From: Robertkochia marina
Lineage (GTDB): Bacteria; Bacteroidota; Bacteroidia; Flavobacteriales; Flavobacteriaceae
Assembly (NCBI RefSeq): GCF_004799345.1
Contig: NZ_SSMC01000001.1
Coordinates: 620,001 to 684,000, forward strand
DNA length: 64,000 bases
Direction: 5' to 3'
The notes under the pieces were generated by a model. The model worked only from the letters and a program-made list of their open reading frames with translations. It did not search any database and was not told the DNA's origin. This document shows, one piece after another, positions 1 through 64,000 of this stretch (position 1 is the stretch's first letter; the number at the start of each line of letters is the position of its first letter). Position numbers and translations under genes: made by a program.

Positions 1-380
1 CGACATCCGGTAACTACCCCGATCGAACTCCCTGAAAGAGCCCAGGTCCCTTCGAGAAGCACTTGCTCCTGGCAGGTTTCCCCGTTTAAGAGTCCGCCCG
101 AATATTTAATGTTACGATCTGTACCGAATTGATATATTGCCACCTGGCTACAGGCGTCAAGCTGAGATAAGAGATCGGTTGACGGATTATCTACATTGTC
201 ATCAGTAAGGTCGATCTCTTCAGAAGCCGTCAAAGCGGTTAATTCCCAGGTGCCGGCAAGGGTTGCTTCATCTTCTGTAAGGGATCCTGAAAAAGGTTGA
301 GGACAAGGCATCTCTTCATCTGTGGTACAGCCTGTCAAAAGAAAAAAGGCGCATACCAACCACATCATAGGTTTAGTCAT
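1..380 (-). CDS. Partial lipocalin-like lipoprotein (3' end beyond window)
   Basis: About 126 codons are visible before the window edge. The N-terminus is a lipoprotein signal: a hydrophobic stretch ending in LLTGC, with the lipidated Cys at residue 18, followed by acidic residues. The mature part contains LAGTWELTAL and later EGTWALSGSS. These G-x-W strands are typical of the small lipocalin-like lipoproteins common in Flavobacteriaceae. The protein probably sits in the outer membrane, and its ligand is unknown. It is transcribed away from the FAD oxidoreductase upstream, with about 90 bases between them. The lipocalin assignment rests on the strand motifs alone and the C-terminus is not visible. 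Confidence 0.6.
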   Translation of the reverse strand, partial: MTKPMMWLVCAFFLLTGCTTDEEMPCPQPFSGSLTEDEATLAGTWELTALTASEEIDLTDDNVDNPSTDLLSQLDACSQVAIYQFGTDRNIKYSGGLLNGETCQEQVLLEGTWALSGSSIGVVTGC

Positions 381-469
381 CGTATTTGGTTTTATGCTAT
401 TATTTGAAAGCTGCAAAAGTACTAAAAACTGTTGCAGGGAAGGACTAAAATGAACTTGAATCAAGGAAA

Positions 470-1642
470 TTAAAGCAATCCGCTGAGTTCCCGACCGGTC
501 TGACTGCCTATGGCCACACCCATACCCCCAAGACGTACCCCGCAAGCTACATTATCAGAGAGCGATTTCAGTACCGGCTCCTTAGAGCTGCCCACTCCCA
601 TGATACCACTCCAACGGGTATCGATCTCAAAAGGAGTATCGGGTAAGATCACATTTTCAAGCAGTTCGATCAACCTGTTTTGTATAAGGGGTGTCATCCC
701 GAAGTCCTCGGTCTGCTCCCCGGAAGGATCCAGGTTTCTCCCCCCACCGAAAAGAATACGGTCATCTATATTTCTGAAGTAATAGTACCCACGGTCCATA
801 TGAAAACTGCCTTTAATACGGAGTTTTTTAATCGGCTTGGTAATCAACACCTGGGCCCGGGCCGGGTACACCTCTTCTCCGGTAATAGCGCCTGCAAAGC
901 CATTGGTGGCCAACATTAATTTTCGGCAATTAAAATCGGTGATACTGGTATTCAGGGCCACTTTACCGTTCAGGTCCTGGAAACCTCTCAGGGTGACCCC
1001 ATAGAGAATGCGCACATCCATTTTGGCACATTTTGCGTACAATGCCTGCATCATTTTACCGGTATTCAATTGACCTTCACAGCGATTAAACAGTAAATGA
1101 GCCTGTACACCTTTAAACCCAAAGTTATTGGGAACTACATCGAACACTCGTTTTCTGAACAGTGGTTTCAATAATTTATTGACACGCTCTCTATGCTCCA
1201 GGCAGGCCGTAAAAAAATCAGAATCTCCTTTTGGAAATAACTCGTATCCGCCGTACTCCTTATAATCTATCGCTCTGTCTCCAAGGGTTTTTCGCAATAA
1301 CTTCACTCCGCGATACCGCTTCTCTACGAGCTCCAACACCTCCTTTTCTGTTCGGGTATTCATGTCGTCAAGCAGTTCTGACAAACTCCCGAAACAGGCA
1401 AACCCGGCATTCTTGGTACTTGCTCCCTGGGGCAACAGACCCCGTTCTAAGACCACCACTCTGGCTTTCGGATGTTTCTCCTTGAGCGATAATGCACAGC
1501 TCAGCCCTACAATACCTGCACCTACAACTACGAAATCAGGGGTGTTAAAATACTCCTGAAACTCCCAATAAGAAAATCCTGAAGCGGGCGTACCGTTCAT
1601 TGAAACCCAGGGGCCGTTTGCTGTGGCTGTTTTCACTTTCAT
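470..1642 (-). CDS. FAD-dependent oxidoreductase, DAO family
   Basis: This 390-residue protein resembles D-amino-acid dehydrogenase/glycine oxidase-type flavoproteins. A Rossmann FAD-binding motif, VVGAGIVGLSCALSL, starts near residue 39 (G41, G43, G46), followed by an acidic residue at the end of the second strand (VVVLERG). The C-terminus carries the usual substrate-domain/FAD closing segment (RWSGIMGVG, then VACGVRLGGMGVAIGS). The 25-35 residues before the Rossmann motif are longer than in most family members. There is no signal peptide, so the enzyme should be cytoplasmic. No neighbour indicates the substrate. The family oxidises amine substrates, but the specific reaction cannot be read from the sequence. 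Confidence 0.8.
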   Translation of the reverse strand: MKVKTATANGPWVSMNGTPASGFSYWEFQEYFNTPDFVVVGAGIVGLSCALSLKEKHPKARVVVLERGLLPQGASTKNAGFACFGSLSELLDDMNTRTEKEVLELVEKRYRGVKLLRKTLGDRAIDYKEYGGYELFPKGDSDFFTACLEHRERVNKLLKPLFRKRVFDVVPNNFGFKGVQAHLLFNRCEGQLNTGKMMQALYAKCAKMDVRILYGVTLRGFQDLNGKVALNTSITDFNCRKLMLATNGFAGAITGEEVYPARAQVLITKPIKKLRIKGSFHMDRGYYYFRNIDDRILFGGGRNLDPSGEQTEDFGMTPLIQNRLIELLENVILPDTPFEIDTRWSGIMGVGSSKEPVLKSLSDNVACGVRLGGMGVAIGSQTGRELSGLL

Positions 1643-1851
1643 ATTCTAAAGATATATAAATCAGGAAAATGGCAAGGGGTTCTTTTAAAATTTTTTCTGA
1701 GTAATTCCTTGATTTACAGCTATTTGCATATTCACATAAAGCGGAGGCGTTTTCAAAAGGAAAATAGCTACGAGGTGAAGCAGATCCCTTCGGCTGCACC
1801 CCTCCTCTTGGAAGTTGGAGGTGAAAGTTCGATATCAAAGATATTTGTGTG

Positions 1852-2394
1852 TTATTCCAACCAGATCCTGTCGAGCTTTAAAGCAAAAGATTCCGCCTTT
1901 TTATTTCCGATAAGAATAGCGATCTCTGCAAGGGATTCTCCCGGAAAATCAGGCATATCCAATCGGTTCCCCCTAAAGGTGGGTACCATCTCCCGAAGGT
2001 TCAGGGCTACTTCCTGCCATTGGCCGGTAGTTTCAAACGGAGCAACATAACTCTGGGGTTCATTCCAGGAAGACTTACACCTGAATTGGTACCGGGTAGG
2101 CTCGCCCTTAACACGCAGATGAATGGTTTTAAAGCGCCTCAGGTCCATGGGAGACAATCGCAGTCGCATAGACGCAAATCCTCCGTTGTTTTCCAGAGAT
2201 ACTGCTCCTGAGAACACCCCATGTCCGTCCTCATCAAGTTCGAGGGAGGCGTCCGATCTGCCACCCATGACCACATCATTCACAATGCTCCACGCATCAA
2301 CTTCTTCCTGCTCTTTAAAATCGTAGATGGTTACTGTTGCCTGCATAGTGATAAACATTAGTAAGATGATCCCTGCGTATGCTAAAAGTTTCAT
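1852..2394 (-). CDS. CIA30 family protein, exported
   Basis: This 180-residue protein matches the CIA30 (NDUFAF1-like) beta-sandwich fold. The hallmark stretch WSIVNDVVMGGRSDA lies near residues 35-49, followed by FSGAVSLENNGGFAS, and it ends with a typical LKLDRIWLE strand. The first roughly 20 residues are hydrophobic and look like a signal peptide (LLAYAGIILLMFITMQA). Mitochondrial members help assemble complex I. Bacterial members are mostly uncharacterised and may be carbohydrate-binding-like. Nothing nearby suggests a respiratory role. The family call is secure and the function is unknown. Confidence 0.82.
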   Translation of the reverse strand: MKLLAYAGIILLMFITMQATVTIYDFKEQEEVDAWSIVNDVVMGGRSDASLELDEDGHGVFSGAVSLENNGGFASMRLRLSPMDLRRFKTIHLRVKGEPTRYQFRCKSSWNEPQSYVAPFETTGQWQEVALNLREMVPTFRGNRLDMPDFPGESLAEIAILIGNKKAESFALKLDRIWLE

Positions 2395-2460
2395 AGGTAT
2401 AAGTTACGATAATTTGGGATTGGGTGGTTGCTACAGTTTGCATTAGCAATCTAGTATTCT

Positions 2461-2600
2461 GGCTCCCCACCCTGGATAGGGAGGGGTGGATCGAGACAAA
2501 GTCTCGAGACGGGGCGGGTTGATTCAGGGTAGCTATAATAACAACCCCTTCCGTCAAAACCTCCGGCTTTGACACCTTCCCCTAACCAGGGGAAGGAGCC
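2461..2600. repeat. R1 palindromic element, short form
   Basis: This is a 140-bp non-coding element with inverted ends GGCTCC and GGAGCC. The left arm is CCCCACCCTGGATAGGGAG, the centre CGAGACAAAGTCTCGAGACG, and the right arm CCTTCCCCTAACCAGGGGA. The same layout occurs at seven other places in the window. It contains no ORF and no transposase. It lies between the CIA30 gene and the accC terminator. Confidence 0.85.
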
Positions 2601-2625
2601 CATCGTTAATGCAATACTGTAATTA

Positions 2626-2667
2626 GGAGATCGCCACAGTTTGCAAAGCAAACTTCGCGAAGACGAC
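2626..2667. repeat. P2 hairpin element
   Basis: The conserved left flank GGAGATCGCCAC and right flank TCGCGAAGACGA enclose a hairpin with arms AGTTTGC and GCAAACT. This is one of at least eleven copies in the window that share flanks but differ in hairpin arms. It is followed by a short degenerate word repeat (cctcgtaac / cccataac / cttataac). Confidence 0.85.
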
Positions 2668-2706
2668 CACTTCATAACCTCGTAACCCCATAACCTTATA
2701 ACTAAA

Positions 2707-2730
2707 AAGCCCCGCTGTTGGGCGGGGCTT
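2707..2730 (-). terminator. Terminator after accC (probably bidirectional)
   Basis: A 9-bp perfect stem (AAGCCCCGC/GCGGGGCTT) with a 6-base loop lies directly after the accC stop codon. It is flanked by T-runs on both strands, so it could end transcription from either direction. Confidence 0.9.
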
Positions 2731-2734
2731 TTTT

Positions 2735-4087
2735 TTATTCTTGTACTTCAGGTTTCATTTTGAAGTCTTCCATAAACTTGGTGGTGTAGTTCCCTGCTAT
2801 ATAATCAGGGTGATCCATCAATTGTCTGTGGAAAGGGATCGTAGTTTTTATACCTTCGATCACGAACTCATCCAGGGCACGCTTCATTTTATGAATGGCC
2901 TCCTCCCTGGTTTGGGCGGTGGTAATGAGTTTTGCGATCATAGAGTCGTAGTTTGGTGGAATAATATACCCGCTGTAAACGTGGGTATCCAAACGAACTC
3001 CGTGTCCTCCCGGTGCGTGAAGGGTTGTAATTCTTCCCGGCGACGGACGGAAGTCATTGTAAGGATCTTCTGCGTTGATACGACATTCTATAGAATGCAG
3101 TTTAGGGGTATAGTTTTTTCCTGAGATCGGCACTCCTGCGGCAACAAGGATCTGCTCACGAATCAGGTCATAGTCAATAACCTGCTCGGTGATCGGGTGT
3201 TCTACCTGGATCCTGGTATTCATTTCCATGAAATAGAAATTACGGTGTTTATCTACCAGGAATTCCACGGTTCCGGCTCCTTCATACTTGATGTATTCGG
3301 CAGCTTTCACAGCGGCTTTCCCCATGGCATCACGCAATTCGTCGGTCATGAACGGAGAAGGTGTTTCTTCAGTCAGTTTTTGGTGTCTGCGCTGTACAGA
3401 ACAGTCTCTTTCAGAAAGGTGACACGCTTTACCGAACTGATCACCCACGATCTGGATCTCGATATGGCGAGGCTCTTCGATAAGCTTCTCCATATACATC
3501 CCATCATTTCCGAAGGCAGCACCGGCTTCCTGCTTGGCACTTTCAAAGGCTTTTTGCAGATCTTCTTCTTTCCATACGGCACGCATCCCTTTTCCTCCAC
3601 CTCCGGCAGTAGCCTTCAGCATCACAGGATAGCCCATTTCTTTAGCCAGGGCCTTGGTCTGCTTAAAGTCTTTCAGCAATCCGTCACTACCGGGAATGGT
3701 AGGTACGTTTGCTTCTTTCATGGTAGCCTTGGCCGTAGCCTTATCTCCCATACGTTCGATCTGTTCAGGAGATGCTCCGATAAATTTTATCCCGTGTTCA
3801 CGACAGATCCTTGAGAAGTTTGCATTCTCAGAAAGGAAACCGTAACCGGGGTGAATTGCATCTGCATTGGTGATCTCTGCAGCGGCAATGATATGGGCAA
3901 TTTTAAGATAGGAATCTTTAGAAGGTGGCGGACCGATACAAACGGCCTCATCGGCAAAACGCACATGAAGACTCTCAGCATCGGCAGTAGAATAGACCGC
4001 CACGGTCTTTATCCCCATCTCCTTACAGGTTCTGATCACGCGCAGGGCGATCTCTCCTCTGTTGGCAATTAGTATCTTTTTAAACAT
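2735..4087 (-). CDS. accC: Biotin carboxylase, acetyl-CoA carboxylase subunit
   Basis: The enzyme catalyses ATP-dependent carboxylation of biotin on BCCP, the first half-reaction of acetyl-CoA carboxylase and the committed step of fatty-acid synthesis. At 450 residues it has the usual family length. It shows the N-terminal biotin-carboxylase domain ([16 protein letters not shown]), the ATP-grasp glycine loop [10 protein letters not shown], and the catalytic segment [17 protein letters not shown]. The C-terminal domain contains ECRINAEDP. It is the last gene of the fabH-accB-accC group, 93 bases after accB, and is closed by a strong terminator. The carboxyltransferase subunits are not in the window. 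Confidence 0.97.
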
Positions 4088-4180
4088 AGGTTTTCATGTT
4101 TTAAATTCGCACAAACAACCACACACTGGCAGGGTTTCCCGAAAATGGGAATAACACAGGTGCAGGTTATAAGTTCTCGA

Positions 4181-4678
4181 TTAAGATGGGTCAACCAGGA
4201 ATAATGGCTGATCAAATTCTACTGGAGAGGCATCGTCAACAAGAACTTTGACGATCTTACCACTCATTTCACTTTCGATCTCATTGAAGAGCTTCATGGC
4301 TTCAATAACACAAAGTACATCTCCGGTAGCAATGGTATCACCAACCTCTACAAAGGCAGGTTTGTCCGGAGAAGGTTTTCTATAGAAGGTACCAATGATA
4401 GGCGACTTGATAGTAACATACTTACTATTTTCATCAGAGGCAGCAGCAGTAGCTTCTGCAGCGGCGGCCGGAGCAGAAGGCGCTGCAGCGGGCTGAGCAG
4501 GAGCCTGAGCTACAGGCTGACCCATTGGAATATGTTGCACATAAGTCGTAGCTTCTCCTTTCTTCTCATCAGATATGGTCTTGATAGTGATCTTCACATC
4601 CTCCATCTCAAGCTTTACTTCGCTTGCTCCGGATTTTGCCACGAATTTGATCAAACTTTGAATTTCTTTTAAATCCAT
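4181..4678 (-). CDS. accB: Biotin carboxyl carrier protein (BCCP)
   Basis: BCCP carries biotin between the carboxylase and carboxyltransferase parts of acetyl-CoA carboxylase. The 165-residue protein has an N-terminal interaction segment (about 1-45), an Ala/Pro-rich flexible linker (about 55-80) and a C-terminal biotinyl domain. The biotinylation motif EAMKL places the modified lysine at K129. The thumb region before it (IIGTFYRKPSPD) is typical of acetyl-CoA carboxylase BCCPs. The gene lies 27 bases after fabH and upstream of accC, all on the minus strand. Confidence 0.97.
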   Translation of the reverse strand: MDLKEIQSLIKFVAKSGASEVKLEMEDVKITIKTISDEKKGEATTYVQHIPMGQPVAQAPAQPAAAPSAPAAAAEATAAASDENSKYVTIKSPIIGTFYRKPSPDKPAFVEVGDTIATGDVLCVIEAMKLFNEIESEMSGKIVKVLVDDASPVEFDQPLFLVDPS

Positions 4679-4705
4679 GATTACTCTGTTAGATTAGTGT
4701 GTTTG

Positions 4706-5701
4706 TTAAGAGTTGTATGCCCATTTCAGGTAGATCGACCCCCAGGTAAATCCGCCTCCAAATGCAGCAAAAATTAAGTTATCTCCTTTTTTAAGTTGTT
4801 TTTCGTAATCTGCCAGTAACAAGGGCAGGGTAGCAGAGGTGGTGTTCCCATATTTATAGATATTGATCATCACCTTTTCTTCTTCCAATCCCATTCTGTT
4901 GGCAGTGGCATCTATGATACGCTTGTTCGCCTGGTGAGGCACCAGCCATTGCACATCGTCTTTTGTAAGTTCATTACGTTCCATGATGCGGGCAGAAACA
5001 TCGGCCATATTAGAGACGGCGTATTTAAATACGTTCTTTCCGTCCTGGAATACGTAGTGTTTCTTTTCTTTAACGGTGGCTTCACTTGCAGGAAGGATAG
5101 ACCCTCCGGCTTCGATCTTCAGAAACTCTCTTCCGATACCGTCACTTCTCAGGATCTCATCCTGAACACCTAAACCTTCTTCATTGGGCTCAAATAGCAC
5201 AGCCCCTGCACCATCACCAAAAATGATACAGGTAGCCCGGTCTGTATAATCAATGATGGACGACATTTTGTCGGCTCCGATCAATAATACTTTTTTATAG
5301 CGTCCGCTCGCAATGTAAGCTGAGGCGGTTGACATTCCGTATAGAAAACTGGAGCAAGCCGCTTGCAGGTCGAAAGAAAAGGCATTAACAGCCCCGATCT
5401 GGCTGGCCACATAGGTTGCGGTAGCTGCCACGGGCATATCGGGCGTAGCCGAAGCCACGATGACCATATCAATTTCTTCCGGATTCAGACCGCTTTTTTG
5501 CATCAGGTCTTCAGCGGCTTTGATGGCCATAAAAGAGGTGCCTTTGCCCTCTCCTTTTAGGATACGTCGTTCCTTGATACCGGTTCTTGTTGTTATCCAC
5601 TCGTCATTAGTGTCAACCATGGTCTCAAGTTCCTTATTGGTCAGCACATAATCGGGAACATAAGCCCCCACAGCAGTGATCGCTGCTTTAAGTTCATTCA
5701 T
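4706..5701 (-). CDS. fabH: 3-oxoacyl-ACP synthase III
   Basis: FabH condenses acetyl-CoA (or a branched-chain acyl-CoA) with malonyl-ACP to start fatty-acid synthesis. With the start at MNELKAAI the protein has 331 residues, the normal length; an in-frame start 135 bases upstream would add an unrelated tail and cross a terminator, so I rejected it. The catalytic triad is visible: C116 in QAACSSF, H256 in VPHQANK and N286 in YKYGNTT. It is the first gene of the fabH-accB-accC unit, separated from rpmF by a hairpin terminator, so it probably has its own promoter plus read-through from the pdxA side. Confidence 0.97.
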   Translation of the reverse strand: MNELKAAITAVGAYVPDYVLTNKELETMVDTNDEWITTRTGIKERRILKGEGKGTSFMAIKAAEDLMQKSGLNPEEIDMVIVASATPDMPVAATATYVASQIGAVNAFSFDLQAACSSFLYGMSTASAYIASGRYKKVLLIGADKMSSIIDYTDRATCIIFGDGAGAVLFEPNEEGLGVQDEILRSDGIGREFLKIEAGGSILPASEATVKEKKHYVFQDGKNVFKYAVSNMADVSARIMERNELTKDDVQWLVPHQANKRIIDATANRMGLEEEKVMINIYKYGNTTSATLPLLLADYEKQLKKGDNLIFAAFGGGFTWGSIYLKWAYNS

Positions 5702-5827
5702 AATCCGTTGGGTTTGAATCCTAAAACATGCAAAAATCGATAAAAATTTGTTGAAATTACTAATTTTTATCTGAAACAAGGCGCAAAATACTTGGTTTTT
5801 GGCCGATAGAAAAATTTTAATAAAAAA

Positions 5828-5849
5828 AACTCCCACTTCCGTGAGAGTT
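5828..5849 (-). terminator. Terminator/attenuator between rpmF and fabH
   Basis: Read on the minus strand this is a 9-bp stem (AACTCTCAC/GTGGGAGTT, one T-G wobble) with a GGAA tetraloop, followed by eight T residues. It sits just after the rpmF stop and about 125 bases before fabH, where it can uncouple ribosomal-protein expression from fatty-acid synthesis. Confidence 0.85.
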
Positions 5850-5872
5850 CCTATTTTATCCGAGTATTTTCC

Positions 5873-6070
5873 TTACGCTACCTCTTCAGCCGAGTTATCG
5901 ATAAGTACCTGGCCTCTGTAATAAAGCTTACCTTCGTGCCAGTGCGCTCTGTGATAAACATGCGCCTCTCCGGTAGTAGGATCAACAGCAATCTGAGGAG
6001 CAGTCGCCTTATAATGCGTTCTTCTCTTATCTCTTCTGGTGCTGGACTGTCTTCTTTTAGGATGTGCCAT
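5873..6070 (-). CDS. rpmF: 50S ribosomal protein L32
   Basis: This is a 65-residue basic protein beginning [17 protein letters not shown], the canonical bL32 start, followed by a CxxC-less core (Bacteroidota L32 often lacks the zinc cysteines). It follows the DUF177 gene by nine bases. Coupling of DUF177 (YceD), rpmF and fabH is conserved across many bacteria and links ribosome and lipid synthesis. Confidence 0.97.
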
Positions 6071-6079
6071 TTTTAAATC

Positions 6080-6616
6080 TTATTTATCCGTTAATAGTTT
6101 CTTCAGTGTGTCCCAACGCGGATCTGTATCCCCGTCATTATTTTTGTTCTCTTCCTTCGGTTGAAATTCTTCAAGCTTTTGCAATAATTCACTGGAGAGC
6201 GTTCCGTCTTTTACCCCGGGATGCACCCTTTTGGCAGGAACGGCCAATACGATCATTTCGTATATGTACTGCGCTACATTGATCTGGTGTTCTCCGTGAG
6301 GAATAATGAGCAATTCTTCATTCTCATCATTGTATTCTTCACCAAATTTCACCACCAGGTGAAGGTTGCCCTCTACCGGCTGATCAAAAGGCTCATCAGT
6401 AAGATCACAAGGTACATTCACCACCCCGTCTACCTTAAAACTGAGCTCCAGCATATTGCTTTTTTTATCCATCACGAGGTTTACCTTCAGCGTGGCCTCA
6501 GCAAACTCGTCATAGTTAAAAGCTTCAAAGAACGTCTTGTCAATTTGATAATCAAACCGGTGTTTTCCAAGTTTCAACCCCACAAAAGGAATATCGAACT
6601 CCTTTAACTGCTTCAT
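6080..6616 (-). CDS. DUF177 (YceD-like) protein
   Basis: This cytoplasmic protein of about 178 residues belongs to the YceD/DUF177 family, which lies immediately upstream of rpmF in most bacteria; plant and bacterial members are implicated in 23S rRNA accumulation. The start MKQLKEFDIPFVGLKLG is typical of the Bacteroidota branch; a start three codons upstream is possible. The middle has the expected CDLTDEPFDQPVEG segment. The C-terminus is acidic and ends DPRWDTLKKLLTDK, also typical. It is the second gene after pdxA in the transcription unit. Confidence 0.9.
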   Translation of the reverse strand: MKQLKEFDIPFVGLKLGKHRFDYQIDKTFFEAFNYDEFAEATLKVNLVMDKKSNMLELSFKVDGVVNVPCDLTDEPFDQPVEGNLHLVVKFGEEYNDENEELLIIPHGEHQINVAQYIYEMIVLAVPAKRVHPGVKDGTLSSELLQKLEEFQPKEENKNNDGDTDPRWDTLKKLLTDK

Positions 6617-6714
6617 TTTAAACATCAGTTTTGAGTGCCATCTCCTTAAGGATAAGGCGGGTGCAAAGATATAAATTTTTATGAATCATAATAATGTTAT
6701 CAACTTTTTTTTGT

Positions 6715-7761
6715 TCATAACTTGCCCTTGGCTTTTTGGAGCGGATTTGCAGTGATCTCCTTGTATTCTTCGCGGCTTCTGAAAACCTGCATGGCAGTAA
6801 AAACCGCCTCCTTGAACGAATGGTGATCAGCCTTTCCTTTTCCGGCCATATCAAAGGCAGTACCATGATCGGGAGAGGTGCGTACACGACTCAGTCCTGC
6901 CGTATAATTGACCCCATTACCAAAACTCAGGGTCTTAAAAGGTATGAGCCCCTGGTCATGGTAGGCCGCTACCACGGCGTCGAATTGTTTGTAAGCTCCG
7001 CTTCCGAAAAAGCTATCGGCAGAATACGGACCGTACACCAACATTCCCTCTTCGTGTAACTTCTGCAGGGTGGGTCTCATGACCTCATCGTCTTCCTTCC
7101 CGATAACACCCTGGTCGCCGGAGTGCGGATTGATACCCAATACGGCAATTTTAGGGCGACGAATCCTGAAATCCTTTAATAAGGAATCATGGATGATGGT
7201 GACTTTTTTCCTGATCAACTCTGGCGTAATATGATCGGCCACGTCCTTTACCGGAACGTGATCGGTAAGCAATCCTACCCTGAGGTCATCGGTTACCATA
7301 AACATAAGGGCATCTCCTTCCAGCTCTTTGGCCAGGTAATCGGTATGCCCCGGAAATTTAAAATCGTCACTCTGAATATTGTGCTTATTGATAGGGGCCG
7401 TTACAAGAACATCTACCTCCTCCTTTTTCAAAGCCTCCACAGCGGCCTTCAATGACAACAAGGCGTATTTACCACCTTCTTCGGTTTCTTTGCCGGGCTC
7501 AATATTTGGAGTCTCCTTCCAGACATTAACCACATTGAACTTGCCGTGTACCGCATTATCCGCGCGATCTATACCCTGGTAGATCACATCGAGCTTGAGC
7601 AGCTTTTTCTGGAAAGACATCACCTTGGTAGATCCGAAGATAACCGGGGTGCAAAGCTCCAGCATACGTGCATCTTCAAAAGTCTTTAAAATGATCTCAC
7701 TGCCAATGCCGTTCAGATCGCCTATAGATATTCCAACTTTAATACGTTCTTCGCTTTTCAT
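6715..7761 (-). CDS. pdxA: 4-hydroxythreonine-4-phosphate dehydrogenase
   Basis: PdxA oxidises 4-phosphohydroxy-L-threonine in the DXP-dependent route to pyridoxal 5'-phosphate. The 348-residue protein has the expected length. It shows GISIGDLNGIGSEI at the N-terminus, the metal-ligand histidines in PGHTDYLAKEL, AAYHDQGLIPFK and TSPDHGTAFD, and GINPHSGDQGVIG in the nucleotide-binding region. It is the first gene of the minus-strand run that continues with DUF177 and rpmF. It is divergent from riboflavin synthase, with a 124-base shared promoter region. Confidence 0.96.
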   Translation of the reverse strand: MKSEERIKVGISIGDLNGIGSEIILKTFEDARMLELCTPVIFGSTKVMSFQKKLLKLDVIYQGIDRADNAVHGKFNVVNVWKETPNIEPGKETEEGGKYALLSLKAAVEALKKEEVDVLVTAPINKHNIQSDDFKFPGHTDYLAKELEGDALMFMVTDDLRVGLLTDHVPVKDVADHITPELIRKKVTIIHDSLLKDFRIRRPKIAVLGINPHSGDQGVIGKEDDEVMRPTLQKLHEEGMLVYGPYSADSFFGSGAYKQFDAVVAAYHDQGLIPFKTLSFGNGVNYTAGLSRVRTSPDHGTAFDMAGKGKADHHSFKEAVFTAMQVFRSREEYKEITANPLQKAKGKL

Positions 7762-7885
7762 GTAACCAGAAGTTTTCGGTCGTTCAGTTTAGGGGTAGTC
7801 ATGAGTTGTTCACAGCTTTCGCTATCTTTACCATTCCAAAAAACAGGACCGCCGTTAACGGCAAATTTAACCAAATTAAATCAGA

Positions 7886-8476
7886 ATGTTCACAGGCATT
7901 ATAGAAGAGTTAGGTACGATCACCAAACTTGAAAAAGAAAAAGAAAATCTCCACATACATATTAAAAGCGCCATCACCGGCGAATTAAAAATTGACCAAA
8001 GCGTAGCCCACAATGGCGTTTGCCTGACCGTGGTCGGCATCGAGGGCGACACCTATGTGGTTACCGCCATCCGGGAAACCCTGAACAAAACGGCTATCGG
8101 CCAATGGCAGGTGGACGACCAGGTAAACCTGGAGCGCGCCATGAAGATGGGCGCAAGACTTGACGGCCACATTGTGCAGGGACATGTAGATCAAACCGGC
8201 ACCTGTACAGACATCGCTGAAGAAGATGGCAGCTGGCGATTTACCTTCTCTTATGACCCTTCAAAAAGCAATGTGACCATAGAAAAAGGATCCATCACCA
8301 TAGACGGGACCAGCCTTACCGTGGTCGACTCCGGAAAAGACCATTTCAGCGTGGCCATTATTCCTTATACCTATGAGCATACCATTTTTAAACATTACAA
8401 GGTGGGCACCAAAGTCAACCTGGAGTTTGATGTGGTTGGAAAATATGTGGCGAGGATCATGGAGTTGAGGGACTAG
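7886..8476 (+). CDS. ribE: Riboflavin synthase
   Basis: This enzyme dismutates two 6,7-dimethyl-8-ribityllumazine molecules to riboflavin. The 196-residue protein has two lumazine-binding repeats (about 1-95 and 96-190). It opens with MFTGIIEELGTI and contains GHIVQGHVDQTG at the start of the second barrel and GTSLTVVD within it. The gene stands alone. I saw no FMN riboswitch upstream, only a near-consensus TATCTTTA element in the divergent region shared with pdxA. The alpha-type product is sometimes named ribC; I use ribE. Confidence 0.96.
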   Translation: MFTGIIEELGTITKLEKEKENLHIHIKSAITGELKIDQSVAHNGVCLTVVGIEGDTYVVTAIRETLNKTAIGQWQVDDQVNLERAMKMGARLDGHIVQGHVDQTGTCTDIAEEDGSWRFTFSYDPSKSNVTIEKGSITIDGTSLTVVDSGKDHFSVAIIPYTYEHTIFKHYKVGTKVNLEFDVVGKYVARIMELRD

Positions 8477-8744
8477 CCTGCTTCCCGCAGGCAAGTTTGA
8501 GGAACGAGTTTGCCAACCTTCGCTAAAGCTACGGTCGGTAAAAAGGGACGAGAGTGGTCTTACCGAAAGCGGGAGAGATGATAAATTGTAAATGGTAGAT
8601 TGTAGATGGGGTTTTTACAGCAGACTATTTTTCTTTTCCCCTCCCTAAAGGGCGGAAAAATAGTCTACACCTAACTCCACCTAATTAATATTTCACAACC
8701 CATCATTCATCATTCATAATTCATAATTAATTTCGCAGGAATCA
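8477..8744. other. Gap between ribE and the OmpA gene with word repeats
   Basis: No gene is visible. The gap holds a small palindrome (GCCTGCTTCCCGCAGGCAAG), P3-like fragments ('cttcgctaaagctacgg'), a 'gataaattgtaaatgg' word block, and near 8700-8730 a degenerate repeat of 'cattcataatt'. These are the same sequence classes found in most other gaps of the window. Confidence 0.6.
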
Positions 8745-11054
8745 CTAAGGCCCTCCAAGGGTTTTGATGAAGCCGTGATACCCTTTGTTTTTGAGTTCTT
8801 GCAGGTGGGCATCTGCTTTTTTGCGGTCTTTAAAGATCCCGGAGAACAGGCGGGTGTAGCCATCATTTCCCTTTTCAAGCACCAGGTTATTCACCCGGTC
8901 AAAGCGCTTCAGGTCTATGGGCTCATGGTCCCGGTAGGCCGCCAGCTGAACGGCATAGGCTTCTTCCTGAGCATCAGCATCAACCCTCATCTCGGGGATG
9001 GCGTCGAGGTCTGAGGGAGAGACTCGAGGGGGAGATTCGAGGGGGTGGGCATTCCCCTTTGCTCCTTCGCTTCTTTGTCCCTTCGCCAGGGCATCAGACT
9101 GCGAATTGGCTTCCGCCATAAGGCGCTCTACTTTCTCCCTTTCAGGCTGATTAGAAATATAGAATTCAGATCTTCGGTTAAGTTGATGTTCTTCTTTTGT
9201 ACATTTTACTCCATCCGGACAGTTGGTTTCCAGGTGGCGTTCTCCGAGTCCTACGGCTTTGATACGCGACGCATCTACACCTTTAGCTATAAGGTATTTT
9301 GCTGTGCTTGCCGCCCGGCGTTCAGAAAGTTTTTGATTATAGGCCCGCGTACCTCTGCTATCGGTAAAGGACAGGATCTCTAAGGTCAGTTTTGCATTTT
9401 TAAGCAGGTAACCCGCGATCTTATCCAATTCTGTTTGTGCATCCGGACGAATGGCAGCACGGTCAAAATCAAAATAGATATCGTTAAAGTCTAAAACCTC
9501 CAACAGATCGCGCCTAACCAGGTCTTCCAGGGCAGGCTTCAGTCCTAAGTCATAGTATTTTCCATCCCGGTCTACATCAAGCTTCTCGGTGGTATAGTTA
9601 GGTTTATCAGCCTCTACCCGGAGCTCCCCGTCATTTTTAACGTTCTCAAACAAGTAGCCACCCTTATGGTCGGTTAGGGTAGAATCAATGGCTTCTTCAT
9701 CCTTATACAAGGTCACCCTGGCATCTTCAATAGGTTCGGCACTTTCCAGGTCAACAATAATACCCTCTACATCAATAATGTCGTCATTCGCTTTTATCGC
9801 ATAGACATCATCAGCCCCTATACCACCCCAACGGTTACTGGCAATATATCCGAACTGACCGGTACTATCGGTCAGAATACTGAAATCATCCCTTCGGGTA
9901 TTCACAGGATGCCCCAGGTTATTGACCCTCCCCACAATATAAGGGTCCAGCAATTCGGCCTCATAGATATCAAGACCTCCCAAGCCTGGATGTCCGTCAC
10001 TGGCAAAATACAGCTTGCCATTGGCTACAAAGGGAAAGGTTTCTCTCCCTTCCGTATTTACAACTCCCTGAAGAGGCTGCGGAATACCAAAACTTCCGTC
10101 TTCCTTTACAGCCACCGCAAAAATATCTGAAGCCCCCTTGGTGCCCGGCATATCGCTGGCAAAATAAAGGGTTTTCCCATCCGGGCTTAAAGCAGGGTGG
10201 GCTACCGTCCATCCGTCATCGCTGAAAGAAACCGGCACCGGTTCTGTCCATCCCCCGTCTGGCAGGCGTTCGGCAGTCAGGATCTTTAAACGGGTAATAC
10301 CGTCTTTGTCTTTTCTAAGCTTTTTACCGTCTGTATTATTACGGGTAAAGTAAATGCGCTGTCCGTCGGCAGAAAAGGCTGCGCTGCTTTCATGATATCG
10401 GGAATTGATCGCTGATGAAAATTTTCTAATCTCTTCCAGGTTACCACTGGCCGTATCCGGACGGGCGCGGTAGATCTCCTGGAAATAGGAGGCATCCCAG
10501 CCATGACGGTTTTTTGCTGCACCCCCGGTATCGCGGGTAGAAGTAAATACCACCTCATCACCGTACCAGGTTAAGCCAAATTCAGAGTGCACTGTATTAC
10601 CCTTGATCTTTTTCAAGGTAAAACGATCCTTTTGTCGCCGTATTTCCTGCCTGTAATTCTTTCGAAGTTTTAGCAAACGGGCCCGGGCATCCATTTTATT
10701 TTTCTGGTACAGGGCATTCATGATAGCATCCGAACGGTTGTAATCGCCAACAGTTTTTAAGGATTGGGCAAAACGAAAATAGAGTTCCGGATCAGGGTCA
10801 GGATTGATGGCAAAAAGCTGATCATAGTAGGCGGCCGCATTTTCATAATCGGCTATAAAATAATAGGCATTGGCCAGGCGTTCGTACACATCAGGCGTTT
10901 GATGACCGCGTTGCACCACCCCTTCATAGAGACGGGTTGCCTTAGAATAATTTAATTCGTCGTAAGATTCATCTGCTTTTTGGAGGCGACGGTCTTGCGC
11001 ATGTAGCAACATAACGCAAAAAACCAGTAGCAAGGGAAGCTTCTTTATCGCCAT
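8745..11054 (-). CDS. OmpA-family envelope protein with TPR, PD40 propeller and SPOR domain
   Basis: With the start at MAIKKLPLLLVF the protein has 769 residues and a clean signal peptide; an upstream in-frame start adds a charged tail and is unlikely. Domains in order are TPR repeats (about 25-120), a WD40/PD40-type beta-propeller (about 150-400, repeats such as SPDGKTLYFASD), a carboxypeptidase-regulatory beta-sandwich (about 428-515), an OmpA C-terminal peptidoglycan-binding domain (about 520-631, with YFDFDRAAIRPDA and LSERRA), and a C-terminal SPOR-like domain (about 696-769, from YAVQLAAY). Such proteins sit in the outer membrane and are often linked to gliding/type IX secretion genes of the PorE type, but no por/spr genes are nearby. 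Ending in a SPOR-like domain is the notable variation. Confidence 0.85.
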   Translation of the reverse strand: MAIKKLPLLLVFCVMLLHAQDRRLQKADESYDELNYSKATRLYEGVVQRGHQTPDVYERLANAYYFIADYENAAAYYDQLFAINPDPDPELYFRFAQSLKTVGDYNRSDAIMNALYQKNKMDARARLLKLRKNYRQEIRRQKDRFTLKKIKGNTVHSEFGLTWYGDEVVFTSTRDTGGAAKNRHGWDASYFQEIYRARPDTASGNLEEIRKFSSAINSRYHESSAAFSADGQRIYFTRNNTDGKKLRKDKDGITRLKILTAERLPDGGWTEPVPVSFSDDGWTVAHPALSPDGKTLYFASDMPGTKGASDIFAVAVKEDGSFGIPQPLQGVVNTEGRETFPFVANGKLYFASDGHPGLGGLDIYEAELLDPYIVGRVNNLGHPVNTRRDDFSILTDSTGQFGYIASNRWGGIGADDVYAIKANDDIIDVEGIIVDLESAEPIEDARVTLYKDEEAIDSTLTDHKGGYLFENVKNDGELRVEADKPNYTTEKLDVDRDGKYYDLGLKPALEDLVRRDLLEVLDFNDIYFDFDRAAIRPDAQTELDKIAGYLLKNAKLTLEILSFTDSRGTRAYNQKLSERRAASTAKYLIAKGVDASRIKAVGLGERHLETNCPDGVKCTKEEHQLNRRSEFYISNQPEREKVERLMAEANSQSDALAKGQRSEGAKGNAHPLESPPRVSPSDLDAIPEMRVDADAQEEAYAVQLAAYRDHEPIDLKRFDRVNNLVLEKGNDGYTRLFSGIFKDRKKADAHLQELKNKGYHGFIKTLGGP

Positions 11055-11353
11055 AAAATCCGGGAATGCAATTAGATAATCGGCAAACCGTTTATTGATA
11101 AACGTGATCCTGGAGCCACGTATACGTGTGTCTAAAATCACCTTATAACAACTAAATTATAATATTTTGAAGATAAAAGGTAAATTTTATAGATTAAAAG
11201 CATTTAGATAAGGTTAATCGTACAAAAAAATCCGTTAAAACACCTGGTTTTCTTAGTACTATACTTTATTACACGGGTATACTTTCCATGATTAATCGTG
11301 CCGATCTAAACATTGTTTATAGAAAATATCCCTATATTGTCGCACCCAATAAT

Positions 11354-13348
11354 ATGAACAAACTCATGCGAAATTCAGGTATTATTCTTTGCCTGCTGAT
11401 CCTGTTTCAGAGCTGTATTTCCGGAGAGAAATCGCCCCGGGAACAGTTGACAGATCAAGGCAACCGGATCTACCGGGAATATCAGAAAGCCGAGGCCCTT
11501 AAACCCTTGGTTCGAAAAGCAGTTGATCAACAAGAGAGAACTGAGCTTGCACGACAGGGATGGGAGATCAATTCCCGATTACTCAAAGAAAAGGTGGCAG
11601 ACAGCCTGCAGCCCAAACTGCTTGAACAACGTATGTTCTTCAGTGCCCGTCTGTTTTCTATAGACAGTTCTATTGCCCTATCACACGAATATGAAAAACT
11701 GGCTTTAACCCTCAAAGACAGCACCCTGCTTTCTGATGCTTATTTCCGGTTGGGGTATTATTACGACAAGGTAAACGCCGGCAGTGCTGCCATTAAATAC
11801 GATGTAAAAGGTCTTGCTGTGGCCAAACAGATCAGGGATAGTATAACTTTTGCCAGAATATCCATAAACCTTGGCAATTTGCTTAATTCACTATCTAATT
11901 ATTCAGATGCCGAAAAGGTGGCATTGAATGCACTTGATTATGCTACTACTAATGCGCATAAAGCTTCGCTTTACACAGTGTTAGCCAATGCCAATTCAGG
12001 ATTGGGGCAGTACAAGGAAAAAATGTATTGGCAGGAAAAGGGCCTGGAAACAGGTAAAGATAAGGAAGGAGAGTTGATCTTTAGGAACAACCTGGCCATC
12101 GGGCAATATCGATTGGGTGATAAAACCAAGGCCCTGGAACTTCTGGAAGAACTCCATGCAGATCCCCTCTGGGAGGTAAAAGACACCATATTTGATAGTC
12201 AACAAAAGGCCAAAAGCGAATGGGCCAGGGTACATGCCAATTTAGCCCTTGTGCGGCATGACCTGGGGAAAGAAGGAAGTGAGGAATTATACCAAACCGC
12301 CCAACGTTTATGGGAAGAGGCAGACGAAAAAGACGAACTTACTGCGCTCTACCTGAGAATGGCTGAATTCTACGAGAAAGACCTAGAAACTGCCAGGGAA
12401 TATGCAAGGATGTCGTTGCAAGCAGCCAGGGAGAGCAAGAATCAGAAAGCCACCTTAAAAGCCCTCCATCTATTAACACAGATCTCACCAAATCCGAAAG
12501 CCTACGCCCTGGAGTACCAGCAATTGAATGAAGCTTGGCTAAAAGAGTTCACCAGGTCGAAGGATGATTTTGCCAGGTATTCGTTTGACGTTGAAAACAC
12601 CCGAAAAGAAAACGAAATACTGGAGGCCCATTCCCGGGAACAACAGGCCGCCCTGGAGCGTAACCGCATTATTAATATAACCCTGACCGTCGTATTCGTT
12701 CTTTTAATCATTGGAGGGTATCAAACCTATCGCCTCACCAAGATCCGTTATAAGCTAAAACAGTCGGAAGCTGTACGAAAAACGGAGTCCCGAATTTCAA
12801 AACAAATTCATGACGAATTGGCGAACGACCTGTTCAGCGCCATGACCTATGCAGAAACTAACGATCTGTCAAAGCCTACCTATAAAGATTGGCTTCTGGA
12901 CAACCTGGAAAGGCTGTATATCCGCACCCGTAATATCTCGAGGGAACACGCTTCCATACCTCTCGGACTCGAACTGAAAGACTCCTTGTTGTCGCTCATA
13001 TCCCAATACCGTGATGAGAACACCAATATTCTTGTAAAAGGTCTCAATGACATGGATTGGGCAGGGGTTTCTGAAGTGCAACAGGAAGCCCTCTACCGCA
13101 CCCTGCAGGAATTGCTGGTGAATATGAAAAAACATGCCCAGGCCAGCCTGGTAGTATTGCAATTTAACAAGGAGGGTAAAAAACTCCGCATCACCTATAA
13201 AGACAATGGCAAGGGTATTGCTTCGCAAGGCACTTGTGCTCCCGGCGGACTCCAAAATGCGAAAAGCAGAATTACCCAAAGCGGTGGCCATTTTAAACTG
13301 GACAGCGCCGAAGGTAAGGGGGTGAAGGTGGAGATGAGTTACAGTTAG
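11354..13348 (+). CDS. TPR-containing membrane histidine kinase (HisKA_3-like), orphan
   Basis: I chose the start at MNKLMRNSG, which gives a lipoprotein-like signal (LLILFQSC) and 664 residues; an in-frame start 66 bases upstream lacks a signal. TPR repeats fill about 60-410. A coiled coil (about 412-436) precedes one membrane helix (about 437-460). The cytoplasmic part has the phospho-acceptor region KQIHDELANDLFS (H486), an N-box-like LQELLVNMKKHAQ, and G boxes DNGKGIAS and GGLQNAKSRI. This is the NarL-partner-type kinase layout used by many flavobacterial sensors. No response regulator is adjacent, so its target is unknown. Confidence 0.85.
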   Translation: MNKLMRNSGIILCLLILFQSCISGEKSPREQLTDQGNRIYREYQKAEALKPLVRKAVDQQERTELARQGWEINSRLLKEKVADSLQPKLLEQRMFFSARLFSIDSSIALSHEYEKLALTLKDSTLLSDAYFRLGYYYDKVNAGSAAIKYDVKGLAVAKQIRDSITFARISINLGNLLNSLSNYSDAEKVALNALDYATTNAHKASLYTVLANANSGLGQYKEKMYWQEKGLETGKDKEGELIFRNNLAIGQYRLGDKTKALELLEELHADPLWEVKDTIFDSQQKAKSEWARVHANLALVRHDLGKEGSEELYQTAQRLWEEADEKDELTALYLRMAEFYEKDLETAREYARMSLQAARESKNQKATLKALHLLTQISPNPKAYALEYQQLNEAWLKEFTRSKDDFARYSFDVENTRKENEILEAHSREQQAALERNRIINITLTVVFVLLIIGGYQTYRLTKIRYKLKQSEAVRKTESRISKQIHDELANDLFSAMTYAETNDLSKPTYKDWLLDNLERLYIRTRNISREHASIPLGLELKDSLLSLISQYRDENTNILVKGLNDMDWAGVSEVQQEALYRTLQELLVNMKKHAQASLVVLQFNKEGKKLRITYKDNGKGIASQGTCAPGGLQNAKSRITQSGGHFKLDSAEGKGVKVEMSYS

Positions 13349-13372
13349 AGGAACGAGTTTGAGGGACGAGTT

Positions 13373-13800
13373 TGTCTTTGCGAGGTATTTGAAATGCGGA
13401 TTTCTTGTGTAGAATGATGACGTCATGAGGATTAACATAATTATGGGCTTCTTCCCCTGGTCAGGGAGGGCCAAGCGTAAAGAAATGGTTCGGTGAACCA
13501 TTTTAGCGAAGGCGCCTGAAGGCGGAGGGATGCGCCGCTAGAAGCGGGCCTGCCTGCGGTAGGCAGGGTCGGAAGGGGTTGTAGGAGAGGTCAATTTGAA
13601 TCAACCCGCCCCGTCTCAGGGTTTCACCCTGATCGCCCTCACGCCGGCTGGCTCCTGCACTAAAAACAGCCACTGGCTGTTTTCTTAACGTTCGGCCCTC
13701 TGTCCAGGGTGGGGAGCCACAATTTATATACTTTACAACAGAGTATCTAAATCTGTCAGCGGTAGGTGTTCCGATACTTCGTTAGACCGCGGCAATCTTA
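13373..13800. repeat. Composite repeat C1: P2-like shell with R1 core (long form)
   Basis: The outer shell runs from GTCTTTGCGAG to GCGGCAATCTT. The inner R1 core spans 13447-13718, inverted relative to the copies at 17.5 and 23.4 kb, with ends GGCTTCTTCC and GGAGCC. Inside the core are P3 palindromes (AAATGGTTCGGTGAACCATTT is a longer centre; AACAGCCACTGGCTGTT is another) and a CTGCCTGCGGTAGGCAG palindrome. No ORF is credible. This accounts for most of the gap after the kinase gene. Confidence 0.8.
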
Positions 13801-13831
13801 TTGTTCTTCCTCAAAGCCTAATTGATGTCCG

Positions 13832-14000
13832 GAATACCATTCGAAAGATTGCTTCGCTTGCCCTCCCACGGCAGGAGAGCTCTCGAAGGCCCCCTTCTCA
13901 TTTCGAGAGATTGCTTCGTCCCACTGAAGTGGTCCTCGCAAAGACATCATTCATCATCCATCATCTATAATTTACCCTCAACTCTCAACCACCACTCCCG
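13832..14000. repeat. Variant P2 palindromes plus word repeats
   Basis: 'TTTCGAGAGATTGCTTCG' and 'CCACTGAAGTGG' followed by TCGCAAAGACATC form a P2 variant of the GAGATTGCTTCG type. It is followed by a degenerate 'cattcatcat' block and then 'actcttcact'-type words up to the next gene end. No gene is visible. Confidence 0.6.
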
Positions 14001-14012
14001 ACTCTTTACTCT

Positions 14013-14891
14013 CTACTCCCCATCAACCAACTCTGATTTCATCCGAACCCTTTCCTGAAGGATCGAATCCCTGATCTTTTGAAACCCGGGGTGATCACGC
14101 AGGGGAGCAAAGACCGGATCGCTTACCGACTCCTCGCTGATCACATGGTAGAACCACCATTCTTTTCCCAGTCCGGTTTGCAGGGCGCGCTGCAGGTATT
14201 CCATGGCGGCGGCAGTATCTCTTTTCATCACGTAGATCTCAGACATCTCAAAGAGGGCATCGGTATCTGCCGGAGCGGTAAGCAGGGACTTCGTAACCCG
14301 CGCCTCGGCCTTGTTCAGAATATCCATCCCCTTGGCCGTGTCTCCTTCCTTGAGTAAGAGGAATCCCATGTTGATGGGGGTATGTTCCGGCTCTCCGTAG
14401 ATGGTATACCGTTTCAGGTGTCCCAGGGCTTTTGTATAATCCTTTAAAAACACCTCATTAAAAGCGGCATTATTATACGGTTGCGGATAGGTATGAAAGG
14501 CGTATCGCAACAAAGAGTCGTTGTATTTGCGTAAGGCCGTGGTATCGCCCTTAAAGATCGACCAGATGGCATACCGACGGTATTTGGAGAGCGTGCTGAT
14601 AGTATCCGTGCCAAACTCCACCTTATCGAGCATGGTTTTGGCTTCATCGGTCATCCCTATGCCCAGGTAGGCCCGGGTAAGCAACCGGTAAGCCGACACA
14701 CTATCGGGATAGGCTTTCACCACCTCCCGGTACACCTTGATCGCCCCCGAGAAATTACCCTTCAGAAACATGGAATCCCCCGGCGCAGTCATCTCGGGGT
14801 AGGGTGGGTACGTAGTAGGAGGTGTGGGTTGTTGTTGGCAGCTGGAGAAACTGAGAACAAGCAGAAAGCAACTAATCAAATTCCGAATCAT
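14013..14891 (-). CDS. TPR lipoprotein
   Basis: With the start at MIRNLISCFL the protein has 292 residues and a lipoprotein signal with Cys18 (LSFSSC). The rest is a run of tetratricopeptide repeats (for example SAYRLLTRAYLGIGMTDEAK and the region after TAAAMEYLQRALQ), which normally bind protein partners. A longer in-frame start would add residues encoded by the neighbouring repeat R6, so I rejected it. It has no informative neighbours and is flanked on both sides by repeat DNA. The TPR call is good; the role is unknown. Confidence 0.75.
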   Translation of the reverse strand: MIRNLISCFLLVLSFSSCQQQPTPPTTYPPYPEMTAPGDSMFLKGNFSGAIKVYREVVKAYPDSVSAYRLLTRAYLGIGMTDEAKTMLDKVEFGTDTISTLSKYRRYAIWSIFKGDTTALRKYNDSLLRYAFHTYPQPYNNAAFNEVFLKDYTKALGHLKRYTIYGEPEHTPINMGFLLLKEGDTAKGMDILNKAEARVTKSLLTAPADTDALFEMSEIYVMKRDTAAAMEYLQRALQTGLGKEWWFYHVISEESVSDPVFAPLRDHPGFQKIRDSILQERVRMKSELVDGE

Positions 14892-14921
14892 GTAAATTAA
14901 ATACTCTAACGTTAATAAATC

Positions 14922-15096
14922 AAATACCCCCTCCGCTTGCCCTTGCAGCGCAACCACCTCCCCCTGTGAGGGGAAGGAGATATTTCTACTCTAATAAATA
15001 CTCTCGTTAAAAAGCCATCCTATGAAAGCCGACTAAGCGTTTGAACTTCCTCTCCACCTCTTAGGGGGAGATGCCCGTAGGGCAGAAGGGGTATTC
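14922..15096. repeat. R6 palindromic element
   Basis: Inverted ends AAATACCCC and GGGGTATTCT bound about 175 bp containing CACCTCCCCCTGTGAGGGG and CCACCTCTTAGGGGGAG, two internal palindromes resembling those of R1 and R5. The element begins about 30 bases upstream of the TPR lipoprotein start. It is non-coding. Confidence 0.65.
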
Positions 15097-15215
15097 TATG
15101 CTACTCAGGCTCATTGTTTAAATGGTTCTGGTTACTCTTTCCAGAATAAGTCCGGTTGAAGACCATTCATAATTCATAATTTATCATTCATAATTGAACC
15201 CGCTTTGCGGGTTCA

Positions 15216-15623
15216 TCAATCCCCATCCAACTTCCCTTGCACCTCCACTTTAGCACGTTTATTGGTCACAATACTCCCTTTAGAATCGTATTTCATCTCC
15301 ACGGACTTCACCTTTTCGTCTTTATTTCCGGGGACCTTAAACGGGGTGGTGGCCATCCCTTTATTGAGTAATCCTGTTAGCGGTTTATAGGTCTTGCTCT
15401 CGCCACCTTCCATATTGATGGTGATCTCTTTGATCTGCACCGTTCCCTGAATACATTTTATCCTGATCCAATTGGCCTCGCGTTCATCTCCCTTCAGGCT
15501 CACCCGATCGGTTTCACTTTTAAAGGCCACGCTCTTCTCGGCCAGCTTTTTCCATTTCCCGTCCTGAGCCTGCATGGCAGGTAAGGTCATTACAAACAGC
15601 AGTACTATGCTTAACAGTTTCAT
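15216..15623 (-). CDS. Small secreted beta-rich protein, DUF2541-like
   Basis: This 135-residue protein has a clear signal peptide (MKLLSIVLLFVMTLPAMQAQ). The mature part is short, charged and strand-rich (SVAFKSETDRVSLKG, then IRIKCIQGTVQIKEITI). The layout resembles the DUF2541 family of small periplasmic proteins, but I make that call from pattern only. It stands alone between repeat blocks, with 'cattcataatt' words directly downstream. Function unknown. Confidence 0.7.
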   Translation of the reverse strand: MKLLSIVLLFVMTLPAMQAQDGKWKKLAEKSVAFKSETDRVSLKGDEREANWIRIKCIQGTVQIKEITINMEGGESKTYKPLTGLLNKGMATTPFKVPGNKDEKVKSVEMKYDSKGSIVTNKRAKVEVQGKLDGD

Positions 15624-15968
15624 AGATGTATTTTTTGAAATTATATTCTAATTTACTGATTTACTGGTAATTGAGCTAACACTCAAAGGTTAAGAGCTAA
15701 GAGTGAAGGGTTAAGAGTAAGGTCATCCTTCGCTGAAGCATCGGATGATAAAAGGGTACGTGGTACGTGGTACGAGTTACAGGTGAAATTAAGAGTAAGA
15801 AGCCCTCCACCCGGTTGGAGTATTGAATAGAGTTTGAGTAATCACCCTAAGTTCCTTCTATTTCTGCGAAAGCTCAGGACCGTAGTGCATATAGATGATT
15901 TAGAAGAAGTAAGCTCAATCTGTAATCGATCCGGCAAGGCAGATCTCATAATCCTTGGAACTATATTA
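15624..15968. other. Gap with degenerate word repeats
   Basis: No gene is visible. It holds word blocks such as 'ggttaagagctaagagtg', 'ggtacgtggtacgtggtac' and a left end 'gtaagaagccctcc' resembling element R4. It belongs to a 1.3 kb gene-poor gap. Confidence 0.55.
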
Positions 15969-16043
15969 CAAGAAGCCCACCCGCCGGCAGGCCCTTTCGC
16001 TAAAAATGTCCACAGGACATTTTTTAAACGCTCGGACCCCCCA
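15969..16043. repeat. P3 palindrome, centre AATGTCC/GGACATT
   Basis: The flank GCCCACCCGCCGGCAGGCCC, then TTTCGCTA, a hairpin centre AAAAATGTCCACAGGACATT, then AACGCTCGGACC. The flanks match other P3 copies, while the centre palindrome is unique to this copy. Confidence 0.7.
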
Positions 16044-16063
16044 CTTCCCTAGCGAAACAAAAA

Positions 16064-16090
16064 AAGCCCCGTGCTTTCGCAACGGAGCTT
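16064..16090 (-). terminator. Strong terminator of the candidate small RNA
   Basis: On the minus strand an 11-bp stem (one bulged T, one T-G pair) is capped by a GAAA tetraloop and followed by seven T residues. No protein gene ends here, so the terminator implies a non-coding transcript coming from about 16.3 kb. Confidence 0.85.
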
Positions 16091-16286
16091 TTTCAATCAT
16101 CAACCAATAAAAAATAATCAACTTCAATTATGAGATCGTATCGCTATTCTCCAAGGGGGGCGGGAGCACAGGCCTTATCTCAAGTAGGATAAGTGATATT
16201 TTGATGCAATGTTCAAGAGCTGAATCTGTTTCGACAATCAGTCTTGATTCCTGACTCTTGACTCTTGCGTCTATTTCAATATTTCA
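16064..16286 (-). ncRNA. Candidate small structured RNA (possibly 6S-like)
   Basis: A TATATTTG element (16293-16300, minus strand) matches the Bacteroidota -7 consensus TAnnTTTG. About 225 bases further on is a strong intrinsic terminator, with no convincing ORF between. The transcript can form hairpins: CTGATTGT/ACAGATTCAG with a CGAA loop, and CTTATC/GATAAG. A good -33 TTG is not seen at ideal spacing. Size and architecture fit a free-standing small RNA such as a 6S relative, but I cannot align it to a known family. Confidence 0.45.
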
Positions 16287-16292
16287 ACAGGG

Positions 16293-16300
16293 CAAATATA
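16293..16300 (-). promoter_or_regulatory. -7 promoter element (TATATTTG) for the candidate small RNA
   Basis: This is a perfect match to TAnnTTTG on the minus strand, preceded by CTGCCG. A start site about seven bases downstream would give the RNA described above. The -33 region is weak. Confidence 0.45.
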
Positions 16301-16424
16301 CGGCAGTACCCCACCTTAACTTTTGTACAAAACAAGCTTTAAATTGCTGTTTATCAGATATTTAGGTTTTTAATCGATAGATTTTAGAGGGTTAGAAAGT
16401 GGTTTCTGCATTTTTGGAGACTCT

Positions 16425-16580
16425 TGTCTTCGCGGGACCGAACGGTGGTGAGGAGCGAACGACCGTAAAAGGTCTGGTAGACCTTTTACAGAGAGCTGCC
16501 AGCCGGAGTGTTGGCATGTGAACCTTTCATAGTGAGGGGCCAGATGGCGCGTTGGCAAAAGCAAACCGAAGCGATCTGCC
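16425..16580. repeat. Nested P2/P3 palindromes
   Basis: The block starts with P2-type GTCTTCGCGGG, continues with P3-type GACCGAACGGTGG, contains the hairpin AAAAGGTCTGGTAGACCTTT, a second broken arm 'gtgaacctttcatagtgagg', and ends with GCGATCTGCC. It looks like one P3 element inserted into another inside a P2 shell. An ORF across it is only a by-product. Confidence 0.6.
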
Positions 16581-16607
16581 GGTTATACCACTGAACCTTC
16601 TTCATAG

Positions 16608-16795
16608 TAAGAAGCCCTCCCCCGGCCTTCGGCCACCCCTGCCTGCCATTACCGGCAGGTAGGCAGGCCCTCCCAAAGGGAGGGGGATGTTTTACCTATT
16701 TATCTAATTCTAGTATAAGCTGAATTAAACAACGTTTCCTCCCCCTCCGAGGGAGGGTGTCATCGCTTAAGAGCGACGACGGATGGGGCTTCTTA
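16608..16795. repeat. R4 palindromic element
   Basis: This 188-bp element has inverted ends TAAGAAGCCC and GGGGCTTCTTA. It has internal palindromes CCTCCCAAAGGGAGG and CCTCCCCCTCCGAGGGAGG, plus a nested CCTGCCTGCC...GGCAGG palindrome. It is non-coding. Possible partial ends recur near 15.8 and 44.0 kb. Confidence 0.75.
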
Positions 16796-16916
16796 AACCA
16801 GAGATTCTTTACTGGAGAAACTCCCTACCTCCAAATTCCGGAAACCCGTAACCAACCGGCCCAAATTCATTTTATTTTTAACCTGTAAAATCCAATCTTA
16901 CCATAAACACCTGCTT

Positions 16917-17276
16917 ATGAAAACCACACCCTTGATCACATTAGTAGGAGAAGGCAGCAGCCTTACCATTTGTCGCTTGTCGCTCAACGGCATGAACTAT
17001 TACTTTTCGGTACCTGAGGACGATGATCCTCAAACCCCGAACACCGGCCTGAGAGACCTGCACCCTAACTTCGAAAAGATCTGGAATACCCTGGAATTTG
17101 ATCCTTTCTTTTGCTTTCCGGAAACCAACCAACCCCTCCCGGAGGATATTGTTCTTTTTCTACAAGAAAAATTTCAGATCAAGAAACAACAACAAGAGCT
17201 CAACGTTTTCCTCGCAGAACAATGGGAAGAGTGTTTGGTACAGATTCGGGAGTCGGGAGTAGAGAGTCGGGAGTAG
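16917..17276 (+). CDS. Hypothetical protein, tail encoded by a word repeat
   Basis: This is a 119-residue soluble protein of unknown family with an acidic patch (VPEDDDPQ), a Phe/Trp-rich middle and a Gln/Glu-rich helix near the C-terminus (IKKQQQELNVFLAEQWEE). There is no signal peptide. The last 11 codons (QIRESGVESRE) are part of the degenerate repeat 'cgggagtcgggagtagag', which also supplies the stop codon, so the native C-terminus has probably been lost or extended. I do not recognise the gene. Confidence 0.6.
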   Translation: MKTTPLITLVGEGSSLTICRLSLNGMNYYFSVPEDDDPQTPNTGLRDLHPNFEKIWNTLEFDPFFCFPETNQPLPEDIVLFLQEKFQIKKQQQELNVFLAEQWEECLVQIRESGVESRE

Positions 17277-17316
17277 GAGTGGGATTTTAGATTATAGATG
17301 ATAAATTATAGATGGG
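17248..17316. repeat. Degenerate word repeats overlapping a gene end
   Basis: 'CGGGAGTCGGGAGTAGAGAG' continues as further 'tcgggagtag' units and overlaps the end of the upstream gene. It is followed by 'agattatagatgataaatta' words. The first unit recurs inside the esterase gene at 58.1 kb. Confidence 0.75.
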
Positions 17317-17351
17317 GTATTTACGTGCTTAACTGACGGCAAACAGTACCC

Positions 17352-17394
17352 TCGTCTTCGCGAGTGCCACCTTGGGGGCACGTGGCGATCTCCC
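17352..17394. repeat. P2 hairpin element, arms GTGCC/GGCAC
   Basis: The conserved CGTCTTCGCGA and GTGGCGATCTCC flanks enclose GTGCC...GGCAC. This is a full solo copy. Confidence 0.85.
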
Positions 17395-17438
17395 AACAAT
17401 TACCTCAACAGTATTTAAATCCTTTACTATAACCAAAA

Positions 17439-17743
17439 GATTGCCACGTCGGGAAAGCCCTCCGACCATTAACGGATATAATAATTATACTAAGATGGAT
17501 GTATAAGATGTGGCTCCCCGCCCTAGTCAGGGAGGGGTGGATCGAGACAAAGTCTCGAGACGGGGTGGGTTGTAATAAGCGTTTAGAGAACAACCCCTTC
17601 CGACCCTGCCTACCGCAGGCAGGCCCGCTTACAGCGGCGCATCCCTCCGCCTTCAGGCGCCTTCGCTAAAATGGTTCACCGAACCATTTCTTTACGCTTG
17701 GCCCTCCCTGACCAGGGGAAGGAGCCCATTATTGGTTTTATTT
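17439..17743. repeat. Composite repeat C2 with R1 core (long form)
   Basis: The left shell AGATTGCCACGTCGGG precedes the R1 core at 17512-17726 (GGCTCC...GGAGCC). The right half of the core (the 'acaaccccttccgaccctgc' arm with CTGCCTACCGCAGGCAG and a P3 palindrome) is almost identical to those at 13.5 and 23.6 kb. The core ends 17 bases from the stop codon of the molybdenum-enzyme gene. Confidence 0.8.
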
Positions 17744-19918
17744 TCAATTTACTCTCCCAACAGGAAGATCCCTCACCCTAACCCCTGTTGCATTATAAAT
17801 AGCATTCACTACAGCGGCAGCGGCAGGTCCCTGGGCGGCCTCCCCGGCGCCGAGTGGCGGCGTCTCCGGACGGTCAACGACCTCCACTTCTACCTTGGGA
17901 ATCTCTTGAAATCGAAGAATGGGATAACTCTGCCAGTCGATAGAAGAGATATGGGTGTCATTCCATTTTACGGCTTCTTTAAGGGTCCAGGAAGCACTTT
18001 GTATCATGCCTCCCTCCGTTTGATTTTTGAGTCCGTCGGGGTTGATGCATTCGCCGGCATCGATCACGGCCCACATTTTTTTTACGACAGGGTTGCCATC
18101 GGTGACCTCCACCAGGGCGGCCACAGCACAGTAAGCGGCAGAATTCTTATAGCGGGCGAAACCGATGCCTAAACCTTGTCCTTTCTCGGGGGACACTTCA
18201 CTCACGTTGAGCTTTAATCGTCCCAGGCAGGAGATGGCGCGTTTGTCTTCCAGGTGACGCAATCGGAATGTAAAAGGATCTTGTCCGGCCTTTTCGGCCA
18301 GCTCATCCATAAAGCATTCGATGGAGAATACGTTGGCATAAGCCCCAAGACTTCGCAGGGCCGACACCCTTAGCGGGCCCTGAAAAATATGAGAAGTGAG
18401 TCGAAAGGCATTGGTGGTATAGATGGGCGGAGCATTGCGAATGGCACCTCCCCGCCATCCTTGTCCGGGAGTCCCAAAGGAAGGTTCCAGGAAACGTCCG
18501 GGTAAGAGGTTGGCCGGATCGCCTGAGGTGGGACGCGTAGAGTGGGCATCACTCCACAGCTCGTAATTCCATCCTTTTATCTTTCCGTTCTCGCTGAGCA
18601 CGGCCTCGTGTTCCATCACCATGGCCGTGCCATAGGGCTCCCAGGCGTGCTCTTCGTTTCGCATCCATTGGAGGCGAACATGTTTACCGGGAATCTCTTT
18701 GGCGATCAGTGCTGCCTCTCCCGCCACATCATCGGCAGGGTTATGTCCGTAGCACCCCGATCCGGGAACGCCCTTAATATGTACTTTTTCTAATGGCAGA
18801 TCCACCATCTTGGCAATGGTTTCCCTTAGGGGATACACCCCCTGGCTGTGACACCAGATATGGAGCACACCTTCTTCAAACAGGGCCACAGCGCAGGACG
18901 GACCGTTGGCGGCATGCATGATATACGGCTTGGAATAGGATGCTTTATGAGTGATCGCGGCACCTTCAGCCACCTCCTCATAAGCCCCCCGGTCTTCATC
19001 GGTATTGGAATCCTGGGGCAGAGATTTTATGAATGCTTTTATGTCTTCGGGTTGTTCCAGTGGTTCGCCGACTTCCCAGGTAACCTTCCCGCCGAGGGCA
19101 CGTTGAAGCTGTACCGCCTGGAATTCCTTTTCAGCCACCACGGCCAGGAAGGTCCCGTTACGCACCAGCTTTACAAATCCGGGCATATCCGCCACCTCTG
19201 CTTCCGGAACCTCAGCAAGTACGGCGTTATAGGCCGGTGTTCTGATAACCCGGGCATGGACCATCCCGGGAAAGCGCAGGTCCTGCACATAAAAAGCCTC
19301 CCCTCTTACCATTTTCTCCAGGTCGGGCCTGTGCATGGGATGTCCAACAAACGCCCTCCGTGTCTTTCCGTAGAGCTCCTTGGGCTCAAAGACAGCCTTT
19401 TCGATGTTCTTGCTTTTTAAAATCTCAGTAAATGGCAAGGCGACTCCTTTTACGAGCACGTTTCCGTTCTCGATTTCCAGGTTATCCACAGAGGTCTCGT
19501 ATTCTTCAACCACCAAACCGAAAAAGGTTTCCCGCAAACAGGCAGCCGCTTGGCGAACGCTCATGGCACTGGTTTCCATGGACCGGCTCCCGGCGGTGAT
19601 CCCCTCATCGGGAGTCACCCCGGTTTCGGCCAGTTGGAGGGAGAGTTGATTAAAGGAGGTATTGAGTTCTTCGGCCGCCACCTGGAGAATGGCGGTAGAG
19701 AGTCCCTGCCCCAGTTCCATCTTCCCGGTGATCACCTGTATGCGGCCGTCTTCCAGCAGCCGGATCCAGGAATCGATTCGCTCAGGATCGGTTAGCGGTT
19801 GTGGCATCTCCGCCAGGGCCAGGTCCTTATTGTCGGTCGTACAGGCTATGGGCCCGAGGATGGAAAACCCGATCGTAATACTCCCTGCCTGTTTTAGAAA
19901 AGATCTCCGTGTACTCAT
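17744..19918 (-). CDS. Molybdopterin-binding subunit of an aldehyde/isoquinoline-type oxidoreductase
   Basis: This 724-residue large subunit belongs to the xanthine oxidase superfamily, closest in layout to the single-cofactor, membrane/periplasm-associated type (IorB-like), with no FAD subunit. The N-terminus is a Tat signal (TRRSFLKQAG, then a hydrophobic stretch ending SILGPIACTT), so the folded enzyme is exported with its cofactor. Family segments include GKMELGQGLSTAILQ, GSRSMETSAMSVRQAAACL, VPGSGCYGHN and PPLGAGEAAQGPAA near the C-terminus. Its start overlaps the 2Fe-2S subunit by four bases. The substrate (aldehyde or N-heterocycle) and the external electron acceptor, usually a cytochrome c, are not identified nearby. 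Confidence 0.88.
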   Translation of the reverse strand: MSTRRSFLKQAGSITIGFSILGPIACTTDNKDLALAEMPQPLTDPERIDSWIRLLEDGRIQVITGKMELGQGLSTAILQVAAEELNTSFNQLSLQLAETGVTPDEGITAGSRSMETSAMSVRQAAACLRETFFGLVVEEYETSVDNLEIENGNVLVKGVALPFTEILKSKNIEKAVFEPKELYGKTRRAFVGHPMHRPDLEKMVRGEAFYVQDLRFPGMVHARVIRTPAYNAVLAEVPEAEVADMPGFVKLVRNGTFLAVVAEKEFQAVQLQRALGGKVTWEVGEPLEQPEDIKAFIKSLPQDSNTDEDRGAYEEVAEGAAITHKASYSKPYIMHAANGPSCAVALFEEGVLHIWCHSQGVYPLRETIAKMVDLPLEKVHIKGVPGSGCYGHNPADDVAGEAALIAKEIPGKHVRLQWMRNEEHAWEPYGTAMVMEHEAVLSENGKIKGWNYELWSDAHSTRPTSGDPANLLPGRFLEPSFGTPGQGWRGGAIRNAPPIYTTNAFRLTSHIFQGPLRVSALRSLGAYANVFSIECFMDELAEKAGQDPFTFRLRHLEDKRAISCLGRLKLNVSEVSPEKGQGLGIGFARYKNSAAYCAVAALVEVTDGNPVVKKMWAVIDAGECINPDGLKNQTEGGMIQSASWTLKEAVKWNDTHISSIDWQSYPILRFQEIPKVEVEVVDRPETPPLGAGEAAQGPAAAAVVNAIYNATGVRVRDLPVGRVN

Positions 19919-20379
19919 GACTTCCGGGATTTTAGAACGGCTTTCAGGATACGAGAGTGTGTCCCACAGCGACAGACATTCAGATCGAGGGCCTCCCGGA
20001 TCTCCGCTTCTCCGGCCTGCGGATCGGCATCCAGCACAGACACCGCATGGATCACCATTCCGTTAAGGCAATACCCGCACTGGGCCGCCTGCGCGTCGAG
20101 AAAAGCTTGCTGCACGGGATGCAGTGTCCCCTCTTCACTTGCCAATCCTTCCAGGGTAGTCACCTCTTTGCCTTCCACCGCCGCAATCGGTAGCACACAG
20201 GAGGGCGTCGCATTGCCATCAATGAGCACCATACACGCCCCACACTGTTGGAGTCCGCACCCGAATTTGGGTCCGTTGAGCTCCAGGGCCTCCCGAAGAG
20301 CATAGAGTAAGGGCGTGGCCGGGTCGAGTTCGAGTTGAACGGGGGTTCCATTCACGGTTAAAGCGATCGTTTCCATCAT
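19915..20379 (-). CDS. 2Fe-2S subunit of the molybdenum hydroxylase
   Basis: This 154-residue small subunit transfers electrons from the molybdenum centre through two 2Fe-2S clusters. The N-terminal plant-ferredoxin-type cluster ligands appear in CGLQQCGACMVLI plus PSC, and the C-terminal helical cluster ligands in QCGYCLNG and NVCRCGTH. It has no signal peptide, so it would be co-exported in complex with the Tat-bearing large subunit, as is known for this family. Its stop and the next start overlap (ATGA), indicating translational coupling. The start may be the first or second Met. Confidence 0.93.
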   Translation of the reverse strand: MMETIALTVNGTPVQLELDPATPLLYALREALELNGPKFGCGLQQCGACMVLIDGNATPSCVLPIAAVEGKEVTTLEGLASEEGTLHPVQQAFLDAQAAQCGYCLNGMVIHAVSVLDADPQAGEAEIREALDLNVCRCGTHSRILKAVLKSRKS

Positions 20380-20719
20380 TAGTTTGTTGGTTGACTTGAA
20401 GTTACGAAAAGTTAGTGAGTGGTGCTACTACGCTAAAGCTATGTAGCATGAAATGAATCGGGAGTTGGGAGTGGGTTATTTTCGTCTTCGTGGTTCGCTG
20501 AAATTTGATTTCTTGTGGAGGATAGTCACAGATATGCGTTAAAGGGTGATCATAACCAAAAAATTGCACTTCGTTTTATAGAATTTTTATATCCGGTTGC
20601 CAGAGTGGTTAAGGAAAGTAAATTCACCATTCCCTAGACATTAAATCTATTTCTTCTAAACAAAGGTAAATATTCTATATATTCGAATTTGATTTTAATA
20701 ACCGACCAAATCTTGATCT
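20380..20719. other. Gap with a truncated composite repeat and a tRNA-like fragment
   Basis: No gene is visible. 'TTCGTCTTCGTGGTTCGCTG' and 'AAATTTGATTTCTTGTGGAG' match the left half of composite repeat C6, but the R1 core is missing. At 20593-20614 'gttgccagagtggttaagg' resembles the D-arm of a class II tRNA (Ser/Leu type); the rest of the cloverleaf is absent. The region upstream of the next gene is AT-rich and may hold its promoter. Confidence 0.5.
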
Positions 20720-22342
20720 ATGCGTCTTGCCTCATTGCTCCTGCTGTTTTGCATTTACACCTCTTTCAGTAAAGCGCAATCCTCACCTTTTCTTATTTCA
20801 GAAAGTGATGCCCACCGTGACTTGAATAACCTCGGAAAGATCGAAGCCCTTTATACCCACGAGGATAAAACAACCTCTATTTTTCGGATGCAGTTCAGCA
20901 ACGACACGAGTGCTGAAGGAGCGTATAACATCATCATGAACCAGCTCTCTCCGGGGATGGAAGAATGGACGCAGACGAAGTTTCCAAAGCCGAAGTCGGA
21001 AACCCTGACAGGACATACCTACTACCAGGATGAAATTCACTTCTTCTTTTACGACAAGATCGTAAACAACAAGACCAGCATTATCCTCCGATCTGTTAAC
21101 CTGAAAAACAAAGAGTATACCCATAAAGTGCTTTTCGCTATAGACACAGACAAGAAAGAGATGGTAAGCGATGGAAAATCACCCACTAAAATAATGGTGA
21201 AATCCTCCTCCGATGGCCGATTTGTAGCTATTATTTCCCGTAATTCAACCAAGGCAGAACACGCCTTTACGCTGAAGGTTGTGGATATGAATGAGAAGAA
21301 CATTTTTTTTGAAAAGAAACTGATGGATCAACGCGGGGGTAATTACCTGTTAAAGGACCTGTATGTAAACGAAAATGGTCGTGTTTATAGTTTAGTGAAA
21401 GAATACTTTAAGGGTAAGCAGGAAAAGCAAGGAAGCAAAAGGAATTACCGTTATCTGCTTCACGAAAACAACCCGCAAGAACACAGGAGAACTATAGTAG
21501 ATATTTCGGATCTTTTTGTTAGTTCGCTCAAGATGGAGGTTCAGGAAAATACTATGAACCTTATTGGTTTTTACGGACTTAAAATGAACGTTTATGGCTT
21601 TCATGGGGTTAACAAAATAGAAGACACCGATGGTTTGGTTATGGTTAAAATAGATAAGAGTAACCTGGAGGAACAAAGCCTGAACCTGGTTCCGGTTTCT
21701 GAGATAATGCTGAGACAACTTTTCCATACCACTCCCGGATCAAAAACAACCAACAAAAGACCGGAAAACATGCACCTGGATCACCTCATCAGGGATGAGG
21801 AGGGCAATCTCTATGTTATAGGAGAGTCCTATGAATTTCAGCAAGGCGGGGCTGTTATGGTTCCCGGAGGCATGAACAGTTTTGGCGGACCACCAATGGT
21901 AACATTCTACACCGGTTCCGGAGGTGTCCACGGGGATATGATCATTTTCAAGCTTAATGCCGCAGGAATTCTCCTTTGGGGAAGAGGGGTGCTAAAAAAT
22001 GGCGTTTCCTATTATACCCCTATTGTGGTCGGGCAAGATCTTCACATTTTGTTCAATGCAGGGAAAAAGCCAAGACCCTTGGGTGACGGAAGAACACAAT
22101 TCACCCTGAAAGCCAAAAGAAACTCTTCCCTTTTCGATCTGCATTTCAACGCTCAAGGCAGAATGTCTTATACGGCGATCCGAAATAATTCCAAGAATTC
22201 TTTTTACAAGCCTCTCCCATTTTCGTTTCAAAAAGATCCCTTTTTATTTACCGACAGAGAAGGGAGTACGATCAGGTTTATGAGTATAAGTGCCACTCAG
22301 GAAGAGGTTACATCAGCATTGGAAAGCAGTGTGGAGGAATAG
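20720..22342 (+). CDS. Large secreted protein of unknown function
   Basis: This 540-residue protein has a cleavable signal peptide (LLLLFCIYTSFSKAQ). The mature part is strand-rich with recurring patterns of the type 'DGRFVAIISRN', 'EDTDGLVMVKIDKSN' and 'DLHFNAQGRMSYTAIR', which suggests a beta-propeller-like repeat fold. A Gly-rich loop (GGAVMVPGGMNSFGGPP) near residues 375-395 is conspicuous. Codon use and base composition look more AT-rich than the neighbouring molybdenum-enzyme genes. It is not in an operon. I do not recognise the family, and the propeller reading is inference. Confidence 0.7.
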   Translation: MRLASLLLLFCIYTSFSKAQSSPFLISESDAHRDLNNLGKIEALYTHEDKTTSIFRMQFSNDTSAEGAYNIIMNQLSPGMEEWTQTKFPKPKSETLTGHTYYQDEIHFFFYDKIVNNKTSIILRSVNLKNKEYTHKVLFAIDTDKKEMVSDGKSPTKIMVKSSSDGRFVAIISRNSTKAEHAFTLKVVDMNEKNIFFEKKLMDQRGGNYLLKDLYVNENGRVYSLVKEYFKGKQEKQGSKRNYRYLLHENNPQEHRRTIVDISDLFVSSLKMEVQENTMNLIGFYGLKMNVYGFHGVNKIEDTDGLVMVKIDKSNLEEQSLNLVPVSEIMLRQLFHTTPGSKTTNKRPENMHLDHLIRDEEGNLYVIGESYEFQQGGAVMVPGGMNSFGGPPMVTFYTGSGGVHGDMIIFKLNAAGILLWGRGVLKNGVSYYTPIVVGQDLHILFNAGKKPRPLGDGRTQFTLKAKRNSSLFDLHFNAQGRMSYTAIRNNSKNSFYKPLPFSFQKDPFLFTDREGSTIRFMSISATQEEVTSALESSVEE

Positions 22343-22487
22343 GTTAAAAATGCTTGTGGATTTGCTTAATTATCGATGATGCTGAAAGTTATGAAAGTAC
22401 GGCCCTGCCATCCCTTGCGGGAGATAATCTTACCGCCAGACAGGGTCACGAAGTGATCTGATTATTGCAAGCGTTGAAGCCGGATAA

Positions 22488-22692
22488 TACCACCCCGCTT
22501 TTGCCAGCGCGCCGCCTGGTTTAATTGCTAAAAAGGTCTACTTGCCTCCGCACCTCCCGATAGCTATCGGGATGGCTCCTCACTATGAAAGGTTCACCGA
22601 ACCTTTCACTACCATTCGGCCCTTTAACGCTCGGTCCTCCTTTCTAAGGAGGGGATTAATGCGTTTTTCAAATAACGCTTTGGTGGTGGAAG
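22488..22692. repeat. R5 palindromic element with nested P3
   Basis: The inverted ends are TACCACCCCG and TGGTGGTGGA. The inside carries GAAAGGTTCACCGAACCTTTC (a P3 centre), CTCCCGATAGCTATCGGGA, and CCTCCTTTCTAAGGAGGGGA followed by the signature 'attaatgcgtttttcaaa'. Related copies lie at 25.9 and 44.1 kb. It fills the 368-base gap between the secreted protein and the next gene. Confidence 0.7.
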
Positions 22693-22710
22693 GCAATAAA
22701 CCGGTAGCTC

Positions 22711-23166
22711 CTACTCATCAACCACCCGGTTCCAGCTGTCCAGGTACATCTTCCAGCCTGCCGGGGTCTTTTTCCAAACCACCACGTATTTGCCTTTCCA
22801 GGTTACCACTTCTCCCGCATCGTTGGTCGAGGTTCCTGAATAATACCCGAAATCATATGCGGTATCGCCCATGACATTGATCTCTTCCGGGAAAAACTGA
22901 TGGGAAGTCACCCCGGTAACATTCTCCGGAGCCCAGTATTGCACCAGCTCTTGTCCAGACAGGATCTTACGGTCTACAGGGAAAAGCCTGGCATCATTGG
23001 TATACATCTTTGCAATGGCCGCTCCGTCGCCCGCAACCAGAGCCCTGGAAAAGTCCTTCATAGTGGCGAGAATGGCCTCCCCCTCAGCCTGGTCGCCCAA
23101 AAGGGTCTGGGCATGGAGGGTGCTGCTTAATACCAGGACCAACAGTACTATTATTCTTGTTTTCAT
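22711..23166 (-). CDS. Secreted NTF2-like (SnoaL/DUF4440) protein
   Basis: This 151-residue protein has a signal peptide (IIVLLVLVLSSTLHAQ) and a cone-shaped NTF2-like domain: an N-terminal helix (GEAILATMKDFSRALVAGD), then IAKMYTNDARLFPVD and strands ending in GWKMYLDSWNRV. Such domains either bind small ligands or act as scaffolds, and no catalytic set is evident. A related but divergent protein is encoded near 43.5 kb. It stands alone; R5 lies directly downstream. Confidence 0.8.
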   Translation of the reverse strand: MKTRIIVLLVLVLSSTLHAQTLLGDQAEGEAILATMKDFSRALVAGDGAAIAKMYTNDARLFPVDRKILSGQELVQYWAPENVTGVTSHQFFPEEINVMGDTAYDFGYYSGTSTNDAGEVVTWKGKYVVVWKKTPAGWKMYLDSWNRVVDE

Positions 23167-23348
23167 AGATGATGGATTTAATACCAGTAAGTTACGGATT
23201 TTATATCGGCAGGGGTTTCCGAATTATGAATGATAGATGATAGATGGTACACCTTCGCCAATGCTTCGGTGCATACAATGGATTATGGATTGGGTGCTTT
23301 GACGATTTATTCACTCCCTTCGTAACCTCGTAGCTGCGTACCTCCAGT

Positions 23349-23775
23349 GAGGAGATTGCCACGCTTTGCACAGCAAAGCTACCACTGATGGATTTAGATA
23401 CTCTGTTGTAAAGTATATAAATTGTGGCTCCCCACCCTGGACAGAGGGCCGAACGTTAAGAAAACAGCCAGTGGCTGTTTTTAGTGCAGGAGCCAGTCGG
23501 CGTGAGGGCGATCAGGGTGAAACCCTGAGACGGGGCGGGTTGATTCAAATTGACCTCTCCTACAACCCCTTCCGACCCTGCCTACCGCAGGCAGGCCCGC
23601 TTCTAGCGGCGCATCCCTCCGCCTTCAGGCGCCTTCGCTAAAATGGTTCACCGAACCATTTCTTTACGCTTGGCCCTCCCTGACCAGGGGAAGGAGCCCA
23701 TAATTATGTTAATCCTCATGACGTCATCATACTCCACAAGAAATCCAATTTCAGCGGTCTCGCAAAGACATCCTA
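23349..23775. repeat. Composite repeat C3 with R1 core (long form)
   Basis: The left shell is GGAGATTGCCAC with hairpin GCTTTGC/GCAAAGC, then TACCACTGATGG. The R1 core spans 23426-23698. The right shell is 'cctcatgacgtcatcatac', then 'ttcagcggtctcgcaaagac'. This is the most complete composite in the window. The P3 palindromes inside the core have centres AACAGCCAGTGGCTGTT and AATGGTTCACCGAACCATT. Confidence 0.85.
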
Positions 23776-23908
23776 ATTCAATACTCCCAGCCCGTCCCTG
23801 AAACTCGTCCCTCGAACTCCGTCGTGATTCGAAGCTTTAGCGAAGGAACGCGACTCACTAACTCAGATTAAATCCCTAACTTCATGCCTTTAATAAGAAA
23901 AACCAACC

Positions 23909-25924
23909 ATGAAAAATCTTGCACTGCTGTTTATTACAGCCATTACCCTCTTTTCTTGCTCTACTCCTGAGACGAAAAAGGAAGTCGTCATGATCGAAGG
24001 AATCGATGAAGCCATCAAACCCGGCGATAACTTCTTCCGTCATGTGAACGGCATTTGGTATGACTCCGTTCAAATACCCCCATCGCAGTCCGGGGTGGGA
24101 GCTTACCGGTTTATGAACTTTCCGCAACGCATTCGGTTGATGAATTTGCTGGACAGTGTTTCTAAACAAGACAACCCGGAAGGAAGTATGGCCCAGAAAG
24201 TAGGCGACTTTTTCAGCTCCGGGATGGATACGGCTACCATTAACCAACGAGGCTATGAGCCCCTGCAACCCGTGCTTTCAAAAATTGATGAGATCACCGA
24301 TGTAGCTTCCATGATGGGATTCGTGGCAAATGAATTTAAAGTTTATAATACCTCATTCATGGGATTCTATGTGGGGCCTGATGATAAGAACAGTAACATG
24401 AACATTGCCCATGCCTATCAAACCGGGATCGGGATGCCCGACCGCGATTATTACTTTAATACAGATCCGAATGCACAAGGCATTCAGCAAGCCTATAAAA
24501 CCTACCTGGCTACCCTGTTCGAGTTGACTGGGAGTGATTCGGCCACAGCAAATAACCAGGCTGAAATGGTTTACAACATCGAAAAGCAAATGGCCGAAGC
24601 CCACCGTACCCGCGTAGAGCGTCGCGACGTGGAGGCCAATTACAATAAATTTGCCGTCACTGAATTGGAAGAAAAACACCCGAACATAGGGTGGCAGGAA
24701 TTCCTGAACAACCTGGGAGCAGCAACCGATTCTATTGATGTAGGGCAACCGGAATACTACGATGCCCTGAACGGATTGTTGACTTCCATCCCTGTTGAGG
24801 ACTGGAAAGTATACCTGAATGCGCATACCCTGAGCAACTATGCCGATTACCTCAGCACTCCGTTTGTAGATGCACAATTCGCCTACAGCAAACTACTTTC
24901 CGGGCAGGCTGAACAACAGGAACGCGGTGAAAAGATCGCTTCAGAAATTGACAATTTATTAGGGGAGGCTTTAGGGCAGATCTATGTGAATAAATATTTC
25001 CCGGAAGAGGCCAAAGAGCGGATGCTGGAACTGGTGAACAACACCCAAAAAGCCTATGAAGCACGAATTGACAACCTGGAATGGATGAATGACACCACCA
25101 AGGCGAAGGCTAAAGAAAAACTCTTTGCCATTACCAAAAAGATCGGGTATCCAGACAAATGGAGAGATTATAGCCAGGTGGAGATCCAACCTGGCAAGTA
25201 TCTCGAAAATGTGATCGCTGCTGCCGCGAATCAATGGCAATACAACCTGGATAAATTAGGGAAGCCTGTAGACAGAAGTGAATGGTATACCACCCCTTCT
25301 ACAGTAACGGCCTATTACAACCCGAGTGCCAATGAGATCGTATTCCCGGCCGGTATCCTGCAGCCCCCGTATTTTGATTATGAAGCAGATGACGCCCTGA
25401 ACTATGGGGGTATCGGAATGGTGATCGGCCATGAGCTTTCACACGCCTTTGATGACCAGGGCGCCCAATACGACAAAGACGGGAATGTAAAGAATTGGTG
25501 GACGGAAGAAGATTATGAGCAGTTTCAGAAAAGAACCGGAGCCGTGGCCGACCTCTACAGCACCTTCACCGTACTCGACACCCTTCACATCAACGGAAAG
25601 ATGACGGTTGGCGAAAACACCGCCGACGTGAGCGGCGTGGCTGCTGCCTATGATGCCTTTAAAATGACGGAACAGGGACAAGACACTGCCAAAATAGGAG
25701 GGTTTACCCCCGACCAGCGTTTCTTCCTTTCCATCGCCCGGATCTGGAGGGTAAAAATGAAGGAAGAATACCTGAGATACTGGATACAAAACGATCCACA
25801 TTCCCCACCGATCTGGAGGGTGAACGGTCCGCTGATGAACACCGCGGCCTTTTATTCGGCCTTTGACGTACAGCCCGGAGATGAGATGTATTTGCCGGAG
25901 GAGGAGAGGATTACAGTTTGGTAA
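23909..25924 (+). CDS. M13 family metallopeptidase (PepO/neprilysin-like) lipoprotein
   Basis: This 671-residue zinc endopeptidase of the M13 family cleaves small and medium peptides. A lipoprotein signal ends in ITLFSCS, so it is membrane-anchored outside the cytoplasm. The zinc site is H508-E-L-S-H512 with third ligand E569 in ENTADVSG; the substrate-binding VYYNPS-type motif appears as AYYNPSANEIVFPAG. The N-terminal helical domain and total length are normal. Its stop codon sits at the very edge of an R5 repeat, and a strong terminator lies about 160 bases further on, so the repeat probably inserted between gene end and terminator. Confidence 0.95.
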   Translation: MKNLALLFITAITLFSCSTPETKKEVVMIEGIDEAIKPGDNFFRHVNGIWYDSVQIPPSQSGVGAYRFMNFPQRIRLMNLLDSVSKQDNPEGSMAQKVGDFFSSGMDTATINQRGYEPLQPVLSKIDEITDVASMMGFVANEFKVYNTSFMGFYVGPDDKNSNMNIAHAYQTGIGMPDRDYYFNTDPNAQGIQQAYKTYLATLFELTGSDSATANNQAEMVYNIEKQMAEAHRTRVERRDVEANYNKFAVTELEEKHPNIGWQEFLNNLGAATDSIDVGQPEYYDALNGLLTSIPVEDWKVYLNAHTLSNYADYLSTPFVDAQFAYSKLLSGQAEQQERGEKIASEIDNLLGEALGQIYVNKYFPEEAKERMLELVNNTQKAYEARIDNLEWMNDTTKAKAKEKLFAITKKIGYPDKWRDYSQVEIQPGKYLENVIAAAANQWQYNLDKLGKPVDRSEWYTTPSTVTAYYNPSANEIVFPAGILQPPYFDYEADDALNYGGIGMVIGHELSHAFDDQGAQYDKDGNVKNWWTEEDYEQFQKRTGAVADLYSTFTVLDTLHINGKMTVGENTADVSGVAAAYDAFKMTEQGQDTAKIGGFTPDQRFFLSIARIWRVKMKEEYLRYWIQNDPHSPPIWRVNGPLMNTAAFYSAFDVQPGDEMYLPEEERITVW

Positions 25925-26035
25925 TACCACCCCGCCCCTTCGGGGCACCCCTCCTTAAACCCCTCCGGCTGCGCCACCTCCCCTTAAAAAAGGGGAGGGT
26001 AATAACGTTTTCAAATTAGACTTAGGTGGTGGAAG
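25925..26035. repeat. R5 palindromic element after the M13 peptidase
   Basis: It begins with ACCACCCCGCCCCTTCGGGG and ends with TTAGGTGGTGGAAG. It contains CCTCCCCTTAAAAAAGGGGA and the 'taacgttttcaaattaga' signature also seen at 22.6 and 44.1 kb. It abuts the stop codon of the peptidase gene directly. Confidence 0.7.
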
Positions 26036-26079
26036 TCATTGAGGTAGATTTGGGAGATCGCCAATAATCAAAAAATATA

Positions 26080-26112
26080 AGGGTCCTGTGCTTTTTGAAA
26101 GCATGGGACCTT
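26080..26112 (+). terminator. Intrinsic terminator, probably of the M13 peptidase gene
   Basis: A long stem (GGTCCTGTGCTTT paired with AAAGCATGGGACC, including two G-T pairs) with a TTG loop is followed by TTTTTG. The only upstream plus-strand gene is the peptidase, now separated from it by R5. Confidence 0.8.
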
Positions 26113-26375
26113 TTTGTTTTGGGGATATCTTAACCGTCTTTCCAGATTTACTACTTCTTCAGTAAATCGCCAAGGTAGTCCTACGGCAAATTCCAAAAAT
26201 CAAACCTGCCTAACGGCAGTCAGGTTCGACATCTCAAACTCACCTCTATCACTTTTTACTTGTCTGCCAAGCCGTAGGCATGGTCACCTGTTACCACCCA
26301 AAAGGAAAATCGAAGATGGGGTAAAGAGAGAAAGCGGTAAGGAGTATTAGGTTACGTATAGGCATTCAGGAAATT

Positions 26376-26930
26376 TCAGGAGCTCGGCACGTCGCTTTGC
26401 TCCTACCGCTGATGGATTTGAATTTGACTTCTCATGATTAATTAGCCCTTACTTTTTTGCATTGCCCAAAAAAGTAACAAAAAAGTCTAGTCCTGGTTCT
26501 TCGGCCATCCGCTAGCGATTCGTTGCCTAAGCCAGCTGAACTCACCACGCCTGCAGCGTGGCTTAAACAGCACCTGGCTTTTCACGGCAACTTCATCAAG
26601 CGGATCCTGGCCTGCCAGAACCTGAGGACGGCTATTAATTCTTAGAAAGAATTTAACCCAGTTAATCCTATTTGGGATGTTGGTTTGGAAGGAACGAATA
26701 TTTGCAGCAATAGTCTGTAAACCAAGCGGAAGTGCGGAGCATGTAGCGCAGGGTTAGCAGCGGTTCTGCGGAGCAGAAATTGCCTCAAATATTCTTGATT
26801 TTTTGGTTCGTTTTGCATCAAGGCAAAATGAACAATGGCTCAATCAAGAAAAGCATATTCATTAAAGAAATTCATCGTCATTATCCTCGACGAGAAAGCT
26901 GGGTTTCAAAAACCTCGCGAAGACTATTTT
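26376..26930. repeat. Composite shell with a different 0.42 kb cargo
   Basis: The left shell 'taccgctgatggatttgaat' and the right shell 'gaaagctgggtttcaaaaac' plus CTCGCGAAGAC match those around R1 cores, but the core here is different. It spans roughly 26446-26870, opens with ACTTTTTTGC...CCAAAAAAGT and closes with CTTGATTTTTTGG...AATCAAG enclosing CGTTTTGC/GCAAAATG. Inside are GCCAGCTGAACT and CCACGCCTGCAGCGTGG palindromes. No ORF is credible. With its neighbours this accounts for the 1.1 kb gap. Confidence 0.7.
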
Positions 26931-27041
26931 ATTTATCCCTCATAACCTCGTAACTTCATACCTGCCTGCCGAAGGCAGGACCATGTAACCGTATCATCCA
27001 CCGAAGCTTTAGCGTAGGTGGGCATAACTGTATAACCGCTG

Positions 27042-27977
27042 ATGAAACTCGCACTCGCACAAATAGCGCCGGTATGGCTTAACAAAGAAAAGACCTTGGA
27101 AAAGGTGGTGGATTACATTCACCGGGCCGGAAAGGAAAAGGCTAAAATGGTGGTATTCGGGGAGGGACTCTTGCCGGGATATCCCTTTTGGCTGGCGCAT
27201 TTTAAGGGGGCCGAATTCGAGGCCGAACACAATAAAAAACTCCATGCCCACTACCTCAAAAATGCAGTTTGTATTGAGAATGGAGAATTGGATCCGGTAT
27301 GTAAGGCTGCCAAAGCTTCCGGCACAGCGGTTTACCTGGGTATCATTGAGCGTCCGCAAGACCGGGGTGGCCATTCCGTGTACTGTTCGTTGGTGTATAT
27401 CGACGCCTCTGGCACGATTCAGTCGGTACACAGAAAGCTGCAGCCCACCTACGAGGAGCGACTCACCTGGTCGCCGGGGCATGGCCATGGACTAAAAACA
27501 CACCCATTGGAAGAATTTACCGTGGGCGGACTCAATTGCTGGGAGAACTGGATGCCCATGCCACGAGCAGCCCTCTACGCCCAGGGGGAGAATCTCCATG
27601 TGGCTGTTTGGCCGGGCAACCTCAGCAATACCAATGATATCACCCGGTTTATTGCCAAAGAATCCCGCTCTTTCGTAGTGTCCGTCAGCGGACTCCTTTG
27701 CAAAAAAGACATCCCAAAAGAAACACCTTATTACGAGGAGCTGTTAAAGGTACTCCCGGATCATCCCGCCAATGGAGGATCCTGTGTGGCCGGCCCCGAT
27801 GGGGAATGGGTGCTGGAACCTGTGATTGACAAAGAAGGGTTGTTTACCACCGAGGTCTCGATAGAAAGAGTGTTCGAAGAGCGACAGAATTTTGATCAGT
27901 CAGGACATTATTCAAGGCCGGATGTGTTGCAGTTGCATTTGAACTCGGAAAGACAGTCGGTTCTTAAAAAATTATAG
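27042..27977 (+). CDS. Nitrilase-family carbon-nitrogen hydrolase
   Basis: This 311-residue cytoplasmic enzyme has the Glu-Lys-Cys triad: E41 in FGEGLLPGYP, K132 in HRKLQPTYEER and C166 in GGLNCWENW. The CWEN signature and the length are those of true nitrilases (nitrile to carboxylate plus ammonia) rather than amidases or beta-ureidopropionases. The natural substrate is unknown. The gene stands alone with no regulator, flanked by repeat DNA. Confidence 0.9.
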   Translation: MKLALAQIAPVWLNKEKTLEKVVDYIHRAGKEKAKMVVFGEGLLPGYPFWLAHFKGAEFEAEHNKKLHAHYLKNAVCIENGELDPVCKAAKASGTAVYLGIIERPQDRGGHSVYCSLVYIDASGTIQSVHRKLQPTYEERLTWSPGHGHGLKTHPLEEFTVGGLNCWENWMPMPRAALYAQGENLHVAVWPGNLSNTNDITRFIAKESRSFVVSVSGLLCKKDIPKETPYYEELLKVLPDHPANGGSCVAGPDGEWVLEPVIDKEGLFTTEVSIERVFEERQNFDQSGHYSRPDVLQLHLNSERQSVLKKL

Positions 27978-28307
27978 ATTGTAAATGGTAGATGATAGGT
28001 TAGGGAGTGATCCCGCTATAGCGGGATTAATTCCCAATTCTTGTTCTGCTGTGCCAATGGGCTTGCATCACAAGTTGGTCATTAAAGAGTCGGGAGTCGT
28101 AGTTTAAATTCGGTGGTGGAACTGGGAGATCGCCACTGGCCTACGATGCAGGCCATCGCGAAGACGAGAAGGTTCATTATTCATACTTTACCCCTCGTAC
28201 CTACGTACCTGCGTACCCTCGTACCTTTTTTCAGGAGATTGCCACACCCTGCCCTCGCAGGGTTCGCAAAGACGATTCATTCATCATTCATAATCCATCA
28301 TTCATAA
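27978..28307. repeat. Gap with two P2 hairpins and word repeats
   Basis: P2 copies lie at about 28123-28168 (arms TGGCCT/AGGCCA) and 28233-28275 (arms ACCCTGC/GCAGGGT). Between and around them are ATCCCGCTATAGCGGGAT, 'gtacctacgtacctgcgtac' and 'tcattcataatccatcattc' words. No gene is visible. Confidence 0.75.
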
Positions 28308-28532
28308 TTATTCCTCTTCAGAACCGGACTCCAATGGCTCTTGCGTCTTATTCACCACCTGGAGCAAGTTCTCGTATTTCTCATTGAGTTCCTTGTTGCT
28401 TTCAGAAAGTCGTTCCTGTTCTTCTAACAAAGCTTCGGTGCGGGTATGATAACTGAATAGAATAAGTCCGCTCAGGATACCATAGAGCAGGAAGCCTCCG
28501 ATGACGAAATAGGTTAGGTTGTGTTTAGACAT
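28308..28532 (-). CDS. Small membrane protein with coiled coil
   Basis: With the start at MSKHNLTYFV the protein has 74 residues: one membrane helix (about 8-27, FVIGGFLLYGILSGLILF) followed by a charged coiled coil (EALLEEQERLSESNKEL) and an acidic tail. A longer upstream frame lacks any signal and is unlikely. Small single-pass proteins of this type occur widely in Bacteroidota with unknown roles. It has no operon partner. Confidence 0.65.
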   Translation of the reverse strand: MSKHNLTYFVIGGFLLYGILSGLILFSYHTRTEALLEEQERLSESNKELNEKYENLLQVVNKTQEPLESGSEEE

Positions 28533-29154
28533 GGCTAAAGTTTTATTCACTGACTTGGTGCAGGTTGAGGTTGTTCTAAGATAGGTTTTTTTTGGATACG
28601 GTGCGGTAAGCACCGTAGACGAAAGAATCAAGAAGAAAGAGCAAAGACTTGTTGCTACTAAATTTCAGGCTGGTTAACTTTTTTTTTCTCATTTCACTAT
28701 TCTCATGTGTTACTTGTTACCTGTCACCTGTTACCTCTTTCAGGAGATTACTATACTTTGCTACTTGGCTCCTTTGCCATCTTTGCGTTTTCCGAACGAC
28801 AAGCCTCTCGATACAATCCCGCGAGCGGGATCACTCGAGGTGACTCGAAGCCACAAGATGAAGTATGCAAGAGCAAAGACTCTTTACTACTAAATTTCGG
28901 GCTTGTTTATTTTTTCCCGGTCACCTTCTGACTCTTGTTATAATTTTGGGGAGATCGCCACACTTTGCTTTTGCCAGCGCGCCAGCTGGCTCCTTCGCTA
29001 AAATGGTTCACCGAACCATTTTTTTACGCTCGGTCCTGCGAAGACGAATCATTAATCATTTGGTACTAAACAAATCTTTGCTCCTTGGCTCCTTTGCCAC
29101 TTTACCTTTGCCGTCAGGCAACCACGCGAAGACAAAAATCCCACAACACTCCAT
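28533..29154. other. Repeat-rich gap with nested P2/P3
   Basis: No gene is visible. It contains repeated 'caaagac...ttactactaaatttc' segments (28640-28680 and 28870-28910, similar to each other), 'gttacttgttacctgtcacc' words, and at 28951-29047 a P2 frame (GGGAGATCGCCAC ... GCGAAGACGA) split by a P3 palindrome whose centre is AAATGGTTCACCGAACCATTT. Confidence 0.6.
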
Positions 29155-29182
29155 AAAAAAACCCGGAAGTAACTTCCGGGCC
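29155..29182 (-). terminator. Terminator of the SusCD operon
   Basis: On the minus strand, CCCGGAAGTTACTTCCGGG is followed by seven T residues, 35 bases after the esterase stop. It marks the 3' end of the six-gene operon. Confidence 0.9.
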
Positions 29183-29217
29183 TTTCATAGTTAGTATAGG
29201 TATTGCAAAGGGTATTC

Positions 29218-30594
29218 TTAGTTATTTCTAGCTTCCAGGTAGGATTTAAATTCCTGTGAGCCATACATGCCGGCTGCATTATGCCCTGTATTAGGCACTT
29301 CAATGAGATCCCTATTGTTATTGGGGAAATAGGTGTTGAGGTATCTGTCGTAATTACGACCTCGCTCCAGGCGGTTGCTACCCAATAATACTGCACCGCA
29401 GTCAGTAGTATTTAGCGTGCCGGTTGTTGAGGTATCATTCTGTCCGTGAAACAACACCATATTCATAGCACCTAATCGCTGCACCATGGCGTTCTTATCC
29501 GAGGTTGTTTCTACGTATTCAGGAACAAAATTATAGCCATAAGGCCAGCTGTTGAATCCTGTACAGGAGGCAGGCGTTTCAAAGCTGTTGGTGTCTTCAT
29601 CATACCTCCGGTCTGTTGGATAAAAGAAGTACTGGCTGTTCAAAACACTGTATTCAAAATTAACCCCCGGTAACACATCAGCTATATCGCTCGACAAGCT
29701 GTAGTAATGAGTAAAGCTGGCCCCTGATGAATGGCCGGTTACGAAAATATTTTTCCTATCGGGGAATTGCGATGAATTACTGAAAGCAGTGATCATGGCA
29801 TCGACAACGTCAAAAGAGCTGATCGCTGTGCCCACATTGCCTGCATTGCCACCAAAACGCCAGGAGCTTCCCCAGAATAATTCATTGCCTTCTGCGGCTG
29901 CCTCCTCTTTAAAGTAAGGGGCTACCACCAGGGTATTCCCCTGAAGAGAAGTTCCGGAAATCGTTTGGTTCATGAATTGAAAATACTCATCAGCATTGCG
30001 GTTTTGACCGTGCACCACCACCATGAGATTCTCGATACCTTCCCAGACAAATTCAGGGTCTGACAACACATCGTAGTTACTGTAAAAGTCAAATCCGTAA
30101 TCAGTACCACCCACATTCAGCGTATAGCTTCTCAAACAGTTCACCGATCCTGTGGTACAGGCGGTATAACTGTTGCCGGCCTGGGTGGTAAAGGTAAAGC
30201 TCACCCCATCGTTCAACCGCTCTCCGGCGGCTCCCATGACGCCCGACATTAATTGTACTGTGTGTTGGGTCATCGGCTGAAGTTCACCCAGAGTGATCAC
30301 CGCTGTAGCCGAAGCATTGGCGTAATTCACGGTATAAGGTATGGCTCCGTTGTTATCGGTTATACTCAGAGAACTTTCGAATTTCTGCCGGTCAACACTG
30401 GCTGAAAAACGCATCTCAAGGGTCGTACTCAAAGGAATATCTGCTGGGCTCCCATTCACTGAAGCTCCATTCAAGAGCGTCCCATTTAGGGTTAATACTT
30501 GCGCCTCAGGGGCATCATCGCCACCACCTGAGCTGCATCCCATCAACAGCACTAATAACAACAGCAGGCTCATCGGTCTATACATCATAGTCAT
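29218..30594 (-). CDS. Surface lipoprotein with Ig-like domain and alpha/beta-hydrolase (esterase-like)
   Basis: This 458-residue lipoprotein has the signal LLLLLVLLMGCSS; the true start may be the Met four codons in. Residues about 35-145 form a Big_5/SbsA-like domain (from LNGTLLNGASVNG to VSFTFTTQA) that resembles the N-terminal domain of the adjacent lipoprotein. The rest is an alpha/beta-hydrolase close to polyhydroxybutyrate-depolymerase/feruloyl-esterase types: lipase box VTGHSSGAS, a likely acid in HGQNDTSTTG, and a terminal His in PNTGHNAAGM. It is last in the SusCD operon, 71 bases after its neighbour with a hairpin between. It is probably an extracellular esterase; the substrate is unknown. 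Confidence 0.82.
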   Translation of the reverse strand: MTMMYRPMSLLLLLVLLMGCSSGGGDDAPEAQVLTLNGTLLNGASVNGSPADIPLSTTLEMRFSASVDRQKFESSLSITDNNGAIPYTVNYANASATAVITLGELQPMTQHTVQLMSGVMGAAGERLNDGVSFTFTTQAGNSYTACTTGSVNCLRSYTLNVGGTDYGFDFYSNYDVLSDPEFVWEGIENLMVVVHGQNRNADEYFQFMNQTISGTSLQGNTLVVAPYFKEEAAAEGNELFWGSSWRFGGNAGNVGTAISSFDVVDAMITAFSNSSQFPDRKNIFVTGHSSGASFTHYYSLSSDIADVLPGVNFEYSVLNSQYFFYPTDRRYDEDTNSFETPASCTGFNSWPYGYNFVPEYVETTSDKNAMVQRLGAMNMVLFHGQNDTSTTGTLNTTDCGAVLLGSNRLERGRNYDRYLNTYFPNNNRDLIEVPNTGHNAAGMYGSQEFKSYLEARNN

Positions 30595-30614
30595 TCCAGG
30601 GTTTGTTTAGAAAA

Positions 30615-30648
30615 GAAAGGCCAAAGAACTAAAATTCTCCGGCCTTTC
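30615..30648 (-). terminator. Intra-operon hairpin before the esterase gene
   Basis: An 8-bp stem (GAAAGGCC/GGCCTTTC) with an 18-base loop, followed by TTTTC on the minus strand, lies between two lipoprotein genes. It may reduce expression of the last gene or protect the upstream transcript. Confidence 0.5.
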
Positions 30649-30665
30649 CTAATTTGAACTTTAAA

Positions 30666-32447
30666 CTATTGACATTCCGGATACGGACAAGCAGATGATT
30701 GCGTAGAGGTAGATCCTACTCCACAATCCAGTCCGCCTGTGGTCCAGGCACCACCTACTTTATAGGCCCAGCTTCCTGAGTATTCCCAAGGCTCTCCGGT
30801 ACCGTCTACGTTGGCATCTCCGTACGTTTCAATAACAACACCGTTCTCGAACAGTTCGATGGCATCATCCCCATTCTGGTTAGCAGCATCCTGTGAATCG
30901 ATCACAAAGTCAAAGCTATTGATACAGTTACCAAAGTATGCTGAAATGGTTCCTGGTTCCCTGGCGATAAGAATATTATCTCCTTCTTTAGCAGGTCCGG
31001 CAGGCAGGGTAAATTCTTGACCGTCGGTTCCTCCACCATTATTTGCAACTCCGATTCCGTAAATGCTCAGGTCTTCTACATCTTTCATAACCTTCAGGTG
31101 CCATGCTTTCCCTCCATTAGTACCACTGGTCTCCCAGGTAAGGGCTAATACTCCCTGAAGTGTTACGGCAGGGCCACATAGCGGATACTGGCATGAAGAA
31201 GCAGCATCGGTCATAGAACCAACCGTACATCCAACTCCTCCGGTCATCCATTCTCCATCCAACTTATAGGCCCAAGATCCGGTATATTCCCAGTCCTGTC
31301 CGGCGCCGCTAACATCAGCATCACCGTAGGTCTCAATCACATCGGTACCGCTAAATAATTCAATGGCATCATCTCCGTTCTGAGTAACCGCAGTAGATAC
31401 CGGGATCACATGATCAAATTCGGCAAAACATGCCCCGAAATACGCTTCTAACAAGGCTGGCTCACGAGCTACCAGGATCTGATCTCCCGCGCTAACGCTT
31501 AATACAGGCAGGTCTAATTCGCGTCCGTCGGTACCTCCTCCATTATTGGCAATTCCGAGTCCATATACACTTAGGTCGGCAATATCTTCATTGGCAACCA
31601 GGTGAATGGCTTTACCATCGTTGGTTCCTGAACCATCCCAGGTCATGGCCATCACTCCTTTCAGCATTAATGGTGCCGGGGTATCAATGATCAGGATAGA
31701 TACTTGTTGTGTGCCGCTTTCTTCTGCATTGGTTACAGAAGCAATTCCGATCACGATCTCTTCATTTACCTCACTCTCGCTATCCAGTCTTGAGGTAACA
31801 GTAGCTGTGGCCTCCAGTGATCCGACAGGGATCACCACAGAAAGCGGATCAAGGATATAGTCAGTATCAACGGTTGCCATACCTCCTGTTGAGAACTCTA
31901 TGGTTACATCCTGGTCGGCTGGCTTATCAAGACTGGCTGTGATGGTGGCTACTCCTCCGTTCTCATCGATCTCTATGGCATCTGCAGAAAGTGAAACCTG
32001 AGGTGGTGTAAAGGCTTCGGTAGTAAAAGCGATCGAGAAGTCTTGCTTCAGTTCTTCTCCATTTGAACCATATACCCCGGCGGGGAGGGAAATGGTATAG
32101 GCGGTTTCATAATCCAGTTGCTTATTGCTACTTATTTGCAGTGCAGAATTCGAATTGGCAAAGGCCACATCAAAATCGGCCGCCCCATTACCACCGGTAA
32201 TACTCAGGGCCTCCTGTACGGCCGGGGTTTCCATTTGGTGGGAAAAGATGAGGTTAATATCCACATTGGTCAACACATCCTTTGTTCCGTTCTCAAATTT
32301 AGCTCCGTTAATCTCTCCCTGCATGAATACGAGTTTACTGTCGTCGATAACAGTTTCATCATCATCTTCGCAGGATATCATCAGGGTAAACATCCCCAGC
32401 ACGAATACCGGGAAAATGTACTTTAAAAGGTTAGACGTTTTTTTCAT
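30666..32447 (-). CDS. Surface lipoprotein: Ig-like, Calx-beta, and two LTD-like repeats
   Basis: This 593-residue lipoprotein has CEDDDE after the lipobox (MISCEDDDE). The acidic run right after Cys resembles the export signal that directs flavobacterial lipoproteins to the cell surface. Domains in order are Big_5-like (about 38-145), Calx-beta-like (about 150-255, with VATITASLDKPADQDVTIEF), then two tandem repeats of about 165 residues (262-425 and 427-593). Each repeat contains IANNGGGTDG or VANNGGGTDG, NQNGDDAIELF or TQNGDDAIELF, and a Tyr/Trp-rich GSWAYK motif resembling lamin-tail-type domains. No catalytic site is seen, so a binding role is likely. It lies 27 bases after the transporter gene. 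Confidence 0.8.
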   Translation of the reverse strand: MKKTSNLLKYIFPVFVLGMFTLMISCEDDDETVIDDSKLVFMQGEINGAKFENGTKDVLTNVDINLIFSHQMETPAVQEALSITGGNGAADFDVAFANSNSALQISSNKQLDYETAYTISLPAGVYGSNGEELKQDFSIAFTTEAFTPPQVSLSADAIEIDENGGVATITASLDKPADQDVTIEFSTGGMATVDTDYILDPLSVVIPVGSLEATATVTSRLDSESEVNEEIVIGIASVTNAEESGTQQVSILIIDTPAPLMLKGVMAMTWDGSGTNDGKAIHLVANEDIADLSVYGLGIANNGGGTDGRELDLPVLSVSAGDQILVAREPALLEAYFGACFAEFDHVIPVSTAVTQNGDDAIELFSGTDVIETYGDADVSGAGQDWEYTGSWAYKLDGEWMTGGVGCTVGSMTDAASSCQYPLCGPAVTLQGVLALTWETSGTNGGKAWHLKVMKDVEDLSIYGIGVANNGGGTDGQEFTLPAGPAKEGDNILIAREPGTISAYFGNCINSFDFVIDSQDAANQNGDDAIELFENGVVIETYGDANVDGTGEPWEYSGSWAYKVGGAWTTGGLDCGVGSTSTQSSACPYPECQ

Positions 32448-32474
32448 ATCTCAGTTTTAATTAGTTTCCAGTTG

Positions 32475-33956
32475 TTATTTAATTGCCTTTACAAAATCCT
32501 GTCCCAGTTCCAGGGGGTCAAACCCCCATACCACCGGTAGCACATAATACACAAAGGCTGAAAGCAGCACGATAGAGATCAGGTTCATCCATATTCCCGT
32601 TCGCAGCATATCAGGGATGCGTAAATATCCTGAACCGAACACCACTGCATTAGGGGGCGTAGCCACCGGAAGCATAAAGGCGCAGGAGGCTGCCACGGTA
32701 GTGGCCACCATGAGGATATATGGATTGACTCCCAATGACACAGCCACGGGGGCCAGTATGGGCAGCAACATGGCCGTGGTTGCCAGGTTGGAGGTCATTT
32801 CGGTAATAAAATTAACGCTGGCTATGATCAGTACTACCAGGATCATTAATGGAAGGAATTGCAGCAGGGTCATGCTATTACCCATCCATACCGCAAGTCC
32901 TGAAGACTCAAAAGCTGCAGCAAGGGCCATACCCCCTCCGAAAAGGATGATGATCCCCCAGGGCATCTTCACAGCCTCTTCCCAGTCAATGAGTCGCTTT
33001 CCTGATTTTTTTGCCGGAAGGGCAAACAACAGGATCCCTGCACACATGGCAATAATGGTATCATCGATAAACGGCATGAACTTTTGCAACAGGAAAGAAC
33101 GGGTGATCCAGCTGAAGGCTGTAAGCACGAATACCCCCAGCACTACTTTTTCTTCTCTTTTCATGGGGCCGAGTTCAGCGATCAGTCTCTTGATCTCTGC
33201 CTTTCCTCCGGGGAATTCCTTTTGCTTAAAGGTAAATGCCCTTTGGGTGAGGTAAAACCAGGAAATGGCCAATAAGATCACAGAGATCGGTAACCCGAAC
33301 TTCAACCACTGGAAGAAGGTGATCTCAATATCATATACTTCCTGCACATACCCGGCAAGCACCAGGTTAGGAGGCGTTCCAATGAGCGTCGCTATCCCAC
33401 CGATCGAGGCCGAATAGGCTATACTTAACATCAGTGCCTTCCCAAAGATCAGGTTCTCATCGGCTTCGGTTTCAGGATTATCCTTCAACTGACTGATGAT
33501 CGACATGGCAATTGGCAGCATCATTACGGAGGTGGCTGTATTTGAGATCCACATGCTCATAAAGGCTGTGGCCACCATAAACCCGAGAATGATGCGGGTG
33601 ACATTGGTACCGATCAATTTGATAATATGCAAGGCGATACGCTTGTGCAATCCCCATTTTTCAATAGCAATGGCCAGGATGAATCCTCCCATATAGAGGA
33701 AGATATATTTGTGTCCATAAGAGGCTGTAGTGCTGGCCAGGTCCTGTGCCCCGGTAAGGGGAAACAGTACGATAGGCAGCAAAGCGGTTACCGCAATTGG
33801 CACTGCTTCTGTGATCCACCATACGGCTATCCATAGGGTCGCGCTCAGCACATCCCAGGCCGCCTCAGGCATTCCTCCCGGCGCATCCATAGCCTGTAAG
33901 GCCAGGAACAACAGGGGTCCTAATAGTATAAATACTTTCTTTTTACTCTCCTTCAT
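32475..33956 (-). CDS. DASS-family sodium:di/tricarboxylate symporter
   Basis: This 493-residue inner-membrane transporter of the SLC13/DASS family couples Na+ to uptake of C4-C6 carboxylates such as succinate, malate or citrate (some members move sulfate). It shows the family's paired motifs, SNTATSVMMLPIAMS and its pseudo-symmetric partner TSNLATTAMLLPILA, and GTPPNLVLAGY and VATPPNAVVFG. In the second motif Leu replaces the usual Thr (SNL for SNT), which could alter cation or substrate contacts. Its start overlaps the hydrolase stop by one base (TAATG), implying coupling. Placement in a SusCD operon is the strongest clue that the imported polymer yields an organic acid. Confidence 0.93.
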   Translation of the reverse strand: MKESKKKVFILLGPLLFLALQAMDAPGGMPEAAWDVLSATLWIAVWWITEAVPIAVTALLPIVLFPLTGAQDLASTTASYGHKYIFLYMGGFILAIAIEKWGLHKRIALHIIKLIGTNVTRIILGFMVATAFMSMWISNTATSVMMLPIAMSIISQLKDNPETEADENLIFGKALMLSIAYSASIGGIATLIGTPPNLVLAGYVQEVYDIEITFFQWLKFGLPISVILLAISWFYLTQRAFTFKQKEFPGGKAEIKRLIAELGPMKREEKVVLGVFVLTAFSWITRSFLLQKFMPFIDDTIIAMCAGILLFALPAKKSGKRLIDWEEAVKMPWGIIILFGGGMALAAAFESSGLAVWMGNSMTLLQFLPLMILVVLIIASVNFITEMTSNLATTAMLLPILAPVAVSLGVNPYILMVATTVAASCAFMLPVATPPNAVVFGSGYLRIPDMLRTGIWMNLISIVLLSAFVYYVLPVVWGFDPLELGQDFVKAIK

Positions 33957-34732
33957 TAATTTGTGAAATTGTATTTCTCAACATCAAATCCTTCAACAAG
34001 GTCTCTCAAAAACTTCCCGGTTTCGGGCAATACAAAACAGAGGTATAATTTCTCACCGTCTGCAGTAGTGGTATATAAGCGATTAGGAATCTCGGCTACC
34101 GATTTCCCTGTAAGTGTCTTGTATATCAACAGGGCATTGAGGTAGGTCCCGTCGGGCGACTGGTGTTTGTCGTCAAAAAACAGTTCCAGGTCCGGACGCA
34201 GGGTCCTTGCTTTTTGCCAAACCAGTCCGGCCGGAATGACTTTTACCTTATATTCTTTGGCCATCGCCAGGTACTCCTTAGCGATCTCTTCCTGCATTAA
34301 CGGGTTAGAGTCATAAGCCCATGTCATATACAATACAGGCTCCGCCTTTTTGTCGCGTACCTCATCAATGAATTTCCCGCCAAAGGTGTGCAGGCGTTCT
34401 TTCTTACTAATGGCACTGGTACTGTAACCTTGAAGTACCACCACATCCCATTGCTCCTCATCGAGTCGTTTGCGGGTAACGGTACCTTTCTCTCCTTCCC
34501 AGTGTTGCTGAAGGTTACTGCCTCCAACCGTACTCTGATAAGCATCGAGGTTAACGCCCTGGTCTAGAGCCATGGCTTCTACCAATTGAGGGGTATTCCA
34601 AAAAAAGGTAAAGCTGTTTCCTACGAAAAGCATTCTTTCAGCTTTGTCATCCTGGGCGCTGGCCTGCCCGATCATAAGAACGAGCATGGCCAGGCTGAGG
34701 ATTTTCCTGAGAACATGTGTCATAAAATGCAT
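33956..34732 (-). CDS. Exported SGNH/GDSL-type hydrolase (DUF4886-like)
   Basis: A 258-residue secreted protein with a signal peptide (LAMLVLMIGQASAQ). The SGNH pattern is visible: the catalytic Ser block LFVGNSFTFFWN, then VVVLQGYSTSA, and a C-terminal D-x-x-H-like DDKHQSPDGTYLNA. SGNH enzymes remove acetyl or other ester groups from glycans and polymers. The start is uncertain: a GTG and two ATGs lie within 18 bases just after the susD stop. It is translationally coupled to the transporter that follows. It is probably a periplasmic esterase acting after SusCD import. Confidence 0.8.
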   Translation of the reverse strand: MHFMTHVLRKILSLAMLVLMIGQASAQDDKAERMLFVGNSFTFFWNTPQLVEAMALDQGVNLDAYQSTVGGSNLQQHWEGEKGTVTRKRLDEEQWDVVVLQGYSTSAISKKERLHTFGGKFIDEVRDKKAEPVLYMTWAYDSNPLMQEEIAKEYLAMAKEYKVKVIPAGLVWQKARTLRPDLELFFDDKHQSPDGTYLNALLIYKTLTGKSVAEIPNRLYTTTADGEKLYLCFVLPETGKFLRDLVEGFDVEKYNFTN

Positions 34733-34750
34733 TCGTTGCACTATTTATTT

Positions 34751-36178
34751 TTATTGATTTACGTCTGTGGGTTCGAAGAAATTCGGGATCGGGGTCGGTG
34801 TATTCTCATTTCTGTCTACTTCCGACTGCGGATACAGGAAGCGCTGTGGCAATTGATTGCCTGTATTAGGCTGTACTGCTACCCTTACATTGGTTTCCCC
34901 CAGGGTTCTTCTGGTATCATTAAAAGGCTCTACCTGCCCGAAAAGGGTAACATATCGCTCTTCCAGGATCTCTCTTAACAAGGCATCTGTAGCGCTAATT
35001 CCGTCTGTGTTCTCCATGCCGCCCGCTGCAAAGTCGTCTGCCACATAGGCTTCGTACAAAATATCGGCAGCATCTGCGTTGGCCATATATCCCCCTCCGT
35101 TCAGGTAGGCTCTGTATTCATTAAGGTGGGTCAACCCTGTATCAAATCCGCCACTTCTTAACCCTGCTTCAGCCAGGATCAGCATATTTTCTTCAAAGGT
35201 GACCACCGGAGCCGAAGCTTCCTGGGCAGCATATCCATTATTGAAATTTGGCTGAATACCTACACTGTTCTTGGTAAGCAGGTAGTTAAAACGTCCTGCT
35301 TCATTGGTTTTAGCATTTCCGCGGTAATTACCCGGAATAGGATTCCCTGCACCCGGCTCAATAAGACTGGCCATAAAATCAGAAACCACCAGGTCGGCCC
35401 CACGGGTTTCTACCGCAAAGAACTGATAGTACAAGTTACTGTCATCCTGTGCAGTACCGTGTGGTGAAGACATATTGTCTTCAGGACTACTGATCCCGTT
35501 CCGGGCTGCAGCGTAAGCCTGTCCGTACTGCTTGGTATGCATATAAAAACGGGCTTTCAGGGTCCAGGCAGTAGCGATCCATTGCTGTGGATTTCCGTCA
35601 AAATAGATGTCGGATCCCGTTGCAGGACGACCGGTACCTTGCTGCAGGTTAGCAATCGCGGCATCGAGCAGGCTTTGCACCTTACTGTACACTTCCACCT
35701 GATCTTCATATACCGGATCTGAGATATCTACCTGTCCGGCTTCCTCAAAAGGTATATCTCCGAAGAGGGAGGCCACGGTTCCAAATCCGTTAGCCTGCAA
35801 TACCTGAGAAATCCCTAAAGCGATCGGTGCTCCTTCTCCGTCTTCACGAATAGCAGTCTCTGCTTCCAGGGCATTACGAAGGGTATTCACATAGGCATTG
35901 TACCACAGCGGATCAAAATCACTTGCCACTACGGTATAATTGGAGAATCCTTCATGCTGGCGGTCGATCCCGGTGAATTGTCCGGCAAAGATCCCTGCTC
36001 TACGAGCGGTTTCTCCGGAATGAAGAATGGCAGTACCAACCTCAGCTCCTGTAATAATACTTTCGTAGGTACTGGAGGTTAAACTGTTTGGGTCGTCATT
36101 AATATCTCCTACGGTGTTGTTGCAGGAATAAAGGGCTAATGCGGCTCCTACTGTATATAATATAGACTTCATTTTCAT
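34751..36178 (-). CDS. SusD/RagB-like lipoprotein
   Basis: This 475-residue surface lipoprotein is the lid of the SusCD pair; it binds substrate and feeds it to the TonB-dependent channel. The lipobox is LALYSC, followed by DINDDPNSL, typical of the SusD-like_2 branch. Family segments include PLWYNAYVNTLRNALEAE, a TPR-like helical core and GILEERYVTLFGQVEPFNDTRR-type text near the C-terminus (LREILEERYVTLFGQ). It lies 13 bases downstream of susC. This branch of SusD proteins is often linked to substrates other than simple glycans, consistent with the esterases and carboxylate transporter here. Confidence 0.93.
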   Translation of the reverse strand: MKMKSILYTVGAALALYSCNNTVGDINDDPNSLTSSTYESIITGAEVGTAILHSGETARRAGIFAGQFTGIDRQHEGFSNYTVVASDFDPLWYNAYVNTLRNALEAETAIREDGEGAPIALGISQVLQANGFGTVASLFGDIPFEEAGQVDISDPVYEDQVEVYSKVQSLLDAAIANLQQGTGRPATGSDIYFDGNPQQWIATAWTLKARFYMHTKQYGQAYAAARNGISSPEDNMSSPHGTAQDDSNLYYQFFAVETRGADLVVSDFMASLIEPGAGNPIPGNYRGNAKTNEAGRFNYLLTKNSVGIQPNFNNGYAAQEASAPVVTFEENMLILAEAGLRSGGFDTGLTHLNEYRAYLNGGGYMANADAADILYEAYVADDFAAGGMENTDGISATDALLREILEERYVTLFGQVEPFNDTRRTLGETNVRVAVQPNTGNQLPQRFLYPQSEVDRNENTPTPIPNFFEPTDVNQ

Positions 36179-36190
36179 CGCTTTTTCGTA

Positions 36191-39100
36191 TTACAGGTTG
36201 AGGGTTAAACTAAACAGGTATGACTTCGTACTCGGGTTGTTGAAGTAATCAATACCACGGGCAGCACTTACCCCAGATAAGTTCGTATCAGGGTCATTCC
36301 CTTCGAATTCAGACCAAAGGAAGAGGTTTCTTCCGGTTACTGAGAATCGTACCGACTCTAAAGAGGTCGTTCTTTTCAGCCACTCAGAATTCCAGTTATA
36401 GGCCAGGGCGATCTCCCGGATCCTGCTCCATGAACCATCCTCAATATAAAGTTCATCGTTTCCTCCGCTGAAGAATCCTCCTTCTCCGTTATACCATACC
36501 TCGGTAAGCGCTACAGGCCCGGCTCCGAAGTCGCCAACATTACCCCGGAAAGTTTCTCCGATGTTGATGATATTTCCGTTTGATTCAAAATAGTTTCTGG
36601 TAGCGGTCACCGTGTTCCCGGTGTCTTCCCAACGCCCGAGGTCGCGAAGTACCGATTTGGTTCCGGCATAGATGTCAGCTCCCTGGTACGTCTCAAACAA
36701 TACTGACAGGCTGAATCCTTTCCAGTTCATAGAGCTGGTTACACCTCCCTGCCAGTCAGGGTTCGGATCACCGATAATTCCTTCTGTCTGGTCCTGAACC
36801 GGGAAACCGTATTCATCAAATACCACATTCCCCTGCTCATCTCTCAGGCTTCTTGAACCCCAAAGAACACCCAAAGGCTGTCCTTCTACGGCTCTTGAGC
36901 TTACAGCATCAAGACCTCCTAAGTCAAGAGATTCGATCCCGGCAAGATCGGTTACCTCATTACGCACCCTTGTAAAGTTGGCGTTGATGTTCCAGGTAAA
37001 ATTGTTTGTTGAAAGGATCTGGTATCCTAGATCGAATTCAAAACCTTTGTTTTCTATCTCCGCCCCGTTATCATAAATAGAAGCGTATCCTGTTGAATTC
37101 GCTACCGGGAAGGGTAGTAAAACATCTTCAGTTACGTTTTGGAAATACGTACCACTCAATGAAAGACGGTTGTTAAAGAATCTCAGGTCGGTACCGAATT
37201 CCAGTTCTTTCTTGCGCTCAGGCTTTAGTGACTCATTACCTCGGTTGGCTGTTGGCACAAATCCTCCATTTCCATAAAGCCCCAGGTTTAGCTCACCTCC
37301 AAGGTTATCGCCATAGGTTGGCGATACAAATACATTAGAGGTATTATAACGTGCAGGCTGCACCCCTACCTCTCCGTATGACGCTCTCAATTTACCAAAA
37401 GAGAACACGTAGTTGTCATCAAACAATTCTGAGAACTGCCATGCCAGGGAGGTTGAAGGAAAACCGAAGGTGTTGTTCTTTGCACTACCAAATGTAGAGG
37501 CAGATTCTACCCTCATGGTTCCGTTCAGGAAGAACATATCGTAGGCAGAAAGGGTCAGTGACGAATATACCGCCGCTGTACGCTCTCTTCCGAAGGAACT
37601 CTGAGGAGAAATATTTTCAGGCAATGAATTGTCAATATCCCTGATGCCGCTGGCAACATCTACAAACTGAATGAAGTTAGTGGCGGTGGTACCATTTACC
37701 ACTCTGTTTCTGGCATTATAATTAAACCCGACCAGCGCCGAACCGTTAAGGTCGTCATTGAATTCGAAAGACGCCTTGGCAATATGGTCCATGTTAAAAA
37801 TGGTGTTGGTGGCCAGCTCCTGGTCAAGATACCCTGAACGGAACTCCCCTGCAGCAGATCCGGGAGTGAGGAATTGCGAACGACGCTCACTATAGTGGTC
37901 CATCCCCACACGAGAGATCAGATCAAGCCATTTCGTAGGCGAGGCTGTCAGCTCAAAGTTGGAGATAAAACGATCTACAATAGCCAGGTTTTCCTGCTCG
38001 TTGATCGTCCACAAAGGGTTGTTATAGGTTGCAGAATCGTCTGCTCCGAGCGGTTCACGATATGAACGATGTCTGTTAGGCACGGGAGAAGCATCAGAAG
38101 AGCTGTAGTAATCTCCGCGATATCCTGAGATATCAAAATCGGCAGGCGTTCTTAAAAGTCCCAGGTAAAGACCTGAAGAACTTGCCCCCTTACGAATTCG
38201 GTTAGATTCCGTATGTGTATAGTTAGAGCTGAACCTAAGTTTCAGCCAATCTGTAAAGATGTGTTTTGCGTTAAAACGCGCCGTTGTTCTTCTGTAATCT
38301 GAATTATTTCTGATAACTCCTTGTTGATCAAGGTCACCAAGGCTGAAGAAAACGGATGTATTCTCATTACCTCCGCTAAGGCTAAGGTTGTTCTCCCAGA
38401 AATATCCGTTTCCGAACACCTGGTCAAAGTTCGAATCGTCATAGATCGTCTGAGAATTTTTATTGATGATAGGATAGTATACACGTCCGTCCTGATCTAC
38501 ATAGAATTCTCCGGAAATATTCAATTCATCCTGCCCACCGGCTCTGGCCGAGATCAGGTCTCCCCAGGAATCCCTGGCTCGTTGATTATAAACCCCGTTA
38601 TCTCCTTGTCCGTATAAGGTTTGCAGCGGATAACGACGGTTGATCTCGTCTATAGAGTAGGTGCTCTGGTAAGAAACAGAGAGTTTTTTATTGAATTGAC
38701 CGCTTTTGGTCTTGATCACGATTACCCCACCAAGTGCTTTGGTACCCCAAAGAGCCGCAGCAGAAGCACCTTTAAGTACCGTCATACTTTCAATATCGTT
38801 CGGGTTAAGGTCATTCAAACGTGATTGCTGAGACACCCCGCTTCGATCACTGTTCCCCCGGGTATCGTTACTGATTGGCACCCCGTCAACCACGATAAGC
38901 GGCTGGCTGTTTCTGGTGATCGAAGAGATACCACGAATCTGGATGTATGAACCGGCACCGGGATCACCAGAGTTTCTTGAGATACGCACCCCGGAAGATT
39001 TTCCTGAGAGTCCGTTTACAAGGGTTGCCTCTCCGGACTGGGCGATCGCCTCCCCTCCTACGGTAGAGTTCGCATATCCCAATTCATCTTTGCTCTCTTC

Positions 39101-39445
39101 AAAACCAAGAGAGGTTACTACTACACCCTCAAGGGTGGTTACATCTGTAGTCAAAACGACATTTAAAGGTCCGTTAATGGAACTTACCGCAATCGTTTGC
39201 GTTTTAAAACCAAGATAAGAAAATACCAGGTTGGCGTCAGATCCGGAAACAGTGATAGAGAACTCTCCATCAAAATTCGTAGCTGTACCATTACTGGTTC
39301 CTTCTTCCATTACACTCACGCCCGCGATGGGAAGTTGTGTTTCATCATAGACCGTACCCGTTATGATCTGTTGATTTTGGGCAAAACTGATGTGGGATAT
39401 CAAGATCCCAAGCAGCAGGAAAGTCTTTTTTAGGCAAAATTTCAT
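36191..39445 (-). CDS. SusC/RagA TonB-dependent outer-membrane transporter
   Basis: This 1084-residue protein has a signal peptide, a carboxypeptidase-regulatory-like domain (from IITGTVYDETQLPIAGVSV) and a TonB-box/plug region (GVVVTSLGFEESKDELGYA, then VRISRNSGDPGAGSYIQIRG and PLIVVDGVPI). A 22-strand barrel follows, ending in the aromatic KSYLFSLTLNL. It imports large ligands across the outer membrane with energy from TonB-ExbBD. It is the first gene of the operon susC-susD-SGNH-DASS-lipoprotein-esterase. Divergent from it is a membrane-anchored HTH protein; the 184-base spacer carries three 10-bp direct repeats. There is no FecR-like anti-sigma factor nearby. Confidence 0.96.
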   Translation of the reverse strand: MKFCLKKTFLLLGILISHISFAQNQQIITGTVYDETQLPIAGVSVMEEGTSNGTATNFDGEFSITVSGSDANLVFSYLGFKTQTIAVSSINGPLNVVLTTDVTTLEGVVVTSLGFEESKDELGYANSTVGGEAIAQSGEATLVNGLSGKSSGVRISRNSGDPGAGSYIQIRGISSITRNSQPLIVVDGVPISNDTRGNSDRSGVSQQSRLNDLNPNDIESMTVLKGASAAALWGTKALGGVIVIKTKSGQFNKKLSVSYQSTYSIDEINRRYPLQTLYGQGDNGVYNQRARDSWGDLISARAGGQDELNISGEFYVDQDGRVYYPIINKNSQTIYDDSNFDQVFGNGYFWENNLSLSGGNENTSVFFSLGDLDQQGVIRNNSDYRRTTARFNAKHIFTDWLKLRFSSNYTHTESNRIRKGASSSGLYLGLLRTPADFDISGYRGDYYSSSDASPVPNRHRSYREPLGADDSATYNNPLWTINEQENLAIVDRFISNFELTASPTKWLDLISRVGMDHYSERRSQFLTPGSAAGEFRSGYLDQELATNTIFNMDHIAKASFEFNDDLNGSALVGFNYNARNRVVNGTTATNFIQFVDVASGIRDIDNSLPENISPQSSFGRERTAAVYSSLTLSAYDMFFLNGTMRVESASTFGSAKNNTFGFPSTSLAWQFSELFDDNYVFSFGKLRASYGEVGVQPARYNTSNVFVSPTYGDNLGGELNLGLYGNGGFVPTANRGNESLKPERKKELEFGTDLRFFNNRLSLSGTYFQNVTEDVLLPFPVANSTGYASIYDNGAEIENKGFEFDLGYQILSTNNFTWNINANFTRVRNEVTDLAGIESLDLGGLDAVSSRAVEGQPLGVLWGSRSLRDEQGNVVFDEYGFPVQDQTEGIIGDPNPDWQGGVTSSMNWKGFSLSVLFETYQGADIYAGTKSVLRDLGRWEDTGNTVTATRNYFESNGNIINIGETFRGNVGDFGAGPVALTEVWYNGEGGFFSGGNDELYIEDGSWSRIREIALAYNWNSEWLKRTTSLESVRFSVTGRNLFLWSEFEGNDPDTNLSGVSAARGIDYFNNPSTKSYLFSLTLNL

Positions 39446-39548
39446 TCGTAATTAGGTTTTAGTTTCTGGTGAAATATCGATTCCTTATCACAGGAATACC
39501 GCAAAAAATTCATGATAATTTTGCCAATTATATAAAATTGCCCCCTTA

Positions 39549-39557
39549 CAAATCGTA
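39549..39557 (-). promoter_or_regulatory. Possible -7 element of the susC promoter
   Basis: TACGATTTG on the minus strand is TAnnTTTG with one extra spacer base, about 105 bases before the susC start. It is weak evidence, strengthened only by its position next to the direct repeats. Confidence 0.3.
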
Positions 39558-39570
39558 TTTTAAAAAATTT

Positions 39571-39600
39571 TATCAATTTTTACCAATTTTTACCAATATT
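39571..39600. promoter_or_regulatory. Three 10-bp direct repeats, candidate operator
   Basis: TATCAATTTT, TACCAATTTT and TACCAATATT follow one another with an exact 10-bp period, about one helical turn, so a protein could bind all three on one DNA face. They lie 29 bases before the start of the membrane-anchored HTH gene and upstream of the susC promoter region. The period and position fit an operator for the divergent regulator. Confidence 0.55.
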
Positions 39601-39629
39601 TGCGGTAGACATGACCTGAACTTACCACT

Positions 39630-40802
39630 ATGAAGGATTACGAAAATCTTAAAGATTTGCACCTGAATTTCATCAGGTTGCTGGAGCAGCTGTACGGTAC
39701 TTTCAACCAGGAAAAGAACAAATTCGAATCGACCAGTAATTCGAAGATCGCACGCGACCTTTTCTATAGTGATTCACAATTTTCAAGACTTATTAATGGT
39801 ACCGCCTCAGAAGGGGAATTCAAGCGAGCGGTGAGAAACGTAGAGCGCTCCCTGGAGTTAATTGGCCTCAAAGAAAAAGAAGGCATTGCTCCGGGCACTT
39901 CCTACAAACCCCAAAAGAATAAAAAAGGGCTTTCACTAGTACTTTCAGTGGTCGCTGTTATCCTTGCATCCAGCACCATCTATTTCGGACTTTCACATTT
40001 CAGTAATCCACAAAAACTGGAAGATCAACCCACCGTTCAGGTGTCTTCTCGCTTCGACATGTTAAAGTGGAGTTTTGAGAATCATTATATCAACCCCTAT
40101 GTAAAGCTGAGAGAACTTCCGGAAGATTGTTATTACCCTTGCTATAAATACCAGGGAAAATGGAACCTGAAGGAAGAATACAAAATTCCTTTTTTCAGGG
40201 AGCGTAACGGTTTTCACTATGTAGCCAAAGAGGCCACCATGTACACGAATTGCCTGGAAAATGATTCAAATACTAACGGTGAAGCCTTTGAAGGATACGA
40301 GTATCAGAAGCATGAGATCTGGTATGACACCCGCGAACTGCCCATAGATTCTTTCCTGGTAACCGCCGGTTCTACCAAGATAAGACCGGAATATACCCAT
40401 GCAAGGTTTGAAGAGGATGATCATTTTGTAAAGATCGCCTATGTACATACTTTTTTCCGCGGAGAGTACACTCTTGACAGCGCTTCTGTATACCGTAGCG
40501 GAAAGGTGATCGGAAGAGATCTTGAGTTTATTGCTGATGAAACCCTGCTAAGCCGACTCGATTCGGAAAAACTCGTTGAGGATATTAAGAGTGAGGTGAA
40601 TGCCATTGCCCAAAACCGTTTGGAAGATTTCTCCAAGCCCATCAGTTGTGACCCCGCACAATTGCCAAAAGAAGATTTCCATATGCTCGACGAAGGTGAT
40701 GCCCTGGAATTTAATTGCCAGTTCAGTACCGGCCGCTTTTTAGTGGATTACCACAAGGAGTACGTTCTGGATTACCAGTATATTAATAATGTTTGCCGTT
40801 GA
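39630..40802 (+). CDS. Membrane-anchored HTH protein, candidate one-component regulator of the SusCD operon
   Basis: A 390-residue single-pass protein. Residues 1-97 are cytoplasmic and contain an HTH-like stretch (about 37-60, NSKIARDLFYSDSQFSRLI) preceded by a helical region. A basic linker (KPQKNKKG) leads into one membrane helix (about 101-120, LSLVLSVVAVILASS). Residues about 125-390 would be periplasmic, with six or more Cys (CYYPCYKYQ, TNCLE, ISCDP, FNCQF, NNVCR) that could form disulfides. The layout is that of ToxR/CadC-like sensors, though the HTH looks XRE-like and the sensor domain is unfamiliar. It is divergent from susC with shared direct repeats. Family unknown; regulation is inference. 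Confidence 0.6.
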   Translation: MKDYENLKDLHLNFIRLLEQLYGTFNQEKNKFESTSNSKIARDLFYSDSQFSRLINGTASEGEFKRAVRNVERSLELIGLKEKEGIAPGTSYKPQKNKKGLSLVLSVVAVILASSTIYFGLSHFSNPQKLEDQPTVQVSSRFDMLKWSFENHYINPYVKLRELPEDCYYPCYKYQGKWNLKEEYKIPFFRERNGFHYVAKEATMYTNCLENDSNTNGEAFEGYEYQKHEIWYDTRELPIDSFLVTAGSTKIRPEYTHARFEEDDHFVKIAYVHTFFRGEYTLDSASVYRSGKVIGRDLEFIADETLLSRLDSEKLVEDIKSEVNAIAQNRLEDFSKPISCDPAQLPKEDFHMLDEGDALEFNCQFSTGRFLVDYHKEYVLDYQYINNVCR

Positions 40803-40850
40803 TAGTTTGCAGTGAGCAGTTTGCAGATAGTTTTCGGTTTTCAGTTAAAC

Positions 40851-41345
40851 TCAAACTCCGAACTCGTCCCTCGAACTATTTCTCTCCCTCGCAATCTCAA
40901 ACAACTCCCCAGCCACCCATTGCAGGCGAATACCTTTCCAGTCTTTGATCTGGTTACCCTCGCTTTCCATGAATTCTTTTACCACCGGTTCTTTAGAGTT
41001 CACATTGTGAAAGGTGAACTGGAGCCCGTTAAGCTCGATGTAGAGACAAGGACCTTCTTCCGGATTTAAATAGAAATCATCAACGTATTGCCCCTCCGAT
41101 TCTATGAGCTGAAGCAAAAAAAGTGATAACGGCTTTTTGATGCCCCCGTAATAGATCTCTTTTTTAAAAACCTTTCGTTTAATAGCCGCATTGAGCAGGT
41201 TGATGCAGCATAGAAAGTAAAAGGCTTCTTCTTTTGAGGTTATCGCCATATACCGATCATTCCATGCTTTTTCTACCTGTTCGGGTGTAATGGCTCCCGG
41301 CTTTTCGAGGGATTGGGCTTTTGCTATGAGTTCGTCGATCTTCAT
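40851..41345 (-). CDS. Hypothetical cytoplasmic protein, tail within a word repeat
   Basis: This 164-residue soluble protein has no recognised family. It has an N-terminal helix, a Cys-containing helix (FYFLCCINLLNAAIKRK), a central strand-rich part (CLYIELNGLQFTFHNV) and a final helix (LFEIARERN). There is no signal peptide. The last residues (SSRDEFGV) are encoded by the degenerate 'ctcgaact...ctcgtccct' words that lie between it and the HTH gene, so the C-terminus may have been altered by repeat invasion. It has no operon partner. Confidence 0.65.
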   Translation of the reverse strand: MKIDELIAKAQSLEKPGAITPEQVEKAWNDRYMAITSKEEAFYFLCCINLLNAAIKRKVFKKEIYYGGIKKPLSLFLLQLIESEGQYVDDFYLNPEEGPCLYIELNGLQFTFHNVNSKEPVVKEFMESEGNQIKDWKGIRLQWVAGELFEIARERNSSRDEFGV

Positions 41346-41480
41346 ATAAGGTACGAGGTACGAGGTACGGGGTACGAGTTACTAAATATTCGTCTTCGCG
41401 AGGTTTACAACGTAAATCGTGGCGACCTGCCTGGCATGCCACAGCAGACAGGTCTCCTGAATCGTTAACAGGGTACGGGG
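41346..41480. repeat. P2 hairpin with an inserted palindrome, plus word repeats
   Basis: Words of the type 'ggtacgaggtacgaggtacg' surround a P2 copy beginning CGTCTTCGCGA with arms GGTTTAC/GTAAATC. The right flank GTGGCGA...TCTCC is interrupted by CCTGCCTGGCATGCC and its pairing arm. The same interruption occurs at 47.3 and 48.6 kb. Confidence 0.75.
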
Positions 41481-41618
41481 TACGGGGTACAAAGTTATAC
41501 TTTTTGGACTTTGGGACCTTTTTTAAAACCCCATTCTGACAAGACAAGTCCGACCTCAACCACCTCATTTTAAATATTTTAAACTAACTTTAAGTGACTG
41601 TACTAAACCAACCATTAA

Positions 41619-43205
41619 ATGAAATCCTTTTTACTCTGCCTGACAATGGTAGTTCTGTTGTCCGCCTGCAGGCAATCCGTTAAAAACGCCCCCACCGATG
41701 AAGAAAAATTACTGACCGCCTATATAGATTCGACCATTCGGGTCTATGATTCCCTGGCGGTGATCAAGCTGCCCATCAACAATGGCGTTAAGATCTGGAA
41801 TCCCGGGGTGCTGAAGACCGGACCGGAAGGGCGCATCTTCGGTGCGAATCTCACCGGGGAGATCTACAGCCTGGAAGATACCGACGGGGACGGACTGGAG
41901 GATACCGCCAAACTTTTCTGTAATGTCAGCGAGGATGGGTTTCGCACCCCTGCCGGGATGGTATTTAAAGATTGGGACCTCTATGTGGGTCTGCCACAGC
42001 AAATACGGGTGTATAGGGATACCGATCACGATTTTGTGGCCGATACCAGCTTTGTGTTCTTTGATAAGATCCCATACAGCGACCACCCCTATGAATGGAC
42101 CTCCGGTCTAAACTTCGACGAGGATGGATGGCTGTATTGTATCCTGACCACCGATTCCTGGAACCCGGGAGCGAGTCCGGATCCGGAAAAGCTTAGAGGA
42201 AGTCTCTTGAAAATATCCCCTGACGGAAAAGAGTACGAGCAGCTGGCCACCGGATTGCGGTCTGTACACGGAATGGATTTTAATGCTGAAGGAGAATTAT
42301 ATATGGTAGACAACCAGGGCGGACAAAATTCCGGAGAAGAATTTCTGAAATATGTGAAAGGCGGATTTTACGGTCATAACACCACCAAATACGGGGAGCA
42401 GGAAGAAGTACCCACCATGGCCTACCTGGAAACCGAAGTGGCGCCATCAGATCTCTTATTTCATGAAGAGAACGGAAAGGAAGAATTATACGTATCCTAT
42501 TACGGTCCCGGGGAATACTGGGAGCGAGGTGCTATTGCCCGAATTCATTTTGTGGAGGATGAAAACGGCAACCCTACAGTGAAGGAAGAGATCATTACCA
42601 ACCTGCCCAAGGTATCCAACATCACCTTTTCAGAATCAGGAGAACTCTATGCCTCCCGTGTTGGAGTCACTGATTACTGGTACCAGAAAACCGATTCGCT
42701 GGACGGAGCCATCTACAAGATCAAAAAGGCCTCATGGGTGATCCCTGACTCCAGGGAGGGTCTTTCCATGGCGTCAACAGATTTAGACGCCAACAGCATT
42801 GAAGAGGGCAGGATTTTGTTTAATACCAGGGCCTGTGCTGCTTGCCATTCTTTAGACGGTACTACAGAAATGTTGGGCCCTGACCTAAAAAATATTGGCC
42901 TGTTCTACAACAGGAAAGAGCTGGAAGAAGAAATAAGAGAACCCTCCAGGCGGATCAAACCCGGATCTTTTGCCTCTAAGATCACCATGAAGAATGGCGA
43001 GGTTCAATTGGGTCGTGTGATCACCCAAAACGAAGAGGAGCTCCAGCTCATGCTGGTGGGCAACCAGATCAAGAAAATACCCACTACCGAGATCGCCGAC
43101 ACCGAACTCTATCCCGAATCGATGATGTACCCGGGCTTATTAGACGGACTAACCCGGAAGGAGATCGATGCGTTGCTGGATTTTTTGATATCCAATGCTA
43201 AATAG
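41619..43205 (+). CDS. Sorbosone-dehydrogenase-like propeller fused to cytochrome c, lipoprotein
   Basis: This 528-residue lipoprotein has the signal VVLLSACRQ. Residues about 50-385 form a six-bladed propeller of the glucose/sorbosone-dehydrogenase type (DTDGDGLEDTAKLF, SGLNFDEDGWLYCI, GLRSVHGMDFNAEGELY). A cytochrome c domain follows with heme motif C406-A-A-C-H410 (ACAACHSLDG), the axial Met probably being in the MLGPDL or later Met-rich region, and the PVC/Bacteroidota-type segment EPSRRIKPGSFAS. It likely oxidises a sugar or alcohol outside the cytoplasm and passes electrons to its own heme. The gene stands alone; substrate and PQQ dependence are unproven. Confidence 0.85.
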   Translation: MKSFLLCLTMVVLLSACRQSVKNAPTDEEKLLTAYIDSTIRVYDSLAVIKLPINNGVKIWNPGVLKTGPEGRIFGANLTGEIYSLEDTDGDGLEDTAKLFCNVSEDGFRTPAGMVFKDWDLYVGLPQQIRVYRDTDHDFVADTSFVFFDKIPYSDHPYEWTSGLNFDEDGWLYCILTTDSWNPGASPDPEKLRGSLLKISPDGKEYEQLATGLRSVHGMDFNAEGELYMVDNQGGQNSGEEFLKYVKGGFYGHNTTKYGEQEEVPTMAYLETEVAPSDLLFHEENGKEELYVSYYGPGEYWERGAIARIHFVEDENGNPTVKEEIITNLPKVSNITFSESGELYASRVGVTDYWYQKTDSLDGAIYKIKKASWVIPDSREGLSMASTDLDANSIEEGRILFNTRACAACHSLDGTTEMLGPDLKNIGLFYNRKELEEEIREPSRRIKPGSFASKITMKNGEVQLGRVITQNEEELQLMLVGNQIKKIPTTEIADTELYPESMMYPGLLDGLTRKEIDALLDFLISNAK

Positions 43206-43460
43206 TTAGACAGTTATGCGGTCCTGCCTGCCGGTAGGCAGGTATGCGGTTATGCAGTATTGTCATTGCGAGGAAGGGCAAAGCCCTGACGTGGCAATCT
43301 CCTGAATCGCTAACAGGTTACGGGGTACGAGGTACGAGTTACTAAATATTCGTCTTCGCGAACTTTGCTTTGCAAAGTGTGGCGATCTCCCGTAATCGAT
43401 AACAGGGTTCGGGGTACAAAGTTATTCTATTCGGAATTTGAATATTCCCCCTGCAAACTG
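43206..43460. repeat. Two P2 hairpins and word repeats
   Basis: One copy is of the GTCATTGCGA...GTGGCAATCTCC type (43262-43303, arms AGGGC/GCCCT) and one of the CGTCTTCGCGA...GTGGCGATCTCC type (43349-43392, arms ACTTTGC/GCAAAGT). Also present are CCTGCCTGCCGGTAGGCAGG and 'gggtacgaggtacgagttac' words, and 'gcaaactgcaaactgctc' words at the end. Confidence 0.8.
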
Positions 43461-43468
43461 CAAACTGC

Positions 43469-43906
43469 TCAATGCAAACTAATCACCCGATAGATCTTCC
43501 AGCCGTCGGGGGTGTCTTTCCAGACAATAACAAACTTACTGGGTTCAGACTTGCTGCCGCCTTCCATATGGTTGATAAAGGAATGTTTTCCGATCTCTAC
43601 CGCCCCGAACCCGGGAATGGGAGTTACCTCGATACTCCCCTCGAGTAATTCCCTGGAAACTTTACCACATATATTTTCTTCTGTCGACTTCAAAATGGCA
43701 GCCTTATCGGTGGTTAGCCCGGTATGGTCGTGATAAAACTCTATTTCTTCGTGATAAAAGTCGGCCTGGGTTTCCATATCACAGGTATTATAAGCCTCAA
43801 AATACAGGCGGTCCATTTCCTTAATGGCAGCTTCCAGGTCTTGCTGTGCAAAAGAGCATAGGGGAATGGCTAAAAGCAACAGGGTGTTTACAAAAAATAG
43901 TTTCAT
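43469..43906 (-). CDS. Secreted NTF2-like (SnoaL/DUF4440) protein
   Basis: This 145-residue exported protein has a signal peptide (LLLLAIPLCSFAQ) and an NTF2-like fold: LEAAIKEMDRLYFEAYN, DFYHEEIEFYHDHTGL and the closing GWKIYRVISLH. It shares layout but little close identity with the protein encoded near 22.9 kb (both end in W-K-x-Y strands after DTPDG or KTPAG). Two His residues (FYHDH) could mark a ligand pocket. It stands alone and its function is unknown. Confidence 0.8.
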   Translation of the reverse strand: MKLFFVNTLLLLAIPLCSFAQQDLEAAIKEMDRLYFEAYNTCDMETQADFYHEEIEFYHDHTGLTTDKAAILKSTEENICGKVSRELLEGSIEVTPIPGFGAVEIGKHSFINHMEGGSKSEPSKFVIVWKDTPDGWKIYRVISLH

Positions 43907-44150
43907 GAAGGTGATCTTTGATTGATGTGCTTATTAGTAGTTCTTAGAGGAGATTTGTTACAGTTTGCTCAGTGCTCAGTCTGCAGTTTACAGTCTGCAG
44001 ATTTAAACTGGCATTCAGGAAGAAGCCCTCATCCAATTCGGTAACCTGAATCGAACCACCCCGGCCTACGGCCACCCCTCCTTTCCAAGGAGGGGATTAA
44101 TAGTGTTTCCAAAATTAACTCCGATGGTGGAAGGAATTTAGGAAGGTTCA
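43907..44150. repeat. Word repeats and R5 element
   Basis: 'cagtttgctcagtgctcag' and 'ctgcagtttacagtctgcag' words precede an R5 copy at 44054-44134 (AACCACCCCGGCCTACGGCC ... ATGGTGGAAGG with CCTCCTTTCCAAGGAGGGGA inside). Nearby 'aagaagccctcatcc' resembles an R4 end. No gene is visible. Confidence 0.65.
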
Positions 44151-44470
44151 GGAGATTGCCACGTCGGCCAATAGGGCCGCCTACCACTGTACGGATTTAA
44201 ATTCTCGTTGAAGAAACATATAAAATGTGGCTCCCCACCCTGGACAGAGGGCCGAACGTTAAGAAAACAGCCAGTGGCTGTTTTTAGTGAAGGAGCCAGC
44301 TGGCGTGAGGGCGATCAGGGTGGCACCCTGAGACGGGGCGGGTTGATTTAAATTAAGCTCACATACAACCCCTTCCCCTCTCGCTTGCAGCAAGAGTACC
44401 TTCCCCTGACCAGGGGAAGGAGCCCATTTTAATATAATTTTTAATTGTAATCCTTCTCCACGAGAAGTCC
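44151..44470. repeat. Composite repeat C4 with R1 core
   Basis: The left shell is GGAGATTGCCACGTCGGCC, then TACCACTGTACGG. The R1 core spans 44229-44424 with a P3 palindrome (AACAGCCAGTGGCTGTT). The right shell is 'ttctccacgagaagtccggg', degenerate at its end. It fills the gap before the stress-protein gene. Confidence 0.8.
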
Positions 44471-44523
44471 GGGTTTCAATAACCTTCAGAAAAATCTACC
44501 ATCTACCATCCACAATCTATAAT

Positions 44524-45378
44524 CTACTTAACCACCCACAGCGGAATCTCCAACACACTCCTGAACAGCTCATCGGTGACACTCCCGATCAGCAGGGAAG
44601 AGAAGATATTACCTCCTTTATCGGCTACCAGGAGTATGTCAGCATTGGCCTTCACCGTTTCCTCGACGATCTTTTGGGCTACCCGGGTGTTTCGTCCGCG
44701 AACGATGCGGGTCTCCAGGTCAGGCATATCGATTCTTTTGAGAAACTTATCAAACTTCTCTTTGACGTGTTTCTCGATCTTTGGCACCATTTCTTCCTTA
44801 TCGAGGTAGGGTGAAAATTGGATGGGTACATTATATACGTGTCCGGCAATGACCTTTGAACCTACATGATCCTGAAGGTAGCGGGCCAATTCAAAGGTCT
44901 TTTTTGATTCTGATGAAAAATCGGTTCCGGCAAACACGGTGGCCATGGAATAGGCCGCCTCCCGGGGAACGGATAGAATATCACATTTAACCATCCGCAG
45001 GAGCTTATCAGGAATAATTCCGCTGCCCACATGACTGTTCTTATTACCCACCACCACCAGGTCGATATAATTGCGTTGTACCACATAATTGATCAGCGAT
45101 TCGGTGTAGGGGTCTTCTGAGATCAACACTTCGGCCTCTGCCTTTGCTTTGAAATGTTGTGCTACCAGCTCATCGAGTTCTTCACTGATCATCTCATCGA
45201 GCTCAACACCTTTTAATTGTTCCTTAAACAGATCAGACACCTCGTATTTTTTGATATTATGCACAAAAACTACATGTTCTGCCCCAAGTTGATCAGAAAG
45301 GTAGGAGGTGTAGCGGATGATCACCTCATCCATCTCAGAAAGGTCCAGTCCGACAAGGATATTCTTAATTGGTTTCAT
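44524..45378 (-). CDS. Tandem universal stress protein
   Basis: This 284-residue cytoplasmic protein has two USP domains (about 1-140 and 148-284). The first starts KNILVGLDLSEMDEV and ends with CDILSVP. The second contains FAGTDFSSESKKT, and its ATP-binding-like tail reads ADKGGNIFSSLLIGSVTD rather than the usual G-x2-G-x9-G-S/T-x-S/T. The start overlaps the end of the BCCT transporter gene by 14 bases, so the two are translated together. USP proteins bound to transporters are known regulators of compatible-solute uptake (for example TeaD with TeaABC), suggesting the same here. Confidence 0.88.
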   Translation of the reverse strand: MKPIKNILVGLDLSEMDEVIIRYTSYLSDQLGAEHVVFVHNIKKYEVSDLFKEQLKGVELDEMISEELDELVAQHFKAKAEAEVLISEDPYTESLINYVVQRNYIDLVVVGNKNSHVGSGIIPDKLLRMVKCDILSVPREAAYSMATVFAGTDFSSESKKTFELARYLQDHVGSKVIAGHVYNVPIQFSPYLDKEEMVPKIEKHVKEKFDKFLKRIDMPDLETRIVRGRNTRVAQKIVEETVKANADILLVADKGGNIFSSLLIGSVTDELFRSVLEIPLWVVK

Positions 45379-47005
45379 CAGAGAATGGTTTTGGTTTTTT
45401 TGATGTACTGCGTTTTGTTATGATCTTCGATATGATCTCTTCGTAATTCTCCTGTTCTTTCAGGGATCGTTTTTGCTGGAGTTTTCGCCAGTCTTCCCGC
45501 AAGCCCTTCAGCAGGGAGTAACACATGACCAGAAGGATGACCGCAAAGGGCAACCCGGTTACCGTTGTAGCGGTTTGCAGGGCCTGGAGCCCCCCTCCCA
45601 GCAATAATACAGCCGCTACCGCACCTTCTACCACGGCCCAAAAGATACGCTGGGCTACCGGGGAATCTATTTTACCTCCGGAGGTCAGACTATCGATCAC
45701 CAGGGATCCGGAGTCGGAAGAGGTAACGAAAAACCCGGCGATTAGCAGTACAGCTACCACATTGATCACAATGGTTAAGGGATAGTCCTGGAAGAACACA
45801 AATAAGGCTGTAGCAATATCAGCATCGATGGCTTCAGCAAGTTCCGATTTCCCGTCCATGGTTTGCTTGATAGCCGAGCTCCCGAAGGTCGACATCCAGA
45901 AGAAGGTCACCAGGGAGGGTACAAGCAGTACCCCGAGGATAAACTCGCGAACACTACGCCCTTTAGAGATCCGGGCGATGAACATCCCCACGAAGGGCGA
46001 CCAACCGATCCACCATCCCCAATAAAAGACGGTCCAGTTGTCCTGCCAGGTAGTGCCGTTAAAGGTTTCTCCCCAGGTGGCTATCTGAAGAAAATTAAAC
46101 AGGTAGCTCCCCGTATTTTCAATAAAGGATCTTAGGATGTAGATCGTCGGACCGAGGACTAAGGCAAGGATCAACAGGAAAAACGCGATCCGCATATTCC
46201 ATTCACTGAGCACCTTTACACCCTTATCGACTCCAAGGGCCACAGAGGTGGAAGCGATCACGGTGATGATGGCAATCAGGATCATTTGGGTGAATATTCC
46301 GTTAGGCATTGAAAACACATGGTTGAGCCCCGAGGCGATCTGTTGCACTCCAAACCCCAAAGAGGTGGCGAGCCCGAAGAGGGTTGCCAATACCGCAAAA
46401 ATATCAATGATGTCGCCTATGATCCCGTAGATACGATCGCCCAGAAAGGGGTAAAATATAGACCGTATGGTGAGGGGGAGTCCGCGGGAATAGGTAAAAT
46501 ACGCCAGAGCCAGTCCGACCAGGGCATAGATGGCCCAGGGGTGAAAGCCCCAATGCAAAAAAGTGAAATTCATAGCCTGGGTAGCGGCCTCAGCCGTTTC
46601 CGGTTCAGCCCAGGGCGGATTCTGAAAATGCATGACGGGCTCTCCCACTCCGAAGAACAGAAGACCGATCCCCATCCCGGCACTAAAAAGCATAGCAAAC
46701 CAGGAGCCGGTGCTGAATTCAGGTCGCGCCATATCGCCCCCCAACCGCATAGTGCCGTATTTACTAAGGGCGAGGTAGATGAGGAATAATAAAAAGATGT
46801 TTACCGAAATAATGAAGAACCAATCTGCATAATTGGCCACCCCGCTTTGCACATCAGCAAAAAAACCTTCTGCCGATTCCCGGAAGATCAGGGTCAGGGC
46901 AATGGCAAGGACGATCACTATAGTGGAGATAAAAAATACGGGAGGGTTCACTTCAAATCCGAACATGGATTTTGACTGCGTGCTTCGGGTTACTTTTTTA
47001 GCCAT
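45365..47005 (-). CDS. BCCT family transporter (betaine/choline/carnitine)
   Basis: With the start at MAKKVTRSTQ the protein has 546 residues and 12 predicted membrane helices; a longer start adds a non-conserved tail. It shows the BCCT signature GWWIGWSPFVGMFIARISKG and the Gly-rich GMGIGLLFFGVGEP segment. The long charged C-terminus (LREDWRKLQQKRSLKEQE) could serve in osmosensing. The family imports betaine, choline or carnitine with Na+ or H+. The downstream USP gene overlaps it, pointing to a salt-stress unit and fitting a marine lifestyle. The exact substrate is not determinable. Confidence 0.95.
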   Translation of the reverse strand: MAKKVTRSTQSKSMFGFEVNPPVFFISTIVIVLAIALTLIFRESAEGFFADVQSGVANYADWFFIISVNIFLLFLIYLALSKYGTMRLGGDMARPEFSTGSWFAMLFSAGMGIGLLFFGVGEPVMHFQNPPWAEPETAEAATQAMNFTFLHWGFHPWAIYALVGLALAYFTYSRGLPLTIRSIFYPFLGDRIYGIIGDIIDIFAVLATLFGLATSLGFGVQQIASGLNHVFSMPNGIFTQMILIAIITVIASTSVALGVDKGVKVLSEWNMRIAFFLLILALVLGPTIYILRSFIENTGSYLFNFLQIATWGETFNGTTWQDNWTVFYWGWWIGWSPFVGMFIARISKGRSVREFILGVLLVPSLVTFFWMSTFGSSAIKQTMDGKSELAEAIDADIATALFVFFQDYPLTIVINVVAVLLIAGFFVTSSDSGSLVIDSLTSGGKIDSPVAQRIFWAVVEGAVAAVLLLGGGLQALQTATTVTGLPFAVILLVMCYSLLKGLREDWRKLQQKRSLKEQENYEEIISKIITKRSTSKKPKPFSDETN

Positions 47006-47305
47006 AGATCTTTCTTTTTCAAAGGTTATCCATAGCAGCGATGGGTATATGGGTCCGGGAGGGCAGAAAATTAAAGTTACAACAGGCTGCTTCTTAACAG
47101 AAGCCAAGGAATTAAGGAACACCTGTAAGCGAAATGGCAGGTTGCTTTTTAAAATACAAAAAAAAAAGGGAAAGGGGGATGTGGGGAGGACCGAGCGGTC
47201 ATGAAAGGTTCGGTGAACCTTTCATAGCGAGGGGCCAGGCGGTGCGCAGGGAAGGCCTGGTAACCTTCCTCCATGTGAGAAATGGTTGGAGGCAGATTTG
47301 GGAGA
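47006..47305. other. Gap upstream of the BCCT gene with a P3 palindrome
   Basis: The first 150 bases hold the BCCT upstream region. A P3 element follows at about 47188-47265: GAGGACCGAGCGGTC, the centre GAAAGGTTCGGTGAACCTTTC, then AGCGAGGGGCCAGGCGG. No gene is visible. Confidence 0.6.
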
Positions 47306-47672
47306 CCTGTCTGCCGTTGCATGCCAGGCAGGTTGCCACGCTTTGCAGGGCAAAGCTACCGCTGACGGATTTTAAATCTTTATTAAGATAGTTTTTAAGG
47401 AAAGGCTCCCCGCCCTAGTCAGAGGGCCGATCGTTCAGAAAACAGCCAGCGGCTGTTTTTAGTGAAGGAGCCAGCAGGCGAGAGGGCAATAGAGACAAAG
47501 TCTCGAGACGGGGTGGGTTGTATTTAGCCCTTTTAAAACAACCCCTTCCGACCCCGCTTACAGCGGCGCCACCTTCCCCTAACTAGGGGAAGGAGCCTAT
47601 TATTATTAATACTATTATTCGTCATAATCCTACACTAGAAATTAAATTTCAGCGATCTCGCAAAGACGTTCT
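47306..47672. repeat. Composite repeat C5 with R1 core
   Basis: The left shell is GGGAGACCTGTCTGCCG...GGCAGGTTGCCAC (P2 flank with the 30-bp palindrome inserted), hairpin GCTTTGC/GCAAAGC, then TACCGCTGACGG. The R1 core spans 47404-47597 with a P3 palindrome AACAGCCAGCGGCTGTT. The right shell ends in TTCAGCGATCTCGCAAAGACG. Confidence 0.8.
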
Positions 47673-47725
47673 AATTCAATACTCCAACTCCAGCCTGAAA
47701 CTCGCACCTCGAACTCTAGGTTCTA

Positions 47726-47800
47726 GCCCGCCCGCCGGCTGGCCCCTCACTATGAAAGGTTCACCGAACCTTTCATGACTGCTCGGTCCCCCCACATCCC
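47726..47800. repeat. P3 palindrome next to a promoter
   Basis: GCCCGCCCGCCGGCTGGCCC, then CTCACTATGAAAGGTTCACC with its pairing arm GAACCTTTCATGACTGC and CTCGGTCCCCC. It ends about a dozen bases upstream of the -7 element of the next gene. Confidence 0.7.
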
Positions 47801-47811
47801 TAAAAAATTCA

Positions 47812-47819
47812 TATTTTTG
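47812..47819 (+). promoter_or_regulatory. -7 promoter element TATTTTTG
   Basis: An exact TAnnTTTG match lies 28 bases before the start codon of the secreted protein that follows. No good -33 TTG is seen, because the upstream DNA is the P3 palindrome. Confidence 0.5.
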
Positions 47820-47847
47820 ATAATCAATCACTTACAATCAAAAAACA

Positions 47848-48339
47848 ATGAAAACCATCATCTTATCACTATTTATTTTGGGGAGTATATGGACCCTTCA
47901 GGCCCAGGAGCCGAAGGACAAGCATGGAGCCTGGAAAGTCAACAAAGAATACGATGAAAACGGCAACCTGATCCGCTATGATTCGGTGTACAGCTGGTCG
48001 GCAGATGGTGCCGTGGCACCCTACGACCAGGAAATGCTCGACAGCTTATTTGGAGAGATCCCCGGGATCCTGGAACCTATCAGCAGGGATATGGCAGAAT
48101 TCTTTGATAACGATCCTTTCTTTTCACAGATCTTCGGTTCAAAAGGAAATCCGGAGTTGTATTCACAACCTTTTTCAATGAAAGAGTTCGAAGATCTCCT
48201 GCGAAGCGACTCTCTGGATCTCGATGAAGACGAGATCGACAAAATGCTGGAAGAGATGGATCGGTTAAGGCTTGAAGTTATAAAACAACTGCGCGGACAG
48301 CCCAAGGTCCCGGAGGAGAAGAGAGATACGATCCGGTGA
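47848..48339 (+). CDS. Small secreted acidic protein, hypothetical
   Basis: This 163-residue protein has a signal peptide (IILSLFILGSIWTLQAQ). The mature part starts with a YDENGNLIRYDSVYSW pattern, which recalls toxin-complex/MORN-type short repeats but occurs once. An acidic helical region follows (SLDLDEDEIDKMLEEMDRL). The motif DMAEFFDNDPFFSQIFG resembles disordered, partner-binding segments. No family is recognised. It has its own promoter element and no operon partner. Confidence 0.65.
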   Translation: MKTIILSLFILGSIWTLQAQEPKDKHGAWKVNKEYDENGNLIRYDSVYSWSADGAVAPYDQEMLDSLFGEIPGILEPISRDMAEFFDNDPFFSQIFGSKGNPELYSQPFSMKEFEDLLRSDSLDLDEDEIDKMLEEMDRLRLEVIKQLRGQPKVPEEKRDTIR

Positions 48340-48413
48340 GTTTAAGGTACGTACGAAGGGATTATAAATTATAGATGGTACATGGTAGATGGGGTTGGAG
48401 GATAATTTCTGTT

Positions 48414-48456
48414 TCGTCTTCGCGAGGCACCCTCCAGGGTGACGTGGCGATCTCCG
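48414..48456. repeat. P2 hairpin, left boundary of the deleted GIY-YIG element
   Basis: CGTCTTCGCGA, arms CACCCT/AGGGTG, then GTGGCGATCTCC. The same hairpin tip (cacccttcagggtg) precedes the intact GIY-YIG gene at 57.0 kb, tying the two loci together. Confidence 0.85.
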
Positions 48457-48492
48457 CGTTACAGTATTGAATTCATAACAAATTCGAAGTTC

Positions 48493-48571
48493 CTACGTAA
48501 TAGCAAAGATCCACCACTCAGAGAGATCATTCCATTCAGGATTATCGGCTTCAATGAATTTTATCTTGGCT
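48493..48571 (-). pseudogene. GIY-YIG nuclease remnant (C-terminal 25 codons)
   Basis: On the minus strand the reading frame AKIKFIEADNPEWNDL continues to a stop and matches the C-terminus of the intact nuclease at 57.1 kb (KINLIEADNPEWNDLSEGW). Similarity extends through the non-coding sequence downstream to the P2 boundary. On the other side the DNA jumps directly to 'gtgttcggtactttatttt', matching the sequence just outside the intact gene's start. About 245 bp of gene interior are missing while both element ends remain. The surviving frame and stop codon are intact. Confidence 0.8.
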
Positions 48572-48601
48572 TGCAAATTCTTAGTGTTCGGTACTTTATT
48601 T

Positions 48602-48671
48602 TGGGAGACCTGTCTGCCGTGGCATGCCAGGCAGGTCGCCACAGTTTGCTTCGCAAACCTCGCGAAGACGA
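48602..48671. repeat. P2 hairpin with 30-bp palindrome inserted, right boundary
   Basis: GGGAG is followed by ACCTGTCTGCCGTGGCATGC and its pairing arm, then TCGCCAC, arms GTTTGC/GCAAAC, and TCGCGAAGACGA. It is the inverted counterpart of the P2 copy on the other side of the GIY-YIG remnant. Confidence 0.85.
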
Positions 48672-48825
48672 ACCATGTATAAATTACAGTTTGTTTAAAT
48701 ATGGACCCTTTGCTCCTTTACTCTTAACAACGAAATACCTTTCTTTCAATACATTAATAAATTTTCCCTAAATTTCAATGAGTTATCCCCCGGCCTGACA
48801 AAAGTCAACCAACCAATAACTCAAA

Positions 48826-50157
48826 ATGACAACCAACCCGACCTCCCTGCGGCCCACTTCCGAGAAGGAGCGCATTCGCTCGCTGGATATTCTCAGAGGT
48901 GTTGCCCTCTTAGGCATCCTGATCCTGAACATCCTGGGCTTCGCCTTTATTTTTGATTCCTACTCCAACCCTACCCTGATCAATTTCGAAGGTATCAACA
49001 AAACCATCTGGCAGATCACCTCCCTCCTGTTCGAGGGCACTATGAGAGGGTTGTTCAGTATTCTATTTGGGGTGGGATTTTTACTTTTCCTATCGCGACT
49101 GGAGAAAAAGATTCCCGGAGGAAAAGCCATTGAGATCTATTACCGCCGGTTGTTATGGCTGATGCTTTTCGGACTCTTCCACGCCTATGTCATGCTGTGG
49201 TCTTTTGATATTTTGTTTCACTACGGGCTAATGGCCTTGATCTTATTACCCTTCAGACATCTTAAGGCCAAGCACCTTTTATTGTGTTCCCTGCTCATGC
49301 TTGGCATAGAAACGGCTAAAGGAATTCTCAATTATACAGATACGGCTCATGCAGCTCAGGAGGCCACCGAGTTGCTCGAAAAACAACAATTTGGCATCTC
49401 CCTCAGTGAAACGGAAGCCAACACAATAAAGTCATGGCAACAAAGGCAGGAAAAAATGACCCCGGAACAAGTGGCGATGAAAAATAAAGGCATGCAAGGC
49501 AGTTACCTCTCCGTATGGAAAAATTTAAAGCCTCAAACCGACTTTTGGCTGGGTAGTGCCACCTTTAGTTTTGTTGTCTGGGACCTCTTGTGCATGTTCT
49601 TCCTGGGCATGGCCCTTTACAAATGGAATATTCTTCAAAACGGAAAGAGTGGGCGTTTCTACCTGATCATGGCCCTGGTCGGATATGGCTTTGGCCTTAT
49701 GGTCAACTATTGGGAAATGCAGGCCCAGCTCCAGGCAGATTTCAGTCCTTTGGCCACAGCCAAAACAGGAACCACTTATGGCATCGGAAGGTTTTTCACG
49801 ACCCTGGGGCACATTGCACTCGTCATGCTTTGGATCAAAACGCCTTTCCTTGGATCTCTTCAAAAAGCCCTGGCGGCAGTAGGACGCATGGCCCTGACCA
49901 ATTATATGGTGCAAACCCTGCTTTGCGGGTGCTTCTTCTACGGTTATGGCCTGGGGTATTTCGGAAAACTGGAACGTTACGAGACCTATTATGTCATGGC
50001 AGCGGTATGGTTAATACAACTAGTGGTGAGTCCGCTGTGGTTACACTATTTCCGCTTTGGCCCCATGGAATGGGCCTGGCGGTCACTGACCTATTGGAAG
50101 CTGCAGCCGATGAAAAGAATCAGTAAAGAGAAGGTCACTGTATCGATATCAAATTGA
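48826..50157 (+). CDS. DUF418 (YeiB-like) membrane protein
   Basis: This 443-residue inner-membrane protein has about 10 helices. It shows the N-terminal SLDILRGVALLGILILNI motif and the C-terminal DUF418 domain (from about 270; GRMALTNYMVQTLLCG). The family is related to membrane acyltransferases (heparan/OpgC-like), but the activity is unproven. It is the first gene of a plus-strand run, 45 bases upstream of the penicillin-acylase-like gene. It may modify or export the product on which the downstream hydrolases act; that link is inference from position. Confidence 0.88.
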   Translation: MTTNPTSLRPTSEKERIRSLDILRGVALLGILILNILGFAFIFDSYSNPTLINFEGINKTIWQITSLLFEGTMRGLFSILFGVGFLLFLSRLEKKIPGGKAIEIYYRRLLWLMLFGLFHAYVMLWSFDILFHYGLMALILLPFRHLKAKHLLLCSLLMLGIETAKGILNYTDTAHAAQEATELLEKQQFGISLSETEANTIKSWQQRQEKMTPEQVAMKNKGMQGSYLSVWKNLKPQTDFWLGSATFSFVVWDLLCMFFLGMALYKWNILQNGKSGRFYLIMALVGYGFGLMVNYWEMQAQLQADFSPLATAKTGTTYGIGRFFTTLGHIALVMLWIKTPFLGSLQKALAAVGRMALTNYMVQTLLCGCFFYGYGLGYFGKLERYETYYVMAAVWLIQLVVSPLWLHYFRFGPMEWAWRSLTYWKLQPMKRISKEKVTVSISN

Positions 50158-50202
50158 CCTTAAAGTAGAATCCTTTCCCCCGGTAAAAACAACTCAACCA
50201 TT

Positions 50203-52395
50203 ATGAAATATCTGCTGTTATTCACACCACTGATTCTTTTACTTTCCTGCCAAAAGAAACAAGAAAAAGACCGTCCGGCCCTGGCCGAGCAGGTCACCAT
50301 TTACAGGGACACCTGGGGGGTGCCTCATGTAGTGGGGGAGACGGATGCGGCGGCTGTATTTGGATTGCTCTATGCTCAGTGCGAAGATAATTTTACAGCT
50401 GTAGAGTACAACCTGGTGAAGGCAATGGGGCGCCTGGCTGAATGGGATGGCGATGAAAGATCACTCATCAGAGATCTGCAAATTCGTCTTTATATGGATA
50501 TCGATGAGGCCAAAACACTCTATAAAAAGGCTCCTGAATGGATGCAACATTTATGTGAAGCTGCAGCAGAAGGCGTGAATTGGTATTTAAGGTCTCACCC
50601 CGAGGTGCAGCCAAAGATTCTTACCTCTTTTGAACCCTGGATGTGGCTGTTTCACTTCGAAGGTTCCATTACAAAAAACATTGACAACGACATCCAAGGT
50701 CCCCAAAGAACAGACATAGGATCCTATTATTTCCCTGACCAATCTTCCCGGGATGCATCGGTGTGGCTTGATGAAGGTGAATCAAATAGTTTTGCCGTTG
50801 GAAATAATCTAAGTGTTACGGGAAATCCACTTCTCTACATCAATCCACATACCTATTTACACTATCGAACTGAAGCTCATATAATAAGTAAGGAGGGATT
50901 AAATGCCTATGGGGCGATCACCTGGGGGCAATTCTTTATCTACCAGGGATTCAACGAGAACAATGGATGGGCCCACACCACCAGCTATGCTGACAATATT
51001 GATCAATTCATTCTGGAAACCAACAGCCTCGACCCCGCCGAGTCCTTCATCTTTAACAAAGACACCCTTACCTTCACAAAAAAACAGATCTCCCTGGCTT
51101 TTAAGGCTGATCAGGAAATGAAAAATACTACCGTTGAGATCCTCAGAACCTCCCTGGGCCCAGTAACCCATCAAACTGAGCATGGCTCGCCTGTTGTAAC
51201 AAAAATACATTGGCGTCCACTGAAATCCCTTGAGCAATCTTTTAAACTTATGAAGACCGGAAACCTTAAAGAGTTTAAAGAAGTCCTCCAGATTCGTGCA
51301 GACGCCACCAACAACACCATGTATGCCGGGAAAGATGGCAACATTGCCTATTTCCATGGAAATTTTATGCCCAAAAGACCTGAAAACAGGGATTATTCCA
51401 ACCCTTACCCCGTAAGCGACAGCACTGATGTATGGCAAGGGCTTCATGAATGGGACGATATGATCACTTTAGAAGACCCTGAAAACGGATGGATCATTAA
51501 CTGTAATTCAACCCCATTTATGAGTGCCGGGAAGGATAGTCCGAAACAAGAAGATTATCCCCCCTATATGGCTACCGATCCTGAAAACTTTCGGGTGCGC
51601 CTGGCCGACTCGCTTTTTTCACAAGTAAGATCACTGGATATTGATGGCCTCATTGACCTTGCCTATTACAACCGATTTCCCGCGCATATGAAGGTTAAAA
51701 AAAGCCTGGTGAATGCCTTTAAAGAATCTGGCACCAACTTTCCAGAACTCAATGAGCCCATGAGATTAATTAAAGAATGGGATGGCCAGGCAGATGAAAC
51801 TTCAGTGGCCTACAACCTGGTAACGCTATACCTTTTTGATGGCCTCTTACAAAGGATCATCCCTATAAACGGCCCTGGAGAGATCATCTCCTATGTAAAC
51901 TATCTCTCTGACAGCCTGCCTGCTCAAAAGCAATTACTGCTGTTCAAGAACACCTTAGATTCTCTTACATCAGAATGGGGGCGCTGGGAAGTACCCTATG
52001 GGGACTTAGTACGATATCAACGCCTTGAAGACCCCCTTAGCCAGCACTTTTCTGACGAGAACTCCAGCCTGCCTATGGCGAGGGGTTCAGCCATTTGGGG
52101 AGACCTCTCCTCCTTTGAAGCTTATTCATCTGATAAGAACAAATCCTGGTACGGTGTTGCCGGAAATAGCTTTGTAGCAGCGGTGGAATTCGGCGAAAAC
52201 ATCCGAGCCAAAGCCCTTATGGCAGGAGGCCAAAGTGCGCATAGCCACTCTCCTTATTTTGATGACCAGGCAAAAATGTACACCGAAGGTGAATTCAGAG
52301 AGGTGCTGTTTTACATGGAAGACATTCTGAACAACCTGGAAAGTCAGTACAAGCCGGGGGAAGAATTACCAAGGCAAAACCATAGTAAAGAATAA
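50203..52395 (+). CDS. Penicillin-acylase-family Ntn hydrolase, lipoprotein
   Basis: This 730-residue precursor is of the penicillin amidase/AHL acylase (PvdQ-like) family. The lipobox is LLLSCQKK. The alpha chain carries DTWGVPHVVGETDAAAVFG and AEWDGD. Autoproteolysis is expected before S194 in GESNSFAVGNN, the new N-terminal nucleophile. The typical Gly/Ala before Ser is Glu here, which may affect processing. The beta chain has HTYLHYRTEAH and ends in GGQSAHSHSPYFDDQ. Family members hydrolyse amide bonds of beta-lactams, acyl-homoserine lactones or lipopeptides. Four bases separate it from the next hydrolase gene. Confidence 0.92.
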   Translation: MKYLLLFTPLILLLSCQKKQEKDRPALAEQVTIYRDTWGVPHVVGETDAAAVFGLLYAQCEDNFTAVEYNLVKAMGRLAEWDGDERSLIRDLQIRLYMDIDEAKTLYKKAPEWMQHLCEAAAEGVNWYLRSHPEVQPKILTSFEPWMWLFHFEGSITKNIDNDIQGPQRTDIGSYYFPDQSSRDASVWLDEGESNSFAVGNNLSVTGNPLLYINPHTYLHYRTEAHIISKEGLNAYGAITWGQFFIYQGFNENNGWAHTTSYADNIDQFILETNSLDPAESFIFNKDTLTFTKKQISLAFKADQEMKNTTVEILRTSLGPVTHQTEHGSPVVTKIHWRPLKSLEQSFKLMKTGNLKEFKEVLQIRADATNNTMYAGKDGNIAYFHGNFMPKRPENRDYSNPYPVSDSTDVWQGLHEWDDMITLEDPENGWIINCNSTPFMSAGKDSPKQEDYPPYMATDPENFRVRLADSLFSQVRSLDIDGLIDLAYYNRFPAHMKVKKSLVNAFKESGTNFPELNEPMRLIKEWDGQADETSVAYNLVTLYLFDGLLQRIIPINGPGEIISYVNYLSDSLPAQKQLLLFKNTLDSLTSEWGRWEVPYGDLVRYQRLEDPLSQHFSDENSSLPMARGSAIWGDLSSFEAYSSDKNKSWYGVAGNSFVAAVEFGENIRAKALMAGGQSAHSHSPYFDDQAKMYTEGEFREVLFYMEDILNNLESQYKPGEELPRQNHSKE

Positions 52396-52399
52396 ATCC

Positions 52400-54268
52400 A
52401 TGAAACTCTTCCGGTTACTTTTGCTATGTATGTTTTTTTCGGGCTTCGGACAATCTGATCCGGAGAAGGAAGGAATTGCTAAGTCCTCCCTTCAACTATT
52501 GGATCAGGAGATCTCCAAATGGGTAGAAGAGGGGCATTTGATCGGTGCGGAGGTGCTGATCATAAAAAACGAGAAAACCATATTTCATGAGGCATTTGGA
52601 TGGAGTGACCGGGAAGAAAAAACACCCGTAGCAAAGAACTCCATCTGGTCGATCATGTCCATGTCGAAACCGATCACCGCCACAGCCATCCTGCATTTAA
52701 TGGAAGAGGATAAATTATCGCTAAACGATAAGGTTACTGCATACCTCCCCTCCTTTAAAGGGCACCCTAATACAACGATCAAACACCTGCTGAGCCATAC
52801 TTCGGGGTATGAAGACATCGACTATTTACCGGTATATGAAACGGACTTTAAGGCCTGGACCGAGCGATGGGCACAGGTAAAACCCACCCTTGAACTTGGT
52901 CAATATGCCTATGCCAACCTCAACTATTTCCTGTTAGGTTACATTATAGAACAGGTTAGTGGGGTAAGTACCGATAAATACATCGCTAACAAAATTTTTA
53001 AACCTTTGAACATAAAGGAGCTATATCCCTTTTTCACTCCTGATGAACCCTGGGCTTCGAGGGTCAATAGTCGTTACCGTTGGGAGGAGGGGCGCTACCG
53101 AAAATTCTGGACTCACAAATATGAAGTCCGTTGGGCATTTTACCCCGGAGCCTGGGGTTTTTGGGGTACGGCCATGGATTACGCCACCTTTATGCAGCTT
53201 TGGTTAGACAAGGGCAAGCATGACAAGGTGCACCTCCTTCAGGAAAACACCATCGATCTTGCGCTTTCCCAACATGGCGATAATTATGGCCTGGGGTGGG
53301 CATTACAGCGAAATACCAATGGCCAGTTGCAGTATTTCTGGCATGGAGGGCATGATGGCACCCGGGCCTATGCCTTCCCTGAAGAAAATACCATCGTGAT
53401 CTATATGAATCACAGCCGTAATGGGGAACACCTTGGCGCTTTTGAGGCGCTTTTGAACGACCTGGATATTGTTGCGGCAAAGCCAAACATGATCCCCTTT
53501 CCCGAATCAAAATCCTTTTTAACATTGACCCAAAACCAAGTGGAAGCCCTGGAAGGCATCTATATAGCTGATGATTTTGAAAATGCCCCTCCTTTTAAAA
53601 TGGAGGTCCGGCAAAATAAAGGCGATTTAACCATCCAGTATGCCTCTTTAGGTTCAGCTTTCTCAACCAAAGATCACCTCCTTCCCATTAATAACCTACA
53701 ATTCCTGCTGGGAGCGATCTCCCAAGATCACCCAACCCTTTACGATCCGAACGTATCGCTTTCCTTTACCGATAATTCCAAGCAGGCAAGTAAAGTTCAT
53801 TGGATGATTCATGCAGATACCCTCTTCACAGGGTACAGAACTACTGCCAACGAATTAGCCCAAATAGAAGCTCAAACCGTCAGGACTCACCAATACCTTG
53901 ATGCTATTATTGAAGAAGCTATTGAACAGAAAGGGGTAGCCTATGCCAGGAGATTGAATGCCAGCATAGCTGAAAACGAAGGTGATTCCATCATGATCAA
54001 AGAAATATACTTGAATGCCTTAGGGTATCAATACTTACTTAAAAATGAACCGGAAAAGGCTATGGCGGTTTTGGAGATGAATCTCATCCATTATCCGAAC
54101 TCCCCTGATATATGGGATATGCTTGGACAGGTTGCTTTAAGATCAGGGAAAACTGAGAATGCCGAAGCGTATTTCAGAGAAGCCATTAGAAAGGCTGAAG
54201 TGCAAAATGATCATCGACTAAACTATTATAAACTAAATCTGGAAAGGGTCAGATCTAAAAGCAGATAA
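52400..54268 (+). CDS. Serine beta-lactamase-like hydrolase with C-terminal TPR
   Basis: This exported 622-residue protein has a class-C beta-lactamase/D-Ala-D-Ala-peptidase-like domain (about 30-370). It carries S87-M-S-K90 (SxxK) in SIMSMSKPIT, Y171-A-N173 (YxN) and the third-box HGG in FWHGGHDG. A small beta domain follows (about 380-490), then a TPR-like tail (about 535-610, EKAMAVLEMNLIHYPNSPDIW). Such proteins are often esterases or peptidases rather than true beta-lactamases. It is nearly contiguous with the acylase gene and 26 bases before the amidohydrolase. Confidence 0.9.
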   Translation: MKLFRLLLLCMFFSGFGQSDPEKEGIAKSSLQLLDQEISKWVEEGHLIGAEVLIIKNEKTIFHEAFGWSDREEKTPVAKNSIWSIMSMSKPITATAILHLMEEDKLSLNDKVTAYLPSFKGHPNTTIKHLLSHTSGYEDIDYLPVYETDFKAWTERWAQVKPTLELGQYAYANLNYFLLGYIIEQVSGVSTDKYIANKIFKPLNIKELYPFFTPDEPWASRVNSRYRWEEGRYRKFWTHKYEVRWAFYPGAWGFWGTAMDYATFMQLWLDKGKHDKVHLLQENTIDLALSQHGDNYGLGWALQRNTNGQLQYFWHGGHDGTRAYAFPEENTIVIYMNHSRNGEHLGAFEALLNDLDIVAAKPNMIPFPESKSFLTLTQNQVEALEGIYIADDFENAPPFKMEVRQNKGDLTIQYASLGSAFSTKDHLLPINNLQFLLGAISQDHPTLYDPNVSLSFTDNSKQASKVHWMIHADTLFTGYRTTANELAQIEAQTVRTHQYLDAIIEEAIEQKGVAYARRLNASIAENEGDSIMIKEIYLNALGYQYLLKNEPEKAMAVLEMNLIHYPNSPDIWDMLGQVALRSGKTENAEAYFREAIRKAEVQNDHRLNYYKLNLERVRSKSR

Positions 54269-54294
54269 ACCCATTTCCTTTTTAAGATCCAAGT

Positions 54295-55791
54295 ATGAAA
54301 ATAAAATCATTGAAACTTTTCTCCATCCCTTTTAAGGTAATAGCACTTGTTTTGCTACTGGGATTATGCATTTCCTGCAAAGAAAAACAAAAAGTCAAAG
54401 GCGACCTGATCATCACTAATGTGAATGTTATCGATGTGATCAACGGGGAGGTATGGCCTTTGAAAACTGTTGTTATTGCTGCCGATACCATTGCTTATAT
54501 TCTGGATTCACTTCCCGGGAACACCCTTGAAGCATCACAAATTATCGATGGTAGTGATAAATACCTGATCCCCGGGCTTTGGGATATGCATATGCACCAT
54601 ATGGGAGATTCACTGATGACCAAAGCCATTTGGCCACTATACCTCGCTCACGGCATTACCGGCGTACGGGAAATGAGTGGTATTCCGGACGATTTTGCCA
54701 CCCGGGACAGTATCATGAAAGGCCTGATTCCCGGCCCTGCCGAATACATGATTGGCAGCCCCCTTATTGATGGAGTATCTTCGTGGATGCCAGGAGACCA
54801 TCATATTTTGATCGCTGATGCGGAGCAGGCAAGGGCGTGGACCGACACACTTCACCAGCAAGGTTTCGATTTCATAAAAACCTACTCTTTTCTTTCACGG
54901 GAAGCCTACCTGGCCATTCATGAGCGTGCGAAGGAACTCGAAATGGAGGTTAGCGGACATATCCCGGCCGATGTCAGTGCCATTGAAGCCATTAAACTTG
55001 GGCATAAGACCATTGAACATCTTATCGGACTGGAGCTGTCTTCTGCCACCAACGAAGACGAAATAAGAGAGCAATTCCGTGAGGTAGCAGCAACCCTTAG
55101 CAAGGAAGGCCCGGACAAGCCGAGTTACGATCTTTTCCGAAGTTTGGAAACCGAGCCCATCCAATCCATTGACTTACAAAAGGAAGACTCTCTCTTCAGT
55201 CTTTTGGCAGATTCTGATACCTGGGTGGTCCCTACATTAGTACTTCAGAAGCTGAATTCTTACCCAGAAGACACTCTGTTTGCCAATGAACAATTTCAGC
55301 AATTCCTCCATCCTACCGCCCGAGGCGACCTTATTAAAAAAGAACATCACAACCAGGGAGAGTTCAAAACAACTATTGATTATCGTATGAACTCGGTAAA
55401 AAAACTGGCCGATAAAAACGTTAAGCTCCTCGCAGGATCAGATCTGGAAGGTGGTCGAAGCTTGCATATGGAGCTCGAACTCCTGGTAGAGGCAGGATTA
55501 AGTCCTTTACATGCCCTGCAAACGGCGACCATTAACCCGGCAAAGTACAGAGGAACAACAGCAACCGAAGGGAGTGTAACCCCCGGAAAAAAGGCCAACC
55601 TGGTATTACTGGGGGCTAATCCCCTGGAAGATATCCGGAATACCCTGAGCATCGAAGGAGTTATCCGTAGGGGTGCGTTTTTCCCTGAAGAACAATTGGA
55701 TTCGCTTAAACAAAAGGCGGTGGAGGTGCTGGAAAAGGCTGAGCAGGCCTATTCCATTTTTCAGGAAAAAGAATATCTGGAATCGCCATAA
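54295..55791 (+). CDS. Amidohydrolase (prolidase/imidazolonepropionase-like), lipoprotein
   Basis: This 498-residue metal-dependent hydrolase has a lipoprotein signal (LLGLCISC). The metal site starts with LWDMHMHHMGD (HxH), continues with EVSGHIPADV and KTIEHLIG, and has the catalytic Asp in LLAGSDLEGGR. It ends in the typical TINPAKYRG and GKKANLVLLGANP strands. Family relatives cleave Xaa-Pro dipeptides, imides or lactams. With the preceding acylase and SxxK hydrolase it makes a three-enzyme amide-cleaving set outside the cytoplasm. Confidence 0.92.
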   Translation: MKIKSLKLFSIPFKVIALVLLLGLCISCKEKQKVKGDLIITNVNVIDVINGEVWPLKTVVIAADTIAYILDSLPGNTLEASQIIDGSDKYLIPGLWDMHMHHMGDSLMTKAIWPLYLAHGITGVREMSGIPDDFATRDSIMKGLIPGPAEYMIGSPLIDGVSSWMPGDHHILIADAEQARAWTDTLHQQGFDFIKTYSFLSREAYLAIHERAKELEMEVSGHIPADVSAIEAIKLGHKTIEHLIGLELSSATNEDEIREQFREVAATLSKEGPDKPSYDLFRSLETEPIQSIDLQKEDSLFSLLADSDTWVVPTLVLQKLNSYPEDTLFANEQFQQFLHPTARGDLIKKEHHNQGEFKTTIDYRMNSVKKLADKNVKLLAGSDLEGGRSLHMELELLVEAGLSPLHALQTATINPAKYRGTTATEGSVTPGKKANLVLLGANPLEDIRNTLSIEGVIRRGAFFPEEQLDSLKQKAVEVLEKAEQAYSIFQEKEYLESP

Positions 55792-55813
55792 GAAGGCTTT
55801 ACGAAAAACAACT

Positions 55814-55897
55814 ATGAAAACCATCGCTTTAGCCACTTACAAAACACTCCATCTCTGGCTCTTCTTACCCTTGTTGATCATGCAGGCAGGCAGGTAG
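55814..55897 (+). pseudogene. Start of a fifth exported protein, truncated at a repeat
   Basis: An ATG 22 bases after the amidohydrolase stop opens a 27-codon frame that is a near-perfect signal peptide (KTIALATYKTLHLWLFLPLL, then IMQAG) and stops at the first bases of a palindromic repeat (GCAGGCAGGCAGGTAG, then a P3 element). No continuation of the frame is recognisable beyond the repeat. It looks like a gene whose body was replaced or deleted at the repeat junction. Confidence 0.6.
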
Positions 55898-55970
55898 ACA
55901 GAGGGCCGAGCGTATAGAAAACAGCCTGCGGCTGTTTTTAGCGATGGAGCCAGCTAGCGCGAGGGCAATG
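55898..55970. repeat. P3 palindrome, centre AACAGCCTGCGGCTGTT
   Basis: GACAGAGGGCCGAGCG, the centre hairpin AAAACAGCCTGCGGCTGTTT, then AGCGATGGAGCCAGCTAGCG. This is a solitary copy of the palindrome otherwise found within R1 cores, including the adjoining 'gacagaggg' of the R1 arm. Confidence 0.75.
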
Positions 55971-56088
55971 CAAGGCGGTAATCGAGTAGACAAAATTAAA
56001 CGACACTCCCGGCATTTTTACTCTACATCCATGAAAATCATTAACTTATTAATAATTAACACCAACCTTTCACTATAAACAGATCGCA

Positions 56089-56619
56089 ATGACAACATCA
56101 ACCAATACCAGCAGTCATCATCTAAGAAGAACAAAATCCTGTTTTTTGGGCATCATACTACCCCTGGCTTTGACACTGTTTACCATTAGTAATACCAACG
56201 CACAGGATCAGGCCCCGGCTTCTGAAAACACCCCTGAATTCCGTTTAACCCTCCAACACACCACGGTGGTGGTGAGTGATTTTCAAAAAAGCAGGGATTT
56301 TTATCTCGGACTTCTGCAGTTAAAGGAGATCCCGGCCGAACTACCTGAGAACCAAATGTTCGTCGCTGCAGGCGATAAACTGGAACTGCATGTAGGGGAA
56401 GTCCCCGGAGTGGAGATCAATCCGAGTACCTTCAATCATTTTGCCCTTTCTGTAAGCGATTTTGATGGCTTTTTGGCCTATCTGAAAGCCAAGGGCGTGA
56501 TCTACACCTCCCTGGGTGGCGGAGAAGATTACTACGTACAATCCAGAGCTGATGGCGTGCGCCAAACCTGGATACAGGACCCGGATGGGTATTGGGTAGA
56601 GTTTAATGATATGGAGTGA
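56089..56619 (+). CDS. Exported VOC (glyoxalase/dioxygenase fold) protein
   Basis: This 176-residue protein has an N-terminal hydrophobic segment (LGIILPLALTLFTISN) ending in NAQ, a likely signal peptide. The VOC domain has paired beta-alpha-beta-beta-beta units: LQHTTVVVSDFQKSRDFYLG and FNHFALSVSDFDGFLAYLKA, ending with WIQDPDGYWVEFND. Metal-ligand candidates are H in LQHTT, H in FNHFAL and E in VEFND. The substrate is unknown. It follows the hydrolase operon after a repeat and might originally have belonged to it. Confidence 0.85.
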   Translation: MTTSTNTSSHHLRRTKSCFLGIILPLALTLFTISNTNAQDQAPASENTPEFRLTLQHTTVVVSDFQKSRDFYLGLLQLKEIPAELPENQMFVAAGDKLELHVGEVPGVEINPSTFNHFALSVSDFDGFLAYLKAKGVIYTSLGGGEDYYVQSRADGVRQTWIQDPDGYWVEFNDME

Positions 56620-56677
56620 TGGGGTGGAACTAATATTCATTCGATTAATGAAGCCCCCACTTAAGCTTTGTTATTAA

Positions 56678-57021
56678 TTCGTCTTCGCGAGACCGCTGAA
56701 ATTTGATTTCTTGTGGAGAATGATGACGAATTAGTTATATTAATATTGGGCTCCTTCCCCTGGTCAGGGGAAGGTACTCTTGCTGAAAGCAAGAGGGGAA
56801 GGGGTTGTATGTGAAGATTACCTGAATCAACCCGCCCCGTCTCAGGGTTTCACCCTGATCGCCCTCACGCCAGCTGGCTCCTTCACTAAAAACAGCCACT
56901 GGCTGTTTTCTTAACGTTCGGCCCTCTGTCCAGGGTGGGGAGCCACATTTTATAATTTTTTTCAACAGAGAATCTAAATCCGTCAGTGGTAGGCACCCTT
57001 CAGGGTGACGTGGCGATCTCC
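56678..57021. repeat. Composite repeat C6 with R1 core, inverted
   Basis: The shell runs from CGTCTTCGCGAGACCGCTG to CAGTGGTAGG, hairpin CACCCTTCAGGGTG and GTGGCGATCTCC. The R1 core at 56749-56944 is reversed relative to C3. Its right boundary is also the left boundary of the GIY-YIG element. Confidence 0.85.
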
Positions 57022-57058
57022 CTGTTAAAGTACTGAATTCATAAGAAATTTGAAGTCC

Positions 57059-57361
57059 CTAAATAACATCAAAAATCCATCCCTCAGAGAGGTCATTCCA
57101 TTCCGGATTATCAGCTTCTATGAGATTTATTTTATAGGTTCTACTACGTTTTTTGATTTGTTTCTCTCTTGCAATAGCCATCTGCATATCCAGAAACGTC
57201 TCATAATAAACAAGCAGGGAACAATTGTATCTAGTTGTAAACCCGGGATACATTTTTGATTTATGCTGATAGATTCGGCGAGTCAAATTGCTTGTAACTC
57301 CAACATATAAAACTGTATGATGAGCATTGGTTAGGATATACACGCAGCTCGTCTCGAACAT
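57059..57361 (-). CDS. Stand-alone GIY-YIG nuclease (COG2827-type)
   Basis: This 100-residue predicted endonuclease has a UvrC-type GIY-YIG domain. VYILTN stands for the GIY strand and LYVGVTS for YIG, 10 residues on. The catalytic Arg and nearby His are in LTRRIYQHKS, with a glutamate in AREKQIKKRSR. The protein is just one domain, with no DNA-binding fusion. It lies exactly between two inverted GGCGATCTCC motifs belonging to P2 hairpins. A deletion derivative of the gene plus both flanks occurs at 48.5 kb. Stand-alone members are multicopy in many flavobacteria and have no settled role; I suggest a role in spreading or processing the repeats. Confidence 0.9.
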   Translation of the reverse strand: MFETSCVYILTNAHHTVLYVGVTSNLTRRIYQHKSKMYPGFTTRYNCSLLVYYETFLDMQMAIAREKQIKKRSRTYKINLIEADNPEWNDLSEGWIFDVI

Positions 57362-57415
57362 TAGAATCTATTTTATTTAAATATAGTAAATTTTCTACGT
57401 GTTCGGTGATTGTTT

Positions 57416-57460
57416 TGGGAGATCGCCACGCCCCACTATAGTGGGGCTCGCGAAGACGAG
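57416..57460. repeat. P2 hairpin, right boundary of the GIY-YIG element
   Basis: GGGAGATCGCCAC, arms GCCCCAC/GTGGGGC, then TCGCGAAGACGA. It is inverted relative to the P2 half at 57.0 kb on the other side of the nuclease gene. Confidence 0.85.
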
Positions 57461-57463
57461 TAC

Positions 57464-58249
57464 CTAATTATCAACTACCTCCCTCAAAACCTCCCAAACA
57501 TTATCCGCCAATATCTTCTGCCCTTCTGCGGTGGGGTGAATGCCATCTTCCTGGTTGAGCTCAGGATCGCCGGCTACGCCTTGCAATAAGAAGGGGATCA
57601 ACGCCAGGTCATTCTTTTGAGCCAGCTCACCAAATAATCTTCTGAATTCGGTGGTGTATTCCTCCCCCAGGTTGGGTGGGATCTGCATTCCGGCCAGGAT
57701 GATGGTCGTATCGGGGTATTTAGCTTTCACCTTATCAATAATGGCCTGCAGGTTCTTTCGGGTTTCTGTAAGGGGAATGCCGCGAAGGCCGTCATTTGCC
57801 CCTAGTTCCAACACAAAAACATCCACTTCATTCTCCAGGATCCAGTCCAACCTGCTGAGTCCGCTGGCAGTGGTATCCCCGCTGAGTCCGGCATTGACTA
57901 CCTGGTAGTCTAACCCCAAAGAATCCAGTCTGTTCTGGATCAGGGCAGGAAACGCCTCCTGGGTATCGAGCCCCATGCCTGCGGTCAGGCTGTTGCCGAA
58001 GAACACTATATTTTTTGTGCCCTTCGCCGTCTCCTTATTCCACTCTGAATCGGTTTCCGAACTCCAGGAATCAGTGGCTTTTTGATCTTGCTGAGTAGTA
58101 TCATTGACTACTCCCGACTCCCGACTCCCGACTCCCTGCCGATCACTTTCGGCACCTTTCTTACACCCCATAAAGAGTATCAATAGGGTCATGAGCCATA
58201 TCCTGTGCCAATTTCTTATCTTCACCTCACCGAAAACTTTTGAATGCAT
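57464..58249 (-). CDS. GDSL/SGNH esterase of TesA type, lipoprotein
   Basis: With the start at MHSKVFGEV the protein has 261 residues and the lipobox ILFMGC. The SGNH blocks are clear: VFFGNSLTAGMGL (Ser), NAGLSGDTT (Gly), LELGANDGLRG (Asn), and DGIHPTAEGQ (Asp/His). The mature N-terminus has a disordered linker in which GVGSRESGVV is encoded by the 'cgggagtcgggagtcggga' word repeat. TesA-like esterases are typically divergent from the YbbA/YbbP transporter, exactly the arrangement here, with 35 bases between the two starts. It acts as an acyl-ester hydrolase; the natural substrate is unknown. Confidence 0.92.
   Translation of the reverse strand: MHSKVFGEVKIRNWHRIWLMTLLILFMGCKKGAESDRQGVGSRESGVVNDTTQQDQKATDSWSSETDSEWNKETAKGTKNIVFFGNSLTAGMGLDTQEAFPALIQNRLDSLGLDYQVVNAGLSGDTTASGLSRLDWILENEVDVFVLELGANDGLRGIPLTETRKNLQAIIDKVKAKYPDTTIILAGMQIPPNLGEEYTTEFRRLFGELAQKNDLALIPFLLQGVAGDPELNQEDGIHPTAEGQKILADNVWEVLREVVDN
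58106..58137. repeat. Word repeat inside the esterase gene
   Basis: This is an in-frame 'actcccgactcccgactccc' array with a 7-bp period, encoding part of the linker after the lipidated Cys. It is the same word (reverse strand) as the one ending the gene at 17.3 kb. Confidence 0.8.
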
Positions 58250-58284
58250 ACGTTTAGTTTTTGCGTTCCTGCAAATTACCAAAA

Positions 58285-58968
58285 ATGACCCACATCCTGA
58301 AGGTTAATAACCTTACTAAAACATATCGTAGCGGCAGTAAAGAACTGACCGTATTGAATGATGTCTCTTTTTCCATACCTGAAGGCTCCAGTTTTTCTAT
58401 TGTAGGCCCCTCGGGTTCCGGAAAAACCACCCTGTTAGGGTTATGTGCCGGACTTGACACCACCGACAGCGGAAGTGTTACCCTTTGCGGTACGGAACTG
58501 AGCAGTCTTACTGAAGATGAACGGGCCATCCTTCGCAATCAGAAGGTTGGATTCGTATTCCAGGATTTTCAACTCTTACCCACACTTACTGCCTTAGAAA
58601 ATGTAGTGGTGCCCTTGGAATTACAGGGTGTTAAAAATGCCGATACCACGGGGAGGGAACTATTGGAAAAGGTCGGACTCGGGAGTCGCATGGATCACTA
58701 CCCGAACCAACTTTCCGGGGGAGAGCAACAACGGGTTGCGTTAGCCAGGGCCTTCTCAAACAAACCACAGATCCTGTTTGCCGATGAGCCCACGGGTAAC
58801 CTGGATGAGGCCACCGGCGAAAAGGTGACCAACCTTTTGTTTGAACTCAACAAACAGACCGGCACCACCCTGGTCATTGTGACCCACGATATGGAACTGG
58901 CCGGGATGACCGATCATATGATCCGTTTAAAAGGAGGAAAACTGATTGAAAACGAAACCACGGTATGA
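58285..58968 (+). CDS. ABC transporter ATP-binding protein, YbbA/LolD type
   Basis: With the start at MTHILKVNNL the protein has 227 residues. Walker A is GPSGSGKTT, the signature LSGGEQQRVALARAF and Walker B ILFADEPTGNLD. This is the MacB/LolD/YbbA class that powers FtsX-like permeases acting on lipids, peptides or lipoproteins. Its stop overlaps the permease start by four bases. With the divergent TesA-like esterase it reproduces the conserved tesA-ybbA-ybbP neighbourhood. Confidence 0.94.
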   Translation: MTHILKVNNLTKTYRSGSKELTVLNDVSFSIPEGSSFSIVGPSGSGKTTLLGLCAGLDTTDSGSVTLCGTELSSLTEDERAILRNQKVGFVFQDFQLLPTLTALENVVVPLELQGVKNADTTGRELLEKVGLGSRMDHYPNQLSGGEQQRVALARAFSNKPQILFADEPTGNLDEATGEKVTNLLFELNKQTGTTLVIVTHDMELAGMTDHMIRLKGGKLIENETTV

Positions 58969-61505
58969 GTACTCCTTTAAAGCATAAGGCAGGATTCGGA
59001 TGGCTTTTAAAAATGGCCTGGAGAGACGGAAGAGCCAGCTGGGGGCGCATCTTGTTATTCATGGCTTCTACCATTCTCGGTATTGGAGCTGTGGTATCTA
59101 TTCAATCTTTTAGCGATACCCTGAAAGAAAACATTGCTCTCCAATCAAAAGAGCTCATGGGGGCCGATTACATCATCGACAGCGACAAGGAACCCAACGA
59201 ACGGGTGGTTTTTCTGATGGACTCCCTTGGAGGCTATGATGCCCGGGAGGTAAGCTTTGCCTCCATGGCCTCTTTTTCAAGTACCGACCAGACCCGTTTG
59301 GTACGCGTTAGAGGTATAGAAGGGGGCTTCCCTTTTTATGGGTCTCTGGAAACGGAACCAACGTCAGCCGCTCAGGAATACCAGGAGCAGGGAGGTGCCC
59401 TGATGGATGCCACCCTGATGATGCAATTTAATATTCAACCGGGTGACACCATTAACCTGGGAGAGATCAGTCTCCCCGTTTTGGGAGCCCTGAAAAAAGC
59501 CCCGGGCAGTAATACCATGTTTGGCGCCATAGCGCCTCCTGTCATTATTCCCCATCGTTTTATTGGACCTTCACAGCTCGTTCAACTGGGCAGCCGGGTA
59601 GATTATGAATTCTATTTTGAAGATACCCTTTCAGATCTGGAGGTACTCGATGAGGTAGTAGATCCCATGCTTGACGATGAGAATGCCGACCTTGACACCC
59701 ATACCTCCACCAGCAGCCGGTTAGGACGCCGCTATGAGAATTTCGGGAAGTTTCTCAACCTGGTGGCTTTCATTGCCTTATTACTGGGATGCGTTGGTAT
59801 TGCCAGCTCCATCCATATTTATATCAAAGAAAAACTTTCTGCTGTAGCCTTGCTCAAATGCCTGGGTGCCACCCGCAGACAAACCTTTATGATCTACCTG
59901 TTGCAGATCTCCTTTATGGGGCTGCTGGGAGGACTCCTTGGGGTTGGTGTCGGATTGTTATTACAGCAGTTCTTCCCTTATTTCCTGGAAGACCTTCTGC
60001 CGGTGAACCTCAGCCTTTCTGTCTCTATCCCGGCCGTGGTAAGCGGTCTTCTATTGGGAGTTTTAATGAGTGTGCTCTTTGCCCTCTACCCTTTGTTAAC
60101 CACCCTGGGGGTATCGCCTTTACAAACTCTGAGAAAACAAACCACTGCATCCACCCTTCCTAAAAAGTGGGGTTGGAGTGTATTCGCGGCCATCTTCGCA
60201 TCCATATTTCTTATATCGTTATGGCTGCTGGATAATGTTCGCTATGCCCTATGGTTCGTGATCGGGATCGGGATTACCTTTGCTATTCTCAGTGGGGTTG
60301 CCCACCTCTTTATGCAGGGTATCAAGCGATATTTCCCAAAGCACTGGAACTTTGAGGCCCGCCAGAGTCTGCTTAACCTGTTCCGTCCGCAAAACCAGAC
60401 CCTCATCCTTATCCTGGCCATTGGGGTGGGGAGTTTTTTGATCTCTACCCTCTATTTTACCAAAGACATGTTGCTGGCCCAGGCCACCCTGGAAGACCAG
60501 CAAAACAATCCGAATATCGTACTCCTTGATGTGCAAAGCGACCAACGGCAGGGGGTTACCAAAACTATTGAAGGAAATGAGATGAACGTGATCAGCGATA
60601 TTCCCATTGTTACCATGCGTATTGCCAGTATCAAGGGCAGGCCTGTCAATGAGATCCGAAAGGATACTGCCCGGGAAGTCAACCGATGGATCCTGAGCCA
60701 TGAGTTCCGCACCACCTATCGCAGCAGAATGGTGGAATCTGAAGAGCTCGTTCAGGGCACCTTTGTAGACTCAACAACAAGACAGGGTGTAATTCCCATT
60801 TCAGTGAGTGAAAACTTTGTAGATGATGCCGGGGTTGCCCTGGGCGACAGTATTACTTTTAACGTACAGGGCGTGCTGATGCCTACCGTGATCAAAAGTG
60901 TCCGCCGGGTAGACTGGAGCCGTATGGAGCCCAATTTCAATATTCTTTTCCCTGCCGGGGTACTGGAAAATGCCCCTCAGTTCAGGGTATTTACCACCAA
61001 AGCAGGCAATGAAAACATCTCTGCGAGGTTTCAGCAGCAATTGGTGAGGCTCTTTCCGAACATCTCAGTTCTTGACCTCCGGCAATTATTAAACATACTG
61101 CAGGATCTGCTGAGCAAGATCTCCTGGATCATCAACTTTATTGCTTCCTTCAGCATTATCACCGGGATCATTGTACTGTTCGGAGCCATTCGCAGTACCA
61201 AGTTCCAGCGTATTAAGGAGAGTGTGCTCTTGCGAACCTTGGGCGCCAAGGGAAAACAGATCACTAAGATCGTAGCCCTGGAATACCTCTACCTGGGTGC
61301 CTTGGGCAGCCTGATCGGGGTGTTGTTATCACTGATAAGCTGTTGGCTGCTGGCGTATTTTGCTTTCGACACCACCTTTGTGCCGTCATGGTTCCCGTTT
61401 GTGGTACTGTTCCCGGGAATTACACTGCTTACCCTGCTCATTGGCTGGAGCAACAGCCGGGGAGTGATCAAAAGTGCGCCTTTGAAGGTTTTGAGAAGAG
61501 AGTAA
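58965..61505 (+). CDS. FtsX-like ABC permease, YbbP type
   Basis: This 846-residue permease has 10 predicted membrane helices in two FtsX modules (helices around 20-40, 265-460 and 720-840) with large periplasmic domains between. Typical features are the N-terminal WRDGRASWGRILLFMAS, CLGATRRQTFMIYLLQ in the first FtsX loop, and LRTLGAKGKQITKIVALEYL in the second. Length and layout match YbbP. It presumably extracts a hydrophobic molecule from the inner membrane that the esterase processes. A strong hairpin follows the stop. Confidence 0.92.
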   Translation: MSTPLKHKAGFGWLLKMAWRDGRASWGRILLFMASTILGIGAVVSIQSFSDTLKENIALQSKELMGADYIIDSDKEPNERVVFLMDSLGGYDAREVSFASMASFSSTDQTRLVRVRGIEGGFPFYGSLETEPTSAAQEYQEQGGALMDATLMMQFNIQPGDTINLGEISLPVLGALKKAPGSNTMFGAIAPPVIIPHRFIGPSQLVQLGSRVDYEFYFEDTLSDLEVLDEVVDPMLDDENADLDTHTSTSSRLGRRYENFGKFLNLVAFIALLLGCVGIASSIHIYIKEKLSAVALLKCLGATRRQTFMIYLLQISFMGLLGGLLGVGVGLLLQQFFPYFLEDLLPVNLSLSVSIPAVVSGLLLGVLMSVLFALYPLLTTLGVSPLQTLRKQTTASTLPKKWGWSVFAAIFASIFLISLWLLDNVRYALWFVIGIGITFAILSGVAHLFMQGIKRYFPKHWNFEARQSLLNLFRPQNQTLILILAIGVGSFLISTLYFTKDMLLAQATLEDQQNNPNIVLLDVQSDQRQGVTKTIEGNEMNVISDIPIVTMRIASIKGRPVNEIRKDTAREVNRWILSHEFRTTYRSRMVESEELVQGTFVDSTTRQGVIPISVSENFVDDAGVALGDSITFNVQGVLMPTVIKSVRRVDWSRMEPNFNILFPAGVLENAPQFRVFTTKAGNENISARFQQQLVRLFPNISVLDLRQLLNILQDLLSKISWIINFIASFSIITGIIVLFGAIRSTKFQRIKESVLLRTLGAKGKQITKIVALEYLYLGALGSLIGVLLSLISCWLLAYFAFDTTFVPSWFPFVVLFPGITLLTLLIGWSNSRGVIKSAPLKVLRRE

Positions 61506-61533
61506 ACTAAACGCGCAAGACGCGTTTAGTTTA
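61503..61533 (+). terminator. Terminator after the YbbP-like gene
   Basis: A 13-bp perfect stem (TAAACTAAACGCG/CGCGTTTAGTTTA) with a CAAGA loop overlaps the end of the gene. The poly-U part is short, but the stem starts in A/T pairs. It is followed by 'attataaatgatggattata' words. Confidence 0.75.
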
Positions 61534-61578
61534 ATTATAAATGATGGATTATAGATTATAAATTGCTGTCTTGCTCTT

Positions 61579-62583
61579 TCATCTTTGCTCTTTCATCATA
61601 GAAACCACCTGCGAATGATGCCGATGCTTCTCCTCTTCGGTCAACTCCAAAAACCGGGCGGCATTGAAATACAGTATATCCCTTTTCTGAGCTTCGTTCA
61701 GCCAGCCTATATTGAAGATTACTCTCAGGTTATCTTCTATGGTACCTTCAAAATCGGAACCGAACATTAGCCGGTCTCCGAGTCCACGGGAATAAAGCAA
61801 TTTTAAATTGGGTTCCCATACATCCTGGGATTGATAGAGGGCTATGGCGCTCATATCACAATACACCCCGGGATAGTCGCGCATCAAGGCCATGGCCTGT
61901 TCTGAATAGGAGCCCCCGAAATGCATGAGGTAAAGTTTCAGGTTGGGATACTTCTGCAGAATGGGTCGAAGTAATTCCGGGTTTGCGTATTCAGGATTGT
62001 AATTCGGGCGTTCTTTTTTATTGACCCCGGGCGGACCGGCATCACTGTGAACTCCAATAGGGAGCTGCAATTCTTCAGCCAGCTTCCAATAGGGATCTAA
62101 CCGCGGATCGGTTGGGGGGATGCCATAATAATTAAAAAGCGTTTCTCCCATGGCCCGGAACTGATTATCCTCATAGAGCAGCTTTAGCTCTTCATAGCTC
62201 ATAAACTCCTTTTCACAGGGCCAGTCGCGGGCTGCCATCTTACTGCACGGAAAGGTAATACCTGCCCAGATACGGGGGTCAGCCTTGCCATATTCCTTAG
62301 CGTACTTTACACTGCCACCTCCCAGGGCCAGTACCACATGGTTGTTGTCGAGAGATTCCATAAGCCATGATTCCCGCAGGGTATCAAGGGCCTTGCCTTT
62401 TCCTATTTTATCCGGATTGTAAAATTCGCTTTGGGCATCGCCACGGTATAGGTGCAAATGCACATCTATAACCGGTTGTCCTCTCATGAATTGCTCAAAA
62501 GTCTGGGCGTATCCCCGTGGCAGGGCTATCGTGAAAAAAAAGAGCAAAAAAAGTAGAAGAATCTGCTGAGGTACTTTCGGCAT
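61579..62583 (-). CDS. Exported amidohydrolase (Amidohydro_2)
   Basis: This 334-residue secreted protein has a signal peptide (ILLLFLLFFFTIALPRGYAQ) and a TIM-barrel amidohydrolase domain. The HxH at the first strand (IDVHLHLYRG), H in GVHSDAGPP, H in LYLMHFGGSYS and D in LMFGSDFEG supply a full mononuclear/binuclear metal set. The C-terminus has DILYFNAARFLEL, typical of the family's TatD/ACMSD-like branch. The substrate is not known. It is convergent with the ABC permease and divergent from the ChaN-like gene. Confidence 0.87.
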   Translation of the reverse strand: MPKVPQQILLLFLLFFFTIALPRGYAQTFEQFMRGQPVIDVHLHLYRGDAQSEFYNPDKIGKGKALDTLRESWLMESLDNNHVVLALGGGSVKYAKEYGKADPRIWAGITFPCSKMAARDWPCEKEFMSYEELKLLYEDNQFRAMGETLFNYYGIPPTDPRLDPYWKLAEELQLPIGVHSDAGPPGVNKKERPNYNPEYANPELLRPILQKYPNLKLYLMHFGGSYSEQAMALMRDYPGVYCDMSAIALYQSQDVWEPNLKLLYSRGLGDRLMFGSDFEGTIEDNLRVIFNIGWLNEAQKRDILYFNAARFLELTEEEKHRHHSQVVSMMKEQR

Positions 62584-62721
62584 CGCCTAACATATTGATT
62601 GTATTGAAGGTAAGTATTTCTTTTCACAAATTATTCATGCTCCAGTTGAGAAGATCATTTACAGGATGACCAATGAAATTTGAAGAGCTTGCTTATATTT
62701 ACTTCAAACCAGAACCGTTTC

Positions 62722-63573
62722 ATGAAAAATATTTTCTTGCTTATTGCCTTTATCCTGACTCTTGGCCAGGCCACCGCTCAGAAAGAGCCTTACCGCATTT
62801 ATAATCAAAAAGGGAAAAAAGTCTCCTATAAAAAAATGCTGCGAAATATGGAAAAATCGGAGCTTGTCTTCCTGGGAGAACTCCACAACGACCCCATAGC
62901 CCATTGGCTGCAACTGGAGATCACCAAAGACCTTCACAGTAAAGAAAAACTGGTAATGGGGGCCGAAATGTTCGAAGCCGACAACCAGGATGCCGTCAAT
63001 CAATACCTCAGCAAAGAAATCGATAAGAAAGCCCTGGATACCCTGGCCCGATTATGGCCTAATTACCCAACTGATTATGCTCCCCTGCTGAATTTCGCCA
63101 GAGATAAGGGCATCCGTTTTGTAGCTACCAATATCCCAAGAAGATATGCCAACGATGTCTACAAAGGCGGATTTGAAGTGCTGGACAGCCTTAGCGAAAA
63201 AGAAAAAAACTGGATGGCTCCGCTCCCTATTGCCTTTGATCCGGAGCTGCCTACTTATCAAAAGATCCTGGAAATGATGGGCGGTCATGGCTCTGAAACC
63301 CTGGTGATGGCCCAGGCGATGAAAGACGCGACCATGGCGCACTTTATTCTTAAAAACATGAAAAAGAGATCGATCTTTATTCACTATAACGGATCTTACC
63401 ACTCCGATTTTAAGGAAGGGATCGTTTGGTATATCAAACGTCAAAAACCGGAACTGGAAATCGTAACCTTTACCACGGTACTGCAGGAAGACATCTCTAA
63501 ACTGGAAAAAGAACACGCCGGGAAAGCCGATTATATTTTGGTGGTTGATGAGGATATGACGAGGACGTATTGA
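62722..63573 (+). CDS. ChaN-like (heme-binding, iron-regulated) protein
   Basis: With the start at MKNIFLLIAFIL the protein has 283 residues and a signal peptide (LTLGQATAQ). It belongs to the ChaN/PhuW-type DUF399 fold: the first block LVFLGELHNDPIAHWLQ contains the conserved E and H, followed by MGAEMFEADNQD, and late FIHYNGSYHSDFKEGI. Campylobacter ChaN binds heme; here binding is unproven. No heme transporter is nearby. A longer in-frame start upstream is unlikely because it precedes the signal peptide. Confidence 0.88.
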   Translation: MKNIFLLIAFILTLGQATAQKEPYRIYNQKGKKVSYKKMLRNMEKSELVFLGELHNDPIAHWLQLEITKDLHSKEKLVMGAEMFEADNQDAVNQYLSKEIDKKALDTLARLWPNYPTDYAPLLNFARDKGIRFVATNIPRRYANDVYKGGFEVLDSLSEKEKNWMAPLPIAFDPELPTYQKILEMMGGHGSETLVMAQAMKDATMAHFILKNMKKRSIFIHYNGSYHSDFKEGIVWYIKRQKPELEIVTFTTVLQEDISKLEKEHAGKADYILVVDEDMTRTY

Positions 63574-63950
63574 GGGATGAGTTCGAGTTTGAGGGACGAG
63601 TTTGTCTAGGGGTAAACTACCTCTGACTGATTTAAATTTTCTATTGAAACAGTATACAAAATGTGGCTCCCCACCCTGGACAGGGAGGGGTGGATCAGGG
63701 TGAAACCCTGAGACGGGGCGGGTTGTATTTAACCAAAATAAAACAACCCCTTCCGACTCCGCCTCATCGATAGCTATCGAGAGCCGGCGTCACCTTCCCC
63801 TGACCAGGGGAAGGAGCCCGTTGTTTTTTAATTTTTTCAATCCGTCATACTCTTTTACAAGAAATTTGGATTTCACAAAACCCGCAAAGACGAAATCTTT
63901 GAAACTCAATTTTCTCACTCTTAACTCTTAACCCTTAACCCTTAACTGAA
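63574..63950. repeat. Composite repeat C7 with R1 core (short form), and word repeats
   Basis: The left shell is 'ctacctctgactgatttaaa'. The R1 core at 63665-63818 contains a CATCGATAGCTATCGAGAG palindrome. The right shell is 'ttttacaagaaatttggatt' to CCGCAAAGACG. Word blocks follow ('ctcttaactcttaaccctta'). The last 50 bases of the window hold no visible gene. Confidence 0.75.
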
Positions 63951-64000
63951 CAACCACAATAGAACATAATCTCCAGTAAATCCGAATATACCTCTGAGCC

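Follow-up and report, generated by a model that had tools for sequence, protein, structure and literature searches.

The closest described systems to the locus reported here are the REP/RAYT systems (REPtrons and REPINs), with which it shares a gene between inverted, tagged hairpins, dispersed non-autonomous hairpins, co-variation of enzyme and repeat, and a repeat number correlated with the gene. The available part of Nunvar et al. 2010 (PMC2817692) describes inverted REPs around the RAYT gene, co-evolution of the two, and a REP number that correlates with RAYT presence. In those systems the enzyme is of the HUH/Y1 type and the tag is GTAG, whereas here the enzyme is an unrelated GIY-YIG nuclease and the tag is YGTC. 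A second relevant group is that of the CGTC-tagged REPs, which have a stem of 8–9 bp that begins with A-T pairs, a loop of 4–5 nucleotides, and a 3' CCA tail, and which apparently have no dedicated transposase, as given in the accessible text of Di Nocera et al. 2013 (PMC3733652). The dRS3 repeats of Neisseria are CGTC-1 palindromes in the same portion of that article (PMC3733652).

The locus lies in a window of 64,000 nucleotides of Robertkochia marina DNA, the window being the whole stretch that was analyzed. GIY-YIG is the fold of homing endonucleases, which share with this locus the catalytic domain and selfish spread; unlike theirs, the gene described here is intergenic, is flanked by its own inverted hairpins, and has no visible intron or intein. 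The UPF0213/COG2827 nucleases, reportedly including Ssn of Neisseria, belong to the same protein family as the window nuclease, and a 2025 paper is said to describe such nucleases (Ssn) as cutting single-stranded DNA site-specifically and acting on a Neisseria repeat. No report joining GIY-YIG genes to REP spread was found among titles and the beginnings of abstracts, in a search that covered few preprints and subscription papers. The original prediction was that this nuclease might nick, copy, or spread the palindromes around it. Our results support that link in part, and they add that flank type follows nuclease type and that the unit has been mobile over evolutionary time. The locus is probably a REPtron-like small mobile unit in which a GIY-YIG nuclease takes the place of the RAYT (HUH) transposase.

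A GIY-YIG gene between inverted P2 palindromes

The features of the window to which the text refers are given below.

57059..57361, minus strand: GIY-YIG nuclease gene of the UPF0213/COG2827 type, 100 aa, ATG start (open reading frame and Pfam)
56991..57460, no strand: whole nuclease unit, its boundary taken from comparison with the derivative at 48415–48670
56991..57021, plus strand: left P2 hairpin, which keeps the hairpin and the inner motif
57418..57460, minus strand: complete right P2 hairpin, reading CTCGTC-TTCGCGAG-hairpin-GTGGCGATCTCC on the minus strand, tag outward
48415..48670, no strand: internally deleted derivative of the unit, 8.6 kb from the intact unit
48415–48455: left P2 of the derivative
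48499–48600, minus strand: remaining 3' third of the nuclease gene in the derivative, residues 66–99 of the protein
48604–48670: right P2 of the derivative, its inner motif split by a further palindrome
2626..2665, minus strand: further P2 copy
17353..17393, plus strand: further P2 copy
28125..28166, minus strand: further P2 copy
43351..43390, plus strand: further P2 copy

The product of 57059–57361 matches the Pfam GIY-YIG domain (PF01541) with an E value of 1.1e-15, and its residues Y8, Y19, G21, R29, H33, and E66 are among those invariant in 26 aligned sequences. Its predicted fold (mean pLDDT 94) has the UPF0213 protein BH0048 (1zg2) as its best match, with a TM score of 0.56 and the only E value below 0.001, followed by Slx1 and then UvrC. 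The nearest solved structures by sequence are likewise UPF0213 proteins, 1zg2 (E 1.4e-8) and 1ywl (E 2.2e-6). Sequence and predicted fold both place the window nuclease in UPF0213. Assignments by PADLOC and NCBIfam were set aside; the matches are weak and appear to reflect the shared GIY-YIG core only. Membership in UPF0213 is in keeping with an alternative in which the protein is a physiological nuclease similar to Ssn, the site-specific single-strand nuclease of the same family that is reportedly present in Neisseria. Such an enzyme would cut single-stranded DNA at repeats to control uptake or repair and would move nothing, and the position of the gene would be explained by cutting at the flanking repeats that regulates or protects it. 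The assignment of dRS3 to the CGTC-1 palindromes, noted above from the available part of PMC3733652, also fits this alternative, to which we return with the Chryseobacterium data.

Both ends of the gene had been described as lying within about 60 bases of inverted GGCGATCTCC motifs, and the distances are 37 and 56 bases: one motif, at 57012–57021 on the plus strand, lies 37 bases past the stop codon, and its inverted copy, at 57418–57427, lies 56 bases ahead of the ATG. The full P2 described on the right is present, and on the left, where the end of a composite had been described, the CGTC tag end of P2 has been replaced by the end of another composite repeat. The window unit has the gene between two inverted REPs that characterizes a RAYT REPtron, but the enclosed protein is a GIY-YIG domain and not an HUH/Y1 transposase; its anatomy is otherwise that of the RAYT units in the available part of PMC2817692 and that of REPINs. 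Inverted repeats were scored at 71 loci, consisting of 70 from 86 matches (weak, partial, and same-locus matches excluded) plus L005. The window copy scores only 14 for its own inverted repeat, against a 99th percentile of 12 and a maximum of 16 in the null.

The deleted derivative supplies the boundary of the unit. Positions 48425–48567 are 85% identical to 56991–57133, and both the intact unit and the derivative extend at the right to a P2 end with its CGTC tag, beyond which the flanking DNA diverges. Terminal inverted repeats together with deleted derivatives are also traits of insertion sequences and MITEs. Within the inner motif of the derivative's right P2 lies a palindrome at 48604–48639, an instance of palindromes nested in palindromes. 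Elsewhere in the window, the composite repeats at 13398–13765 and 23379–23746 (368 nucleotides, 98% complementary, 9.6 kb apart) probably represent recent spread or conversion of large composites.

The P2 motif, allowing at most one mismatch, occurs at 24 sites in the window versus 4.0 expected, and exact copies of GGCGATCTCC number 67 genome-wide versus 0 for the reversed control; its occurrence is not due to chance. P2 has the layout CGTC-TTCGC-GAG-(inner hairpin)-GTG-GCGAT-CTCC. The right P2 folds with CTCGTCT unpaired, an outer stem TCGC/GCGA, an inner hairpin, and TCTCC unpaired. Among 20 distinct P2 inner sequences, in which the outer parts were fixed by the search pattern, there are 17 different 5' arms, and the inner stems have a mean of 6.4 bp paired versus 4.4 in shuffles, so the structure of P2 is kept while its sequence is not. 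The same layout is found in the palindromes of relatives, YGTC-ATTGC-GAG...GAA-GCAAT-CTC, and both have an unpaired CGTC or TGTC tag at one end of the hairpin. In the relatives, ATTGC is the commonest arm, the stretch between the 5-bp arms is mostly 10–50 nucleotides, and CTC is the commonest 3' tail; a CCA tail occurs in 9 cases, which include loci titled Alphaproteobacteria, Rickettsiaceae, Elusimicrobiota, and Acidobacteria. Judged by layout, P2 appears to be a local variant of the YGTC-tagged palindromes. These palindromes share with the CGTC REP superfamily, as described in the accessible part of PMC3733652, an unpaired YGTC tag, inverted dimers, and occurrence in several phyla, and they resemble it in the AT-led stem and short tail, but the window P2 differs in its T.T first pair and its extra inner hairpin. 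No associated transposase gene accompanies the CGTC REPs in that part of the text, whereas here a nuclease gene regularly adjoins. P2 was also considered as the REP of the genome's IS200-like genes (PF01797) and rejected, as both such loci lie elsewhere and carry other repeats. At one of them, L077, the IS200-like gene lies amid CTACCGCGTACGTCTTCGTCCGTGG repeats, a separate family.

In its literal P2 sense, the proposed link between nuclease and repeat is local. The closest relative in the genus, L008 of genome G004, is flanked by a P2 tag to the left and to the right. No P2 tag accompanies the three remaining stand-alone GIY-YIG genes of the window genome, which have no more than a single distant, mismatched motif; two of them adjoin partial duplications, of tRNA-Leu and of the start of an epimerase gene, as judged by eye. 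The orthologous site in four congeners was tried as a clean empty site and rejected: the GIY-YIG gene is present in none of the four, a 23S_rRNA_IVP gene occupies the site in three, and another gene occupies it in one. At L139, L140, and L141, located 3' of esterase orthologues, the 23S_rRNA_IVP gene (assigned by Pfam, run on the L140 copy) lies between inverted arrays of short degenerate tandem units.

YGTC palindromes beside nuclease genes in other bacteria

A profile of nine nucleases, picked by protein similarity only, was used to collect 557 relatives, and the best 80 were taken as named loci; two of these were dropped for short flanks, leaving 78. In this best-80-of-557 set, 81 of the 156 flanks have a CGTC tag with a 5-bp hairpin no more than 300 bp from the gene, versus 23 of 292 windows located 600 bp or more from it, and CGTC ranks first among the 256 four-base tags beside the gene (p 3.8e-25). 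CGAA is the second most enriched tag and TGTC the third (57/156 flanks versus 30/292 windows). With arms of 6–8 bp, GCGA, CGAA, and GAAG lead and CGTC is outside the top ten tags listed, which would follow from an outer stem of about five pairs. A strict motif was defined as YGTCA with 5-bp arms and a following C; it misses P2 itself because of P2's T.T pair. In the same best-80-of-557 set, this strict hairpin is found in 95/156 flanks versus 23/318 distal windows. Read in terms of YGTC palindromes, the proposed link is largely borne out: 63 of the 78 loci carry a strict hairpin no farther than 300 bp from the gene (32 are two-sided and 31 one-sided), and 15 have none. Among neighboring open reading frames of the same named loci, only 6 of 122 are flanked on both sides.

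The Flavobacteriales give a similar comparison. Strict hairpins flank 14 of 65 nuclease genes on both sides and 26 on any side, with none within 300 bp at 39, versus 0 and 12, respectively, of 318 control open reading frames from twenty 20-kb regions. At an arm length of 5, TGTC (48/138 versus 147/1280) and CGTC (27/138 versus 72/1280) are each enriched about fourfold and only CGAG ranks ahead of them, with TGTC second and CGTC third. In the best-80-of-557 set, 35 of 46 hairpins closest to the gene on its downstream side are oriented outward, versus only 27 of 49 on the upstream side, where there is little orientation bias. The inverted arrangement with tags outward (+,-) is the commonest, accounting for 17 of the 32 two-sided loci, but is not universal.

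The association extends well beyond this order. Twenty-eight loci titled for other groups (one of them, L171, is titled Bacteroidetes) were chosen from record titles, with records titled only 'bacterium' left out except L167 and L216, which name a bin or candidate group, and with the inclusion of L181, one of the two loci dropped above for short flanks. Of these, 26 are flanked, 17 on both sides; L167 and L212 have no flanking hairpin. By title, the named loci reach Gamma- and Alphaproteobacteria, Helicobacter, Spirochaetes, Acidobacteria, Chloroflexi, Clostridia, Patescibacteria, Elusimicrobiota, Cloacimonadota, Omnitrophota, and others, more than ten phyla in all, mostly from MAG contigs. 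The association of gene and repeat is close to certain.

Flank type also varies with nuclease type. For 63 of the 71 scored loci, from 28 genomes, flank similarity between genomes tracks protein similarity (rho 0.19, p 0.001), the best of 999 free permutations reaching a rho of 0.09. Shuffling restricted to flanks within each genome weakens the signal (p 0.0005). A good flank match in another genome exists for 39 genes; their partners lie on average at the 90th percentile of protein similarity, versus the 52nd when shuffled (p 0.002). Because some flank matches are tRNA sequence or collinear orthologous loci, the test was repeated with 57 genes after exclusion of eight tRNA-lodged or truncated loci, six of which belong to the 63, and of five collinear pairs; rho is then 0.22 (p 0.001), and the partner percentile is 0.88 versus 0.51 (p 0.0025). 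A good flank match between two genes of one genome is rare in this set (2 of 55 pairs), and in the larger set the correlation does not reach significance when confined to such same-genome pairs (65 pairs, p 0.12). The pairing is a modest effect, part of which could stem from shared descent, or joint inheritance of the whole unit with its flanks. These features resemble the co-evolution of enzyme and repeat in RAYT systems, in which repeat number follows the gene, with exceptions here in number.

These comparisons bear on the possibility that the gene is a passenger, with the palindromes acting as hotspots for host recombination or for other transposases, or as terminators or RNA stabilizers, and with small genes accumulating beside them. 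Such an origin would account for the four other inverted P2 motif pairs in the window genome, 194–311 bp from start to start, which enclose other DNA. The rarity of two-sided flanking in control (0/318) and neighboring (6/122) frames, as well as the fit of flank type to nuclease type within single genomes, speak against it, and we consider it very unlikely.

Other subfamilies show other surroundings. At L030, L034, L096, L097, L100, and L304, a second nuclease subfamily (IL.CSD type) has TTCTCGATAC...CACTTCGAG-like flanks, often direct. At L001, L105, L107, L108, L110, L302, and L306, another GIY-YIG subfamily adjoins partial tRNA gene duplications, as seen by eye; at L001, small palindromes are inserted in the duplicated part of the tRNA. 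At L002, the GIY-YIG gene lies behind a duplication of about 38 bp of the start of an epimerase gene. In Chryseobacterium G361 and G424 (L307 and L312), another type-A nuclease lies between minimal inverted hairpins consisting of TGTC, a 5-bp stem, a 3-nucleotide loop, and CTA. Long direct repeats were examined as possible target duplications and rejected: they score at least 15 at 35 of 70 Flavobacteriales loci and by eye are mostly palindrome copies, only the tRNA and gene-start cases resembling real duplications.

Presence, absence, and repeat number in Chryseobacterium

The locus of C. gilvum (L194) shares only the unit of about 400 bp with five congeners, whose loci are otherwise mutually collinear. 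The spacers at the L194 site are too diverged for an empty-site comparison, which was therefore made at L195, in a survey of 118 Chryseobacterium genomes, one for each species, with site states counted among the matches listed. Among these matches, 13 genomes have the unit in the L195 spacer without a break, and 15 more have it there with extra DNA alongside. The spacer is empty in G361, G386, G352, and G393. In G350 and G391 it consists of a bare palindrome formed by the outer arms of the unit, in G365 it holds a decayed remnant, and in G409, G367, G394, and G414 it holds another gene, about 600 bases long. The unit ends in GTC...GAC, and the base ahead of GTC varies among the copies at this site. 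No target-site duplication is evident by eye at the L195 spacer, where spacers are highly diverged. At the L194 site, the unit is present, among the matches listed, in G246, in nine genomes whose loci (L289–L297) all align through the flanks, one of them (G380) identical to L194, and in G101 and G164. G405 carries the unit at both sites. In G316, from another genus of the family, only 8 bases lie between the flanks of the L194 site, a near-empty state. Four other genomes (L237, L238, L239, and L242) have an IS200-like gene with its own GGCTTTAGCC repeats at the L194 site (PF01797, E 1.4e-26, one tested). The L194 spacer is a single site used by two kinds of hairpin element, the GIY-YIG unit and the IS200-like gene. 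Occupation of both spacers by other genes, in four genomes each, is also what an accumulation of passengers at hotspots would produce.

That the unit has been mobile over evolutionary time is well supported by these orthologous comparisons. Both sites are common to many species, so moves are rare, and no fresh transposition was seen in the genomes compared. The finding of a bare palindrome and a full unit at the same spacer in different species could also be explained by a homing endonuclease that cuts gene-less palindromes, with the gene copied in by homologous repair; the palindromes would then be targets rather than ends. The GIY-YIG fold and a weak similarity to an intron-endonuclease model, under its cut-off, are compatible with homing. 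However, sister species of those with an occupied spacer can have an empty one that lacks any palindrome (L282–L285), suggesting that unit and palindromes come in together, and homing is the least probable of the explanations weighed, a highly improbable one.

Some Chryseobacterium nuclease copies contain stops. From 44 loci (a few from the same genome twice), 32 intact open reading frames were compared, and the median dN/dS is 0.07 over the 318 of 496 pairs with dS defined and above 0.1, with synonymous sites near saturation. The nuclease gene is under purifying selection. A ratio of 0.07 suits an enzyme useful to its host, as the physiological single-strand nuclease introduced above would be. 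Against that alternative, orthologous sites can lack the tag-bounded unit or have only a bare palindrome, as expected of a mobile element, and 29 of the 118 genomes have no nuclease match at all among the matches listed. An Ssn-like role without movement is accordingly unlikely, and a mobile unit is preferred.

A comparison of repeat number between strains with and without the nuclease had been proposed, and the two groups differ: the median, from the matches listed and with phylogeny ignored, is 6 repeats in the 40 Chryseobacterium genomes with a cognate nuclease (E up to 1e-30) versus 2 in the 78 without. After two repeats per unit are subtracted, the medians are 4 versus 2 (p 3.9e-5, 40 versus 78 genomes, phylogeny ignored). 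Weakly the same trend appears in 60 relatives, with a median of 3 in 22 genomes with a type-A nuclease (E up to 2.2e-17) versus 1 in 38 without (p 0.003). Among genomes with many repeats, G346, G378, and G385 have 26–29 copies of the motif. Equally active P2 families in strains without any GIY-YIG gene had been named as a sign of mere coincidence, and this is seen in part: 16 of the 78 Chryseobacterium genomes without a cognate nuclease still have at least 5 repeats, from the matches listed, and, also among the matches listed, G001, G003, and G020 have 85, 34, and 34 copies of YGTCWTYGCGAG without a close relative of the nuclease. In G001, a congener, the sequence up to about 1.5 kb from each of the three small GIY-YIG genes (L302, L310, and L323) contains no P2 tag, with L302 and L310 having a loose one-sided YGTC hairpin, and the only two GIY-YIG matches of G020 lie in frames of 608 and 379 aa. 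Such genomes may have lost the nuclease or may use a different enzyme; in either case, the repeats do not require a resident gene.

Proposed movement of the unit

Our studies allow a mechanism to be proposed. Two YGTC-tagged hairpins, inverted and with tags outward, bound a nuclease gene of the UPF0213 type encoding about 100 aa. The nuclease most likely recognizes the hairpin and the YGTC tag in single-stranded or extruded DNA, as arises during replication, repair, or uptake, and would cut at or beside the tag. Once released, the unit or a pair of palindromes by itself would pass through a single-stranded intermediate and be rejoined elsewhere or copied by repair, with this enzyme rather than host recombination presumably moving it. 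The non-autonomous derivatives would include solitary P2 hairpins, P2 pairs that enclose other DNA, and deleted units like the one at 48415–48670. From the genomic comparisons, the nuclease is the likely mover of its unit, and it is the best candidate for the spreader of a large palindrome family that has no known mover.

On a broader scale, we give roughly even chances to the proposal that the UPF0213/COG2827 GIY-YIG proteins are dedicated mobilizers of YGTC palindromes, a second, non-HUH class of hairpin element that spans more than ten phyla and includes dRS3 and RPE. If the Ssn paper already ties the family to such repeats, the cutting step is less new; the evidence for a mobile unit, the cross-phylum tag enrichment, and the within-genome pairing would stand regardless. 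The matched pairs of nuclease and repeat make the question of the missing mover of the CGTC REPs (Di Nocera et al.) testable biochemically. If true, the proposal would account for what a widespread family of small, stand-alone GIY-YIG genes does, would explain the origin of many bacterial intergenic palindromes, and would provide a set of hairpin-specific nucleases with differing sequence preferences.
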